56,808 nucleotides of DNA from Planotetraspora mira (lineage in GTDB: Bacteria; Actinomycetota; Actinomycetes; Streptosporangiales; Streptosporangiaceae): NCBI RefSeq assembly GCF_016863275.1, contig NZ_BOOO01000052.1:1-56808 (forward strand), written 5' to 3'. Shown here one piece after another: positions 1-56,808 of the stretch. The position numbers were made by a program, and so were the translations under genes. The first letter of the stretch is position 1; every line of letters begins with the position of its first letter. The notes beneath the pieces are model-generated. The model was not told where the DNA came from and did no database searches. It saw only the letters and a program-made list of their open reading frames with translations.

Positions 1-124
1 CGAGGACGGACGGGGAAGCGGAACGGGCCGCTTCGGGGGGACGTTCGCCGGCGCCGGGCGTGGCGATCGGGTCGACCTCGGTCATCGCGCGCTCCTGGGG
101 GAAGACGGGGGGTTCGTCGGCCAT
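1..124 (-). CDS. Partial CDS, N-terminus only, product unknown
   Basis: An ATG at 124 on the minus strand has a good ribosome-binding site (AGGAG, 7 nt upstream) and stays open to the window edge, giving about 41 codons. The visible N-terminus is rich in Pro, Ala and Glu and carries no recognisable motif. It lies 29 nt downstream of the ROK regulator gene on the same strand, so the two are probably co-transcribed. In actinobacteria such ROK genes often neighbour sugar ABC transporter genes, so a transporter subunit with a disordered N-terminus is a reasonable guess, but the sequence here does not show it. Confidence 0.5.
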   Translation of the reverse strand, partial: MADEPPVFPQERAMTEVDPIATPGAGERPPEAARSASPSVL

Positions 125-153
125 GCGGCTCTCCTGGGGGGTGGCTCGACGGG

Positions 154-1326
154 TTATTTGGCCGAGTAGACGTGGTCGCTGATGAGACGGGCGGCCCCGA
201 CGACGCCCGCGATCTCCCCGAGTTCGGACAGCACGATGGGCATGTTGCCCGTCGCCAGCGGCAGCGACCGGCGGTAGACCACGCTTCTGATCTCCGCGAG
301 CAGGACGTGGCCGAGGCGGGCGACCCCGCCCCCGATGATCACCAGACCGGGGTTGAAGAAGCTGACCAGGCTGGCCAGCACCTGCCCGACCCGATGGCCG
401 CCGTCGCGGATGAGCCTGATCGCCTCCGCGTCGCCCTGCGCCGCCGCGGCGGCCACGTCCTCGGCACGGAGCTCGCCGGTCGCGGCCAGCCGTTCCGCGA
501 GGTACGGCGACCCGCCTCCGCGGGCGACGGCGGTGGCCTCCCTCGCCAAGGCCGCGCCGCCGAAGTAGGCCTCAAGGCAGCCGGAGTTGCCGCACGCGCA
601 GACCGGTCCGAGATCGTCCACCCGGATGTGCCCGATGTCGCCCGCGCTTCCGGAGACGCCCCGGTAGATCTTGCCGTCGACCACGATGCCGCAGCCGACA
701 CCGGTGCCGATCTTCACCAGGAGGAAGTCGTCGACGTTGCGCGCCAGGCCGGCGTGCAACTCGCCGAGAGCCATGATGTTCACGTCGTTGTCGACCATCG
801 CGGGACAGCCGAGCTCCTGCCCGATCGCCTCACGCACCGGGTAGCGGTCCCAGCCCGGCATGATCGGCGGCACCACCGGGACGCCCTCGGGGAAGCTCAC
901 CGGACCGGGGACTCCGATCCCCGCTCCGTGGAGCTGGCCGAACAGCCCGTTCTCACGGAACTTGCCCAGCAGCTCGACCGCCCGGTCGAGCACGACGGCG
1001 GGCCCCTCGCGGATGTCGCACGGCTCGCTGACGTGCCCGAGCACCTCGAGCTCACCGTTGGTGATCGCGACGTCGATCGACGTCGCCCCGATGTCGATCC
1101 CGGCGAAGCGCGTGTGAGGCGAGAGCCGTACCTTGCCCGACCGCCTGCCCCCTCGGGAGGCGGCGAGACCGGCGGACTCGACCAGGCCGAGCTCGATCAG
1201 CCTGTCCAGCTCCACGTTGAGCTTGGAGCGTGACAGGTCGACCACGTCCGCGAGTTCGGCGCGCGAACGGCCGCCCTCTCGGAGAAGCCTCAGAAGGGTC
1301 GCTTGGTGCACGTTCTCCGGCCGCAT
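154..1326 (-). CDS. ROK family transcriptional regulator
   Basis: A 390-aa protein with an N-terminal winged helix (about residues 5-60, AELADVVDLSRSKLNVEL recognition region) and a ROK sugar-kinase-like domain (from about residue 75, IDIGATSIDVAI phosphate-loop region). The ROK zinc cluster is visible as C243-A-C245-G-N-S-G-C250-L-E. Family members bind an operator and release it on binding a sugar or sugar phosphate. The chosen ATG at 1326 begins MRPENVHQ, the usual start of the HTH, with CGGAG upstream; an in-frame start at 1425 would add 33 unlike residues. The gene is divergent from the beta-phosphoglucomutase/GH65 operon and immediately upstream of a partial gene, so it probably controls one or both. 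The effector sugar is unknown. Confidence 0.88.
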   Translation of the reverse strand: MRPENVHQATLLRLLREGGRSRAELADVVDLSRSKLNVELDRLIELGLVESAGLAASRGGRRSGKVRLSPHTRFAGIDIGATSIDVAITNGELEVLGHVSEPCDIREGPAVVLDRAVELLGKFRENGLFGQLHGAGIGVPGPVSFPEGVPVVPPIMPGWDRYPVREAIGQELGCPAMVDNDVNIMALGELHAGLARNVDDFLLVKIGTGVGCGIVVDGKIYRGVSGSAGDIGHIRVDDLGPVCACGNSGCLEAYFGGAALAREATAVARGGGSPYLAERLAATGELRAEDVAAAAAQGDAEAIRLIRDGGHRVGQVLASLVSFFNPGLVIIGGGVARLGHVLLAEIRSVVYRRSLPLATGNMPIVLSELGEIAGVVGAARLISDHVYSAK

Positions 1327-1422
1327 GGTGCTCCGCTTCACAACGCGCCTCCGCGTCAAGGTGATTGCGGCGAAGGTACCTCCCGCCCCCTCCTGAGGGG
1401 AAGGTCTTTTATCGATCTGATG

Positions 1423-1456
1423 CAATCTTTCGCTTAAATCGGCAAAAGTTCGGATG
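1423..1456. promoter_or_regulatory. Candidate operator for the ROK regulator
   Basis: The 207-bp gap between the divergent ROK and phosphoglucomutase genes contains an A/T-rich stretch with an imperfect inverted repeat, CTTTCGC...GGCAAAAG (about 1427-1450). It is the only local departure from high GC here, and its position suits a shared operator/promoter. The symmetry is imperfect, so this is a weak call. Confidence 0.25.
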
Positions 1457-1533
1457 CGCGTGCGCTTCCGGGTTGGGTAGAGATCCGAGGAGAAAGGCCT
1501 TCTATTTCCGGAATGTCGTGCTCAGGAGGTCTG

Positions 1534-2277
1534 ATGCTGGGGTTGCCTGACGGAGTCCGCGGCTGCCTGTTCGACATGGACGGAGTGCTGACCCGGACGG
1601 CCACCGTCCACGCGGCCGCCTGGAAGCGGGCGTTCGACGAATTCCTCCGGACGTGGGCCGACCGGACGGGGACGCCCTTCACGCCGTTCGACGAGGTGGC
1701 CGATTACGACAGCTACGTCGACGGCAAGAAGCGACTCGACGGCACCAGGTCGTTCCTGGCCTCCAGAGGGATCGACCTCCCCGAGGGCGACCCCGGCGAC
1801 CCGCCGGACGCCCTGACGGTCAACGGCGTCAGCAACCACAAGAACGCACTCGTGCAGAGCGTCCTCGATGAGAAGGGCGTCGAGGTCTTCGAGGGATCGG
1901 TGCGCTACGTCCGCGCGGTCCGCGAGGCCGGGCTGAAGACGGCGGTCGTCTCGTCGAGCGCCAACACCGCCCGAGTCCTGGCCGCCGCCGGCATCGCCGA
2001 CCTGTTCGAGGCGCGGATCGACGGCGCCGTCGCCCAGACACGAGATCTCGCCGGCAAACCCGCACCGGACATGTACGTCGCGGGAGCACAGGCTCTCGGC
2101 TTGAAGCCCTCGGAGGCGGCCGTCTTCGAGGACGCCCTCGCCGGAGTGGAGGCGGGCAGGGCCGGCCGGTTCGCCCTGGTCGTCGGCGTCGACCGGGCCG
2201 GACAGGCCGGCGCGTTGCGCGAACACGGTGCGGACACCGTCGTCACCGACCTCGCCGACCTCCTGGAGGGTCGATGA
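1534..2277 (+). CDS. Beta-phosphoglucomutase family HAD hydrolase
   Basis: A 247-aa HAD-superfamily protein that probably converts beta-glucose 1-phosphate to glucose 6-phosphate in the cytoplasm. Motif I is FDMDGV with nucleophile D14 and general acid/base D16. Motif II is around VVSSSANT, the motif III lysine is in GKPAPDMY, and motif IV is FEDALAG. The VNGVSNHKN stretch in the cap domain fits beta-PGM. The start at 1534 follows AGGAGG by 4 nt; an upstream in-frame ATG at 1513 would place that ribosome-binding site inside the coding sequence. It overlaps the GH65 gene by ATGA, indicating translational coupling. GH65 phosphorylases release beta-glucose 1-phosphate, the substrate of this enzyme. 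Confidence 0.9.
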   Translation: MLGLPDGVRGCLFDMDGVLTRTATVHAAAWKRAFDEFLRTWADRTGTPFTPFDEVADYDSYVDGKKRLDGTRSFLASRGIDLPEGDPGDPPDALTVNGVSNHKNALVQSVLDEKGVEVFEGSVRYVRAVREAGLKTAVVSSSANTARVLAAAGIADLFEARIDGAVAQTRDLAGKPAPDMYVAGAQALGLKPSEAAVFEDALAGVEAGRAGRFALVVGVDRAGQAGALREHGADTVVTDLADLLEGR

Positions 2278-4640
2278 TCCAGCATCCCGCCTTCACCGTG
2301 GAGCCGTGGTGGATCCGCGAGTGCCGTCTGCACCTCGACGTGCTGCCGCAGACCGAGTCGGTGTTCGCGCTGTCCAACGGGCACATCGGCCTGCGCGGCA
2401 ACCTCGACGAGGGCGAGCCGCACGGCCTGCCGGGCACCTACCTCAACTCCGTCTACGAGTTGCGGCCCCTGCCGTACGCCGAGGCCGGCTACGGCTACCC
2501 CGAGTCCGGGCAGACCGTGGTCAACGTCACCAACGGCAAGCTCATCCGGCTGCTCGTCGACGACGAGCCCTTCGACGTCCGGTACGGCACGCTGCACGAG
2601 CACGAGCGGGTGCTCGACCTCCGGGCGGGCACCCTCACCCGCACGGTCCACTGGACCTCTCCGGCGGGGGCCGAGGTCCGCATCAGGTCCATCCGGCTGG
2701 TGTCGTTCACCCACCGGGCGGTCGCCGCCGTCCACTACGAGGTCGAGGCCGTCGGGCAACCGCTGGGCGTGGTCGTCCAGTCCGAACTGGTGGCCAACGA
2801 GACCCTGCCCGGGATGGGCCGCGACCCGCGTGCCGCCGCCGCGCTCGAGGCGCCGCTGGTCCTGGAGGAGAACGCCTCCGGTACGTCCGGTGTGGCGGTC
2901 ATGGTCCACTGCACCCGGGCCAGCAATCTGCGCGTGGCCGCCGCGATGCGGCACCAGATCGACGGCCCCACCGGGACGCGGGCCGAGGCCGACGGCGCCG
3001 ACGACGTGAGCCGCCTGACGGTGGCGACCCAGCTCAAGCCTGGAGAGCGGCTGCGCCTGATCAAGCTGTTCGCCTATGGCTGGTCGGCTCAGCGTTCCCG
3101 CCCCGCCCTGCACGACCAGGTGGTCGCCGCCCTGGCCGCCGCCCGCCTCACCGGGTGGGACGGCCTGCTCGCCAAGCAGCGGAAGTATCTCGACGAGTTC
3201 TGGGCCGGTGCCGACGTGGAGGTCGAGGGCGACGCGGAGATACAGCAGGCCGTCCGCTTCGGGCTCTTCCACCTGCTCCAGGCGGGGGCGCGGCTGGAGC
3301 GGCGGCCGATACCGGGGAAGGGCCTCACGGGGTCCGGCTACGACGGGCACGCGTTCTGGGACACCGAGAGTTTCGTTCTGCCGGTGCTCACCTACACGCA
3401 CCCCCGGTCGGCCGCGGACGCGTTGCAGTGGCGGGAGTCGATCCTGCCGCAGGCCGAGGAGCGCGCCGACCAACTGGGACTGCACGGAGCCGCGTTCCCC
3501 TGGCGGACCATCAACGGCGAGGAATGCTCGGGATACTGGCCGGCCGGCACCGCGGCGTTCCACGTCAACGCCGACATCGCCGACGCGGCCGTCCGGTACG
3601 TCGACGCCACCGAGGACATGGAGTTCGAGCGCGAGACCGGCATGCCGCTGCTCGTCGCCACCGCCCGGCTGTGGTGCAGCCTCGGCCACCACGACATCGA
3701 GGGCCACTACCGCATCGACGGCGTCACCGGCCCCGACGAGTACAGCGCGGTGGCCGACAACAACGTCTACACGAACCTCATGGCGCAGATGAACCTGCGC
3801 GCCGCCGCCGACGCGGCCGTCCGCCACGGCGACCGCGCCCAGGAACTCGGGGTCGGCCTGGAGGAGATCGCGATCTGGCGGGACGCCGCGTCCGCGATGT
3901 TCATCCCGTACGACACGCGGCTCGGCGTCCATCCCCAGAGCGAGGGGTTCACCCGGCACGCGGTCTGGGACTTCGAGGCGACCAAACCCGAGCAGTACCC
4001 GTTGTTGCTGAACTTCCCGTACTTCGACCTCTACCGGAAACAGGTGGTCAAGCAGGCCGACCTCGTGCTCGCGCTCCATTTGCGGGGCGACGCGTTCACA
4101 CCCGAGGAGAAGGCCCGCGACTTCGCGTTCTACGAGCGCCTGACGGTCCGGGACTCGTCGTTGTCCGCGTGCACACAGGCCGTGCTCGCCGCCGAGGTCG
4201 GGCAACTTGAGCTCGCCTACGACTACCTCGGGGAGGCCGCGCTCATGGACCTCCACGACCTGGAGAAGAACACCAGGGACGGCGTCCACATGGCCTCACT
4301 CGCCGGGGCGTGGACGGCACTCGTGGCGGGCTTCGGCGGCATGCGCGCGGGCTCGGGCCGGATGCACTTCTCCCCGAGGCTGCCCGACGGCATCACCCGG
4401 CTCGCCTTCCGGATGCGTTACCGGGGCCGTCTGCTGCGGATCGACGTCACCGCGACCACGACGACCTACACGTTGGTGCACGGGCACTCGCTCACGCTGT
4501 CGCACCACGGTGAGGAGTTCTCCCTCGGCCGTGAGCCGGTCACGCGCACGACGCCCATCACCCCGGTCCCGGAGCAGAGGCTCCGCCAGCCGCCCGGCCG
4601 CGAACCACCCCCCCGCCACCCCGGCCCCACTTCCGCGTGA
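2274..4640 (+). CDS. Glycoside hydrolase family 65 disaccharide phosphorylase
   Basis: A 788-aa cytoplasmic enzyme of the maltose/trehalose/kojibiose/nigerose phosphorylase family: a glucobiose plus phosphate gives beta-glucose 1-phosphate plus glucose. The general acid is E489 in the motif GPDEY (about residues 486-490), close to the position known for maltose phosphorylase. The phosphate-site motif KQADLVLALH is also present. Length is typical of the family. The last ~30 residues are a Pro/Arg/Thr-rich tail beyond the usual barrel and beta-sandwich. The start overlaps the stop of the beta-phosphoglucomutase gene (ATGA). The stop codon lies inside the first unit of a 53-bp repeat array. Which disaccharide is used cannot be read from sequence alone. 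Confidence 0.9.
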   Translation: MIQHPAFTVEPWWIRECRLHLDVLPQTESVFALSNGHIGLRGNLDEGEPHGLPGTYLNSVYELRPLPYAEAGYGYPESGQTVVNVTNGKLIRLLVDDEPFDVRYGTLHEHERVLDLRAGTLTRTVHWTSPAGAEVRIRSIRLVSFTHRAVAAVHYEVEAVGQPLGVVVQSELVANETLPGMGRDPRAAAALEAPLVLEENASGTSGVAVMVHCTRASNLRVAAAMRHQIDGPTGTRAEADGADDVSRLTVATQLKPGERLRLIKLFAYGWSAQRSRPALHDQVVAALAAARLTGWDGLLAKQRKYLDEFWAGADVEVEGDAEIQQAVRFGLFHLLQAGARLERRPIPGKGLTGSGYDGHAFWDTESFVLPVLTYTHPRSAADALQWRESILPQAEERADQLGLHGAAFPWRTINGEECSGYWPAGTAAFHVNADIADAAVRYVDATEDMEFERETGMPLLVATARLWCSLGHHDIEGHYRIDGVTGPDEYSAVADNNVYTNLMAQMNLRAAADAAVRHGDRAQELGVGLEEIAIWRDAASAMFIPYDTRLGVHPQSEGFTRHAVWDFEATKPEQYPLLLNFPYFDLYRKQVVKQADLVLALHLRGDAFTPEEKARDFAFYERLTVRDSSLSACTQAVLAAEVGQLELAYDYLGEAALMDLHDLEKNTRDGVHMASLAGAWTALVAGFGGMRAGSGRMHFSPRLPDGITRLAFRMRYRGRLLRIDVTATTTTYTLVHGHSLTLSHHGEEFSLGREPVTRTTPITPVPEQRLRQPPGREPPPRHPGPTSA

Positions 4641-4753
4641 TCATGCACAAGTTCGTGATCACGCCGTACGACCTGCACAGACCCTGGCCGTGATCATGCA
4701 CAGGTTCGGCGCCACGCCGTACGACCTGCGAGAAGACCGAGCGTGATCATGCG
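4636..4753 (+). repeat. 53-bp phased repeat array A (3 units)
   Basis: Cores reading CGTGATCATGCA start at 4636 and 4689, and CGTGATCATGCG at 4742, exactly 53 bp apart. The first two units also share CGCCGTACGACCTGC at the same offset; the third unit decays after its core. The array lies between the convergent GH65 and SDR genes, and the GH65 TGA stop (4638-4640) is within the first core. The same unit occurs in arrays at 12358-12723 and 23570-23781. Confidence 0.9.
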
Positions 4754-4813
4754 CGGGGGCCGCGACCGGCGCCTGGACCCGCCCGGCGCCGGCCCCGGCA
4801 TCGAGGACATGTC

Positions 4814-5710
4814 CTACAGCATGGCCTGCATGGACGCGGTGGCCTGCCGTCCCAGCGTGGTGGGCTGAAGGTGGGGCTCCTCCGTCATCACGGCGTCCCA
4901 GTTGTCGCGGATCGCCTCGATCGTGAGGTCGTCCGTACGCCAACCCGGGCCCTCGGCGACGAACACGCGCGCGACCCGGCCGCCGCCCACCGAGAACACC
5001 TCACCGGTCGTCTCGCAACTCTCGTGCGCGAGGAAGGCGACGAGCGGGCTGATCCGCTCCGGGGTGAGCTTGTCCTCGAGTTCGGCCGGGAACAGCGCCT
5101 CGGTCATCCGGGTCCAGGCGATCGGCGCGATCGCGTTCGCCCTGATGTTGGCGCGCGCGCCCTCGATGGCGACCGACTTGGTGAGGCCGACCAGGCCCAT
5201 CTTCGCCGTCGAGTAGTTGACCTGGCCGAAGTTGCCGAACAGACCGGCGGGCGAGGAGGTGTTGACGACCCTCCCGTACGCCTGCTCCTTCATGTGCGGG
5301 AACGCCGCGCGGGTGACCAGGAACGAGCCGCGCACATGGACGGCCAGCACCGCGTCGAACTCCTCGACGCTCATCTTGCCCAGCGACTTGTCCCGCAGGA
5401 TCCCGGCGTTGTTGACCACGATGTCCACCCGGCCGAAGGTGTCGATCGCGGCCTGGACGATCGCCTGGGCACCCTCGGGGGTGGCGACGTTGTCCCCGCT
5501 GGCGATGGCCTCGCCGCCGTTCTTGACGATCAACTCGGCCACGTCGGCGGCAGGACCGGAGGACGGGCCGGTGCCGTCGAGCGCGCCGCCGAGGTCGTTG
5601 ACGACGACCTTGGCCCCCCGCTCCGCGAGCAGGAGCGCGTGCGAACGGCCGAGCCCGTGCCCTGCCCCCGTCACGACCGCCACCTGTCCGTCGAACCTGA
5701 GATCCGGCAT
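4814..5710 (-). CDS. SDR oxidoreductase, MFE2-like (3R)-hydroxyacyl-CoA dehydrogenase
   Basis: A 298-aa short-chain dehydrogenase/reductase. The cofactor motif is TGAGHGLGR (14-22), followed by the NNAG motif and the catalytic Ser and Y166-x3-K170 (NYSTAK). The stretches NNAGILRDKS, GNFGQVNYS and the late HESCETTGEVF closely resemble the dehydrogenase unit of eukaryotic multifunctional enzyme 2, so a role in beta-oxidation or a related acyl-CoA pathway with NAD(P) is likely. The start at 5710 has AGGTGG 6 nt upstream; a longer in-frame start would add 15 residues. A 12-bp palindrome (AGGACATGTCCT, 4804-4815) overlaps the stop codon. It is divergent from the DapB-like gene at 5922. Confidence 0.85.
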   Translation of the reverse strand: MPDLRFDGQVAVVTGAGHGLGRSHALLLAERGAKVVVNDLGGALDGTGPSSGPAADVAELIVKNGGEAIASGDNVATPEGAQAIVQAAIDTFGRVDIVVNNAGILRDKSLGKMSVEEFDAVLAVHVRGSFLVTRAAFPHMKEQAYGRVVNTSSPAGLFGNFGQVNYSTAKMGLVGLTKSVAIEGARANIRANAIAPIAWTRMTEALFPAELEDKLTPERISPLVAFLAHESCETTGEVFSVGGGRVARVFVAEGPGWRTDDLTIEAIRDNWDAVMTEEPHLQPTTLGRQATASMQAML

Positions 5711-5827
5711 GACGCCACCTTTCGGAGGAGAACAAGGTTCTAGTTGTCTGAACAATAGCTCTCCGGCCTGAAAGCGATAGCAGCCGGCGACAGATCACCG
5801 CGCATCGTGATCAATCCTGTGAATTTC

Positions 5828-5836
5828 TGCTATAGT
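5828..5836 (+). promoter_or_regulatory. Extended -10 promoter element
   Basis: TG-C-TATAGT at 5828-5836 is a near-consensus extended -10 hexamer in otherwise GC-rich DNA, about 85 nt upstream of the DapB-like gene. No good -35 is visible, as expected for extended -10 promoters. Confidence 0.45.
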
Positions 5837-5921
5837 TCTGGCCCCCGGACGGGCGTGGGTCAACGACGACACCCCTCCCAGCACGGCCCCCGCCCAGAGC
5901 TGACCTGGCTGGAGGCCACGC

Positions 5922-6980
5922 ATGCCCTTAACTCCACCCCTGCGCGTGGTCCAGTGGGCCACCGGCGCAGTCGGGGGATACGCGCTGCGAAATGTGATCA
6001 ATCGTCCGGAGTTCGAGCTGGCGGGAGCTCTCGTCTACGACCCCGACAAGGTCGGGCTCGACGCGGGAGAGTTGGTGGGCCTCGGCGCGGCGGGTGTCGT
6101 CTGCACCGACGACGTCGACCAGGTGCTGGCCACGGAGGCCGACTGCGTCCTCCACATGCCGCTTCCCGCGTCGTACTTCGGCGGTGACCCCGCGACCGAC
6201 CTCGAGACGATCTGCGCGCTGTTGTCGTCGGGCAAGAACGTCATCACCACCACCGGATTCGTCTATCCCCAGGCGTACGGCCCCGGCGTGGTCGAGCGAC
6301 TGGAGGCCGCGTGCGCCCGCGGCGGGACCTCCCTGCACGGGACGGGCATCAACCCCGGCTTCATGAGCGACCTGCTGCCGCTCGCGCTGACCGGGCTGTC
6401 CGACCGGCTCGACCACATCTACGTACGCGAGTCCTCGGACTACCGCGGCCATCCGTCCCGGCAGATCGTCACCGACCTGATCGGCTTCTCCCGCGCGCCC
6501 AAGGACTACGCGGAAGCGGTGCGCCCCTTCCGCGCCTACCAGCGGTCGCTGTTCGCCGAGAGCGTCCAGCTTGTGGCGTCCGCACTCGGCGTCGTGCTCG
6601 ACGAGATCGAGGAGAGCGACGAGTTCGAACTGGCCACGGAGGAGTTCGAGATCGCGGCGGGCGTGGTGCGGCCCGGCACGGTCTGCGCGTCCCGGTGGGT
6701 CTTCACCGGCCTGGTGAAGAACATGCCGTTCATGACCGTCGAATGCGTCTACAAGGCCGACGCGGAGAAGGTGCCGCGGTGGGCCGCCCCCGGATTCGCC
6801 ATCCACATCGAGGGCCGGCCCACCATGGCCATCACCATCGACGAGGTGGCGCACGGCCTGGCGGGAGCCGCCGCCCACGCGGTCAACTCGATCGCGGCCG
6901 TGTGCGCTGCGCCGGCCGGCATCCGGACGATCCTCGACCTGCCGCTCGCGACGGGACGCGGCACCGTCCGCCTGGCCTGA
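5922..6980 (+). CDS. DapB-fold NAD(P)H-dependent oxidoreductase
   Basis: A 352-aa protein with an N-terminal Rossmann domain (WATGAVGGYALRNVIN, residues about 10-25). It resembles the dihydrodipicolinate-reductase-like family that also includes 2,4-diaminopentanoate dehydrogenase. True DapB proteins are ~250 aa, so this longer form is not expected to make lysine. GTGINPGFMSDLLPL is a family-like central motif. The ATG follows GGAGG by 6 nt. The physiological substrate is unknown; the neighbouring SDR suggests acyl or amino-acid catabolism, but they are divergent and need not act together. A strong terminator follows. Confidence 0.75.
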   Translation: MPLTPPLRVVQWATGAVGGYALRNVINRPEFELAGALVYDPDKVGLDAGELVGLGAAGVVCTDDVDQVLATEADCVLHMPLPASYFGGDPATDLETICALLSSGKNVITTTGFVYPQAYGPGVVERLEAACARGGTSLHGTGINPGFMSDLLPLALTGLSDRLDHIYVRESSDYRGHPSRQIVTDLIGFSRAPKDYAEAVRPFRAYQRSLFAESVQLVASALGVVLDEIEESDEFELATEEFEIAAGVVRPGTVCASRWVFTGLVKNMPFMTVECVYKADAEKVPRWAAPGFAIHIEGRPTMAITIDEVAHGLAGAAAHAVNSIAAVCAAPAGIRTILDLPLATGRGTVRLA

Positions 6981-6985
6981 CGATC

Positions 6986-7015
6986 GGGTGGGCCGCCCCC
7001 TCAGGCGGCCCACCC
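6986..7015. terminator. Bidirectional terminator hairpin
   Basis: Perfect 12-bp arms GGGTGGGCCGCC and GGCGGCCCACCC with loop CCCTCA lie between convergent stops at 6980 and 7022. There is no long T-run, as is common in actinobacteria. Confidence 0.75.
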
Positions 7016-7021
7016 TCCGGA

Positions 7022-7669
7022 TCAGTACGGCAGGAACCGCCCGAACCTGCCCTTGTGGTAGATCAGGGGACGCCCCGCCGAGCTCACACTGGTCGCGGTC
7101 ACCAGGCCGACCACGAGGACGTGGTCGCCGACCTCGACCGTGTGGTGGGGACGGCAGATCAGGTGCGCCGACACGTCGTGCAGCAACGGCACGCCCTGCG
7201 GGCCGTCGCCCCACCTGGTCGGATGGGCGAAGCGGTCGATGTTCTTCTTCGCGAACCTGGCCGCGATGTCCGCCTGGTCGCCGGCGAGGACGTTCACCGC
7301 GAAGTGATCGGCCAGCCGCAACGACGGCCAGGTCGCCGACGACTGCGCGACGTAGAACGACACCAGCGGCGGCTCAAGGCTGACCGACGAGAACGAGGTG
7401 GCCGTCAATCCCACCGGCACGTCCTCCGGTCGCGCCGTGACCACCACCACTCCGGCGGCGTGGACGGCGAGCGCCCGGCGGAACTCGTCGCCGCCGACCG
7501 GTACGGCCTGCTCCGCGGACGATCCGTTCCCTGAATGGTCGACATCGCCGGACGACACGGGGTTCTCGGAAGCAACGAGGTTCTGGGAGGGCACGAGCTT
7601 CTCGGACGAAACGAGCCGGAGCGGCACCGGGACGGGAGCGTCCGGGGCCGAATCGTGCATGGCGGTCAT
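7022..7669 (-). CDS. Flavin reductase family protein (FMN-binding split barrel)
   Basis: A 215-aa protein whose residues ~45-215 form a flavin-reductase-like domain (FRRALAVHAAGVVVVTA near the start, LTATSFSSVSLEPPLVSFYV flavin-binding strand, FAVNVLAGDQ). Such proteins use NAD(P)H to supply reduced flavin to two-component monooxygenases. It is the last of three minus-strand genes with an FMN reductase and an LLM monooxygenase, which fits that partner role. The N-terminus carries four tandem hexapeptides (LVSSEK, LVPSQN, LVASEN, PVSSGD; residues 19-42) ahead of the domain. Start at 7669 has GGAGG 8 nt upstream. Confidence 0.85.
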   Translation of the reverse strand: MTAMHDSAPDAPVPVPLRLVSSEKLVPSQNLVASENPVSSGDVDHSGNGSSAEQAVPVGGDEFRRALAVHAAGVVVVTARPEDVPVGLTATSFSSVSLEPPLVSFYVAQSSATWPSLRLADHFAVNVLAGDQADIAARFAKKNIDRFAHPTRWGDGPQGVPLLHDVSAHLICRPHHTVEVGDHVLVVGLVTATSVSSAGRPLIYHKGRFGRFLPY

Positions 7670-7742
7670 CGCCGGGACCTCCGAGCCGGTCGCGCGCCCT
7701 CATCCGTCCCGACGAGTCCGTCCGTCGTGCTGATTGCGTCCG

Positions 7743-8351
7743 TCATGCTGAAACCTCCTGGCGGAACGACAGTCGCGGGGCCACCTGACCGGCCCAGCCG
7801 TCCAGCAGATCGTCGAGTTCCGGTACGGCCACGGCCCCGGAATCCGGCCCGAAATCACGCGGGACCACCGACTCCAGCACCACCAGCCCGGGCGTCGGCA
7901 CGAAGGCGCCCAGTTCGACCAGCACGGGCCTCAGGTGAACCTCCACCGCGAGCGAGTGCTTGGGATCGCCCATGACCAGCAGCGGCAACGCCGCCTTCCC
8001 CGCCAGCGCCTGGTGGGGAAGCCTGTCGAGGAACACCTTGAGCAGTCCCGTGTAGGTCCCCTTGTAGGTGGGGCTGGCGACCACGAGGACCTCGGCGTCC
8101 AGGACCAGCTTCAGCGCCGACTCCACGCCCGGCCCGGGCTCGCGGGCCAGCAGGTGCGGCGCGAGAGCGGCCAGGTCCACCACGTCTGCGGAGCCGTCAG
8201 GACCGGGGCGCGTCCCCGCCGATGCGCCTCCGGCGTCTTCGTCGCCATGGACCTGTCGCAGTCGTTTCGCCACCGCCTCGGCGGCGCGTACCGCGATGGC
8301 GAGTGTCCGGGATCCTTCCCGTGGGTTCCCCACCAGCGTCACGATGCTCAT
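7743..8351 (-). CDS. NADPH-dependent FMN reductase (MsuE/SsuE type)
   Basis: A 202-aa flavodoxin-like reductase. The N-terminal MSIVTLVGNPREGSRT gives the phosphate-binding loop of the FMN site, and SPTYKGTYTGLLK is the central family signature. It probably generates FMNH2 for the adjacent monooxygenase, as SsuE and MsuE do for sulfonate monooxygenases. The start at 8351 follows GAGGAGG by 5 nt; a longer in-frame start exists but lacks this site. Middle gene of a three-gene operon (52 nt after the monooxygenase, 73 nt before the flavin reductase). Confidence 0.88.
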   Translation of the reverse strand: MSIVTLVGNPREGSRTLAIAVRAAEAVAKRLRQVHGDEDAGGASAGTRPGPDGSADVVDLAALAPHLLAREPGPGVESALKLVLDAEVLVVASPTYKGTYTGLLKVFLDRLPHQALAGKAALPLLVMGDPKHSLAVEVHLRPVLVELGAFVPTPGLVVLESVVPRDFGPDSGAVAVPELDDLLDGWAGQVAPRLSFRQEVSA

Positions 8352-8403
8352 CGCGTCCTCCTCAGTCGTGCGAGGGCCCTCGTGAGGCCCCACTGGTTCG
8401 CGG

Positions 8404-9780
8404 TCACGAGGTGACCGCCACAGTGCCGTCCGCGTTCTCAGGGGCGTTCCCACCTGCGATCTCACCGGCGGGGCCCAGGGCGTACCTGCTCGCGGGCCGG
8501 GGCAGGCCGTAGTTCTCCCTCAGCGTCCGGCCTTCGTACTCGTGCCGGAACAGGCCTCGGGCCTGGAGTTCCGGCACCACGTGGTCGACGAAGTCCTCGA
8601 GGCCGGACGGGAGGACAGGGGGCATGATGTTGAAACCGTCCGCCGCGCCGTTCTCGAACCACTCCTGGATCTGGTCGGCGATCTGCTCGGGGGTTCCGGC
8701 GACCACCCGGTGCCCGCGGCCGCCCGCGAGCCTGCCGATCAGCTCGCGGAGGCTGAGGCCCTCCCGCCGCGCCAGGTCGATCACGAGCTTGAGGCGGCTC
8801 TGCTGGCCTTCGGTCTCGACCGGCACCTGTGGCAGCGGCTCGTCCAGCGGATGCCCCGACAGGTCGACGCCGAGGATGTTGGACAGCTGGGCCACGCCGT
8901 ATGCCGGGATGATGAGGTCCTCCAGTTCCTTCTCCAGCCGGAGCGCCTCCCGCTCGGTCGCGCCGAGGATGGGCGAGATGCCGGGGAGGATGACCACGTT
9001 CTCCGGCGGCCTGCCGTACCGGGCCGCCCGGGCCTTGATGTCGGCGTAGAACTCCTGCCCCTCCTCCAGCGTCTGCTGCGCGGTGAAGACGGCCTCGGCG
9101 TGACGGGCGGCGAAGTCCCTGCCGTCGTCGGACGAGCCCGCCTGGACCAGCAGCGGACGGCCCTGCGGCGGGCGCTGGATGTTGAGCGGGCCCTTCACCC
9201 GGAAGTGCGCGCCCGCGTGGTCGACCTGATGGATCTTGGCGATGTCGGCGTAGACGCCCGCGTCCCGGTCGCCGACCACCGCGTCGTCCTCCCAGCTGTC
9301 CCAGAGCCTGGTGGCGACCTCGAGGAACTCGGCGGCCCGCTCGTAGCGGTCCCGGTGGGCTGGCCGTTCGACGCCGAAGTTGTGCGCCTCGGCCTCGCCC
9401 GCCGAGGTCACGATGTTCCAGCCCGCCCTGCCACCGCTGATGTGGTCCAGCGAGGCGAACCTCCGGGCGACGTGGAAGGGCTCGTTGTACGTCGTCGAGA
9501 CCGTCGCGATCAGGCCGACGTGGTCGGTCACGGCGGCGAGCGCCGACAACAGCGTCAGCGGCTCCAGCCCGCCGAGGGCGTTGTGCCGGACGTCGCCCTG
9601 CAACGCGAGGCCGTCGGCGAAGAACACCGAGTCGAGCCGGCCTCGCTCGGCGATCTGGGCGAGGTTCTGGAAGTGCCGGACGTCGGTGAGCCGCAGGGGG
9701 TCGGTGCGGGGATGACGCCAAGCCGCCTCATGGTGCCCCACACCCATCAGGAAGGCGTTGAGGTGCAGTTTCCTGGACAA
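8404..9780 (-). CDS. LLM class FMN-dependent monooxygenase (NtaA/SnaA/DszA type)
   Basis: A 458-aa bacterial-luciferase-like monooxygenase. The N-terminal LHLNAFLMGVGHHEAAWRHP, the DHVGLIATVSTTYNEPFHVAR strand region and GWNIVTS are typical of the nitrilotriacetate/dibenzothiophene-sulfone subfamily, which uses FMNH2 from a separate reductase. The two downstream genes encode candidate reductases. The substrate is unknown; sulfur scavenging from sulfonates or sulfones is the most likely role by family. I prefer a TTG start at 9780, with GGAGG 5 nt upstream; a GTG at 9792 would include that site in the coding sequence. A promoter and short leader ORF precede it. Confidence 0.88.
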   Translation of the reverse strand: MSRKLHLNAFLMGVGHHEAAWRHPRTDPLRLTDVRHFQNLAQIAERGRLDSVFFADGLALQGDVRHNALGGLEPLTLLSALAAVTDHVGLIATVSTTYNEPFHVARRFASLDHISGGRAGWNIVTSAGEAEAHNFGVERPAHRDRYERAAEFLEVATRLWDSWEDDAVVGDRDAGVYADIAKIHQVDHAGAHFRVKGPLNIQRPPQGRPLLVQAGSSDDGRDFAARHAEAVFTAQQTLEEGQEFYADIKARAARYGRPPENVVILPGISPILGATEREALRLEKELEDLIIPAYGVAQLSNILGVDLSGHPLDEPLPQVPVETEGQQSRLKLVIDLARREGLSLRELIGRLAGGRGHRVVAGTPEQIADQIQEWFENGAADGFNIMPPVLPSGLEDFVDHVVPELQARGLFRHEYEGRTLRENYGLPRPASRYALGPAGEIAGGNAPENADGTVAVTS

Positions 9781-9844
9781 GTGGTCCTCCACGTGGAAGA
9801 GCGTCGCTCCAGTGGGACCCGGAGCCGGTCCGATCGCGGGTTTC

Positions 9845-9925
9845 TCACCGAGATCGACACCGGCCGCCGACTGCGCGGCCGGCGTCCCCGCGAACGGGCC
9901 GGGCCAAGAACGTGTCCTGACTCAT
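9845..9925 (-). CDS. Leaderless 26-aa upstream ORF (candidate leader peptide)
   Basis: The ATG at 9925 lies 7 nt after a -10 hexamer, so transcription should start at or next to it. The 26-residue product begins MSQDTFLARP and ends GGRCRSR with one Cys, then TGA at 9845-9847. It precedes the FMN monooxygenase operon by about 65 nt, and the following leader is rich in GGCC inverted repeats. Actinobacteria use leaderless short ORFs ahead of sulfur genes as cysteine sensors; this could be one, but a single Cys codon is weak support. It could also be chance. Confidence 0.4.
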   Translation of the reverse strand: MSQDTFLARPVRGDAGRAVGGRCRSR

Positions 9926-9932
9926 GCCGCTG

Positions 9933-9961
9933 ACGCTAAACGCATCGGCGCACATAGTCAA
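9933..9961 (-). promoter_or_regulatory. Promoter of the FMN monooxygenase operon
   Basis: On the minus strand, TTGACT (9961-9956) and TAGCGT (9938-9933) are separated by exactly 17 bp. This is the best vegetative-type promoter match in the window and lies just after the MBL hydrolase stop. The predicted start falls at the ATG of the upstream ORF. Confidence 0.65.
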
Positions 9962-9967
9962 CATTTC

Positions 9968-11044
9968 CTACTTGGTTTGCATGGAATCTGCAGGCAGCCA
10001 CAGGTCCGGCTCACCCGGGACCCTCGAGACCTGGCCGCGCGCCTCCAGCCAGACGAGATGGGCCAGCGTCTCGTTGTTGGCTCCGCGCCGCATGTGGGGC
10101 GGGATGGTCTCCCACGGCCTCGACCAGGTCAGCCGGGTCGCGAGATCCCAGCACGTGCTGCCGCCCGTCTCGGCGACGACGCGCTCGACCTCCGCCAGCC
10201 GCTCCTCGTGGTGGCTGATCACGTAGTCCACCCGCTCGCCCAGCTCGAGGAACCGGAACTCATGGGCCGGCAGCACCTCGTCCACGTCGAGCTTCCCGAC
10301 GTTCCTGAGAGCGTCGAGATAGTCCGCGAGCGGGTTCGCCGTCGACTGGGGATGCACCGCCACCATCGGAGTGATCTTGGCCAGCACGTGGTCGCCGGAG
10401 AACAGCACCCGGCGATCGGGCTCCACGAAACAGAGATGGCCGGGCGAGTGCCCCGGGGTCCAGATGGCACGGAGGTCCCACCCGGGCAGGTCCAGCCGGT
10501 CGCCGTCCTCGATCAGGCGATCCGGCACGGCCATCGTCACGAAACTGCGCAGCATCATGGAGGCCCCGGCCAACTCCTGGGCCGTCATCTCCGGCACGCC
10601 GCATCGCAGCAGCAGGCTGCGCTCTCGGACGACCAACTCCTGGATCGCCGAGTCGTCGTAGCGCTCGCGGACCAGCCGGGCGTCTTCCGGATGCAGGCCG
10701 ATCCAGGCCCCGGAGACCTCCCGGATGCGCCCGGCCAGGCCGTAATGATCTGGATGGATGTGAGTGACCAGCACCGCCTTGACATCGGTGATCTCATAGC
10801 CGGCGGTCCGCAGCCCGGCCGCGAGGGCGTCGTAGGCCTCGTCGGTGTTCCACCCGGCATCGATGATCACGACGCCGTCCGGGATCTCCAGCGCGTACAC
10901 CAGGACGTACCGCAGCGGATTGATCGGAATCGGGACCGGGATCGACCATAATCCCGGCCGCACGCACTCGACCTCCGGGAGGACCCGGGCGAGCCATGCC
11001 GCGCGTTGTTCCTCGTTGGCCGCCGTCACGGTCGGCTTGCTCAT
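9968..11044 (-). CDS. MBL-fold metallo-hydrolase
   Basis: A 358-aa metallo-beta-lactamase-fold protein. The metal-binding motif is H95-I-H97-P-D99-H100, with later ligands in TPGHSPGHLCF and FSGDHVL. The long C-terminal part (about 230-358) includes LPAHEFRF and a helical region typical of the larger MBL hydrolases related to glyoxalase II. The substrate is unknown. The ATG at 11044 has only a weak GGGG ribosome-binding site. Same strand as the MFS gene upstream (53-nt gap), so they may be one transcript. Confidence 0.85.
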   Translation of the reverse strand: MSKPTVTAANEEQRAAWLARVLPEVECVRPGLWSIPVPIPINPLRYVLVYALEIPDGVVIIDAGWNTDEAYDALAAGLRTAGYEITDVKAVLVTHIHPDHYGLAGRIREVSGAWIGLHPEDARLVRERYDDSAIQELVVRERSLLLRCGVPEMTAQELAGASMMLRSFVTMAVPDRLIEDGDRLDLPGWDLRAIWTPGHSPGHLCFVEPDRRVLFSGDHVLAKITPMVAVHPQSTANPLADYLDALRNVGKLDVDEVLPAHEFRFLELGERVDYVISHHEERLAEVERVVAETGGSTCWDLATRLTWSRPWETIPPHMRRGANNETLAHLVWLEARGQVSRVPGEPDLWLPADSMQTK

Positions 11045-11097
11045 CGGCCGCACCCCTTTCGCACCCCCCGATTCTGCCCTGTTACCCGAACAACGTT

Positions 11098-12384
11098 CTA
11101 CTGGGGTTCCCGTACGGGCACCGGGACTTCGGCCCGCGCTGCGGGGAGCCGTACATAGAGGAGGGTCGCGGACAGTGCGATCACCGCGGTCACGGCCCAG
11201 ACCCCACCCGCCCCCACCTGCGCCGAGAACGGAATCAGCACGAGCGACGAGAGCATCCCGCCGAACTGCAACTGGAGCGAGTCGACCGACATCACGGTCG
11301 CCCGTTGGGTCGAGACGATCCGCTGATGGATGAGCTCGTTCCTGAACAGCGAGCTGACGGCCAGACCGGTGAACAGCACGACATATGCGGCTCCGGCGGC
11401 GACCATCCCCGCCGCGCCGTCCAGCGCCACGGACGCCGCGAGAGCGCCCACGGACGCCGCCGTGAAGACGGTGGCCAGCATGACGGCCCGCATCGATCCC
11501 CCGACGGCCCTGGCGACCGCCGGAGCGATGGCACTGCCGACGGCGTTCGCCGCGAACCCGGCGGCGGCCACGATGGCGTAGATCGTGCCGGCCGTCTCGG
11601 GGCGGCCGGTGAGCGCGGCCAGGCGCCCGGGCGTCAGCAGTTCGATGGAGTTGAGCATCACGCCCGCGGCCACGGCGACGAGCAGCAGCCGCCCGAGGCC
11701 CCGGTCGCGTACGGCGAGCCGGAAACCTCCCCCGACGGTCACCGGCACGTCGCGTAAGACGTCGGCCAGGCGCGGCCGTACCGGCCTGGCCGGCTCCCGC
11801 ATCACGAGGAGGGCCGTGAACAGCAGGATCAGGGCGGCGCCTCCGCCCGCCCATGCGGGCACGGCGAGCGACTCGCCGCTGACCAGCAGCGGAAGCACGC
11901 CGCCGGTCAGTGTCCCGATGGCGAGGGCGACGGAACCGGCGGCTCCGCCCGCCGCGAGACCGGGCTTGAGGTCGGCCGCCGGGCCTTCCATCGCGTGGAG
12001 CCTGTCGACGTACCAGGCCTGGGCCGGGCCACTGGACAACGCCCGCGCGACGCCCTTGAGCAGCGAGGCGATCAGGAACATCCAGACCGAACCCGCCAGC
12101 GCCGTCATGGTGAACCCCGCCACGCTGAAGACGGCCGAGGCGGCGAGGACGTTCCGCCGGCCGATGACGTCCGCCAGCCCGCCCGTGGGGAGTTCCAGGA
12201 CGACGACGGTGACCGAGTAGGCGGCGGTTACCAGGCCGATCTGTGCGACGTCGAGCCCACGCACCGACATCAGCAGGACCATCGGCGCGATCATCAGCCC
12301 CGTCGGCAGCCAGGTGAGGAACTCCACCAGCGCATACCGCCCCCGCATCCCCTCGGGCGTGATCATGCTCACCTTCTTGATCAT
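11098..12384 (-). CDS. MFS transporter
   Basis: A 428-aa integral membrane protein with about 12 hydrophobic segments and a loop-2/3 motif near GGLADVIGRRN. It is of the drug/metabolite efflux type; the substrate is unknown. The start is ambiguous: ATG 12384 (AGGTG 7 nt upstream), ATG 12366, or ATG 12348 (MRGRYALVEF, where resemblance to other transporters begins). The first 36 nt of the longest form, together with its ribosome-binding site, overlap a 53-bp repeat unit (12358-12410), so the N-terminal dozen residues may be derived from the repeat. Lies upstream of the MBL hydrolase gene. Confidence 0.88.
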   Translation of the reverse strand: MIKKVSMITPEGMRGRYALVEFLTWLPTGLMIAPMVLLMSVRGLDVAQIGLVTAAYSVTVVVLELPTGGLADVIGRRNVLAASAVFSVAGFTMTALAGSVWMFLIASLLKGVARALSSGPAQAWYVDRLHAMEGPAADLKPGLAAGGAAGSVALAIGTLTGGVLPLLVSGESLAVPAWAGGGAALILLFTALLVMREPARPVRPRLADVLRDVPVTVGGGFRLAVRDRGLGRLLLVAVAAGVMLNSIELLTPGRLAALTGRPETAGTIYAIVAAAGFAANAVGSAIAPAVARAVGGSMRAVMLATVFTAASVGALAASVALDGAAGMVAAGAAYVVLFTGLAVSSLFRNELIHQRIVSTQRATVMSVDSLQLQFGGMLSSLVLIPFSAQVGAGGVWAVTAVIALSATLLYVRLPAARAEVPVPVREPQ

Positions 12385-12723
12385 GGCCTCTCACCTGCCA
12401 CGACTCCCGCCGTGATCATGCACACATTCGGCGATGTCCCGGCTGAGCAGCGGCTTCATGTTTCGTGATCATGCACACCTTCGGCGGCACGACCCCTGGT
12501 CTGCGGTTTCTTAGTTTGTGATCATGCACTTAGGCCGGGCGCCGGACCGGATTGCATGATCACGAAAGATGTCGGCGCAGGTCACGCGTGGTTTGGCCGA
12601 ATGTGCGCATGATCACGTACGGCTTTCGCCCAGCTCACAGCACGTCCCGCCGAGCCTGTGCATGATCGCGCGCGGTCGAGGGCCAGCTCAGCGCCCCCAT
12701 TCACGAACCTGTGCATGATCACG
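12358..12723. repeat. 53-bp phased repeat array B, two opposed blocks of four units
   Basis: Plus-oriented cores (CGTGATCATGCA or close variants) begin at 12358, 12411, 12464 and 12517. Minus-oriented cores (TGCATGATCACG or variants) end at 12564, 12617, 12670 and 12723. Every step within each half is exactly 53 bp; the centre is a 48-bp inverted pair with 11-bp perfect arms. Reverse units also share a GCGCAGGTC-like box at positions 11-19 and CGAA at 34-37. This accounts for the whole 354-bp gap between the MFS start and the ArsR-like stop; I see no gene in it. Confidence 0.93.
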
Positions 12724-12738
12724 GGGAAAGGAGGCCGG

Positions 12739-13299
12739 TCAGGGGCGGGGGTGGGCGGCGAGGAAGACCGCCACGGGACGGGCGTCAGGAGCGTCCTTGT
12801 CCCGATCCGCCGCCTCCCGGAGCATGGCCCACATCCGCTCGGACAGCGAGGCCACCGACGCCGGCGACAGCCGTACGACGTCGTCGGACATCCCGGCGAC
12901 CTCGATCCACTCCTTGCCCCAGGAGTCCCGATCCCGCTCGAACGCCTCCGCGGCGTCCGTCAGCACTTCGACCTGGCGGCGGCGCAAGAAGGCCGACGCC
13001 TCACTGCCCTCGGGGGTCGCCGCCATCTCGGCGTTGCTCCACGACGTCATCCGGTGGACGGCCCGCCATCGCCGCTCGCGGCGATCTCGCTGCTCCGTGT
13101 CCTCCTCGACGAAGCCGTACCGGGCGAGTTGCCTCAAGTGATAGCTCGTCGATCCCGAGCTCTCCCCGAACCGGGCCCCCAACTCGGTGGCCGTCGCGGG
13201 CCCGTAGAACCGCAGCGCTCCCAGCAGGCGCGTCCGGAGGGGATGAGCCACCGCCTTGAGCGTCCGCGGATCACTCACATGGAAGATCTCATCGCTCAT
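12739..13299 (-). CDS. ArsR-like helix-turn-helix transcriptional regulator
   Basis: A 186-aa regulator with an N-terminal winged helix (KAVAHPLRTRLLGALRFYGP, then TELGARFGESSGSTSYHLRQL as the recognition region, residues about 10-65). The C-terminal ~110 residues are acidic and helical. No metal-binding cysteine motif is present, so it is of the non-metal DUF/HTH_20 type. It is divergent from the B3/B4-domain gene, and a perfect inverted repeat lies 26 bp upstream of its start, so it probably represses both genes. The ligand is unknown. Confidence 0.85.
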   Translation of the reverse strand: MSDEIFHVSDPRTLKAVAHPLRTRLLGALRFYGPATATELGARFGESSGSTSYHLRQLARYGFVEEDTEQRDRRERRWRAVHRMTSWSNAEMAATPEGSEASAFLRRRQVEVLTDAAEAFERDRDSWGKEWIEVAGMSDDVVRLSPASVASLSERMWAMLREAADRDKDAPDARPVAVFLAAHPRP

Positions 13300-13324
13300 G
13301 CCCGTGAGCCTAACTTCGCAAAGA

Positions 13325-13354
13325 CATCATTGCAAACTTTTATTTGCAATGATG
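13325..13354. promoter_or_regulatory. Perfect palindromic operator
   Basis: CATCATTGCAAA (13325-13336) and TTTGCAATGATG (13343-13354) are exact reverse complements separated by CTTTTA. The A/T richness, 12-bp arms and position between divergent regulator and target make this a strong candidate binding site for the ArsR-like protein. Confidence 0.8.
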
Positions 13355-13386
13355 ACGATCCGACACCCGGCCGTAGGCTGAACCAC

Positions 13387-14028
13387 GTGATCGAGGAAAT
13401 CCAGATAGACGAGGCGGTCCGACGCCTGCGTCCCGACTTCACCGTGCTCGCCATCTGCGCCTACGGCCTGAGCAACGGCCCGACGGACGACAGATCGCGC
13501 GAGTGGCTGGCGACCGCGGCCGCCGAGGCCGTGCCGACCGACCACGAGAAGGTCGAGGCGTGGCGCGCGGCCTATCGCGCCTTCGGCGCCAAGCCCCAGC
13601 GGACCCGGCCGTCGGTCGACGCCCTCGTCCGCCGGATGCCGCTCCCGGAGATCAACCTGGTCGTCGACGCCTACAACGCCGTGTCCGTACGGCACGGCCT
13701 GCCGATCGGCGGGGAGGATCTGCGCCGCTACGACGGGGCCGCCCGCCTCATCCGCGCCGCAGGCGACGAGCCGTCCGAGGAGGCACTCGGCGACCCGGAG
13801 ATCGGCGAGGTCGTCTGGCGTGACGACACGGGCGTCACCTGCCGGAGGTGGAACTGGCGGCAGTGCGTCCGCACCCGGATCACCGAGGAGACCGTGGACG
13901 CCCTGTTCCTCCTCGAACGGCTCGAGCCGCTCTCATCGGACGAACTGGCCGCCGCCGGAGACGAGCTTTCCGGACTGCTCTCCGCGATCACTCCGGACGT
14001 CCGGATCGAGAGCCGGCTGATCAGCTGA
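13387..14028 (+). CDS. B3/B4 tRNA-binding domain protein
   Basis: A 213-aa protein matching the B3/B4 domain of phenylalanyl-tRNA synthetase beta subunit as a stand-alone protein (INLVVDAYNAVSVRHGLP, GGEDLRRYDG, then WRDDTGVTCRRWNWR and TRITEETVDALFLLE). Free-standing forms are proposed to act in editing of mischarged tRNA or amino-acid metabolism. The GTG start at 13387 has no ribosome-binding site; TAGGCT (13374-13379) lies 7 nt upstream, so the mRNA is probably leaderless. Divergent from the ArsR-like gene and probably controlled by it through the palindrome at 13325. Confidence 0.8.
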   Translation: MIEEIQIDEAVRRLRPDFTVLAICAYGLSNGPTDDRSREWLATAAAEAVPTDHEKVEAWRAAYRAFGAKPQRTRPSVDALVRRMPLPEINLVVDAYNAVSVRHGLPIGGEDLRRYDGAARLIRAAGDEPSEEALGDPEIGEVVWRDDTGVTCRRWNWRQCVRTRITEETVDALFLLERLEPLSSDELAAAGDELSGLLSAITPDVRIESRLIS

Positions 14029-14340
14029 ACCTCCGCGACCCGAATCCTCCCACCGAGGCCCCGGCAGAACCGGCCTGCACGAAACATCACGATCGGGCGG
14101 GCCGGATCATCAGAATGTAATCATTTCGGCTGAAAACACCCGTCCCGGCCGAGACATGGCCATTCAGTAAGCACGGCCTCACCACCCAGACGGACTACTC
14201 GCGCCTGACCTCTTTGATCGATCCTGGGACGATGGGCCAGGACCTGGGCCCCGACAGGCGCACCACACTGTCCGGGGCGAGTAGCCTTGGACAGGTTCTA
14301 AAACAACAACGCCCATCTGCGGAAGAAGGCGGTTTCCGCC
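14029..14340. other. 312-bp intergenic region upstream of kgd
   Basis: No convincing gene is visible. It holds a possible -10 (TAGCCT, 14282-14287) without a clear -35. Immediately before the GTG of kgd are two mutually exclusive small stems: GCGGAA/TTCCGC (14319-14324 with 14334-14339) and GGCGG/CCGCC (14328-14332 with 14336-14340). Only the second pairs with the purine-rich ribosome-binding region. Confidence 0.5.
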
Positions 14341-18042
<3,702 letters not shown>

Positions 18043-18061
18043 TCCGAAGGCGTACGCACAC

Positions 18062-18096
18062 GGAAGTCCCCCACGGTTTCACTGTGGGGGACTTCC
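18062..18096 (+). terminator. Strong hairpin after kgd
   Basis: GGAAGTCCCCCAC (18062-18074) and GTGGGGGACTTCC (18084-18096) are perfect 13-bp arms, and the stem can extend into the loop. It lies between the kgd stop and the next ATG on the same strand with no T-run, so it may terminate partially or stabilise kgd mRNA. Confidence 0.7.
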
Positions 18097-18115
18097 CCGT
18101 AATTGGAGCAACACC

Positions 18116-18289
18116 ATGTACTTCACGGACAGGGGCATCGAGGAGCTCGTCGACCGGCGCGGCGACGAGGAGGTCAGCGTGAGCTGGCTGGCCGAGCGGC
18201 TGCGCGAGTTCGTCGACCTCAACCCGGAGTTCGAGATCCCCGTCGAACGGCTGGCCACCTGGCTGGCCCGGCTCGACGAGGACGACTGA
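18116..18289 (+). CDS. Small conserved protein, DUF6104-like
   Basis: A 57-aa acidic, helical protein starting MYFTDRGIEELVDRRG and ending WLARLDEDD, with no Cys and no membrane segment. The ATG has GGAG 7 nt upstream. I recognise this as resembling the small DUF6104 family found next to kgd in actinomycetes; the assignment is from memory and the function is unknown. It follows kgd by 73 nt across a strong hairpin, so it is probably expressed from kgd read-through at a lower level. The short size makes it easy to miss. Confidence 0.7.
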   Translation: MYFTDRGIEELVDRRGDEEVSVSWLAERLREFVDLNPEFEIPVERLATWLARLDEDD

Positions 18290-18301
18290 ACAGGCGACAG
18301 A

Positions 18302-18342
18302 AACGCGATACATCTTGACTTTCCCACAACGCGACATATCGT
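18302..18342 (+). promoter_or_regulatory. Promoter with repeated AACGCGA operator half-sites
   Basis: TTGACT (18315-18320) and TATCGT (18337-18342) form a promoter with 16-bp spacing. The -35 region is flanked by direct repeats AACGCGA (18302-18308 and 18328-18334), and CGATA...TATCG also form an inverted pair. A site overlapping the promoter of a PadR operon is expected for autorepression. Confidence 0.5.
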
Positions 18343-18417
18343 GTTTAGAGACAGCACTACTGCCGGCCTCATGACGTCCCCCTGAGATCGGCGACCTCGC
18401 GTTGGAAGGGCCGTGCA

Positions 18418-19239
18418 ATGCCCCATTGGACGATCGAGAAGCCCGAACAGCTCACGTTCGCCCCTGTCAGTCAATTGAGCGTCCGCATCGTGGCCGGACG
18501 GCTGGCAGTGCTCGCCAGTGACGGGCCGCCCAGTCTCGAGGTGACAGACATCGGCACGCCACCCCTGCTGGTCACCCACGAGGACGACGGCCGGCTCGTC
18601 GTCACCTACAAAGACCTGACCTGGGACGGAATCCTCGGCTGGCTCCGTCCCGGCTCGCGGAACACGACGCTCACGCTCACCGTGCCGAAGGACTGCCCGG
18701 TGCAGGTCGGCGTGATCTCCGCGTCCGCCGTGGTGGCCGGCTTCGAGGGGCGGACGAACGTCAAGAGCGTCTCCGGCGACATCGTCCTCGACGGCGTGAG
18801 CGGCGACGTCCACGCCGAGACGGTCTCCGGATCGGTGGAGAGCCGCGGGCTCGCGGGCGATCTGTCCTTCAGCAGCATCTCCGGCGACCTGACCGTCGCC
18901 GCGGGGGTGCCGCACCGCCTGCGCGCCAACACCGTCTCCGGCCGGATCACCACCGATCTGGAGCTCACCCCCACCGGCGACGTCACGCTGAACAGCGTGT
19001 CCGGCTCCATGGTCGTACGGCTCCAGCAGACGGTGGACAGCGACGTGTCCATGCGCTCGAGTTCCGGCAGGGTCGAGTCGGCCTTCCCCGAACTCGACAA
19101 TCAGAAGCGCCCGGGAGTGAGGTCGCTCACGGGACGGCTCGGCGGCGGCATGGCCCGCATGTCGGCCAACACGGTGTCCGGCGACGTCACCCTGCTGAGC
19201 AGGCAGTCCGGCGGCACAACGAACGAGGAGAGAGCATGA
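18418..19239 (+). CDS. DUF4097 family beta-strand repeat protein
   Basis: A 273-aa protein made largely of short beta-strand repeats with recurring SGD/SGS turns (SVSGDIVLDG, SGDVHAETVSG, SISGDLTVAAG and others; about residues 115-260), as in DUF4097 proteins. No signal peptide or membrane helix is visible, so it is probably cytoplasmic. Members commonly sit beside PadR regulators and are linked to cell-envelope stress control in Firmicutes. The ATG at 18418 follows GGAAGGG. The stop overlaps the PadR start by ATGA, so the two are translationally coupled and probably function together. Confidence 0.85.
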   Translation: MPHWTIEKPEQLTFAPVSQLSVRIVAGRLAVLASDGPPSLEVTDIGTPPLLVTHEDDGRLVVTYKDLTWDGILGWLRPGSRNTTLTLTVPKDCPVQVGVISASAVVAGFEGRTNVKSVSGDIVLDGVSGDVHAETVSGSVESRGLAGDLSFSSISGDLTVAAGVPHRLRANTVSGRITTDLELTPTGDVTLNSVSGSMVVRLQQTVDSDVSMRSSSGRVESAFPELDNQKRPGVRSLTGRLGGGMARMSANTVSGDVTLLSRQSGGTTNEERA

Positions 19240-20027
19240 GCCCGGTGTTCGGCCACGGACGGCTCCGGCTGTACCTGCTGAAGCTCCTTGAGGAGAGTCC
19301 GCGGCACGGCTATGAGGTGATCCGGCTTCTGCAGGACCGCTTCCTCGGCGTCTACTCCCCCTCACCCGGCACGATCTATCCGCGCCTGGCGAGGCTGGAG
19401 GAGGAAGGCCTGGTCACCCACGAGGTCGTGGAGGGCAAGAAGGTCTTCACCCTGACCGATCGAGGCAGAAACGAGCTCAACGAGCGGATGGACGAGCTCG
19501 CCGAGCTGGAGCGGGAGATCACCGCATCCGTCCAGGACATCGCGCGTGAGGTCAAGGAGGACGTACGGCAGACCGTGCGCTCCCTCCGCCAGGAGCTCAC
19601 CCAGATGGCCAGGGACATCAACCACGACTCCGCCGGCGAATCCCGGCGCTCACACTCGCACGAGTCCCGCGACGCCTGGCGCGAGCAGAAGGAAGAGTGG
19701 AAGCGCCAGCGTCAGCAGGCGAGGGACGAATGGCGTCAGCACAAGGACGAGTGGCGCCACCAGCGCCAGCAGTGGCGGAACGAGGCCGATCGCTGGCAGC
19801 GTGAGTGGCGCCGCACCTGGGAGGAGGCCTGGTCGATCACCGGCCGGTCCTTCGCCAGGCAGGGCGGGCTCGCCCACGACGCCGAGCTGGGACGGGCGCT
19901 GGCCGACTTCATCGGGCGGGTCCGCCAGGAGGCCGGCGAGGGCATGCTCACCGACGAGACCGTGGCGGAGTGCCAGGTCATCCTCGACGAGGCGGCGGCC
20001 CGCATCCGCGACGTCCTTCGCCCCTAA
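19236..20027 (+). CDS. PadR family transcriptional regulator with long charged C-terminal helix
   Basis: A 263-aa protein. Residues 1-85 are a classic PadR winged helix (GRLRLYLLKLLEESPRHGYE, IYPRLARLEEEGLV). Residues ~90-190 are an unusually Trp/Gln/Arg/Glu-rich helical stretch with repeats around WREQKEEWKRQRQQ, DEWRQHKDEWRHQRQQ and WRNEADRWQREWRR. The last ~70 residues resemble a small helical domain. PadR proteins dimerise and repress their own operon; a candidate operator is at 18302-18342. The start overlaps the DUF4097 stop. The charged helix may be a coiled coil or an interaction arm; standard PadR proteins are 100-180 aa. Confidence 0.88.
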   Translation: MSPVFGHGRLRLYLLKLLEESPRHGYEVIRLLQDRFLGVYSPSPGTIYPRLARLEEEGLVTHEVVEGKKVFTLTDRGRNELNERMDELAELEREITASVQDIAREVKEDVRQTVRSLRQELTQMARDINHDSAGESRRSHSHESRDAWREQKEEWKRQRQQARDEWRQHKDEWRHQRQQWRNEADRWQREWRRTWEEAWSITGRSFARQGGLAHDAELGRALADFIGRVRQEAGEGMLTDETVAECQVILDEAAARIRDVLRP

Positions 20028-20054
20028 TCACTCTGCACGTGGAAGGGGGCGACG

Positions 20055-20195
20055 ATGAGTCCGTACGGCTGGCGCGACCCGTTCCTCCGGCAACCACCTC
20101 CGCCACGGCGTGAGGCTCCGCCGGAGGACCACCCTGATCCCTGCGAACCAGGCGGCCGGTGCCCGGACGCGCTCGCCACCGGCGGACGCGAGTAG
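20055..20195 (+). CDS. Small hypothetical protein
   Basis: A 46-aa Pro/Arg-rich ORF (MSPYGWRDPFLRQ start, two Cys near the middle) placed 27 nt after the PadR stop, with a GGAAGGGGG ribosome-binding site at suitable spacing. Composition suggests a disordered peptide. It may be the last gene of the DUF4097-PadR operon, or a chance ORF in GC-rich DNA. Confidence 0.4.
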   Translation: MSPYGWRDPFLRQPPPPRREAPPEDHPDPCEPGGRCPDALATGGRE

Positions 20196-20231
20196 CGAAC
20201 GCACGCGAGTGGCGAGCACGCCGGGCGAGGA

Positions 20232-21194
20232 TCACACGGTGAAGACGATCTTTCCGAAGATGTCGCCCCGGTGCATCGCGGCGAACCCGTCCTCGGCCTG
20301 GGCCAGCGGGAGCACGCGGTCGATCACCGGCCGCACTCCGGTCTGCTCCAGGAAGACGGCGAGCCTCGCGAGCTGATCCCGGGTCCCCATCGTGGAACCG
20401 ATGATCGACTTCTGCAGGAAGAACACCTGAGCCAACTGCGTGGGGGCCACCATCCCGCTCGTGGCTCCGCTGATGACGATCTTGCCGCCGGGACGAAGCG
20501 AGCTCATCGAGTGCGCCCAGGTCGCCTCGCCCACGGTCTCCATGACGGCGTCGACCCGCTCGGGCAGGCGGGCTCCGGTCTCGAAGACCCGGTCGGCGCC
20601 GAGTTCGAGGGCCCTGGCCCGCTTCTCCTCCGAACGGCTCGTCGCCCACATCCGGAACCCTCCGGCCCGCCCTAGCGCGATGAGAGCGGTGGCCACACCG
20701 CCTCCCGCTCCCTGGACGAGGACCGTCGAGCCGGGCTGGAGCGCCGCCTTGTCGAAGAGCATGCGGTAGGCCGTCAGCCATGCGGTGGGCAGGCAGGCCG
20801 CCTCCTCGAACGTGATCGCGGCGGGCTTGGGCACCACGTTGCCCGCGGGAACGGTCACCTTCTCCGCGAACGTTCCGTCGTAGGTCTCCGACAGGAGCGA
20901 GCGCCGCGGGTCGAGGGTCTCGTCCCCGTTGACCGGGGTGCCGATCACCGAATGAACGATGACCTCGTCGCCGTTCTCGTCCACGCCCGCGGCGTCGCAC
21001 CCGAGGATGATGGGCAGGCGATCCTGGCTGACGCCCACCCCCTTGAGCGTCCACAGGTCGTGGTGGTTCAGCGCGGTGGCCTTGACGGTGATCGTCGTCC
21101 AGCCCTCGGGGACCGTCGGCTCGGGCCGGTCACCTAGCGTCAGTCCCTTGAGAGGGTTGTCCGGGTCTGTCTGTGTAGCGGTCACGGCGAACAT
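20232..21194 (-). CDS. Zinc-binding-dehydrogenase family (quinone-reductase-like MDR) oxidoreductase
   Basis: A 320-aa medium-chain dehydrogenase/reductase. The N-terminal GroES-like domain carries VKATALNHHDLWTLKGVG and ILGCDAAG. The Rossmann domain has VQGAGGGVATALIALGRAGG. The structural-zinc Cys cluster of true alcohol dehydrogenases is missing, as in quinone oxidoreductases and enoyl reductases. It probably reduces quinones or activated alkenes with NADPH; the substrate is unknown. Stands alone, convergent with the PadR operon. Confidence 0.85.
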   Translation of the reverse strand: MFAVTATQTDPDNPLKGLTLGDRPEPTVPEGWTTITVKATALNHHDLWTLKGVGVSQDRLPIILGCDAAGVDENGDEVIVHSVIGTPVNGDETLDPRRSLLSETYDGTFAEKVTVPAGNVVPKPAAITFEEAACLPTAWLTAYRMLFDKAALQPGSTVLVQGAGGGVATALIALGRAGGFRMWATSRSEEKRARALELGADRVFETGARLPERVDAVMETVGEATWAHSMSSLRPGGKIVISGATSGMVAPTQLAQVFFLQKSIIGSTMGTRDQLARLAVFLEQTGVRPVIDRVLPLAQAEDGFAAMHRGDIFGKIVFTV

Positions 21195-21250
21195 GCCCGA
21201 ACATTACTCTGCCCGCCCGGCCGGATCACGGCCCACCGCGGCCGGCGCGA

Positions 21251-21958
21251 TCAGATGTCGAAGATGGTGCCGGTGGCCGAGTGCATCTCACAGGCGTTGC
21301 CGAAGGTGTGCTTGAAGTCGACGTAGCGACCGTCCCAGATCCCGTTGGCGGTCACCGTGACCGGGCTGAACATCATGGGGCAGAAGGTGTTCTGGCTCGG
21401 CTTGAGCTGGGTCAGGTCGCCCTTCACCCCGTTCACGACGACGCACGCCTCATCCCGCTCGCGCAGGCCCCCGGACGTCGCCGGGCAGTTCAGGACCGCG
21501 TAGCGCTCCGGCCTGGACGTCTCCCCGGCGGCGTAGGTAAGGATCAGCGCCCGCGTGCGGGTCGCGATGGGACGGATCTTCGTGACCCGATTGGTCACAG
21601 CCGACGGAGCGGCCGCCGCTACGCCCGGAACCGCCTGAGTCGCGGGAGTGCCCGGAGGCGCCGGAGCAACCCCCGGGACCGCCTGAGCGCCCGAAGCGCC
21701 CGGAGCCGCGGCAGCCACGCCCGGAGCAGCGTGCGCGGTGTGAGCACCCGATGCCGCTGAAACCCCCTGAGCAGCCGGCGCGACCGGAGCCGCAGCAGCC
21801 ACGCCCGGAGCAGCCTGATCGGCCGGATTGACCTTGGCGACCGGAGTGGTCGCCGTCACGCCGGCCGGTTGCGGCGGTGGCGGCAACGTTCCGGCGAAGG
21901 CGGCCGTGGGGCCCGCGGCGATGGCCGTACCGGCCAGCAGAACAAGAAGTGGCTTCAT
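21251..21958 (-). CDS. Secreted subtilisin inhibitor-like (SSI family) protein with repetitive linker
   Basis: A 235-aa secreted protein. A signal peptide (MKPLLVLLAGTAIAAG to AFA, about 1-22) is followed by a ~95-residue Ala/Pro/Gly/Val linker with recurring PGVAAAAP-like units. The C-terminal domain (about 125-235) matches SSI-type protease inhibitors: LILTYAAGE strand, cysteines C158/C172 and C193/C223 with SSI-like spacing, and the reactive loop C193-P-M195|M196. P1 is therefore Met, as in the classical inhibitor. Family members block extracellular subtilisins and transglutaminase-activating proteases. Typical SSI proteins are ~110 aa mature, so the long linker is unusual and might tether or space the domain at the cell wall. 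Confidence 0.85.
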   Translation of the reverse strand: MKPLLVLLAGTAIAAGPTAAFAGTLPPPPQPAGVTATTPVAKVNPADQAAPGVAAAAPVAPAAQGVSAASGAHTAHAAPGVAAAAPGASGAQAVPGVAPAPPGTPATQAVPGVAAAAPSAVTNRVTKIRPIATRTRALILTYAAGETSRPERYAVLNCPATSGGLRERDEACVVVNGVKGDLTQLKPSQNTFCPMMFSPVTVTANGIWDGRYVDFKHTFGNACEMHSATGTIFDI

Positions 21959-22113
21959 GTCGATCCCCCGAGTGTCGGATGGCCGTCAGCCTCTCCGGCG
22001 GACCGCTCCCGCTCAAGCCTCCACTCCGCCTGCTTGGGTAAATCTGGCAACTCGTTAACTCCCCTACCAGGCGAAAGCGGGCCTCCCGGATGCCTGCTCT
22101 GGAGCCCGGGTCG

Positions 22114-23466
22114 TCACACGGGGACGCCGTTGCGGCCGAGCAGGTCCGCCACTTGCGGCTCTCCGGCGTACGGCTCGAGTCGCTTGCGTAAGTCGTCGAC
22201 GTACGACCTGGTCCGTACGGACTGGAGACTCCTGGCGAGGTCGAACGCGGAGCCGGCCGCCATGCACGCCTCCTCCAGGTCGCCCTGCTGCACCAGCGCG
22301 GACGCCAGGAGCGAAAGGTTGAACATCCGGCCCCGCACGAACCGGCCGTCCATCCGCAGCGACCGCCGCGCATGCCGTACGGCCGCCGCCCCGTCACCGA
22401 GGTCGCGCAGGCAGTGGGCCGACTTGGCCGCGAGATAGGCCTCGTCGAAGTAGGCGATCCATCGGGGCTCGTCCTGCGGCGAGCGCCGGTCGAAGGCCTT
22501 GTCCGCCTCGTGCAGCGAGGCGGCGCACGACGGGCCGTCGCCGAGTTGGGCGAACGCGTGCGCCTCCTGCACGTGGGCCTCGGCCAGCAGGGAGAAGATC
22601 CCCGACCGGGTGGCCGCCATCGTGGCCGCCCGCGCGAGGTCGAGGCCGTGACGGGGCTGCCCGATGTAGAGGGCCTGGTGGCTCATGCCCGCGAGTATCT
22701 CCCCGCCGAGACCGTGGTCGCCCGCGCCGCGGGCCAGCCCGAGCGCCTGGATCAGATAACGCTGGGCCAGGCCGTGCTGCTCGAGGTCGTAGGCCATCCA
22801 GCCGGCGAGCCGGGTGAGCTCGGCCGCCGCGGTGGCGAGCGCGCGTCCGGTGGCCTCGCCGTACGAGCCGTTCTGCAGGAGAGGCGCGACCGCCGTATCG
22901 AGATATTTCACGACCGGTCCGCGAATGCTGCCGCCGCCGAACCGGTTGTCCAGCTCACTGAACGAACGCGTGACCTCATGGATCGCGGTCACGTCGGAGA
23001 CGCCCACCCTGCGCGGGCCGTTCGCGGAGAGTCGGTCCTGCGCCGGGACCGTCAGCCAGCGGGCGATCCCGGCGGAGCCCGCTCCCAGAGCGAAGGTGGA
23101 ATCGAGCAGGAACCTGCGCCGCTCGACATCGGCCTTCCACAGTGCTGTCACGCCTGCCACGCCCTCCTCCCACGAATGGGGGAACTCCTGTCCGAGATCG
23201 AGAGGGACTGCTCCGCGTGGCATGCCGATGTCCTCCATGGACACCGGCCTCCCGAGCCGCAGCGAAAAGATCTCCGCCAGCAGGCCGGGAACCGGATCGC
23301 GTGGGCGCTGGCCACCCGCCCAGCGCAGCACCGAACCATGGTCATATCTCATCCCGGTCAGCCCGCGGGCGGAGCCGAGATCGTTCAGCCGGCTCGCCAG
23401 CCCCTTGCGGGACAGGCCCGCTTCGGCCAGGTGCTGCTGGAGCAGCCGGTTGGGTTCGCGTCGCAT
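22114..23466 (-). CDS. XRE-like transcriptional regulator with TPR-type repeats
   Basis: A 450-aa protein of a class abundant in Streptosporangiales and Streptomyces. The N-terminal ~85 residues (RLLQQHLAEAGLSRKGLASR through GSVLRWAGGQRPRDPVPGLL) form a divergent helix-turn-helix. The remaining ~340 residues are alpha-helical with TPR-like pairs (GEILAGMSHQALYIGQPRHG, AQLGDGPSCAASLHEADKAF, CLRDLGDGAAAVRHARRSLR). A peptide-sensing or developmental role is common for such architecture but not shown here. ATG 23466 has GAGGAG 4 nt upstream; a GTG at 23478 overlaps that site. Starts next to repeat array C. Confidence 0.75.
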   Translation of the reverse strand: MRREPNRLLQQHLAEAGLSRKGLASRLNDLGSARGLTGMRYDHGSVLRWAGGQRPRDPVPGLLAEIFSLRLGRPVSMEDIGMPRGAVPLDLGQEFPHSWEEGVAGVTALWKADVERRRFLLDSTFALGAGSAGIARWLTVPAQDRLSANGPRRVGVSDVTAIHEVTRSFSELDNRFGGGSIRGPVVKYLDTAVAPLLQNGSYGEATGRALATAAAELTRLAGWMAYDLEQHGLAQRYLIQALGLARGAGDHGLGGEILAGMSHQALYIGQPRHGLDLARAATMAATRSGIFSLLAEAHVQEAHAFAQLGDGPSCAASLHEADKAFDRRSPQDEPRWIAYFDEAYLAAKSAHCLRDLGDGAAAVRHARRSLRMDGRFVRGRMFNLSLLASALVQQGDLEEACMAAGSAFDLARSLQSVRTRSYVDDLRKRLEPYAGEPQVADLLGRNGVPV

Positions 23467-23569
23467 CGCTCTCCTCACCCAGGACAGGCATAGCCGATAG
23501 GTAACGGAGAGCTCTCTTTATAGCACGTAGCGTGAAACCCCCAAGGGATTCCCAAGTTTCCACGTGCCA

Positions 23570-23781
23570 TCCAGACGAAAAGCCCCGAGTCGGGATCGCG
23601 CATACGGAGATGCATGATCGCGACTCGAGGCTTCGCAGGTCAGGCCACATGCACACGAATCCGTGCATGATCACGAACGGGGTCTCCGCAGGTCACATGT
23701 CATACACCCGAAGGTGTGCATGATCACGCCGAGAAGGTGCGCAGGTCGTACGGCACATGCACGAAGGTGTGCATGATCACG
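23570..23781 (-). repeat. 53-bp phased repeat array C (4 units)
   Basis: Cores TGCATGATCACG (first one TGCATGATCGCG) end at 23622, 23675, 23728 and 23781, all exactly 53 bp apart in one orientation. Units 2-4 share CGCAGGTC at positions 12-19; the last unit has GTACGGC after it and is close to the units of array A. Both this array and array B end in CACGGGGAAA before the neighbouring minus-strand stop. The array, with ~100 bp of unremarkable DNA (23467-23569), fills the gap between the XRE-like start and the malic enzyme stop. Confidence 0.92.
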
Positions 23782-23800
23782 GGGAAAAGGCTGGGGGGCT

Positions 23801-24985
23801 CTATTTGCGGGCTACGCCGTCCAGACGGGCTTGGGCGGCGACCGCGGCGGTCACGGCGGGAGCGACCCGGGCGTCGAACGGGGAGGGGATGACGTACTCC
23901 TCAGAGACGGCGTCCCCGACCACGTCGGCGAGGGCGGTCGCGGCCGCCACCTTCATGTTCTCCGTGATCGTCCTGGCCCGCACGTCGAGCGCGCCGCGGA
24001 AGACGCCGGGGAAGGCGAGCACGTTGTTGATCTGGTTGGGGAAGTCCGATCGGCCGGTGGCCACGACCCTGGCGTGACGGGCCGCCACCGACGGCTCGAT
24101 CTCGGGCGTCGGGTTGGACAGCGCGAAGACGATCGCGTCCGGCGCCATCGCCGCCACGGCGGCCTCGGAGACCGTCGAGCCGGACAGGCCGATGAACACG
24201 TCGGCTCCCGCGAGAGCCTGCTCGGTCGAGCCGGTCAGGCCCAGCCTGTTGGTCTCACGGGCCAGCGCCTCCTTGACGGAGTGCAGGCTCTCGCGCCCGG
24301 AGTGCACGATGCCCTTGGAGTCGGAGACCGCGATGTCGCCGATGCCGGCGTTGAGCAGGATCCGGGTCACGGCGACGCCCGAGGCGCCGGCGCCCGCCAC
24401 GACGGCCCGGAGATCGCCGAGCGACCGCCCGGTGAGGCGGGCCGCGTTCCGCAGGGCGGCCAGGACGACGATCGCGGTGCCGTGCTGGTCGTCGTGGAAG
24501 ACGGGGACGTCGAGCGCCTCGCGAAGCCGGTCCTCCACCTCGAAGCACCGCGGTGCGCTGATGTCCTCGAGGTTGATGCCGCCGAACGACGGCGCGAGCC
24601 TGGTCACGGTCTCGACCAGGGCGTCGACGTCGGTGCAGTCGAGGCAGATCGGGACGGCGTCGACGCCCGCGAACTGCTTGAACAGCAGCGCCTTGCCCTC
24701 CATGACGGGCATGGCGGCCGAGGGCCCGATGTCGCCCAGGCCGAGGACGGCGGTGCCGTCCGAGACCACGGCGACGACGTTGGAGACCCAGGTGTAGTCG
24801 TTGACCAGTTCGGGGTTGTCGGCGATGGCCGAGCAGACGCGGGCGACACCCGGCGTGTAGGCGAGCGACAGGTCGTCCGCGTCACGGACCGGAACGGTGG
24901 AGCGGACCTCCAGCTTGCCCCCGCGATGGAGCGCGAAGGCCGGATCCAGATCCAGCGATGTCAAGGAATCAGGTGAGACGGTCAC
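23801..24985 (-). CDS. NAD(P)-dependent malic enzyme
   Basis: A 394-aa short-form malic enzyme converting malate to pyruvate and CO2 with reduction of NAD(P). Visible are LAYTPGVARVC (the Tyr-containing malic signature), the catalytic Lys-bearing region before LFKQFAGVDAVPICLDC, FHDDQHGTA metal-site region and the Rossmann loop VVAGAGASGVAV. The GTG start at 24985 gives MTVSPDSLTSLDL, a normal N-terminus; upstream in-frame starts to 25270 would add ~95 Arg-rich residues not expected in the family. Sits alone next to repeat array C. Confidence 0.92.
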   Translation of the reverse strand: MTVSPDSLTSLDLDPAFALHRGGKLEVRSTVPVRDADDLSLAYTPGVARVCSAIADNPELVNDYTWVSNVVAVVSDGTAVLGLGDIGPSAAMPVMEGKALLFKQFAGVDAVPICLDCTDVDALVETVTRLAPSFGGINLEDISAPRCFEVEDRLREALDVPVFHDDQHGTAIVVLAALRNAARLTGRSLGDLRAVVAGAGASGVAVTRILLNAGIGDIAVSDSKGIVHSGRESLHSVKEALARETNRLGLTGSTEQALAGADVFIGLSGSTVSEAAVAAMAPDAIVFALSNPTPEIEPSVAARHARVVATGRSDFPNQINNVLAFPGVFRGALDVRARTITENMKVAAATALADVVGDAVSEEYVIPSPFDARVAPAVTAAVAAQARLDGVARK

Positions 24986-25254
24986 AGCGACCCCAGTGTC
25001 GAAAGGACGAGTTCCTTCTAGACGCCGCAAGAGAACGAAAGCCCAGGCTTCGGTAGCCGCCGGAGGCCGTCGTCGTTGACGGTCGTCTCTTGAGGGGGTA
25101 CGGGGGTCACCCGTTTTCCGATTGTGCCACACGCGTGGGAGCCGACGGATCCACACATGGAACGGATCACCCGTGACCTGGGGAGTTCCGCCCGAACCTC
25201 TGTCGTGTAATACTCGAAGGACGGAGTCGTCCCTTACATCCCTAGGTCGTCCCA

Positions 25255-25797
25255 GTGGACCTGACGTCATATGCAGAACTGGCCGTCCTCCTGGTCAACA
25301 GAGCTGAGGATCTGAGTAGCCTCGACACGCTGCGCGCCCTCCTGGAGGAGACCGGCCGGACCGAGTCGGCCGCGCGCGTCAACCGGCGCGACCTCGATGC
25401 CCTGCGCGAACTGCGGGAAGAGCTCACGGGTGTGTTCGAGTCCGCGTCGACGGGCGACGAGGCCGACGTGGTCGAGCGGCTCAACGGCCTTCTCGTCCGC
25501 CATCCCGTGCACCCCCAGATCTCCGGCCACGACGGGCAGGCCTGGCACATGCACCTGACCGAGGGCGGCCGGGTGGCCGACGCCCTCGCCGTCGGGTCGG
25601 TCATGGGCCTCGCGAGCGTCGTCACCGGCCTCGGCGCCGACCGGCTCGGCATCTGCCAGGCCACGCCGTGCCGCAACGCCTACCTCGACACCTCCTCGAA
25701 CCGGTCCAGGCGCTACTGCTCGGAGCGGTGCGCGAGCCGGGCCAACGTCGCCGCCTACCGCGCCCGCCAGAACAAGCGGAACGGCCAGGGCCAGTAG
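25255..25797 (+). CDS. CGNR zinc finger domain protein
   Basis: A 180-aa protein of the DUF1470/CGNR family: an N-terminal helical ABATE-like region (ELAVLLVNRAED, residues 6-17) and a C-terminal zinc finger C134-x4-C139, C155-x3-C159 with the RSRRYCSERCASR signature. Members are putative transcription factors of unknown ligand. The GTG at 25255 has no clear ribosome-binding site; TAGGTC lies about 7 nt upstream, suggesting a leaderless transcript. Its 3' end overlaps the convergent sodX gene by 43 nt. Confidence 0.85.
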   Translation: MDLTSYAELAVLLVNRAEDLSSLDTLRALLEETGRTESAARVNRRDLDALRELREELTGVFESASTGDEADVVERLNGLLVRHPVHPQISGHDGQAWHMHLTEGGRVADALAVGSVMGLASVVTGLGADRLGICQATPCRNAYLDTSSNRSRRYCSERCASRANVAAYRARQNKRNGQGQ

Positions 25798-26066
25798 CGC
25801 GCGACGACCCGGCCCACGATCTCACCGGTGGGGACGGCGCCGAAGTTCCAGCTGTCCTGCCTCCCCGGAGCCTGCTGGTTGTCGCTCTCCACCCACCAGC
25901 CTTCCTCCGTGAGCCGGAACGCGCGCTTGACGATCAGGCCGTGCGGCCGCCGGGCGACCACGACGTCTCCAGGCCTGACCACGGCGCCTCGCCGTACCAG
26001 CAGCCAGTCTCCGGGCCGCAGCGCGGGGAGCATCGAGTCCCCAGTTACACGGACAGCTGTGATCAC
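25755..26066 (-). CDS. sodX: Nickel-type superoxide dismutase maturation protease
   Basis: A 103-aa S24/S26-type peptidase. The catalytic Ser is S11 in VTGDSMLP and the Lys is K47 in LIVKRAF, so the Ser/Lys dyad is intact. It is divergent from sodN, whose 14-residue leader it should remove to expose the nickel hook. Start: GTG at 26066 has GGAGG with 5-nt spacing; GTG at 26078 would add four residues and lacks a site. The C-terminal Trp/Arg-rich end overlaps the CGNR gene on the other strand. Confidence 0.88.
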   Translation of the reverse strand: MITAVRVTGDSMLPALRPGDWLLVRRGAVVRPGDVVVARRPHGLIVKRAFRLTEEGWWVESDNQQAPGRQDSWNFGAVPTGEIVGRVVARYWPWPFRLFWRAR

Positions 26067-26146
26067 ATCCCCCTCCACGGACTAATGGTTTCGGGTACGA
26101 GTAAGGTCGGGCTTGGACAGTGCTGCATTCCTAAGGAAGGATTCAG

Positions 26147-26551
26147 ATGCTCGCACGATTGCTGCGGCCCAAGCACGAGGCGTCCGCCCACTGCGACCTG
26201 CCGTGCGGGGTCTACGACCCGGCCCAGGCTCGCATTGAGGCCGAGTCCGTCAAGGCGATCATGAAGAAGTACGCCGACAGCGACGACCCGGTCTTCAGGA
26301 CCCGCGCCCTCATCATCAAGGAACAGCGCGCCGAACTGGTGAAGCATCACCTGTGGGTGCTGTGGACCGACTACTTCAAGCCCCCGCACCTGGAGCAGTA
26401 CCCGCAGCTCCACCAGTTGTTCTGGGACGCGACCAAGCTCGCCGGCGCAGCCGGCGGCAAGGGCACGGTCGACCCCGCCCAGGGCGACGAGCTTCTCGCG
26501 AAGATCGACGAAATCGCCAAGATCTTCTGGGAGACGAAGGCGGCCGCCTGA
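26147..26551 (+). CDS. sodN: Nickel superoxide dismutase precursor
   Basis: A 134-aa precursor. Residues 1-14 are the leader (MLARLLRPKHEASA). The mature enzyme starts H15-C16-D-L-P-C20-G-V-Y, the nickel-binding hook with His1, Cys2 and Cys6. The rest is the expected four-helix bundle. It dismutates superoxide in the cytoplasm as a hexamer. The ATG has GGAAGG upstream. In streptomycetes the gene is controlled by the nickel sensor Nur; I did not see a clear Nur box in the 80-bp divergent region. A strong terminator follows. Confidence 0.96.
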   Translation: MLARLLRPKHEASAHCDLPCGVYDPAQARIEAESVKAIMKKYADSDDPVFRTRALIIKEQRAELVKHHLWVLWTDYFKPPHLEQYPQLHQLFWDATKLAGAAGGKGTVDPAQGDELLAKIDEIAKIFWETKAAA

Positions 26552-26565
26552 GTCAAGGCGATCAC

Positions 26566-26601
26566 CAGGCCCCGCACGGTCTCCGGACCGCGCGGGGCCT
26601 G
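26566..26601 (+). terminator. Intrinsic terminator after sodN
   Basis: CAGGCCCCGC (26566-26575) pairs with GCGGGGCCTG (26592-26601), with an inner CGGTC/GACCG stem and loop TCCG, followed by ATCGTTTT. It is one of the few hairpins here followed by a T-run. Confidence 0.85.
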
Positions 26602-26776
26602 ATCGTTTTCCGGGCCCAGGTGAGGTGCCGGTCACGAGCAGAGAAACCTCAGGGAATTTACGAGGAGTTACCCCCAAGATCACCACAATCGGCGCGTCCG
26701 AGCGGAGCAACATGGAGTGAGTGGCGGTAAGTTGCAGACAACGGCACTGCGCCGGCTCGAATGGGCGAGGAGGAAC

Positions 26777-27202
26777 GTGACCGAGGAAACCGAGACGCCT
26801 GCGGTGGATGTGACCGGGATCCGGGACGCTGTGAGCGTCCGACTGCCCGCCGTAAGCGCCTATCTGTCTGTGCTGCGCACGGCCACGGCCGGGCTCGCGG
26901 CGCGGCTCGACTTCACCCTGGACCAGATCGAGGATCTGCGCATCGCGGTCGATGAGGCATGCGCCATGCTCCTGCGGCATGCGGTGCCCGGCACCGATCT
27001 CCAGGCCGAGTTCGAGCTCACGGGACAGGAGATGACGGTCCGCGTGGAGGTCAGCACGGTCGGCGTCAGCAGCCCCAAGCGAGACGACTTCGCCTGGATG
27101 GTGCTCACCGCCCTGGCCGATGATGTGGACGCCATCTCCGATCATCCCGATCACATGGCGATCGTGCTGCGCAAGCGGCGAGGCGCGGCGAGGCCGGCGT
27201 GA
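26777..27202 (+). CDS. Anti-sigma factor, RsbW/UsfX type
   Basis: A 141-aa GHKL-fold protein resembling mycobacterial UsfX: DQIEDLRIAVDEACAMLLRHA (helix with the N-box position) and DDFAWMVLTALADDVD near the end. The N-box Asn that binds Mg-ATP in RsbW is replaced (DEACAMLLRH), so kinase activity is doubtful and it may act by binding only. The GTG at 26777 is preceded by GAGGAGG; an in-frame GTG at 26717 would add 20 residues. It overlaps the sigma factor gene by GTGA, the usual arrangement for an anti-sigma/sigma pair. Confidence 0.85.
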   Translation: MTEETETPAVDVTGIRDAVSVRLPAVSAYLSVLRTATAGLAARLDFTLDQIEDLRIAVDEACAMLLRHAVPGTDLQAEFELTGQEMTVRVEVSTVGVSSPKRDDFAWMVLTALADDVDAISDHPDHMAIVLRKRRGAARPA

Positions 27203-27999
27203 CCGAAAGGACCCGTGCCATGGCCTCTGGCGACTCGGCGGTTCCCGACCGCGTGCGGGCTCGCACGCTCTTCGGTGAGCTGTCGGAGTTGCCGGCAGAC
27301 GACCCGCGGCGGCAGCGCATCCGCGACGAGCTCGTCGAGCTGCACCTGCCGCTGGTGGAGTACCTCGCTCGGCGCTTCCGCAACCGCGGTGAGTGGCTCG
27401 ACGACCTCACACAGGTCGCCACGATCGGTCTCATCAAGTCGATCGACCGGTTCGACCTGGGCCGTGGCGTCGAGTTCTCCACCTACGCGACGCCGACCAT
27501 CGTCGGTGAGATCAAGCGTCACTTCCGGGACAAGGGCTGGGCCGTCCGGGTGCCGCGCCGCCTGCAGGAGCTCAAGCTGTCGCTGACGAAGGCGATAAGC
27601 GAGCTGTCGCAGCGGGAGAGCCGCGCGCCCACGGTCGCCGAGCTCGCCGCGCACCTGCAGATGACCGAGGAGGAGGTGCTGGAGGGCCTGGAGTCGGCGA
27701 ACGCCTACTCGACGGTCTCCCTCGACGCCCCCGACTCGGGTGACGACGATGCGCCCGCCGTGTCGGACTCGCTGGGCATCGTCGACGAGTCCCTTGAGGG
27801 CGTCGAGTATCGCGAGTCGCTGAAGCCGCTGCTGGAGCGCCTCCCTCCGCGGGAGAAGCGCATCCTGTTGCTGCGCTTCTTCGGGAACATGACCCAGTCG
27901 CAGATCGCCACCGAGCTGGGCATCTCGCAGATGCACGTCTCCCGCCTGCTGGCCAGGACCCTGGCCCAGCTGCGCGAGGGCCTGACCGCCGAAGACTAG
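27199..27999 (+). CDS. RNA polymerase sigma factor, SigB/SigF/SigG family
   Basis: A 266-aa group 3 sigma factor. Region 2 is around LVEYLARRFRNRGEWLDDLTQ and FSTYATPTIVGEIKRHFRDK, region 3 around RAPTVAELAAHL, and region 4.2 is TQSQIATELGISQMHVSRLLA. It directs stress or developmental promoters and should be held by the anti-sigma protein encoded just upstream with a GTGA overlap. The pair resembles usfX-sigF of mycobacteria. No anti-anti-sigma gene is in the immediate vicinity. A later ATG at 27220 is a possible alternative start. Confidence 0.92.
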   Translation: MTERTRAMASGDSAVPDRVRARTLFGELSELPADDPRRQRIRDELVELHLPLVEYLARRFRNRGEWLDDLTQVATIGLIKSIDRFDLGRGVEFSTYATPTIVGEIKRHFRDKGWAVRVPRRLQELKLSLTKAISELSQRESRAPTVAELAAHLQMTEEEVLEGLESANAYSTVSLDAPDSGDDDAPAVSDSLGIVDESLEGVEYRESLKPLLERLPPREKRILLLRFFGNMTQSQIATELGISQMHVSRLLARTLAQLREGLTAED

Positions 28000-28024
28000 G
28001 GCCGCGGGATCAACCCCGCGGCCC
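27999..28024. terminator. Bidirectional terminator hairpin
   Basis: GGGCCGCGGG (27999-28008) and CCCGCGGCCC (28015-28024) form a perfect 10-bp stem between convergent genes; the stop of the membrane protein gene falls in the loop. Confidence 0.75.
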
Positions 28025-28435
28025 CGGGGAGTCCTCCGGGGAGCCGTCCTCGCCCATCAGTGCGTGCGTGGACGGCGGGGCCAGCAGGGCGACCAACGCG
28101 ACCGCCGCCAAGGCGACGAGCGGCACACCGTAGACGTACTGGCCGGCGCCGATCAGGGAGATCGCCACCGGCACGATGAAGATCTGAGTGACCACGCCCG
28201 GTCCCCTGCTCCAGCGCAGCGCCTGCCACACGCCCCAGGCCACCCAGAGCAGGGCGAGACCGAGCAGCACGCCGAACGCCGCGACGACCAGGGCACTGGT
28301 CAGATCAGCGGGCCGGCCGACCAGGGTCTCGACGGCGACATAGCCTCCGAGGACCAGGGCGAACACGCCCTCGGCGGCCAGTACGGCCGCCGCGACGGCG
28401 AGGGTCGAGGGACGACCGGCGGTTTGGCTGATCAC
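28010..28435 (-). CDS. Hypothetical membrane protein
   Basis: A 141-aa protein with four hydrophobic segments (LAVAAAVLAAEGVFALVLGG, SALVVAAFGVLLGLALLWVA, a third around IFIVPVAISLIGAGQYVYG, and VPLVALAAVALVALLA) and an acidic, proline-containing tail. It has no recognisable domain. GTG at 28435 is chosen because the first helix begins soon after; in-frame starts up to 28522 would add up to 29 Pro/Arg-rich residues. Convergent with the sigma factor gene, divergent from the lipid kinase. Confidence 0.65.
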   Translation of the reverse strand: MISQTAGRPSTLAVAAAVLAAEGVFALVLGGYVAVETLVGRPADLTSALVVAAFGVLLGLALLWVAWGVWQALRWSRGPGVVTQIFIVPVAISLIGAGQYVYGVPLVALAAVALVALLAPPSTHALMGEDGSPEDSPGPRG

Positions 28436-28543
28436 AGTGCCCAACCCTACCTGTACGGCCCTTCGGCCCGATCGGGGCGGCATCGTCACGTGCGTGCGGG
28501 AAGTCCCCGGCGGCGGCGGCAAAGCGTCGTCTAACCTTCAGGC

Positions 28544-29536
28544 ATGCGGGCTCTTCTCGTCATCAACCCGAAGGCGACCTCCACGAACCAGCGCACCCGG
28601 GACGTGCTGATCCAGGCGCTCGGAGCAGCCGTGGACCTTTCCGTCGAGGAGACCGCCTACCGGGGCCACGCGGCGGGGCTCGCGGGGACGGCGTACGCCA
28701 AGGGATTCGACGCGGTCGCCGTCCTCGGGGGCGACGGCACGATCAACGAGACCGTCAACGGACTGCTCGAGGGGCAGCCCGGCGAGGACGCGAGCCGGCG
28801 GCCCAGCCTCATCGTCATCCCCGGCGGCAGCGCCAACGTCTTCGCTCGGGCGCTCGGGCTGCCCAACGACCCGGTCGAGGCGACCGGCGCCGTGCTCGAG
28901 GCGCTCCGTGACGGGCGCAGCAGGACCATCGGGCTCGGCCAGGCGATCTGGCACGACGAGGCCGCGGGCCAGGACCCCGGCCCTACGGCGACGGCCGATC
29001 ACCGTAATTCACGATATTTCACCTTCTGTGCCGGGCTCGGGTACGACGCGGAGGTCGTCAGAGCGGTGGAAGGCCTGCGCAGTGCGGGCTACCGGGCACG
29101 GCCGACCCTCTACGTGAACACCGCGGTGCGGCACTTCTTCGTGACCGACCGCCGCCACCCCGCCCTGCGGCTCGTACGGCCGCGCCGGCCTGAGACGCCG
29201 GGGCTCTTCATGGCGATCGTGTCCAACGTCTCGCCCTGGACCTACGCCGGATCTCGTCCGATCACCCCGACGCCGTGGGCGGGCTTCGAGACGGGGCTCG
29301 ATGTGCTCGGGCTGCGGAAGCTGGGCCTGCCCTCGTTCCTCGCCTTCGTCCGGCAGATCATCGGAGAGCACTCGGGATTGCCGAAGGGTAAACACCTTGT
29401 TCAAGTTCATGACGAACAGGAGTTCACATTGGTGGCGGGCCGCCCCGTCGCCTTCCAGCTCGACGGCGACTACCTGGGAGAACACGAATGGGTGGAATTC
29501 AGGTCTATCCCGGACGCATTACAAGTCCTGGCCTAG
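28544..29536 (+). CDS. Diacylglycerol kinase family lipid kinase
   Basis: A 330-aa DAGK-catalytic-domain protein. Residues 1-17 give the VINPKAT phosphate loop, then LGGDGTINETVNGLL (the GGDGT nucleotide motif) and PGGSANVFARALG. The beta-rich C-terminal domain ends with the conserved QLDGDYLGEH. It phosphorylates a membrane lipid (diacylglycerol or sphingosine-like) with ATP. TAACCT lies 6 nt before the ATG and no ribosome-binding site is seen, so it is probably leaderless. A homologous gene sits beside whiB1 in several actinomycetes. Confidence 0.9.
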   Translation: MRALLVINPKATSTNQRTRDVLIQALGAAVDLSVEETAYRGHAAGLAGTAYAKGFDAVAVLGGDGTINETVNGLLEGQPGEDASRRPSLIVIPGGSANVFARALGLPNDPVEATGAVLEALRDGRSRTIGLGQAIWHDEAAGQDPGPTATADHRNSRYFTFCAGLGYDAEVVRAVEGLRSAGYRARPTLYVNTAVRHFFVTDRRHPALRLVRPRRPETPGLFMAIVSNVSPWTYAGSRPITPTPWAGFETGLDVLGLRKLGLPSFLAFVRQIIGEHSGLPKGKHLVQVHDEQEFTLVAGRPVAFQLDGDYLGEHEWVEFRSIPDALQVLA

Positions 29537-29590
29537 CTTGTTACAAGTAGTCATAGTGTGACGTATCCGACAGCCATGCCGGGCAAAACC

Positions 29591-29620
29591 TTGTCCCAAA
29601 CCTCTTGTGTGGTCTAGTCG
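29591..29620 (+). promoter_or_regulatory. Possible whiB1 promoter
   Basis: TTGTCC (29591-29596) and a TCTAGT-type -10 (29613-29618), 16-bp spacing, would give a ~195-nt leader for whiB1. The match is moderate. Confidence 0.35.
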
Positions 29621-29642
29621 CGGCTGAAAAGCTGAAGTACGA

Positions 29643-29742
29643 CGTCGGAACGTAGGACCTTTACGGAAGCCACAGCTTCCTGAAGGACTCCGACGATCGC
29701 GTGGACAAGCCCGGCCCGAACCGCAGCGCCGGGCAAGTCCAC
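29643..29742 (+). other. Two strong hairpins in the whiB1 leader
   Basis: Hairpin 1 (29643-29695): CGTCGGA/TCCGACG outer stem, CCTT/AAGG middle stem, GGAAGC-CACA-GCTTCC apex. Hairpin 2 (29701-29742): GTGGAC + GCCCGGC paired with GCCGGGC + GTCCAC, with an AA/AA internal loop. They follow each other within 6 nt and lie about 80 nt before the whiB1 ATG. Together they look like a structured leader or small RNA. Confidence 0.65.
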
Positions 29743-29821
29743 GCATTAGCTAGTGAAAGTGTTCACAAAGTTTCGACGGCCAGTGGAGCACGAGGCTCTA
29801 CTTGACGAAGGAGTGGGACGC

Positions 29822-30076
29822 ATGGACTGGCGCCACCGCGCTGCCTGCCGTGACGTGGATCCGGAGCTGTTCTTCCCCATCGGGAACACGGGTCCCGCGC
29901 TGATGCAGATCGAAGAGGCCAAGCAGGTGTGCCGGCAGTGCTCGGTCACCGAGTCATGCCTCAAGTGGGCTCTGGAGTCCGGCCAGGACGCGGGCGTCTG
30001 GGGCGGGCTCAGCGAGGACGAGCGACGCGCCCTGAAGCGCCGTACCGCTCGCGCTCGTGCCCGCGCCGGCGTCTGA
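29822..30076 (+). CDS. whiB1: WhiB-family iron-sulfur transcription factor WhiB1
   Basis: An 84-aa Wbl protein. The 4Fe-4S cysteines are C9, C37, C40 and C46 (C-x2-C-x5-C), followed by the GVWGG turn (58-62) and a basic DNA-binding tail (ALKRRTARARARAGV). Sequence and the neighbouring pdtaS identify it as WhiB1, an NO-sensitive, SigA-associated regulator that is essential in mycobacteria. ATG 29822 (MDWRH) has AAGGAG 8 nt upstream; an upstream in-frame start at 29753 is unlikely. The 285-bp upstream region contains two strong hairpins. It converges on pdtaS with an 11-nt gap. Confidence 0.95.
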   Translation: MDWRHRAACRDVDPELFFPIGNTGPALMQIEEAKQVCRQCSVTESCLKWALESGQDAGVWGGLSEDERRALKRRTARARARAGV

Positions 30077-30087
30077 CGACCACCTGA

Positions 30088-31578
30088 TCACCGAGGATTT
30101 CCAGCCTCACTCCTGATTTCGGGCTGCACCGGGATGCTGAGGATGACCTCGGTTCCCCCGCCTTTCCTTCGCTCGACGGCCAGGCGGCCCGACAGCTCGC
30201 CGACGACCAGCGTGCGCACGATCTGCAGCCCCAGGCTGCCGGTCGCCTCGAGGTCGAAATCCGGCGGCAGGCCCTTACCGTCGTCCGCCACCACCACCTC
30301 CAGCCGGTCGGGATCCCGACGCACGATCACCTGCACATTTCCCGACTTGTGCGAGAAACCGTGCTCAACGGCATTCTGCAACAACTCCGTGAGGACCATC
30401 GCGATCGGGGTGGCCACAGCGGCGGGCAGCACGCCGAAGCTCCCGGTCCGCTGGGGCAGCACGTGGGCCAGTGACACCTCCGCCGTCATGGTGATGACGC
30501 GGTCCGCGATGTCGTCGAACTCCACCATCTCCTCGGGCATCTGCGCGAGGATCTCGTGGACGATCGCGATCGAGCCGACCCGCCTGACCGCCTCATTGAG
30601 GGCCTCCTGACCCTCGGGATTGTTGAGCCGGCGCGCCTGGAGCCGCAACAACGCCGCGACCGTCTGCAGATTGTTCTTGACCCGGTGATGGATCTCGCGG
30701 ATCGTGGCGTCCTTGGTCAGCAACTCCCGCTCCCGGCGGCGCAACTCGGTCACGTCACGGATGAGCACGAGGGCGCCGATCCGTCCCCCGCCGACGATCA
30801 GTGGGATCGCCCGCAACTGGACCACCGTTCCGCCGTGTTCCACCTCGGTCTCCCTGGGCTCCTTGCCGCTGGCGACGAGCATCAGGTCCTCGTTGATCGG
30901 CTCATCCGAGTAGCACAGGTCGGCGGTCGTCTTCCCGAGGTCGGCGCCGACGAGGTCGGCGTGCAGGCCGAGGCGGCGGTAGGCCGACAACGCGTTCGGG
31001 GAGGCGTAGGTCACCCGCCCCGCCCGGTCGAGGCGCAGCAGGCCGTCACCCACGCGGGGCGAGCGGACCAGGATGGGCTCCTCCTCCGTGAAGGGGAACC
31101 GGCCCTCCGCCACCATCTGGGCGAGGTCCGAGGCGCTCTGGAGGTACGTCAGCTCCAGCCGGGACGGCGTGCGGGCCGACGACAGGTTCGTGGAGCGCTG
31201 GATGACGCCGATGAAGTGGCCGCCGCGGCCCCGCCGTACCGGGATGGTCTCCTCCCGGACCGGTACGCCGCTGGACCAGTCGGGATCGCCCTCACGGCAG
31301 ATCCGGTGCTCGGACCACGCGATGTCGATCAGCGGCCGCTCCCCCTTGCCGGAGATCGCCCCCACGACGTCGTCGTGGTAGACGGTGGGCCCCGTGGTCG
31401 GCCGCATCTGCGCCACCGCCACCCAGCCGGAGCCGTCCTTGTGCGGGATCCACAGGATCAGGTCGGCGAAGGACAGGTCGGCGAGCAGCTGCCAGTCGGA
31501 GACCAACGAGTGGATCCAGTCGAGGTCGGCTGGTTCGAGCGCGGTGTGACGGCACACCAGGTCACTGAGAGTCGGCAC
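30088..31578 (-). CDS. pdtaS: Sensor histidine kinase PdtaS
   Basis: A 496-aa soluble HWE/HisKA_2-type kinase. Order: an N-terminal GAF-like domain (VSDWQLLADLSFADLILWIP, TTGPTVYHDD), a PAS domain (RLDRAGRVTYASPNALSAYR), the HisKA_2 phospho-acceptor EIHHRVKNNLQTVAALLR, and HATPase_c (ELLQNAVEHGF N-box, VVADDGKGLP). In mycobacteria it phosphorylates PdtaR, an ANTAR RNA-binding regulator, and links copper, NO and whiB1-proximal responses. The GTG at 31578 gives VPTLSDLV, the usual N-terminus; a GTG at 31629 would add 17 residues and nearly abut bioF. No PdtaR gene is present here. Confidence 0.9.
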   Translation of the reverse strand: MPTLSDLVCRHTALEPADLDWIHSLVSDWQLLADLSFADLILWIPHKDGSGWVAVAQMRPTTGPTVYHDDVVGAISGKGERPLIDIAWSEHRICREGDPDWSSGVPVREETIPVRRGRGGHFIGVIQRSTNLSSARTPSRLELTYLQSASDLAQMVAEGRFPFTEEEPILVRSPRVGDGLLRLDRAGRVTYASPNALSAYRRLGLHADLVGADLGKTTADLCYSDEPINEDLMLVASGKEPRETEVEHGGTVVQLRAIPLIVGGGRIGALVLIRDVTELRRRERELLTKDATIREIHHRVKNNLQTVAALLRLQARRLNNPEGQEALNEAVRRVGSIAIVHEILAQMPEEMVEFDDIADRVITMTAEVSLAHVLPQRTGSFGVLPAAVATPIAMVLTELLQNAVEHGFSHKSGNVQVIVRRDPDRLEVVVADDGKGLPPDFDLEATGSLGLQIVRTLVVGELSGRLAVERRKGGGTEVILSIPVQPEIRSEAGNPR

Positions 31579-31637
31579 GTGTGCATGATGCGACGTGATG
31601 CCGTCCGAAAGCGAATCGACCTCTGCCACCTGGCAGT

Positions 31638-32798
31638 ATGCACTCCATGACGCGACCGCTCGACAGATTGCGCACAGCCGCCGCCGAGCGGGAGGCCGCG
31701 GGCCTGCGGCGGGTCCTGCGCCCGCGGACCCCCGACCATGACGGCCTGCTCGACCTGGCCTCCAACGACTATCTGGGCCTTTCCAGGGACGAGCGCCTGG
31801 TGGAGGCGGCCGTCCGGGCGACCCGCGAGTGGGGAACGGGCTCGACCGGCTCGCGGCTGGTGACGGGAACCACCCGGCTCCACGCCGATCTGGAGGAGCG
31901 GCTGGCCGCGTTCACGGGAGCCGACCGGGCCCTCGTGTTCTCCTCCGGATATCTCGCCAACCTGGGAGCGGTCACCACGCTGGCACGCGGGGGCCTGGTG
32001 GTCTCCGACTCCGGCAACCACGCCTCGATCGTCGACGCCTGCCGCCTGTCCCGGTCACGGGTGGCCGTGACCCCGCACGGCGACGTCGACGCCGTCGCCA
32101 AGGTCCTGGCCGAGCGCTCCGAGGAGCACGCGATCGTCGTGACCGACGCCGTGTTCTCCGTCGACGGCGACCTCGCGCCGCTCCACCAACTGCACGCGGT
32201 GGCCGTACGGCACGGCGCACTCCTCGTCGTGGACGAGGCACACGCGCTGGGCGTCGTCGGCGATCGGGGCAGGGGGGCGGTTCACGAAGCGGGCCTTTCG
32301 GGGGATTCTCATATTGTGAGAACCGTCACCCTCTCCAAGTCGCTGGGATCCCAGGGCGGCGCCGTGCTGGGGGCCCCCGAGGTGATCGAGACGCTCATCG
32401 ACACGGGCCGCTCGTTCATCTTCGACACCGGCCTCGCTCCCGGCTGCGCGGGTGCGGCGCTGGCCGCGCTCGACATCCTGGAAGAGTCGCCCGACCTGCC
32501 CCGACAGGCCCTTTCGAGAGCCCGCGCCCTTGCCGGCATGGCCCGTGAGGCGGGTCTGGAGACCAGCGAACCGGCCGCGGCCGTGGTGCCCGTGGTGCTC
32601 GGCCCGCCGCAACTCGCGCTGGCGGCGGCGAACCTGTGTGCGGAACGCGGCATACGCGTGGGATGCTTCCGTCCACCATCAGTGCCCCGTGGCCGGTCCA
32701 GCCTCAGGTTGACCGCCCGGGCCGATCTGAGGTCCGATGATCTCGCGGCGGTCAGGGGCGCGCTCACCGCTGTGGCCGAGCTGAAGGTGGACACGTGA
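31638..32798 (+). CDS. bioF: 8-amino-7-oxononanoate synthase
   Basis: A 386-aa PLP-dependent alpha-oxoamine synthase making KAPA from pimeloyl-ACP/CoA and alanine, the first committed step after pimeloyl formation. The N-terminus has [20 protein letters not shown] and [11 protein letters not shown] (PLP lysine) follow. ATG at 31638, or 31647, lacks a good ribosome-binding site. The 3' end overlaps the next regulator gene by GTGA. No bioA is present in the window, so the DAPA step must be encoded elsewhere. Confidence 0.93.
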
Positions 32799-33523
32799 CG
32801 GAGCACAGCGACGACTCTCCCAGGGTTCCCAAGTACTACGACGTCAAGCGGAACCTGCTGGAGCTCACCAAGAGCCTGCCTCCGGGCAGCGCCCTGCCTC
32901 CGGAGCGGACCCTCGCCGTACGTTTCGAGACGTCGAGGACGACGGTCCGCCAGGCTCTGTCCGAGCTCGTGGTCGAGGGCCGGCTGCTGAGGATCCAGGG
33001 CAAGGGCACGTTCGTGGCCCAGCCCAAGGTCGCCCAGGTCCTCCAGCTCACGTCGTACACCGGCGATCTGCGGACGGTCGGCCTCGAGCCCGACACCAAG
33101 ATCCTCGACATCAGCTACGTCACGGCCGACGAGGCCCTCGGGCGGCGGCTCGCGATCAACCCGGGCGGCCGCGTGTTGCGGGTCCACCGCCTGCGCCTGG
33201 CCAACGGCGAGCCGATGTCGATCGACACCACCCACTTGTCGGCGCGGCGCTTCCCCCGCCTCAGGCGCGAGCTGGAAGGCCACTCCTCGCTCTACGAGAC
33301 GCTGCACACCGCCTACAACGTGCGGCTCACCGACGCCGAGGAGGTCATCGAGACCGTGCTGGCCACGCCGTACGACGCGCAGATCCTCGGCGTGGACGTC
33401 GGCCTGCCCATGCTCATGCTGACCCGGCACGCCTTCGACGCCGACGGGAACCCGGTCGAGTTCGCCCAGTCGCTCTATCGCGGCGACCGCTACAAGTTCG
33501 TGACGCGCCTCAGGAGGCCGTAG
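32795..33523 (+). CDS. GntR/HutC family regulator, DasR-like
   Basis: A 242-aa regulator with an N-terminal GntR winged helix ([20 protein letters not shown]) and a UTRA ligand domain ([34 protein letters not shown] at the end). It resembles DasR of streptomycetes along its whole length, the GlcNAc-6P-responsive master regulator, including [15 protein letters not shown] and [14 protein letters not shown]. It is translationally coupled to bioF (GTGA) and precedes bioD by 16 nt, so either biotin genes are under this regulator or it is only co-transcribed. Symbol withheld because orthology cannot be proven here. Confidence 0.85.
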
Positions 33524-33539
33524 GTCCTACGCTGCGGTG

Positions 33540-34262
33540 ATGAGCATTCTCGTTGTCACCGGCACGGACACAGGAGTCGGCAAAACGGTCGTGACGGCCG
33601 CCATCGCCGCGCTGGCCCGGGACAGAGGCGCAGCCGTCGCGGTCGTGAAGCCCGCGCAGACCGGTGTCGTGGCGGGTGAGCCGGGCGACCTCGACGAGGT
33701 GATCCGGCTGTCGGGGGTCACGACGACGTTCGAGTTCGCCCGGTTCCCCGATCCGCTCTCCCCCGCGGCCGCGGCACGGGTGGCGGGCCTGCCGCCGATG
33801 TCGCCGTCCGCGGCCGCCTCACGCGTCCGTGAGCTCGCCGAGTCGCACCGGCTCGTGATCGTGGAAGGCGCCGGGGGCCTGCTCGTCCGCTTCGACGAGG
33901 ACGGCGGGACTCTGGCGGACCTGGCCAGGGAGCTCCGCGCGCCGGTCGTGGTGGTGGCGCGGGCCGGGCTGGGCACACTCAACCACACCGCGCTCACGCT
34001 GGAGGCCATGGCGGGCCGCGGCCTCGACCTGGCCGGAGTGGTGATCGGCTCGTGGCCCGTAGAGCCCGGCCTGGCCGAGAGGTGCAACGTGGCCGACCTG
34101 GAGATGCTCGCGGCACGCCCGCTCGCCGGCGCCCTGCCGGAGGGCTCCGGCGCGCTGACCAGGGCGGACTTCGCCCGTGTGGCCCGCGCAGGCCTCGCCT
34201 CCACCCTTGGGGGTGTGTTCGATCCCTCCGGATTCCGCTCGACCTTTAAGCTTTCGTTGTGA
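33540..34262 (+). CDS. bioD: Dethiobiotin synthetase
   Basis: A 240-aa ATP-dependent carboxylase closing the ureido ring of dethiobiotin. The P-loop is G8-T-D-T-G-V-G-K15-T16, followed by VVKPAQTGV and the [10 protein letters not shown] switch region. ATG 33540 gives [10 protein letters not shown]; a GTG lies 3 nt upstream. TACGCT 6 nt before the start hints at a leaderless promoter of its own. The stop overlaps bioB by TTGTGA (GTG at 34259). Confidence 0.94.
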
Positions 34263-35299
34263 CCGAAACCCCGCAGTCGCCTGAAGCGGAACGGAGCCTG
34301 TTGGAAACCGACATCGTGGAGATCGCCCGCGTCCAGGTGCTGGAGCAGGGCAAGGGACTCGACGCGGCACAGGCCCTGGCCTGCCTGACGTTGCCCGACG
34401 AGCGCCTGCCCGAGTTGCTCGCCCTGGCCCATGAGGTGCGGATGAAGTGGTGCGGCCCGGAGGTCGAGGTCGAGGGGATCATCTCCCTCAAGACCGGCGG
34501 CTGTCCGGAGGACTGCCACTTCTGCTCGCAGTCGGGCCAGTTCTCCTCCCCCGTCAGAGCCGCCTGGCTGGACATCCCCTCGCTGGTCCAGGCGGCGGTC
34601 GAGACCGCGCAAACCGGAGCGACGGAGTTCTGCATCGTCGCGGCCGTGCGCGGCCCGGACCGGCGGCTCATGGACCAGGTACGCGAAGGCGTGAAGGCCA
34701 TACGCGAGGCCGTGGACATCAACGTCGCCTGCTCGTTGGGCATGCTCACCCAGGCCCAGGTCGACGAGCTCGCCGAGATGGGGGTCCACCGCTACAACCA
34801 CAACCTGGAGACCGCGCGCTCCCACTTCTCCCACGTGGTCACGACCCACTCCTGGGAGGAGCGCTGGGACACCTGCCTGATGGTCCGCGAGGCCGGCATG
34901 GAGCTGTGCTGCGGCGGCATCGTCGGCATGGGCGAGACGCTGGAGCAGCGGGCCGAGTTCGCCGCGCAGCTCGGCGAACTGGCGCCCGACGAGGTGCCGC
35001 TCAACTTCCTCAACCCGCGCCCCGGCACGCCGTTCTCCGACTACCCGCTCGTGGAGGGCGCCGAGGCGCTCAAGACGATCGCCACGTTCCGCCTCGCGCT
35101 GCCGCGCACGATCCTGCGCTACGCGGGAGGACGCGAGCTCACGCTCGGCGACCTCGGCACGCGCGACGGCATGCTCGGTGGCATCAACGCGATCATCGTG
35201 GGGAACTATCTGACCACGCTCGGGCGCTCACCCGAGCAGGACCTCGGGCTGCTGGCCGACCTGAAGATGCCGATCAGGGCGCTGTCCGACACCTTGTAG
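34259..35299 (+). CDS. bioB: Biotin synthase
   Basis: A 346-aa radical-SAM enzyme inserting sulfur into dethiobiotin. The 4Fe-4S cluster cysteines are C82-x3-C86-x2-C89 in [20 protein letters not shown] and LRYAGGRE are conserved downstream elements, and [16 protein letters not shown] contribute to the second cluster site region. Coupled to bioD by overlap. In actinobacteria the enzyme needs the auxiliary protein BsaP, for which a candidate lies at 37092. Confidence 0.96.
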
Positions 35300-35387
35300 A
35301 GGACGGGGTGTCAACGCGCCGATTCGGGGAAGTTCTGCCAGACCAAGAGCCCAGACCGGCTAAGTGACTGACTGGTAGGTTCACCGC

Positions 35388-37034
35388 ATGGAGTCCCCCA
35401 AGCACGCAGGCGACATCGCGGTCGCCGTTTCACAGGCCTACGGCGTCGAGACCATGTTCACGCTGTCCGGCGGCCATGTCTTCCCCCTCTACGACGGGGC
35501 CGTGCACGAAGACATGCGCATTCTCGACGTCCGCCATGAGCAGAGTGCGGTCTTCGCCGCCGAGGCGACCGCGCGCCTGACGAGAAAGCCGGGCCTGGCG
35601 GTGCTCACCGCCGGCCCGGGCATCACCAACGGCGTCTCCGGGATAGCCACGGCCCACTTCAACGGGTCGCCCGTGGTCGTGCTCGGGGGCCGGGCTCCGC
35701 GATCCCGGTGGGGATCGGGAGCGCTGCAGGAGATGGACCATCCGCCGCTGCTGGAACCCATCACCAAGCTCGCCTTCACCGGGTCGGGTGCGGACTCCAT
35801 CGGGCAGGACGTCGAGATGGCCTTCCGCACGGCCGTCGCCCCCCACCGCGGGCCGGTCTTCCTGGACTTCCACATGGACGACCTTTTCTCCCCCTCGGCC
35901 GAGCACGCCACCGAGACGCTGAGCCCGTCGCCGCTCGAACCGGACGAGGAGGCCCTCGCCCAGATCGCACGGCTGATCGCCGAGGCCGAGCGCCCGGTGC
36001 TCGTGCTGGGCTCGGACGTGTGGATGGAACGGGCGGAGGAGGCCGCGCGCGACTTCGCCGAGGAGTTCCGCCTCCCCGTCATCCCGAACGGCCAGGGCCG
36101 CGGCATCCTCCCGGCCGGCCACGAGTTGCTCGTCACGCGGGCACGCGGAACCGCCTTCGGGCAGGCGGACCTCGTGATCGCCGTCGGCACCCCGCTCGAC
36201 TTCCGCCTCGGCTACGGCTGGTTCGGCGGCAAGAACGGTGCTCCGCTCGCCAAGGTCGTCCACATCGGCGACGCGCCCTCCCAGATCGCCACGCACACCG
36301 GCCTGTCCGGGTCGGCGGCGGGCGACCTGTCGGTGCTCTTCTGGAGCCTCTCCAAGGCGTGCGGGACGGCGAGTGTGAACCCCAGGGCCTACGCCCCCTG
36401 GCTGGCCAAGCTGGCCGAGACGGCCACGGCCGCGATCGCGGCGGACCTCCCCTTGCTGGAGTCGGACTCCGACCCGATCCACCCCATGCGCATCTACGGC
36501 GAACTCGGCCGACTCCTGGCCGACGATGCCGTGGTGATCGGCGACGGCGGCGACTTCGTGTCCTACGCGGGCAAGTACGTCGAGCCCCGCAAGCCCGGCA
36601 ACTGGCTCGACCCGGGTCCGTACGGCTGCCTCGGGACCGGGCTCGGGTACTCCATCGCGGCCCGCGTCGCGCGGCCCTCCTCACAGGTCGTCCTGCTCCT
36701 CGGGGACGGCGCGGCCGGGTTCTCGCTCATGGACGTCGACACGCTGGTACGGCACAAGCTGCCCGTCGTCATGATCTGCGGCAACAACGGCATGTGGGGC
36801 CTGGAGAAGCACCCCATGCAGATGTTGTACGGCTATGACGTGGCGGCCGAGCTTCAGCCCCAGACCCGGTACGACCAGGTGGTCACCGCCCTCGGCGGCG
36901 CCGGCGAACTGGTGACGTCCCCGGCGGAGATCGCGCCCGCGCTGCAGCGTGCGTTCGACTCCGGCGTGCCGTACCTGGTGAACATCGCCACCGACCCGGA
37001 GGTCGCCTATCCCCGGAACACCACCGGGGTGTGA
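35388..37034 (+). CDS. ThDP-dependent enzyme, IlvG-like acetolactate-synthase family
   Basis: A 548-aa three-domain ThDP enzyme. Residue E51 (RHEQSA) is the cofactor-activating Glu; the FAD/Rossmann-like middle domain spans ~190-330; the C-terminal ThDP motif is GDGAAGF through ICGNN. It resembles mycobacterial IlvG (Rv1820) along its length, including TLSGGHVFPLYDGA, AVLTAGPGITNG and NNGMWGLEKHPMQ. True acetolactate synthase activity is not certain for this subgroup. TAGGTT lies 6 nt before the ATG without a ribosome-binding site, suggesting a leaderless mRNA. Sits 88 nt after bioB but looks independently transcribed. Confidence 0.88.
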   Translation: MESPKHAGDIAVAVSQAYGVETMFTLSGGHVFPLYDGAVHEDMRILDVRHEQSAVFAAEATARLTRKPGLAVLTAGPGITNGVSGIATAHFNGSPVVVLGGRAPRSRWGSGALQEMDHPPLLEPITKLAFTGSGADSIGQDVEMAFRTAVAPHRGPVFLDFHMDDLFSPSAEHATETLSPSPLEPDEEALAQIARLIAEAERPVLVLGSDVWMERAEEAARDFAEEFRLPVIPNGQGRGILPAGHELLVTRARGTAFGQADLVIAVGTPLDFRLGYGWFGGKNGAPLAKVVHIGDAPSQIATHTGLSGSAAGDLSVLFWSLSKACGTASVNPRAYAPWLAKLAETATAAIAADLPLLESDSDPIHPMRIYGELGRLLADDAVVIGDGGDFVSYAGKYVEPRKPGNWLDPGPYGCLGTGLGYSIAARVARPSSQVVLLLGDGAAGFSLMDVDTLVRHKLPVVMICGNNGMWGLEKHPMQMLYGYDVAAELQPQTRYDQVVTALGGAGELVTSPAEIAPALQRAFDSGVPYLVNIATDPEVAYPRNTTGV

Positions 37035-37038
37035 CCAC

Positions 37039-37074
37039 GCGAGCCCCGGCCCCCTGTCAGGGCCGTGGGCTCGC
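37039..37074. terminator. Terminator hairpin after the IlvG-like gene
   Basis: GCGAGCCC (37039-37046) pairs with GGGCTCGC (37067-37074), with inner GGCCC/GGGCC. It lies between convergent ilvG-like and bsaP-like stops. Confidence 0.7.
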
Positions 37075-37091
37075 CGACGCGGTGCGGCGGC

Positions 37092-37280
37092 TCACTCCGC
37101 CGCACTGCCGTGCTCGGAGCAGCGTGCCGACCAGCTCCGGGGAGTGACCTGCACCACCATGCGACGGCGGCACCGGGGGCAGTAGCGCGGCGGCTCCATC
37201 GCCCGGGCGGCCAGGCATGCGGCGTGATCACCCTCGGCGGCCGGCCGGCCGCAGTGATCGCAGAAGGGGTCCACGGTCAT
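37092..37280 (-). CDS. bsaP: Biotin synthase auxiliary protein (BsaP-like)
   Basis: A 62-aa zinc-ribbon-like or cluster-binding protein with C7-x2-C10, C22, C34-x2-C37 and C54-x2-H57. The phrases [20 protein letters not shown] and [15 protein letters not shown] resemble what I recall of mycobacterial Rv1590 and corynebacterial BsaP, which are needed for BioB activity. Those genes are usually directly after bioB; here it is on the opposite strand beyond the IlvG-like gene. ATG 37280 preferred; GTG 37283 also possible. Identification rests on memory of the family. Confidence 0.75.
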
Positions 37281-37312
37281 CACCTTAATCGGCCCCTAAT
37301 AGGCTGGCACGT

Positions 37313-37690
37313 ATGACACTGGCTCCTGGCCTGCGCTCCGAGGTCCTCATCATGGTGGAGCGGGAAGACACCGCGATCCGGGTGGGCAGCGGTGACGTGC
37401 CGGTCCTGGGCACGCCGCGGCTGCTCTCGTTCGCCGAGGGCGCCACGGTGAAGGCGGTCCAGCACTATCTCGCACCCGGCCAGACCTCGGTCGGCACCAA
37501 GGTCCATCTGGAGCACATCGCACCGAGCCCGGTCGGGATGCACGTGGAGATCGCGGCCGAGTTGACCGAGGTGGACGGCAGGAGGCTGGTCTTCTCGATC
37601 ATGGCCGTCGACAAGAGGGGCGTCCTCGTGGGCACCGGCACCATCGAGCGTGTGGTCGTGGACCGCGAGAGGTTCCTTTCGCGCCTGTGA
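37313..37690 (+). CDS. Hotdog thioesterase, FlK-like
   Basis: A 125-aa hotdog-fold protein resembling the fluoroacetyl-CoA thioesterase family (VLGTPRLLSFAEGATVKAVQ, TSVGTKVHLEHIAPSPVGM). It probably hydrolyses an unknown small acyl-CoA. TAGGCT ends 7 nt before the ATG with no ribosome-binding site, so it is probably leaderless. Divergent from bsaP-like (32-nt gap) and convergent with the biotin-acceptor gene. Confidence 0.8.
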   Translation: MTLAPGLRSEVLIMVEREDTAIRVGSGDVPVLGTPRLLSFAEGATVKAVQHYLAPGQTSVGTKVHLEHIAPSPVGMHVEIAAELTEVDGRRLVFSIMAVDKRGVLVGTGTIERVVVDRERFLSRL

Positions 37691-37698
37691 GCCCGCCG

Positions 37699-37911
37699 TC
37701 ACTCGATGACGGCGATCAGGTGACCCTCCTGGATGACGTCGCCCTCGGCGACCTTCAGTTGGGCCACGACCCCGGAGTCCTCGGCGAGGACCGGGATCTC
37801 CATCTTCATCGACTCCAGGATGACGAGCGTGTCGCCCTCCTCGACCGTGTCACCCTCGGCGACGACGATCTTCCAGACGTTCGCCACCATCTCGGCGCGT
37901 ACCTCGGCCAC
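37699..37911 (-). CDS. Small biotinyl carrier protein (TB7.3-like)
   Basis: A 70-aa biotin/lipoyl domain protein. K36 in ESMKMEIPV is the biotinylation site. It lacks the N-terminal extension of classical BCCP, matching mycobacterial TB7.3 (Rv3221c), which also lies beside pdtaS. The GTG at 37911 follows GGAGGGGAG. It is 25 nt downstream of the biotin carboxylase gene on the same strand, suggesting that the two form subunits of an acyl-CoA carboxylase; no carboxyltransferase gene is present here. Confidence 0.93.
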   Translation of the reverse strand: MAEVRAEMVANVWKIVVAEGDTVEEGDTLVILESMKMEIPVLAEDSGVVAQLKVAEGDVIQEGHLIAVIE

Positions 37912-37936
37912 TGGAACTCCCCTCCATCGTGATCAA

Positions 37937-39289
37937 CTATCGGGCTTTCCTCATCCGGGAAACCAGCCCGGTGTCGTAGTCCCCGCTCACGAACTCGGGG
38001 TCGTCCAGCAGTTCGGCACAGAATGGCAGATTGTTCTTGGGCCCCTCGACCTTGAAGGCGGCGACGGCCGTACGGGCCCGGGCCACGGCCTCGTCGCGGG
38101 TCGCGCCATGGACGCAGAGCTTGGCCATCAGCGGATCGTAGAACGGGGTGACGGTGTTGCCCGCCACGTATCCGGAGTCGACCCGCACGCCCTCACCCGA
38201 GGGTTCCTCCCACACATCGATCTTCCCCGGCCCGGGGAAGAAGCGCTTGGGGTCCTCCGCGTACACACGGAACTCGATCGCGTGGCCACCCGGACGCGCC
38301 TCCAGGGCGTAGACCTCGCCGGCGGCGATCCGGATCTGGTGCTCGACCAGATCGAGGCCGGTGACCAGTTCGGTGACCGGGTGCTCGACCTGGAGGCGGG
38401 TGTTCATCTCCAGGAACACGAAGTCCTGCGCGTCGGCGTCCACCAGGCACTCGACGGTGCCCGCGCCGCGATAGCCGACCGCCTCACCCGCACGCACCGC
38501 CGCGGCCAGCATGCGCTCGCGCAGATCGGCGGTGATGCCGGGTGACGGGCTCTCCTCGACCACCTTCTGGTGGCGGCGCTGGACCGAGCAGTCCCGCTCT
38601 CCGAGCGCGACCACGGTGCCGTCGGCGAGGCCGAGGATCTGGATCTCCACGTGCCGTGCGCGCTCGATGTAACGCTCCAGCAGGATCGCCCGGCTCGTGC
38701 CGTCCTGGGCCCCGCCGAACCTGGCGGCCGCACGTGAGGCCTGCTCGAAGGCCTTGCCGAGCGACTCCTCGTCGTGCGCGACGCCCATGCCGATCCCACC
38801 GCCGCCGCCCGCGGTCTTCACCATGACCGGGTAGCCGATCCGCTCGGCCGCCCGCACGGCCTCCGTGAGCGCCCCCACAGGCTCACGGGTTCCGGCGGCG
38901 ACCGGGACTCCGGCCGACTCCATCATGTTCCGGGCGTTGATCTTGTCACCCATCCGCTCGATGGCCTCGGGCGCCGGCCCGATCCAGACGAGCCCCGCCT
39001 CGGTCACCGCGCGGGCGAAGGACGCGTTCTCGGCCAGGAAGCCGTAGCCCGGATGAACCGCCTGCGCGCCGGTGGCGCGGGCGGCGGCGATGACCTTGTC
39101 CACGTCGAGATAGCTCTGGGCGGGAGCCGCCGGTCCGAGCAGGACGGCGTCGTCCGCCTCGGTGACGAAGGGCAGGTCGGCATCCGCCTCAGAGTGGACC
39201 GCGATCGCGCGCAGCCCCATCCGCTGCACCGTACGGATGATCCGCCGCGCGATTTCGCCACGGTTGGCGACGAGGACTGAGTCGAACAC
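37937..39289 (-). CDS. accC: Biotin carboxylase subunit (AccC-like)
   Basis: A 450-aa biotin carboxylase, the usual length. VFDSVLVANRGEIARR begins the protein, then HPGYGFLAEN, the ATP-grasp Gly loop KTAGGGGGIGMG, ERDCSVQRRHQK and FLEMNTRLQVEHPVTE with catalytic residues. It carboxylates biotin on a carrier with ATP and bicarbonate. The GTG at 39289 is the natural start; the reading frame remains open far upstream only because of GC bias. It lacks a fused BCCP domain, so the adjacent 70-aa carrier is the likely partner. Confidence 0.94.
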   Translation of the reverse strand: MFDSVLVANRGEIARRIIRTVQRMGLRAIAVHSEADADLPFVTEADDAVLLGPAAPAQSYLDVDKVIAAARATGAQAVHPGYGFLAENASFARAVTEAGLVWIGPAPEAIERMGDKINARNMMESAGVPVAAGTREPVGALTEAVRAAERIGYPVMVKTAGGGGGIGMGVAHDEESLGKAFEQASRAAARFGGAQDGTSRAILLERYIERARHVEIQILGLADGTVVALGERDCSVQRRHQKVVEESPSPGITADLRERMLAAAVRAGEAVGYRGAGTVECLVDADAQDFVFLEMNTRLQVEHPVTELVTGLDLVEHQIRIAAGEVYALEARPGGHAIEFRVYAEDPKRFFPGPGKIDVWEEPSGEGVRVDSGYVAGNTVTPFYDPLMAKLCVHGATRDEAVARARTAVAAFKVEGPKNNLPFCAELLDDPEFVSGDYDTGLVSRMRKAR

Positions 39290-39423
39290 GCAGCCCACCC
39301 TATGGCGATTCCCGAGGTCGACTCCCCGACCGTTTCCAACGGAACCCGACAGGCGAATCTGTAGGGTCGCCACAAAAAGCGCTGCCTGCGCACCCCGTAG
39401 AACCCGTTTCGGTGATATGTCTG

Positions 39424-40698
39424 CTACAAGCGCGTCATCGTGAGCCGGTCGACCACCCGGGCCATCGCCTCCACGACCATCGGATCGTACTCCGTCCCGC
39501 CGTCGAGCCGGAGCCGCTCCAGCGCGGCGGCCGCGCGGTCCCTGTCCGTCGACGCACCCACCAGGTCGTCGTACGCGTTGGCCGCCTTGATGATCCGGCT
39601 GGCCGCGGGCGGCGACTCGGCGACCGGGTCGCACTGCCTCCGGACGATCTCGGCGACGCCGTGCAGCACGCCGGTCTTCCTGATCACCTCGGCGCCCAGC
39701 TCCGCGATGCGCCTGGCCTGCGCGGGATCGGTCAGCACGGTGGCCCCGCCCGGAATCGGATCGCGCAGCGAGAGCTGGCCGATGTCGTGCATGAGAGCGG
39801 CGTACTCCAACTCGAGCAGCTGCGGCTCGGGCATGCCGAGCTCCCTGCCGATGGCGATGGACAGCTGGCTGACCCGGCGGGAGTGGCCGGGTTCGACGTA
39901 GCCGCCCACCTCGGTGACCCGGCTCAGCGCCCGGACGGTCTGCAGATAGGTGGCCCTGATCCCGGCGTACTTGCGGAAGGCCACCTGCGTGACCAGCAGC
40001 GGCGCCGCGAAGGCCGGCAGCGCGGTCAGGTCCATGCTGTGGGAGGCGAGCGCGAGGAGCATCCCGGAGGCGGCCACCGCGGCGCCCAGCGGCGCCGCCA
40101 TCCTGATCTCGTCCCGTACGGCCACGCCGAACGCGGTCCTGACCTGCTCGGAGCGGAGCATCGCGGCGATCACCACGTCGGCCGTGAGCATCACGGCGAT
40201 GAGCAGCGCCATCACCCCGAGGGCAGGCCACCAGTCACCCGCCGCGGCCACCTCGTAGAGCGGATGCGCGACCGGGCGGTAGGCGAAGGCCAGCAGGGAA
40301 CCGGCGAGCAGCCGCCTGGCCATCGCGTCCAGACGCGGAGGACGGCCGACGGCTATGTGCGGCAGGGCGCCGGCGATCATGCCGACCGACATCACCGCGA
40401 CGACCTGCAGCGCCGACTGGGTCGCCTCGCGGCCGCCGACGTCGAGCAGGAGCGCGTATCCGAGGGAGGCGGCCGTCGAGACCGGCGCCACCTCGCGGTT
40501 CCCCGGCATGGTCAGCCGGGCGAGCTCTCCCGCGGCGATCAGCACGCCGAATCCGATCGCCACCTGCGAGTCGACCAGGCCGACCGCGGCCGTGTGGGAG
40601 ATGCCCGCGACGGTCAGCATGCCGGCCGCGCAGATGAGCAGGAGCTGGCCGGAGTCGAGCCCCGGCGACCGGGTGGCCGCCATCCGCCGCTCGCTCAC
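39424..40698 (-). CDS. Membrane HD-GYP-type protein with degenerate GYP motif
   Basis: A 424-aa protein with several hydrophobic segments in residues ~15-230 and a C-terminal HD domain. H304-D305 (MHDIGQ) is kept, but the second metal-site region, HHExxDGxGYP in true HD-GYP phosphodiesterases, reads RRQCDPVAE here. Metal binding and c-di-GMP hydrolysis are therefore doubtful; it may be a sensor or a partner. It overlaps the upstream intact homologue by GTGA and is co-translated with it. Confidence 0.82.
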   Translation of the reverse strand: MSERRMAATRSPGLDSGQLLLICAAGMLTVAGISHTAAVGLVDSQVAIGFGVLIAAGELARLTMPGNREVAPVSTAASLGYALLLDVGGREATQSALQVVAVMSVGMIAGALPHIAVGRPPRLDAMARRLLAGSLLAFAYRPVAHPLYEVAAAGDWWPALGVMALLIAVMLTADVVIAAMLRSEQVRTAFGVAVRDEIRMAAPLGAAVAASGMLLALASHSMDLTALPAFAAPLLVTQVAFRKYAGIRATYLQTVRALSRVTEVGGYVEPGHSRRVSQLSIAIGRELGMPEPQLLELEYAALMHDIGQLSLRDPIPGGATVLTDPAQARRIAELGAEVIRKTGVLHGVAEIVRRQCDPVAESPPAASRIIKAANAYDDLVGASTDRDRAAAALERLRLDGGTEYDPMVVEAMARVVDRLTMTRL

Positions 40699-42047
40699 CG
40701 CTCCGACACCACCTGGATGGGCATCGTCGGGTCGTCGTGGTCCTTGGCGGTCGTCTCGACCACGTCGTCGGAGGGGGCCGGCGTGGTCTGCGGCGGATGC
40801 CAGCCGTCCCTGCTCAGCGCCTTGATGAACGTGCTGACCATGATCGGGTCGAACTGCGTGCCCGCGTTCTTGAGCAGCTCACCCACCGCGACGTCGATCG
40901 GCTTCGCCTTGCGGTAGGCCCGGTCGGAGGTCATCGAGTCGAACGCGTCCGCCACCGCGATGATCCGGGCGAACTCCGGGATCTCCGCCCCGGCCAGGCC
41001 CATCGGGTAGCCCTTCCCGTCGACCCGCTCGTGATGGTGCATGATTCCGGCGAACGCCTCGTCCAGGAAGTCGATCCCACGCACGATCTCCAGGCCGCGC
41101 ATGGGATGAAGCTGGATGGCGGCGTACTCCTCCTCGGTGAGGTCTCCGTCCTTCTGCAGGACCTTCGTCGGCACGCCCAGCTTGCCCACGTCGTGCAACA
41201 TCCCGGCGTAGCGGATGGCCTGAAGGCGCTCGGCCCCCATCCCGATCTCCTCGGCGATCATGCCGGAGGCGGCCGAGACACGGGTGCAGTGGCCCCGGGT
41301 GTAGTAGTCCTTGGTCTCCACCGCCTGGCACAGGGCCGCGATCGTCGCGTCATAGGAGCGCTGTTCGGCGTGGTAGTGGCCGAGCGCCCAGCGGGCGACG
41401 AACAGGGGCAGCAGGACGAGCACGGTCGAGATCGACTCCACCGTGGCCCACAGCCCGGCGATCAGCAGGCCGAAGGTGGCGTATCCCACGTAGGACCCGA
41501 GGAACTGGACCATGCCGCGCAACGCGACCTGGTGCCTGCCCAGTCCCCCCACCAGCAGCAGGATCATCGCGGTCAGCGCGACGTTGATCGCGACGAAGGC
41601 CGCGGTGGCCGCGCCGTACGGGACGAGGATGCCGGGGAAGTCGGTGATCTCCGGCAGGCCCGGCACGCCGCCCGCGAGCTCGAACGCCCGGCCGGCCGCG
41701 TATCCGCAGATCACGAATTGCGCGCCGTTGAACAGACGCTTGACGACGGCGAGGCCGGGGCGCACGCTCAGCACGGCCATCAGGCCGACGAGCGCCGCGC
41801 CTTCAGCCCCGACGAGGACCACGGCCGCCAGGGCGGCGGAGTAACTGACGGAGACGGCGGCCTGCGGCACGTTGAGCAACGTCGGAACGGACTCGCAGAC
41901 CAGGAACAGCAGCCCGAGCACGAGGAGGGTCGGCCAGTGGATGTCCGCCGTCCACTCAGGCGCGAGAATGCAGTGCGCGAGCAGGTAGACCGCGGCCCCG
42001 ATGATCGCGACGAAATAGATCCTGGCAGGCCACGGTAGTTCCCGCAT
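40695..42047 (-). CDS. Membrane-bound HD-GYP domain phosphodiesterase
   Basis: A 450-aa protein with an N-terminal membrane region of about six helices (residues ~8-225) resembling sensory MASE-type modules. A complete HD-GYP domain follows: H285-D286 (MLHDVGK), H338-H-E340, D343-G-K-G346-Y347-P348. Such enzymes cleave cyclic di-GMP to pGpG/GMP. ATG 42047 has GAGGTGG upstream. It is translationally coupled to a degenerate paralogue and probably co-transcribed with the small membrane peptide gene upstream. The pair probably arose by tandem duplication. Confidence 0.9.
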   Translation of the reverse strand: MRELPWPARIYFVAIIGAAVYLLAHCILAPEWTADIHWPTLLVLGLLFLVCESVPTLLNVPQAAVSVSYSAALAAVVLVGAEGAALVGLMAVLSVRPGLAVVKRLFNGAQFVICGYAAGRAFELAGGVPGLPEITDFPGILVPYGAATAAFVAINVALTAMILLLVGGLGRHQVALRGMVQFLGSYVGYATFGLLIAGLWATVESISTVLVLLPLFVARWALGHYHAEQRSYDATIAALCQAVETKDYYTRGHCTRVSAASGMIAEEIGMGAERLQAIRYAGMLHDVGKLGVPTKVLQKDGDLTEEEYAAIQLHPMRGLEIVRGIDFLDEAFAGIMHHHERVDGKGYPMGLAGAEIPEFARIIAVADAFDSMTSDRAYRKAKPIDVAVGELLKNAGTQFDPIMVSTFIKALSRDGWHPPQTTPAPSDDVVETTAKDHDDPTMPIQVVSER

Positions 42048-42112
42048 GACGCCACCTCGGGTGAGAGAAGCCTATGGATCAGACGAGCAGGAAGTGGATC
42101 CACAGGCAGGAG

Positions 42113-42229
42113 CTACGTCCAGGAGATCCCCGGGGTCCCCGCAACGGTGCCGATAGTGCCGACGAGCACGACCACTGGGGTCAGCAGCGTCATTGCCGCC
42201 AATAGCCGGACGATGGTCTTCCCAAGCAT
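42113..42229 (-). CDS. Small 38-aa membrane peptide
   Basis: An ORF MLGKTIVRLLAAMTLLTP... ending GTPGISWT: a short basic N-terminus, one ~20-residue hydrophobic helix and a polar Trp-containing end. The ribosome-binding site GGAGG has 7-nt spacing to the ATG. It lies 65 nt upstream of the HD-GYP genes on the same strand, and a GTGGATCCAC palindrome (42094-42103) lies in the gap. I do not recognise a family. Strong ribosome-binding site, hydrophobic pattern and position support it being real. Confidence 0.6.
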   Translation of the reverse strand: MLGKTIVRLLAAMTLLTPVVVLVGTIGTVAGTPGISWT

Positions 42230-42378
42230 GGTGCCGCCTCCACATCGATTCGCCACTCAGGCTACAGAACGCGACACCGGCGATCGGGGATGTCGGGGCT
42301 TCGCGGCCAAAACGTAATCAAGCCATCACGCTGTGTTGAATTATCCGGATTTATCGCGTGGGAATCAACCCACATCGA

Positions 42379-43290
42379 TCACGTGCTCGTGGCCCAGGCG
42401 ACGGTCGCCTTGAGCCCGGCGGCGAGATCGTGCGCCGGCCGCCATCCGAGCCCTTCGAAGGCGGGGGCCGGGTCGACGGCCATGGCAGGCAGATCGCCCA
42501 GCCGGGGCGGCTCGAACGCGGGCTCGTCGGGGGCGCCGGCCGCGGCGGCGACGAGCGTGTGCAGGCGCCGGTCGGTCGTCTGCACGCCCGTCCCGAGATT
42601 GAACCGGCGGCCGTTCCCCTCAGGCCCGCACGCACGGGCGAAGCCGTCCACCACGTCGTCGACGAAGACGTAGTCGCGCGTCTGGGAGCCGTCGCCGTAC
42701 ACGACCGTGCGCCTGCCCGACAACAGGGCGTCCGTGAAGATCGAGACGACGCCCGCCTCGCCTTCCGGCGACTGGCGGGGGCCGTACACGTTGGACAGCA
42801 CCAACGTGGTGTACTCCAGGCCGTGCAGCCCGCGGTAGGCGGACAGGTAGATCTCGCCGCTGAGTTTCGACGCGGCGTACGGCGAACGCGGATCGGTGGC
42901 GGCGTCCGCCGGGACGGGGATGACCCGGGGCCTGCCGTACACGGCCACCGAGGAGGCGTAGACGACCTTGCGCGTGCCCGCGCGCCGCGCCGCCTCGAGC
43001 ACGTTGACCGTGCCCTCGACGTTCAGCCGGGCGTCGAGGGCGGGGTCGGCGACGCTCCTCCTGACGCTGATCTGCGCGGCCAGATGGCAGACGACCTCCG
43101 GCCGCAGGCCCTCGATCACCGGACCTATGGCGGGGTCGCGCACGTCCATCACGTGCAGGCGCGCCTCGGGGTTCCGGTTGCCGCCGGACGACAGATCGTC
43201 CAGCACCGTCACCTCGTGCCCGTCCCGCACCAGCCGATCGACCAGATTGGACCCGATGAACCCGGCTCCGCCCGTGACCAGTACCCGCAT
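42379..43290 (-). CDS. NAD-dependent epimerase/dehydratase (UDP-glucose 4-epimerase-like)
   Basis: A 303-aa extended SDR. The Rossmann motif TGGAGFIGSNL is at 6-16, catalytic Y-x3-K in SPYAASKLSGE, and a conserved GDGSQTRDYVFVDDVV near the end. It probably interconverts or modifies nucleotide sugars for envelope polysaccharides. The substrate is not evident. ATG 43290 has GGGAGGG upstream. It follows rsrA by 33 nt on the same strand and may be read through from the sigR-rsrA transcript. Confidence 0.88.
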   Translation of the reverse strand: MRVLVTGGAGFIGSNLVDRLVRDGHEVTVLDDLSSGGNRNPEARLHVMDVRDPAIGPVIEGLRPEVVCHLAAQISVRRSVADPALDARLNVEGTVNVLEAARRAGTRKVVYASSVAVYGRPRVIPVPADAATDPRSPYAASKLSGEIYLSAYRGLHGLEYTTLVLSNVYGPRQSPEGEAGVVSIFTDALLSGRRTVVYGDGSQTRDYVFVDDVVDGFARACGPEGNGRRFNLGTGVQTTDRRLHTLVAAAAGAPDEPAFEPPRLGDLPAMAVDPAPAFEGLGWRPAHDLAAGLKATVAWATST

Positions 43291-43323
43291 GCCGCCGCCC
43301 TCCCGAATCTCCGGGGGGAGATC

Positions 43324-43590
43324 CTAATCGGGAAGCTGGGCGCGCACCTGTTCGATCCGCCCCATCACCTTGGCCCGCAGGTCGTCGGGCACGGGATCGC
43401 AGCCGCAGTGCTTGGCGACGAGCTGCTTGACGACCTTCTCCAGGCCGTACTCTTCGAGGCACGAGTGGCACTCGTCGAGGTGCTGCCTGATGTCGGCGCA
43501 ACCGTGCTCGTCCAGCTCTCCGTCGAGGTAGCTGTAGATCCGGTCGAGAACGTCAGTACACGGGGTCTCGTGGTGGTTCCCGCAGCTCAT
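43324..43590 (-). CDS. rsrA: Zinc-binding anti-sigma factor RsrA
   Basis: An 88-aa ZAS-domain redox switch. The zinc ligands and redox cysteines C11, H37, C41 and C44 occupy the same numbers as in S. coelicolor RsrA. Oxidation forms a disulfide, expels zinc and frees the sigma factor. It overlaps the sigR stop by ATGA, ensuring equimolar synthesis. The C-terminal helix ([17 protein letters not shown]) wraps the sigma factor. Confidence 0.95.
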
Positions 43591-44315
43591 CGCCCCTCCT
43601 GGCCAACAGAGTCGTCGTCGCCCCCGCTGCGGGAGTCCGACCGCGCGAGCCCGCGGTCACGTGCGTAGTCCTGCAGCAGCGTCCGCAGCTGGCGGCGGCC
43701 GCGATGCAGGCGGGACATCACGGTGCCGATCGGCGTGCCCATGATGTCGGCGATCTCCTTGTACGGGAAGCCCTCGACGTCGGCCAGATAGACCGCGATG
43801 CGGAACTCCTCGGGAAGAGCCGCCAGTGCGTCCTTCACGTCGCTGTCGGGCAGGTGCTCGAGCGCCTCGATCTCGGCGGACTTGAGCCCGCTGGAGGTGT
43901 GCGACTCGGCCCGGGCGAGCTGCCAGTCCTCGATCTCCTCGGTGCCGGACTGCTTGGGCTCGCGCTGCTTCTTGCGATAGCTGTTGATGAAGGTGTTGGT
44001 CAGGATGCGGTAGAGCCAGGCCTTGAGGTTCGTGCCCTCTTGGAACTGGTGGAAGGAAGCGAAAGCCTTGGCGAAGGTCTCCTGCAGGAGGTCTTCCGCA
44101 TCCGCTGGGTTACGGGTCATCCGGAGCGCGGCGGAGTAGAGCTGGTCGAGATACGGCATGACGTCGCGCTCGAACCGCTCACTGCGCTGCCCCAGAGTCT
44201 CCTCAACTGTCTTGGAGACCGGACCCACCCCCTTCAGAACACCGTACCCAGCCGAGAATACCGGCCTGGTAGCGGCGCCCCTGCCGGGGGCTTCCGGCAG
44301 CACCAACGTGTTCAT
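43587..44315 (-). CDS. sigR: ECF sigma factor SigR (SigH-type, thiol-oxidative stress)
   Basis: A 242-aa sigma factor with region 2 ([22 protein letters not shown]), linker and region 4 ([25 protein letters not shown]). [25 protein letters not shown] is nearly invariant among SigR proteins. Start choice is uncertain: ATG 44315 gives a ~35-residue extension before the conserved core ([13 protein letters not shown]) like the unstable SigR' form of S. coelicolor; a GTG near VGPVSK would give the short form. A SigR-type promoter ends 10 nt before ATG 44315. Controls mycothiol, thioredoxin and proteasome genes in relatives. Confidence 0.93.
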
Positions 44316-44325
44316 GCCCACCTGT

Positions 44326-44352
44326 AACAGGTCGGGCGTAGAGTCTGTTCCC
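44326..44352 (-). promoter_or_regulatory. Autoregulatory SigR-type promoter
   Basis: On the minus strand GGGAAC (44352-44347) and GTT (44328-44326) are separated by exactly 18 nt, the known SigR signature (GGAAT/C-N18-GTT). It lies just upstream of the sigR ATG, as expected for a self-amplifying sigma factor. Confidence 0.75.
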
Positions 44353-44441
44353 GGTGCGGTTTGAGGTGATGAACGCCTCCGCAAGGGGAAATACATACGT
44401 ACCGGCTGGTAGCCCGGAAATTCGACGTCCAGGAGCTGCTC

Positions 44442-45218
44442 GTGCTGCCTATTCCGGCCAACGAACTCAATGGCTCGGGCACGCTCGGGCCGTATTGGAC
44501 CTTTTATCACGCGGTCGTCGCCGAGCAGTTGCGTCAGTGGCTACCCGGCAGACCGTCCCTGCTGGTCGACCTCTCCGGAGGCCGGGGCCGCTGGCCGGCC
44601 CAGGCCGCCCGCGCCGGCCACCGGGTCATCGAGGTGATGGACTTCCGCAGGCCGGTCGAGCCGTGGCTGAGAGACGCCTCCGACCTCACCCAGAAGGTCC
44701 GCGCCGACGATCTCTCGTTCCTCCCCGACGGCTGCGTCGACGCGGTGATCGCCGAGGAGCGCATGTTGTCGGTCGACCTCATGGCCGAGTCGGTGATCGA
44801 CGACATGGCCCGTGTGCTGAAGCCCGGCGGCCGCGTCCTGCTGTGCGTCGACTCGCTCGTGCTCGGCATGGCGATCCTCGCCGAGCAGAACTACTGGGCC
44901 CATCTGTGCCAGACCGGCGAGGTCATGCTCATCCCCTGGCCCGACGGGAGCATCACCCGATGCTTCACGAGCGCGCAGGTCCGCGAACTGGTCACCGGGG
45001 CCGGCCTCGAGGTGGAGTGGATCCGCCCGAGGACGGTCCTGTCCCCCTCCATGGTCGACCGCGTGCTCGGCTCGGGCGGCCGGTCGCTCGCGTGGCTGGT
45101 CCGCACCGAGCTCGCGAGCCAGCCGGACGACGACGACACCGTCGGCATCCACCTGGTGGCCAGCGCGCGCAAGCCGCTCCCGGCAGGCGCGACCCCTGAG
45201 CCGGCGGCCGTGAGCTAA
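44442..45218 (+). CDS. Class I SAM-dependent methyltransferase
   Basis: A 258-aa methyltransferase-like protein. Motif I is [21 protein letters not shown] (residues ~39-59), motif II/IV around [18 protein letters not shown] and motif VI around [12 protein letters not shown]. The Gly-rich loop is slightly divergent (DLSGGRGR). The substrate is unknown. GTG 44442 has AGGAG with 6-nt spacing. Divergent from sigR, so its promoter could be under oxidative-stress control, but I see no second SigR signature. Confidence 0.8.
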
Positions 45219-45243
45219 TGGCGATGGCCTAACAGCCCCTGAG

Positions 45244-45576
45244 CTAGCGGCGGCGCTCCCGCTTCGACTGGCACTGGACGCAGCGGGCCGCCTCAGGCCG
45301 CGCCTCCAGCCTGCCCTCGGGGACGGGAGAGGCACAGTCCACGCACCGCCCGTAACCGCCCTGGTCGAGCCGGACCAGGGCGTCCTGGACCTCCTTGCGC
45401 TGCCGCGACGCGACGTCCAGCATGGCTCTCGTATGGTCGGCGTCGGTGAGATCGGCCCCCGCGTCGGCGGCCGATCGTTCCGGCACGGCCACGGGGTCGC
45501 CCTTCAACACCCTGATCGAACGATCGAGCTCTTCGAGCATGACTTCCAAGCGCATACGCGCGGTCGCGACATCCAC
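45244..45576 (-). CDS. DksA/TraR C4-type zinc finger protein
   Basis: A 110-aa protein with an N-terminal coiled-coil region and a four-Cys finger C78-x2-C81, C99-x2-C102 (GRCVDCASP, ARCVQC). It resembles the DksA/TraR family that binds the RNA polymerase secondary channel; actinobacterial members are less studied (RbpA and CarD being the main factors). The GTG at 45576 has GGAGGT 8 nt upstream; a longer in-frame start would add ~108 unrelated residues. Convergent with the methyltransferase. Confidence 0.87.
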   Translation of the reverse strand: MDVATARMRLEVMLEELDRSIRVLKGDPVAVPERSAADAGADLTDADHTRAMLDVASRQRKEVQDALVRLDQGGYGRCVDCASPVPEGRLEARPEAARCVQCQSKRERRR

Positions 45577-45713
45577 GAATCCGCACCTCCGGGAGCGTGG
45601 GGAACACCCGCCGAGGAGCCCCGGTCTCCCGACAGGTCGGCATTTATTACGGCGTGGTGAACCGCTTTCGTTACCGGATGCCCATTCGGCGTCCGACTTA
45701 CACCAATGGATTT

Positions 45714-46484
45714 CTAGAAAAGCGCCCCGGCATCGTCGTCGTTTCCCGATTCCTTGCCGATCGGCTCCGCCCGCTGGACCAACGCCGGGCCGTTGTTGCG
45801 CACGTTGTTCACATCGGTGGAGACCGGATACGCCTCGAGCCTGTCGGGACTGGCGGGAACCAGCAGTTTCGCCGGGTCCGGCAGCCGGGGGTCGAGCCAT
45901 TCCGCCCAGCGGTCACGCTCGACCATCATCGGCATGCGGTCGTGGATGCGGCCCAGTTCGTCCTCGGCCGACGTGGTGATCACCGTGCACGTGCACAGCC
46001 ATTTCAGCGGATCGTCGTCCGCCCGCCCCGGGTCCTTCCAGAACTCGTACAGCCCCGCCATCGCGAGCACGCCGCCGTCCGCGGGATGGATGAAATAGGG
46101 CTGCTTCTTCTTGTCCTCCGTCGGCATCCACTCGAAATAGCCGTCCGCGGGCAGGAGGCACCGTCTCGACGCGAACGCCTTGCGGAATGCGGGCTTGTCT
46201 CCCACGGTCTCGATCCGCGCGTTGATCATCCTCGAGCCGATCGACGGGTCCTTCGCCCAGCTCGGGACCAGCCCCCAGCGGACGACGCGCAACTGCCGCA
46301 CCGGCCGGCCCGACAGCGTCTCGCCCTCGACTCTGGGGACGCGGCTCATGACCGCGTAGACCTCCTTGGTGGGGGCCACGTTGTAGTCGGGCCCAAGCTC
46401 CTGGTCGGGCGCGCCGTCCAGCTCGACCTCGAACTCCTCGAGAAGGTCATGCTTCTTGCGCGCCGACGCGTATCTCCCGCACAT
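45714..46484 (-). CDS. SOS response-associated peptidase (SRAP/HMCES type)
   Basis: A 256-aa SRAP domain protein. C2 after Met cleavage is the catalytic/abasic-site crosslinking residue (MCGRYAS). ARIETVGDKPAF and PADGYFEW are the other conserved blocks, and MPMMVERD completes the active site. It crosslinks to abasic sites in single-stranded DNA to protect replication forks. The orthologue sits next to aroA in mycobacteria (Rv3226c). No SOS box is visible in the 74-bp gap to aroA. Confidence 0.92.
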   Translation of the reverse strand: MCGRYASARKKHDLLEEFEVELDGAPDQELGPDYNVAPTKEVYAVMSRVPRVEGETLSGRPVRQLRVVRWGLVPSWAKDPSIGSRMINARIETVGDKPAFRKAFASRRCLLPADGYFEWMPTEDKKKQPYFIHPADGGVLAMAGLYEFWKDPGRADDDPLKWLCTCTVITTSAEDELGRIHDRMPMMVERDRWAEWLDPRLPDPAKLLVPASPDRLEAYPVSTDVNNVRNNGPALVQRAEPIGKESGNDDDAGALF

Positions 46485-46558
46485 GCCCTCCAGATTGCCA
46501 TTTCTCCCGCACGCGCGCGCCGTACGGGCTCAGGGGGGCGCGACGATAGGCTTCTGGC

Positions 46559-47863
46559 ATGGCCACACCGCACTCCGCATCCAAGGGCCCTGAGGCGCTC
46601 TGGGCGGCCCCGGTCGCGACCGGGCCGGTCAGCGCGACCGTCCGCCTGCCCGGGTCCAAGTCGGTGACCAACCGTGCGTTGCTGCTCGCCGCGCTGGCCG
46701 ACGCCCCCAGTCTCGTACGGCTGGCCCTGCGCAGCCGCGACGCCGATCTGATGGTGGCCGCCCTGCGGTCGCTGGGCGCGGAGATGACCTCCTCCGAGGA
46801 GAGCGCCTCGAGCGTGGACTGGGCGATCACCCCGAGGCCGGTCAGAGGCGGCGTGTCGATCGACGTGGGCCTGGCCGGGACGGTCATGCGGTTCGTGCCC
46901 GCGGTGGCCGCGCTCGCCGACGGCCCGGTGCTCTTCGACGGCGACCCGGCCGCGCGCAAGCGGCCCATGGGCCCGATCCTGGGGGCCCTCCGCGCGCTGG
47001 GCGCGTCCGTCGACAACGACGCCCTGCCGTTCACCGTCCGCGGGCCGATCTCCGGCGGGGAGGTGGTCCTCGACGCCTCGGTCTCCTCCCAGATGGTGTC
47101 GGGCCTGCTCCTGGCGGGCGCCCGCTTCGACAAGGGCGTGACCGTACGGCACAGCGGGCCCCCGGTCCCGTCGATGCCCCACATCGAGATGACCGTCCAC
47201 ATGCTCCGGCAGGCCGGTGTGGAGGTGGACGACTCCCGAGCCGACGTGTGGCGGGTGGAGCCGGGCCCGATCAGGGCGCGGGACGTCGACGTCGAGCCCG
47301 ACCTGTCCAACGCGGCGCCGTTCCTCGCCGGGGCGCTCGTCACCGGCGGCACGGTCGTCGTCCCCGGCTGGCCGGAGGAGACCACGCAGGGCGGCGACCA
47401 GCTCCGCCACCTGCTCGAGCGGATGGGCGCGACGGTGACCAGGGTCCCCGAGGGCCTCCAGGTGACGGGTTCCGGGCAGGTGCGGGGCATCGAGGCCGAC
47501 CTGCACGACGTGAGCGAGCTGACGCCGACCATCGCCGCGCTGGCCGCCCTCGCCGGCGGACCGTCCCGCATCAGCGGCGTGGCCCACATCCGCGGGCACG
47601 AGACCGACCGCATCACCGCGCTCGCCACGGAGATCAACCGCCTCGGGGGCGACGCCCGCGAGACCGACGACGGGCTGGAGATCCACCCCAGGCCGCTGTC
47701 CGGCGGGGTCTTCCACTCCTACGACGACCACCGGATGGCGACGGCCGGCGCCGTGATCGGGCTGGCCGTGCCCGGCGTCCAGGTGGAGAACATCGCGACC
47801 ACGGGGAAGACCCTTCCGGAGTTCCCGGACATGTGGGCCGCCATGCTGGACGGCCCGCGATGA
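46559..47863 (+). CDS. aroA: 3-phosphoshikimate 1-carboxyvinyltransferase (EPSP synthase)
   Basis: A 434-aa shikimate-pathway enzyme joining PEP and shikimate 3-phosphate. [18 protein letters not shown] (~28-45), [12 protein letters not shown] and [13 protein letters not shown] mark the substrate sites; [10 protein letters not shown]-like [11 protein letters not shown] lies near the end. The ATG at 46559 has TAGGCT 6 nt upstream and no ribosome-binding site, consistent with a leaderless mRNA. Its stop overlaps an ATG (ATGA), which opens a small frame that runs to rsgA. Confidence 0.95.
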
Positions 47864-47937
47864 GAGGACCTCGTCCGATGAGCGGCGCCGTGAGCGATGC
47901 TCACGTCTGCGCGAGACGATCGGGGCGCGGGCACTGA
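47860..47937 (+). CDS. Possible 25-aa coupling ORF between aroA and rsgA
   Basis: An ATG overlapping the aroA stop opens a 25-codon frame ([15 protein letters not shown]...) that ends with TGA at 47935-47937, exactly overlapping a CTG in the rsgA frame (CTGA). It could carry ribosomes from aroA to rsgA, but it may be chance; the peptide has no recognisable features. Confidence 0.3.
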
Positions 47938-47969
47938 GAAAACGGCAGTACGACGAGGACGACGTCAGG

Positions 47970-48995
47970 GTGAGACCGGGCAAGGGATCCCGGCCCCGGA
48001 CGCGGGTCCGCCCTGCCCATGACCAGGCCGTCGAGGGTTTCGTCGTGGCCGTCGACCGCGGCCGTTACACCTGCCTCGTCGGGCCCGGCATCCCCCGGAT
48101 CAACGGCGACGCACGGGCCACGCGTCCCGCGAAGGGGGCGGCCCGCCGGGCGGGCAAGGCGGAAAGGACCCTCGTCGTCGCGATGAAGGCCAGGGAACTC
48201 GGCCGCAAGGGCATCGTCGTCGGTGACCGCGTCGCGATCGTGGGCGACGTGACGGGCCGGCCCGACACGCTGGCGCGGATCGTGCGCGTGGAGGAGCGCG
48301 ACTCGATGTTGCGGCGCAGCGCCGACGACACCGACGACATCGAGCGGCCGATCGTCGCCAACGCCGACCAGCTCGTCATCGTCACGGCCCTGGCCGACCC
48401 GCCGCCGCGCCCCCGGATGATCGACCGGATGCTCGTCGCCGCCTTCGACGCGGACATCGATCCGCTGTTGTGCCTCACCAAGTCCGACCTCGCCCCGCCC
48501 GACCAGCTGGTCTCCCACTACGAGCCGCTCGGCGTGCCGTACGTGGTGGTCGAGAAGGGCAGCCCGCTCGACGAGCTGCGCGAGCGGGTGACCGACCGGA
48601 TCAGCGTGCTCGTCGGGCACTCGGGGGTGGGGAAGTCGACGCTGGTCAACGCGTTGGTGCCGCAGGCGCGGCGCGCGGTGTCCCACGTCAACGCGGTGAC
48701 CGGCAGGGGACGGCACACCTCCACGTCGGCGGTCGCGCTGGAGCTGCCCGAAGGCGGCTGGATCATCGACACGCCCGGGGTCCGCAGCTTCGGTCTCGCC
48801 CATGTCTCCGTGGAGACCGTGCTGGCCGCCTTCCCCGACCTGAACGAGGCCGCGGTCGACTGCCCGAAGGGGTGCAACCACCTCGGGGACGACTGCGCGC
48901 TGGATCGGTTCGTCGCGGAGGGCCACTGCGACCCCGCGCGGCTGGAGTCGCTCAGGCGTCTGCTGACCAGCCGCGAGGGGTCCGACGACGACTGA
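47970..48995 (+). CDS. rsgA: Ribosome small subunit-dependent GTPase RsgA
   Basis: A 341-aa circularly permuted GTPase in 30S maturation. An OB-fold N-terminus is followed by G4 (TKSDL), G1 (GHSGVGKST), G2 region (GRHTST) and G3 (DTPG), then a zinc site CPKGCNHLGDDC. GTG 47970 is the first standard start. Upstream codons 47934-47969 also match the usual family N-terminus ([12 protein letters not shown]), with only CTG available as a start there. Downstream of aroA, the same order as in mycobacteria. Confidence 0.92.
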   Translation: MRPGKGSRPRTRVRPAHDQAVEGFVVAVDRGRYTCLVGPGIPRINGDARATRPAKGAARRAGKAERTLVVAMKARELGRKGIVVGDRVAIVGDVTGRPDTLARIVRVEERDSMLRRSADDTDDIERPIVANADQLVIVTALADPPPRPRMIDRMLVAAFDADIDPLLCLTKSDLAPPDQLVSHYEPLGVPYVVVEKGSPLDELRERVTDRISVLVGHSGVGKSTLVNALVPQARRAVSHVNAVTGRGRHTSTSAVALELPEGGWIIDTPGVRSFGLAHVSVETVLAAFPDLNEAAVDCPKGCNHLGDDCALDRFVAEGHCDPARLESLRRLLTSREGSDDD

Positions 48996-49433
48996 TCAGC
49001 GGTTGGGGCGCAGCGTCCAGGAGACGGTCACCTCGGATACGAGGGTCCCCGCCGCGTCATGGATGTCGACCGTCACGTCGAACTCCGGACGCTCTCCCGC
49101 GTCGAGCAGGGCGACGACCTCTTCGCGGTCGGCCCGTAGGGCCGCCGACGCCGTCACCTCGCCCTTGGCCAGCTTGAGATAGCGGACCGCGGCCACCGTG
49201 GCCAGCGGCACGGCACGGGAGAGCTGGTCGCCGAACGCCGACAACATGGCGGCCCCCGACGCCGACTCAGCGAGCGAGAACAGGGCGCCGGCGTGCGGGC
49301 CGCCCACGTGGTTGTGCAGGTCCTCACGGTCGGGCAGGCGCGCCACGGCGGTGCCGGTTCCGACCGAGTCGAAGGTGATGCCGAGCAGGCGCGCGAACGG
49401 AACGCTGTCGAGGAGGAATGCGGCGATGTCCAT
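48996..49433 (-). CDS. Hotdog-fold thioesterase, DUF4442/PaaI-like
   Basis: A 145-aa hotdog protein with LHNHVGGPHAGALFSLAESASG, the family helix and active-site region. It probably hydrolyses acyl-CoA thioesters; substrate unknown. Stop abuts the rsgA stop (convergent). Divergent from hisN. Confidence 0.82.
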   Translation of the reverse strand: MDIAAFLLDSVPFARLLGITFDSVGTGTAVARLPDREDLHNHVGGPHAGALFSLAESASGAAMLSAFGDQLSRAVPLATVAAVRYLKLAKGEVTASAALRADREEVVALLDAGERPEFDVTVDIHDAAGTLVSEVTVSWTLRPNR

Positions 49434-49516
49434 GATCGGATGTTACCGATGAGTATGTTTTGGAGCGATCCGGGCCTGATGTAAGCGGCCTCCGGCACGA
49501 TAACTTGGGGCCTGTG

Positions 49517-50299
49517 ATGGGATACAGCGACGACCTGCGACTCGCGCATGTGATGGCGGACGCCGCCGATGACATCACGATGCGCCGCTTCAAGGCCGTG
49601 GATCTGAAGGTCGACACCAAGCCCGACCTCACCCCGGTCAGCGACGCCGACAGGGCCGTCGAGGAGGCCATCCGCGGCACGCTGCGGCGGGCCAGGCCAC
49701 GCGACGCGGTCGTGGGCGAGGAGTTCGGCCGGACCGGATACGGCATGCGCTCGTGGGTCATCGACCCCATCGACGGCACGAAGAACTACGTCCGCGGCGT
49801 CCCCGTGTGGGCCACCCTCATCGCGCTGATGGAGGAGGGCAAGGTCGTCGTCGGCGTCGTCTCGGCCCCGGCTCTCGGCCGGCGCTGGTGGGCCGCCAAG
49901 GACGGCGGCTCGTGGTCCGGGCGCAGCCTGACCAAGGCGACCCGTTGCCGGGTGTCGGAGGTCGGCCGCCTCGGCGACGCCTCCTTCGCCTTCTCCGACC
50001 TGGAGGAATGGGAGAAGGACGACCGGCTCGACGGGTTCCTCGATCTCACCCGGCAGGTCTGGCGCAGCCGCGGCTACGGCGACTTCTGGTCGCACATGAT
50101 GGTCGCGGAAGGCTCCGTGGACATCTCCGCCGAGCCCGAGCTCTCCCCCTGGGACATGGCGGCGCTCACCGTGATCGTCGAGGAGGCGGGCGGCACCTGC
50201 ACCGCCCTCGACGGCACCATGCCCCTCGACACCGGCAGCATGGTCTGCACGAACGGACTGCTGCACGGCGAGGTGCTCAAACGCCTCTCGCGCCCCTGA
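49517..50299 (+). CDS. hisN: Histidinol-phosphatase, inositol monophosphatase family
   Basis: A 260-aa phosphatase of the IMPase fold. Metal-site motifs are GEEFG, WVIDPIDGTKNYVRG and SPWDMAALTVIVEEAGG. KAVDLKVDTKPDLTPVSDADRA and PALGRRWWA make it closest to actinobacterial HisN, the penultimate enzyme of histidine synthesis. ATG 49517, or GTG 49514 with TAACTT 7 nt upstream (leaderless), are both possible starts. Confidence 0.9.
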   Translation: MGYSDDLRLAHVMADAADDITMRRFKAVDLKVDTKPDLTPVSDADRAVEEAIRGTLRRARPRDAVVGEEFGRTGYGMRSWVIDPIDGTKNYVRGVPVWATLIALMEEGKVVVGVVSAPALGRRWWAAKDGGSWSGRSLTKATRCRVSEVGRLGDASFAFSDLEEWEKDDRLDGFLDLTRQVWRSRGYGDFWSHMMVAEGSVDISAEPELSPWDMAALTVIVEEAGGTCTALDGTMPLDTGSMVCTNGLLHGEVLKRLSRP

Positions 50300-50302
50300 G
50301 CA

Positions 50303-51124
50303 TCACATGGCGAGGACCTCGGAGGCGGCCGTGAGCAGGCTCCCCCGGTAGGCGTCGCCGTACAGGCAGACGTGGACGGCGAGCGGGTGAAGCTGGTGCA
50401 GCGGCACCCGCTCCCGCCAGCCGTCCGCCGGCGGGGCGACCTCCCGGTAGGCGCCCAGAATCACGGCGAGGTGCGGAGCGCCGAAGAGCGCGAGCATGGC
50501 GAGGTCGGTCTCCCTGTGACCTCCGTGGGCCGCCGGGTCGACCAGCGCGACGCGCCCGGGGCCCGCTCCTTCCGCGTCCGGCGGGGCGGACCACAGCAGG
50601 TTCCCGTTCCAGAGGTCGCCGTGGATGCGGGCGGGCGTCTCAGCCGGGCCGGACACCTCTTCCACCCGGTCGCACGCCTCCTCGACCAGGTCGACGTCCG
50701 CCGCCGACAGCCGCCCGGCGTCGCGGGCCCGCCGTACGAACGGGAGGACCCGCTGGGAGGTGTAGAAGGAGGGCCAGTCGGCAGCCGGCCCGTTGTCCAT
50801 GGGCAACTCGGCGATGGACCCGGGCCACGGGGCGCCGAAGGCCTCGGCCCCCGCGGCGTGGAGCGCGGCCAGTTCGCGGCCGAACCGTTCGGCCGCGTCC
50901 GCCGTCGCCTGGGTTGTCTCGATCCACTCCAGCACGAGGGTGTCGTGGTCCGCCTCGACCACCTCCGGCACGGCCACGGCCTCCGGCTCGGCGAGCCAGC
51001 GCAGCCCGGCGGCCTCAGCGGTGAAGTCGGCGCCTCTCTTGACGAAGACCCGCCGCCCTTCGCCCGCGACGCCTTCGTGGAGGGTCCAGGCGTGACTCGT
51101 GCCGAGATCCCTAGTGATCTTCAA
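50303..51124 (-). CDS. Fructosamine kinase family protein
   Basis: A 273-aa kinase-fold protein. VFVKRG supplies the ATP lysine, IHGDLWNGNLLW the catalytic loop (with HGD aspartate) and LVDPAAHGGHRETDLAM the metal loop. Such enzymes phosphorylate ketoamines on glycated proteins so that they can fall apart. It probably starts with TTG at 51124, which overlaps the phosphatase gene by 14 nt. Confidence 0.88.
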   Translation of the reverse strand: MKITRDLGTSHAWTLHEGVAGEGRRVFVKRGADFTAEAAGLRWLAEPEAVAVPEVVEADHDTLVLEWIETTQATADAAERFGRELAALHAAGAEAFGAPWPGSIAELPMDNGPAADWPSFYTSQRVLPFVRRARDAGRLSAADVDLVEEACDRVEEVSGPAETPARIHGDLWNGNLLWSAPPDAEGAGPGRVALVDPAAHGGHRETDLAMLALFGAPHLAVILGAYREVAPPADGWRERVPLHQLHPLAVHVCLYGDAYRGSLLTAASEVLAM

Positions 51125-51569
51125 GGTACTTCGCCAGCCCCTCGGACGCGGCCTCGACCATGACGAGCACGTCGGTGAAGCCCTGCTGCCCGCCGTAGTA
51201 GGGGTCGGGCACCTCGGCCCCCTCGGGCGCGGTCGGGTCGAACGAGCGGAACAGCCGCACGTCGGCTCCGGGCGGGGCGATCCGCCGCACGGCCCGCAGG
51301 TTCTCCGCGTCCATCACGAGGACCAGGTCGCGTTCGGCGAACCAGGCCCGGTCGAACTGACGGGCACGATGGGCCTCGCCGTCGTATCCGTGCTCGGCGA
51401 GCGTCGCGAGGGCGCGCTCGTCCATGGGCTCACCCGCGTGCCACCCACCGGTGCCCGCGCTGTCCACGAGCACGTCAAGGCCCCTGTCCTCGAGCGTGCG
51501 TCTCAAAACGATCTCGGCCATCGGTGACCGGCAGATGTTTCCCATGCATACCAGACATATGCGCTTCAT
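51111..51569 (-). CDS. Low-molecular-weight protein tyrosine phosphatase
   Basis: A 152-aa phosphatase. The P-loop is C8-M-G-N-I-C-R14-S, the general acid Asp lies in EVPDPYYGG, and the sequence begins MKRICLVCMGNICRSP. ATG 51569 is chosen from the conserved start; a longer frame to 51626 exists. Upstream partner of the fructosamine kinase, with which it overlaps; divergent from pstS. Confidence 0.92.
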   Translation of the reverse strand: MKRICLVCMGNICRSPMAEIVLRRTLEDRGLDVLVDSAGTGGWHAGEPMDERALATLAEHGYDGEAHRARQFDRAWFAERDLVLVMDAENLRAVRRIAPPGADVRLFRSFDPTAPEGAEVPDPYYGGQQGFTDVLVMVEAASEGLAKYLEDH

Positions 51570-51640
51570 GAACCAATGGTCTCCCATACCCGTCGTGACC
51601 TGCTCGTTATTTCCATCGATCACCACAAGAGACCCGGCGC

Positions 51641-51662
51641 GTTCACTACTCGTTCACCTTTA
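51641..51662 (+). promoter_or_regulatory. PHO box (PhoP-binding direct repeats)
   Basis: Two 11-nt direct repeats, GTTCACTACTC (51641-51651) and GTTCACCTTTA (51652-51662), match the GTTCACC-type PhoP-binding repeat units of actinomycetes and lie 69 bp before the pstS start. They indicate phosphate-starvation control of the operon. Confidence 0.85.
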
Positions 51663-51730
51663 CCAAGGGATCCGGTCACCTTCGCTCCCTACTGTCCTCA
51701 ACGATGAGAATTCAAGCGGGAGGAATCACC

Positions 51731-52834
51731 GTGAAGTATGCAGGCCGACTTGCCGCGGCCGCCATTATCGGCGTGTTTTCGCTCGCCGCGTGCGGCACCG
51801 ATGACAACAGCGGCGACACTGGCGCCCCCACCACCGCCACGTCGGCGGCTGGCAGCAGCCTCTCTGGCACGATCAACGCCGCAGGCTCCTCGGCTCAGGC
51901 CAACGCGATGGACGAGTGGAAGAAGGGCTTCCAGTCGGCCAACACCGGTGTGAGTGTCAACTACAACCCGGCCGGCTCCGGCGCGGGTGTCCAGTCCTTC
52001 ATCCAGGGCACCGTCGCGTTCGCCGGCTCCGACTCGGCGCTCAACGACGAGAAGGGCGAGCCGGCGCAGGCCGACGCCCGTTGCAAGACCGGCAAGGCGA
52101 TCAACCTGCCCATGGTGATCGGCCCCGTCGCCGTCGTCTACAACGTCCCCGGTGTGGACGGCCTGCAGCTGTCGCCGAAGACCATCGGCGGCATCTTCAA
52201 CAGCAAGATCACCAAGTGGGACGACCCGGCCATCAAGGCCGACAACCCCACCGCCACGCTGCCCTCGACCGCCATCCAGGCGTTCCACCGCTCGGACGAG
52301 TCGGGCACGAGCGACAACTTCACCAAGTTCCTCAAGGCGACCGCCGACTGGCCGTACGAGCCGGGCAAGGCATGGCCGGCCGAGGCCAAGGGCCAGGGCG
52401 CCAAGGGCTCGGACCAGATCGCCGCTTCGGTGAAGAGCACCGAGGGCGCGATCAGCTACGTCGAGCTCTCCTTCGCTGAGAACTCGAGCCTCCAGAAGGC
52501 CAAGGTCGCCAACGGCTCCGGCGAGTTCGTCGAGCTCACCCCGGAGAGCGCGGGCAAGACCGTCGAGGCCGCCCAGGTCGCGGGCACCGGCAACGACCTC
52601 AAGCTCAAGATCGACTACGCCACCAGCGCCGCGGGCGCCTACCCGATCGTCCTGGTGACCTACGAGATCACCTGCGAGAAGGGCCTGTCGGCCACCGACC
52701 TCCCGCTGGTCAAGTCGTTCCTGACCTACACGGCCAGCGACGCCGGCCAGCAGTCCCTGACCGGCCTGGGCTACGCCCCGCTGCCGGCCAGCCTCATCAG
52801 CAAGGTCCGGACCGCCGTCGAGGCGATCTCCTAG
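51731..52834 (+). CDS. pstS: Phosphate ABC transporter substrate-binding lipoprotein
   Basis: A 367-aa lipoprotein. Signal peptide 1-20 with lipobox SLAA-C21, then a Gly/Ser/Thr-rich tether (to about 45) and the phosphate-binding domain (INAAGSSAQANAMDEW, TVAFAGSDSAL, RSDESGTSDNFT). It binds orthophosphate at the membrane face. The GTG at 51731 has GGGAGG with 7-nt spacing; a longer frame from 51704 lacks it. Preceded by a PHO box; 5 nt from pstC. Confidence 0.95.
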   Translation: MKYAGRLAAAAIIGVFSLAACGTDDNSGDTGAPTTATSAAGSSLSGTINAAGSSAQANAMDEWKKGFQSANTGVSVNYNPAGSGAGVQSFIQGTVAFAGSDSALNDEKGEPAQADARCKTGKAINLPMVIGPVAVVYNVPGVDGLQLSPKTIGGIFNSKITKWDDPAIKADNPTATLPSTAIQAFHRSDESGTSDNFTKFLKATADWPYEPGKAWPAEAKGQGAKGSDQIAASVKSTEGAISYVELSFAENSSLQKAKVANGSGEFVELTPESAGKTVEAAQVAGTGNDLKLKIDYATSAAGAYPIVLVTYEITCEKGLSATDLPLVKSFLTYTASDAGQQSLTGLGYAPLPASLISKVRTAVEAIS

Positions 52835-52839
52835 CCCTG

Positions 52840-53820
52840 ATGGCCACGTCTCTTCCCAAGACCGAAGGCGGGCCGGCTGTTAGCCGGTCCGCCTTCCGGC
52901 GCAGCCGCGGCGACGGCCCGTTCCGCTTCCTCTCGGTCGGCTCAGGTGTCATCCTGCTGGCGATCATGGCGGCGATCGCGGTCTTCCTCGTCGTGAAGGC
53001 GATCCCTGCCCTTCAGGCGAACACGTCGCACTTCCTGACCGAACTGACCTGGAACCCGAACGCCACCAAGCCCGTCTTCGGAATCGGCGCACTGGCCTTC
53101 GGCACCGTCGTCAGCTCGTTCCTCGCGCTCATCATCTCCACTCCGGTGGCCGTGGGCGTCGCCCTGTTCATCTCCCACTACGCACCCCGTCGCCTGGCCT
53201 CGATCCTCGGCTACGTGGTGGACCTCCTGGCCGCCGTCCCCAGCGTCGTCTACGGCCTGTGGGGCGTCACCTTCCTCGTCCCCTTCATGCTCGGCCCCTC
53301 CAAGTTCCTGAACGACTACCTCGCGTGGATCCCGCTGTTCGGCGGAGACTCGGTGGTGGGCAAGAGCATGCTGACCGCGTCGCTCGTGCTCGCGATCATG
53401 ATCCTTCCGATCATCGCCGCGATCTCGCGTGAAGTGTTCCTGCAGGCGCCGAAGCTCCAGGAAGAGGCCGCCCTCGCTCTCGGCGCCACCCGCTGGGAGA
53501 TGATCCGGATGGCGGTCCTGCCGTTCGGACGCCCCGGCGTCATCACGGCCGCGCTGCTCGGGCTCGGGCGGGCCATGGGCGAGACGATCGCCGTCGCCCT
53601 GATCTTCCCGGCGACCTTCACCATCTCGTTCCGCATCCTCAGCCCGAACGGCAACAGCATCGCCGCCAACATCGCCAACGGCTTCGGCGAGGCCACTCCG
53701 ATCGGCCGCGGCGCGCTCATCGCCTCCGGTCTGGTGCTGTTCGTCATCACCCTCGTGGTGAACACCGCCGCCCGTCTCATCATCGCCCGCCGTAAGGAAT
53801 ACGCGAGGGCCGCCGCGTGA
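52840..53820 (+). CDS. pstC: Phosphate ABC transporter permease PstC
   Basis: A 326-aa permease with six transmembrane segments. The EAA loop is around EEAALALGATRWEMIRMAVLPFG. Forms the channel with PstA. Only 5 nt from pstS; overlaps pstA by GTGA. Confidence 0.95.
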   Translation: MATSLPKTEGGPAVSRSAFRRSRGDGPFRFLSVGSGVILLAIMAAIAVFLVVKAIPALQANTSHFLTELTWNPNATKPVFGIGALAFGTVVSSFLALIISTPVAVGVALFISHYAPRRLASILGYVVDLLAAVPSVVYGLWGVTFLVPFMLGPSKFLNDYLAWIPLFGGDSVVGKSMLTASLVLAIMILPIIAAISREVFLQAPKLQEEAALALGATRWEMIRMAVLPFGRPGVITAALLGLGRAMGETIAVALIFPATFTISFRILSPNGNSIAANIANGFGEATPIGRGALIASGLVLFVITLVVNTAARLIIARRKEYARAAA

Positions 53821-54701
53821 CCGTGCAAACCGGAATCCAGCCCCTCTCCTTCGGGAGGCGGGCCAAGGACCAGGCCGTCCGCGCCCTGGTCTACCTGGCT
53901 TTCGCCATCGCCATCGTGCCGCTCGTTTCGGTCCTGTGGCTCGTCGTCAAGAACGGCCTCAAGCGCTTCGACCTGGAGTTCCTCACGCATTCGATGCGCA
54001 ACATCGGTGCTCGGGACGCCGGCGGCGGCGCCTACCACGCGATCATCGGAACGCTCGAGCAGGTCCTGCTCGCCTCGCTGATCGCGGTGCCGATCGGCCT
54101 GCTCACCGCGGTCTACCTGGTGGAGTACGGCAACGGCCGCAGGCTTTCGCGGTTCATCAGCTTCTTCGTGGACATCATGACCGGTGTCCCGTCCATCGTC
54201 GCCGGCCTGTTCGTCCTGGCGTTCTGGATCCTCGTGCTGGGCATGCCGTTCTCGGGCTTCGCCGGCGCGCTGTCGTTGTCGATCCTGATGATGCCTGTGG
54301 TGGTCAGATCGACGGAGGAGATGCTGCGGCTCGTTCCGAACGAGCTGCGTGAGGCGTCCTACGCCCTCGGTGTGCCCAAGTGGCGCACGATCGTCAAGGT
54401 CGTGCTGCCGACGGCTTTCACCGGAATCGTCACGGGTGTGATGCTGGCCGTCGCCCGTGTCGCGGGCGAGACCGCGCCGCTGCTGCTCACGGTGTTCTTC
54501 ACCGACTCCATCAACGAAGACCCGTTCAACGGGCCGCAGATGGGCCTTCCGCTGTACGTCTTCGGTCAGTCGAGCCTCCCCCAGGACATCGCGATCGACC
54601 GCGCCTGGACCGGGGCGCTCACCCTGATCCTGATCGTCATGCTGCTCAACCTGGTCGCGCGCCTCATCTCGTGGTGGCGTTCGCCTGCTAAGAGGGGATA
54701 A
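53817..54701 (+). CDS. pstA: Phosphate ABC transporter permease PstA
   Basis: A 294-aa permease with six transmembrane segments; the EAA loop is around LREASYALGVPKWRTIVKVVLP. GTG start overlaps the pstC stop. Its stop is 3 nt before pstB. Confidence 0.95.
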   Translation: MTVQTGIQPLSFGRRAKDQAVRALVYLAFAIAIVPLVSVLWLVVKNGLKRFDLEFLTHSMRNIGARDAGGGAYHAIIGTLEQVLLASLIAVPIGLLTAVYLVEYGNGRRLSRFISFFVDIMTGVPSIVAGLFVLAFWILVLGMPFSGFAGALSLSILMMPVVVRSTEEMLRLVPNELREASYALGVPKWRTIVKVVLPTAFTGIVTGVMLAVARVAGETAPLLLTVFFTDSINEDPFNGPQMGLPLYVFGQSSLPQDIAIDRAWTGALTLILIVMLLNLVARLISWWRSPAKRG

Positions 54702-54704
54702 GAG

Positions 54705-55481
54705 ATGGCAAAGCAGATCGAGGTCTCTGATCTCGATGCCTACTACGGGTCGCATAAGGCGATCGAAGGCATCACGATGACCATCGAGCCGCGTTCCGTC
54801 ACGGCGTTCATCGGCCCCTCCGGTTGCGGCAAGTCGACGTTCCTGCGGACCCTGAACCGCATGCACGAGGTCATCCCCGGCGCCCGTGTCGAGGGGAAGG
54901 TCCGGCTTGAGGACCAGGACCTCTACGGCGCGAGCGTCGACCCCGTTTCGGTGCGTCGGACCATCGGCATGGTGTTCCAGCGCCCCAACCCGTTCCCCAC
55001 GATGTCGATCTTCGACAACGTGGCCGCGGGCCTGAAGCTGAACGGCCGCTTCTCCAAGTCCCAGCTGGACGGCATCGTCGAGAACTCTCTCAAGGGCGCC
55101 AACCTGTGGAACGAGGTCAAGAACCGGCTGAACAAGCCCGGTGCGGGCCTGTCGGGCGGACAGCAGCAGCGTCTGTGCATCGCGCGGGCGATCGCCGTAC
55201 AGCCGCAGGTCCTGCTCATGGACGAGCCCTGCTCGGCGCTGGACCCCATCTCGACCCTCGCGATCGAGGATCTGATCTCCGAGCTCAAGCAGGAGTTCAC
55301 GATCGTCATCGTGACGCACAACATGCAGCAGGCGGCTCGCGTCAGCGACCGGACCGCCTTCTTCAACCTTGCGGCCCAGGGGCAGCCAGGCAAGCTCGTC
55401 GAGATGGACGAGACCTCCAGGATCTTCACGAATCCGACGCAGAAGGCGACCGAGGACTACATCACCGGACGTTTCGGCTGA
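54705..55481 (+). CDS. pstB: Phosphate ABC transporter ATP-binding protein
   Basis: A 258-aa ATPase. Walker [10 protein letters not shown] (~37-45), signature LSGGQQQR, Walker B VLLMDEP, and the switch His in IVTHNM. Starts after GAGGGGATAAG. Completes the PstSCAB transporter; no phoU gene follows in the window. Confidence 0.96.
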
Positions 55482-55500
55482 ACCGCATTGGAGGACTCGG

Positions 55501-56205
55501 GTGGCGGCACCCGTAGTGGAGGGGGACACTCGGTCGGCACCCATGCTTCTGGTTGCCGATCCGGACGCGGGCCTCATCCAACAACTGGCGGCGGCCCTGG
55601 AACCCGAGGGGATCCACGTCACCGGCGTCATGGACGGCGCGCAGGCTCTGCTTCAGGCAGGCGCGCTCCAGCCTGACGCCGTGTTGATCAGCTCTTCCCT
55701 GCCCGTCGTGGGCCCGGTCGACTTCGTCCGGGCCGTACGGCTCGCACGGGCCGTGCCGGTCCTGCTCGGTATCGATTTCGGGAGCGATACCGAGCAGGCC
55801 CTGCAGGCTCTTGCGGCCGGGGCGACGGCTTGCGTGGCCCGTCCCTACCGAGTCCACGAACTGCTCCCGCTCGTCCAGGCGGCGTTCCGGCGCCAGGGCG
55901 ACCATCGGATCGTGCTCACGATCGGTGACGTCGAACTGGACGTCACGGCCTACCAGGTGAAGGTGGCAGGGCACATCGTCCACCTGCCTTTGCGAGAATT
56001 CGAACTGCTTCACTACCTGATGCGCAACGCCGACCGGACCGTCACACGCGAGCAGATAATGCGACACGTGTGGCATTCCGCGGACGCGATGTCCACCAAC
56101 ACGATCGCCGTCCACGTCAAGCGACTGCGCGCCAGGCTCGGTGACGACGACGACAAGATGATTCAGACGGTCCGTGGAGTGGGCTACCGCTTGGTGTCCA
56201 GCTGA
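55501..56205 (+). CDS. Atypical OmpR/PhoB-type response regulator
   Basis: A 234-aa regulator. The receiver (about 13-130) has D20-P-D22 near its start, but the phospho-acceptor position is S64 (PDAVLIS64) and the conserved Lys is Arg (ARPYRVHEL). It therefore cannot be phosphorylated in the usual way. The C-terminal winged helix is intact (LPLREFELLHYLMRN; TVRGVGYRLVS). GTG 55501 has GGAGG with 6-nt spacing. It is the fifth gene after pstB, 19 nt apart, so it probably reports phosphate or acts with PhoP. No kinase partner nearby. Confidence 0.9.
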   Translation: MAAPVVEGDTRSAPMLLVADPDAGLIQQLAAALEPEGIHVTGVMDGAQALLQAGALQPDAVLISSSLPVVGPVDFVRAVRLARAVPVLLGIDFGSDTEQALQALAAGATACVARPYRVHELLPLVQAAFRRQGDHRIVLTIGDVELDVTAYQVKVAGHIVHLPLREFELLHYLMRNADRTVTREQIMRHVWHSADAMSTNTIAVHVKRLRARLGDDDDKMIQTVRGVGYRLVSS

Positions 56206-56226
56206 CGCCGTTCCTTCCAGGTACAC

Positions 56227-56265
56227 GCATTACGCCGAACCCGGCCATCGGGTTCGGCGTAATGC
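56227..56265 (+). terminator. Strong terminator after the pst operon
   Basis: GCATTACGCCGAACCC (56227-56242) and GGGTTCGGCGTAATGC (56250-56265) are perfect 16-bp arms with a 7-nt loop, followed by TTTG. It closes the pst-regulator transcript. Confidence 0.88.
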
Positions 56266-56766
56266 TTTGTGGGGTGCCGCATGTCGCGTGGCGTGTCGTT
56301 CCGGCCCTCTGGTCGGCTGAATCAGCTTGCCGGCCAGAGGCTCCCCGCGACCAGCAGGGCAGTGCAGTAGCTGAGGGCTGCAGATATATGGCCCTGCCTC
56401 GTCCCTGCATCCTCCTGAGCCCGCGACGAGAGACGTGCCCCGTACCGGCCCCGCTTACGAGAGACGCGAAGGCGAAGCCATCCGTCTTGGACGAGGAGAT
56501 TCGGCGATCGGCGCGTGTGTGGTCGCGACCGTCGGCGTACGGCACCCCGAGAATCTGCTGATGCTCTATGGAACCGAGTGTCGAACCGCGGCCGGCACCG
56601 TCATGAGGGCGGGTACTCAGCCGCTTCTGAGTGCCACTGCGGCTCCGTGCTGAGCTCAGTGCAACTGACACCCTGGCGTGGCTGCGTGAGCGCGCTTACA
56701 CGCACCTGCGGCTAAGGCCGGCAGCTTACGGATCTCGCAGGGAAATGCGTTGTCGCTGGAAATAAA
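56266..56766. other. 500-bp region without a recognised gene
   Basis: No convincing coding region is visible on either strand; open frames lack ribosome-binding sites and recognisable motifs. It holds several inverted repeats, including CCTCTGG/CCAGAGG (56306-56312 with 56334-56340), CAGGGC/GCCCTG and GGTCGCGACC. A non-coding RNA or degraded gene cannot be ruled out. Confidence 0.4.
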
Positions 56767-56804
56767 AAAGGAGGGGCCGCCCCTGACGGGGTGGCCCCTC
56801 CTTT
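56767..56804 (-). terminator. Terminator facing a gene beyond the right edge
   Basis: AAAGGAGGGGCC (56767-56778) pairs with GGCCCCTCCTTT (56793-56804), with an inner CCCC/GGGG stem and loop TGAC. Read on the minus strand it ends in TTTTTT, so it terminates transcription entering from the right; on the plus strand only TTT follows. Confidence 0.85.
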
Positions 56805-56808
56805 GAAA

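Follow-up and report, generated by a model that had tools for sequence, protein, structure and literature searches.

In a stretch of 56,808 nucleotides from Planotetraspora mira (the 'window'), eight short cores lying between two genes are set out in two opposed rows of striking regularity, and the locus raises the question of what such an array might be: a set of protein-binding sites, a mobile repeat, an organiser of the chromosome, or a structure that acts once it has been transcribed. The initial annotation described eight TGATCA cores, with every step within each row exactly 53 bp and a single flip of orientation at the center, and this architecture was confirmed. The left half (12359..12529, + strand) carries cores at 12359, 12412, 12465 and 12518, and the right half (12552..12722, - strand) carries cores at 12552, 12605, 12658 and 12711; the outer six units are complete, and the innermost unit of each half retains its core and scores below the profile cut-off. 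On the right, a gene for a helix-turn-helix regulator (HTH_20; ArsR-like; 12739..13299, - strand) ends 16 bp from the array, and a leader that is pyrimidine-rich as read on the - strand (12723..12738) runs from its stop codon to the first core of the - half. On the left, the predicted 5' end of an MFS transporter gene (11098..12384, - strand) overlaps the outermost + unit.

The window holds three such arrays in total, and TGATCA occurs 33 times within it, against 7.5 (sd 3.2) in shuffled sequence. The two further arrays are one-sided. Profile matches place one of them, with three units (the third weak), at 4637..4754 on the + strand, where the TGA of the first core is itself the stop codon of a glycosyl hydrolase 65 gene (2274-4640). 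The other (23610..23780, - strand) consists of three units found by the profile (23663-23780) and a degenerate unit at 23610 recognized by eye, and it begins 20 bp beyond the stop of a malic enzyme gene (23801-24964, - strand). Additional copies of TGATCA are found 18 bp past the core in some units (window 4656 and 12378), hinting at a weak third box at about +18 to +25. A predicted 450-residue protein (22114-23466, - strand) with no Pfam match at E 0.001 adjoins the third array, and a short tandem repeat of period 48 (2.5 copies) lies at 21605-21725.

These arrays belong to a large population. The 12-mer GTGATCATGCAC is present in 623 copies in the 9.03-Mb genome and in none when read backwards, and pairs of the core GTGATCWTGC at exactly 53 bp number 622 genome-wide. 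A profile built from array sequences gave 141 matches in 857 kb of the same genome (contigs C1 1-360000, C2 1-320000 and C4 1-120000, plus the window), a sample that is richer in cores than the average (it makes up 9.5% of the genome and contains 109 of the 623 exact 12-mers), and 0 in the reversed sequence. The matches listed included no exact 12-mer between contigs C2 and C4 (that is, on contig C3), so array density may be uneven. A public scan for the exact 53-bp pair returned at least 97 loci, and all 80 of the 80 matches listed are from Planotetraspora, in agreement with the initial annotation's guess of a Streptosporangiales lineage. Together, 27 arrays from the sampled contigs and 105 arrays from named loci gave a pooled set of 132 arrays with two or more units, of which 121 have called genes on both sides; the genes were called with a home-made caller based on codon usage, which will have misassigned some gaps and contexts.

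The 141 profile matches define a unit with the consensus CGTGATCATGCACAGnTTCGGnGAnAnGCCCnCTGACCTGC, followed by a freer stretch up to the next unit. Each unit comprises two boxes, GTGATCATGCACAGnTTCGG and CYGACCTGC (the latter in the core's reading direction, appearing as GCAGGTC on the opposite strand), with weaker base preferences at +22/+24, +43/44 and +50/51 and a remainder that is nearly randomized. The 27 arrays in the 857 kb carry one to six diverged units per half, and the halves of two-sided arrays face inward: among profile matches, no + unit comes after a - unit at a distance of 800 bp or less in the sampled contigs, or inside any of the 132 pooled arrays, and locus L063 has a degenerate - unit, below the cut-off, ahead of its + row. 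The two halves are often joined in phase, with 20 of 67 pooled joins at 22-24 modulo 53 (P 5e-10) and the remainder scattered; in the sampled contigs four of 14 joins fall on the 53-bp lattice, all four of them at 129 bp.

It had been proposed that spacing is conserved better than sequence, and that other copies in the genome would keep it; both proposals held. In the 857-kb sample, where the profile located units without any spacing rule, neighbouring units on the same strand are 53 bp apart in 97 of 98 steps (the remaining step is 52), while units that belong to different arrays are only 0.354 identical in their variable parts. The corresponding pooled count, 332 of 348 steps, is biased, because 97 of the loci behind it were picked for having an exact pair at 53 bp. 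Identity in the variable parts rises to 0.404 between units of the same half and between opposite halves in register (0.369 off register), and in some arrays the opposite halves are nearly identical there, a pattern that would be explained by a few recent local copies among units that have otherwise drifted. Other intergenic DNA accumulates 0.09-0.16 gaps per substitution, and since the spacing is held despite nearly randomized variable parts, free drift at such a rate should have broken it. One comparison counts against a constraint on spacing: between species, the ratio of gaps to substitutions in aligned array stretches is no lower than that of intergenic DNA elsewhere (0.158 and 0.104, respectively, in G002; 0.171 and 0.093 in G003; 0.179 and 0.162 in G001), in counts that include whole-unit changes and the array center.

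The internal statistics of the unit point to recognition as DNA. Among 530 distinct pooled units, the eleven strongest dependencies all involve adjacent positions, as expected of DNA-shape preferences and not of an RNA stem; no strong distant covariation was found (maximum 0.053 bits for positions more than two apart), and comparison of the variable parts gave no maintained pairing between array halves, so that recognition of DNA rather than RNA is favoured. A 10.6-bp A/T periodicity was the strongest of 13 periods tested within the unit, at a level that was not significant (P 0.11).

Where the arrays lie relative to genes is equally distinctive. Arrays are enriched in convergent gaps, which hold 48 of 121 arrays and make up 43 of the 336 own-genome gaps that measure 100 bp or longer, a background in which the gaps with arrays are counted too (P 2e-9); they are depleted in divergent gaps, which hold 13 of 121 arrays and make up 108 of the same 336 (P 2e-6). 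When an outer edge faces the 3' end of a gene, it lies between -4 and 35 bp from the stop codon in 91 of 122 cases, and the TGA of the core is the stop codon itself in 30; edges that face a 5' end are equally near in only nine of 61. The leader between stop and first core is C-rich and G-poor. An initial count of polarity (41/59) was inflated by convergent contexts, where it is true by construction, and only tandem contexts were therefore used: there, of 29 two-sided arrays, 21 lie flush against the 3' end and seven against the 5' end, and among one-sided arrays flush placement is seen in 14 of the 19 that point with transcription and in none of the 12 that point against it (P 9e-5), while polarity alone of the one-sided tandem arrays was not significant (19/31, P 0.28).

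Gene ends that carry arrays are also poor in hairpins. The hairpin excess is -0.62 kcal/mol at 105 array-bearing ends and -3.39 at 379 others (P 6e-5), a difference that persists against 238 ends matched for C-G (P 3e-5) and in the own-genome subset (25 against 232 ends, P 0.017), although the C-rich leader may contribute in part. The arrays were accordingly rejected as intrinsic terminators with a stable hairpin directly after the stop. Downstream of 63 one-sided arrays the excess is intermediate (-1.22), so displaced terminators are possible in part of these. Rho was found in eight of eight genomes tested; the arrays thus do not replace Rho, and its loss was discarded as an explanation. A second, shorter Rho-like protein of 409 residues is encoded in addition to the main Rho (L278:5923-7152, G000:C59), and a weaker second Rho_RNA_bind match was seen in five of six array-bearing genomes (all save G276) and in neither of two array-poor ones; in this very small sample, the second Rho-like protein is a possible partner of the arrays.

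Comparison with three congeners indicated that arrays are both retained and remodelled. The three window arrays, or their remnants, are found at the same places in all three, with unit number varying by whole units. Little of the first of them is left in G002, only G001 of the four genomes compared has an array after kgd, G003 has an array at 36441 with no counterpart in the window, and locus L099 has three sites where the aligned part of P. mira (G000) has no arrays. At L063:2757-2926 (P. silvatica), most units are inverted relative to G000 C2:7577-7800, within surroundings that are 96% identical. Divergence at aligned array positions is roughly double that of intergenic DNA elsewhere (0.161, 0.172 and 0.271 against 0.086, 0.090 and 0.147). 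In G001 the core is GTGATCATGCAGAAGTTCG, both in the aligned arrays and in a 26-unit consensus of that contig, and the genome contains 766 GTGATCAT pairs and only 165 exact copies of GTGATCATGCAC, counts that fit a change of core across many loci.

Related arrays extend beyond the genus. Some GTGATCAT pair is found in 97 of 341 genomes of the family, and it is frequent in five of five genomes of the genus g1 (160-766) and in G062 of g59 (566), the next-highest counts being 24 in G054, 14 in G165 and seven in G160. A CTTGYAG core is instead frequent in g34 (183 and 66), in four of 15 genomes of g65 (164, 51, 44 and 41) and in G054 of g51 (44). Within g65, the genomes with arrays include G165, G160, G156 and G162, and G161, G167 and G168 have 0-1 copies of the core. 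Related arrays, some with altered cores, are thus present in four further genera, and the proposed constancy of spacing carries over to them: in loci chosen by motif matches, with duplicates removed, the step is 53 bp in 76 of 113 cases in g59 (52 in 21), in 33 of 38 in g34 and in 38 of 56 in g65 (54 in 12), so that four genera are mostly at 53 bp despite partly different cores, and a fifth, g51, is at 41 bp (19 of 23), with its second box reversed as judged by eye. Among the arrays of other genera, nine lie at the 3' end of a gene that has an ortholog among 1367 sampled Planotetraspora genes, and for five of these nine the Planotetraspora gene carries an array at the corresponding end (P 0.001; base rate 146/1367, 11 records before overlapping loci were merged), the misses being L190, L214, L187 and L189. 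For this core and spacing, no pair was found in 395 genomes of the phylum outside the family. In genera g48 and g50 (L204, L205, L206 and L207; G134, G135 and G051), short hairpins that occur singly and contain the core CGTGATCTTGCAG lie downstream of stop codons; they may be a simple precursor of the arrays or a remnant of them. The Neisseriaceae DNA uptake sequences, which form inverted pairs at terminators and whose core of about 12 bp reportedly exists in genus 'dialects', offer a parallel in the variation of the core by genus and in inverted pairing at gene ends; unlike those scattered single 12-mers, the arrays are composed of regularly spaced, two-box units, and we know of no link between them and competence.

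What, then, are the arrays? The interpretation proposed at the outset is partly supported. Its reading as an array of protein sites stands in the sense that sites on one face of the helix provide the best account of the data; its wider suggestion, a role in the nucleoid or the organization of the chromosome, is no more than a possible rival, since the placement just past stops and the weakness of the hairpins there favour the ends of transcription units first. Stacking of a DNA-binding protein along one face would fit the two-box unit, the need for spacing, the gain and loss of whole units and the location at gene ends. Each 53-bp unit would be one binding site for a putative, sequence-specific, double-stranded DNA-binding protein, its two boxes about three helical turns apart; with a period of five turns (four in one genus), bound molecules would align on one face and could touch, and the two inward-facing rows, often joined on a common lattice, would form a single nucleoprotein block. 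Lying in most cases just downstream of a stop, at gene ends where hairpins are weak, such a block would most likely stop or slow RNA polymerase and so mark the ends of transcription units, from both sides when genes converge. This reading, a roadblock or boundary formed on helically phased sites, is favoured tentatively, at close to an even chance; the 13 arrays between divergent genes and the 31 of 122 edges that are not flush count against it. A bolder version, in which a family-specific protein polymerizes on phased arrays after stops in place of hairpin terminators and in which protein and sites have repeatedly changed recognition together, is possible and distinctly more doubtful.

The strongest competitor, itself unlikely, holds that the arrays are short interspersed repeats akin to REP/BIME elements or MITEs, selfish or domesticated and moved by a putative transposase, gene ends being simply a safe location for them. 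High copy number, avoidance of divergent promoters, the gains and losses between species (the kgd array in G001, the array of G003 and the three sites of L099), the near-identical variable parts of some opposite halves and the genus-specific cores are all as it would predict. REP/BIME elements are high-copy intergenic repeats of regular spacing, alternating orientation and species-specific sequence, which bind proteins and have proposed roles in termination and chromosome organization (PMC2817692, PMC3733652, PMC12306157). The arrays share those features of copy number, placement, spacing, orientation and sequence, including a position near gene ends, but differ in their 53- or 41-bp steps, their inward-facing halves and a unit that is directional and, to judge from its lack of strong distant covariation, is not the 20-40 bp palindromic hairpin of REP. 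Moreover, the Y1_Tnp domain of RAYT proteins (PF01797) is absent from ten of 14 array-bearing genomes, P. mira included (G000, G002, G003, G004, G062, G165, G160, G054, G134 and G051), and membership in RAYT-associated REP was rejected on these two grounds; the domain is present in G001, G276, G037 and G135 and in six of 11 array-poor genomes.

Of the features expected of a MITE, inverted ends and orthologous array-free sites were seen, and no clean target-site duplication was legible by eye in the alignments. The two candidates for a parent transposon flanked on either side by arrays (L052 and L035) carry ordinary-looking genes, by eye, and among 1,333 blastn matches between the 27 arrays the 40 longest are only 71-77% identical. 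The window array gave no match in plasmid or phage collections, and no pair of this core and spacing was found in viral contigs, and on these collections a phage or plasmid origin was rejected; nor was a known mobile element found, remnants of which the initial annotation had named as a refuting alternative. Tn7/CAST transposon ends have several repeated TnsB sites at each inverted end, much as the arrays have several sites per inverted side; the arrays differ in that neither cargo nor transposase was seen, the copies are numerous and diverged, and the sites stand 53 bp apart. Different genera also share gene ends, and placement at stop codons is flush and directional; from shared loci, flush placement and strict spacing it can be argued that the arrays are kept for function. 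The appearance and disappearance of arrays and the copying from half to half do fit a mobile-repeat origin, and arrays may form in this way.

Several further classes were considered and set aside. A CRISPR-like array does not accord with 27 arrays in 857 kb, diverged units, inverted halves and a 'spacer' with a partly conserved box. The window has no Rfam match at gathering score. An arginine-repressor site was set aside: one S. coelicolor ARG-box row contains the core 12-mer, as a single site (PMC5839063). Among the literature matches listed, no description of a 53-bp array element was found.

Quite unlikely, too, is the view that the arrays organize the chromosome, seeding a nucleoid-associated protein or the borders of topological domains in the manner of gyrase-binding BIME-2; convergent ends would then be favoured as places where positive supercoils accumulate. 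Inward two-sided arrays, enrichment between convergent genes and a constant, near-integral helical spacing are consistent with it, but one-sided arrays follow single tandem genes, and the results obtained provide no link to gyrase or to a known nucleoid protein. That the arrays are transcribed and act as RNA, folding or being processed as 3' UTR structures, is very improbable: they adjoin stop codons, and in the related genera g48/g50 one short hairpin with a similar core lies downstream of stops, but the 530 units lack strong distant covariation, halves in register agree in only 0.40 of their variable positions, gene 3' ends bearing arrays have less structure than other ends, an RNA has no need of exact 53- or 41-bp steps, and a long hairpin is impossible for one-sided arrays.

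If the arrays are indeed phased protein sites at the ends of transcription units, they would represent a bacterial roadblock or insulator built like a ruler, in which selection keeps spacing more than sequence. The shift of cores between genera, combined with the persistence of some loci, would then offer a clear-cut way to identify the cognate protein, and the co-evolution of a DNA-binding protein with hundreds of its sites would become testable. Actinobacterial engineering would also gain compact barriers that are tunable by phase.
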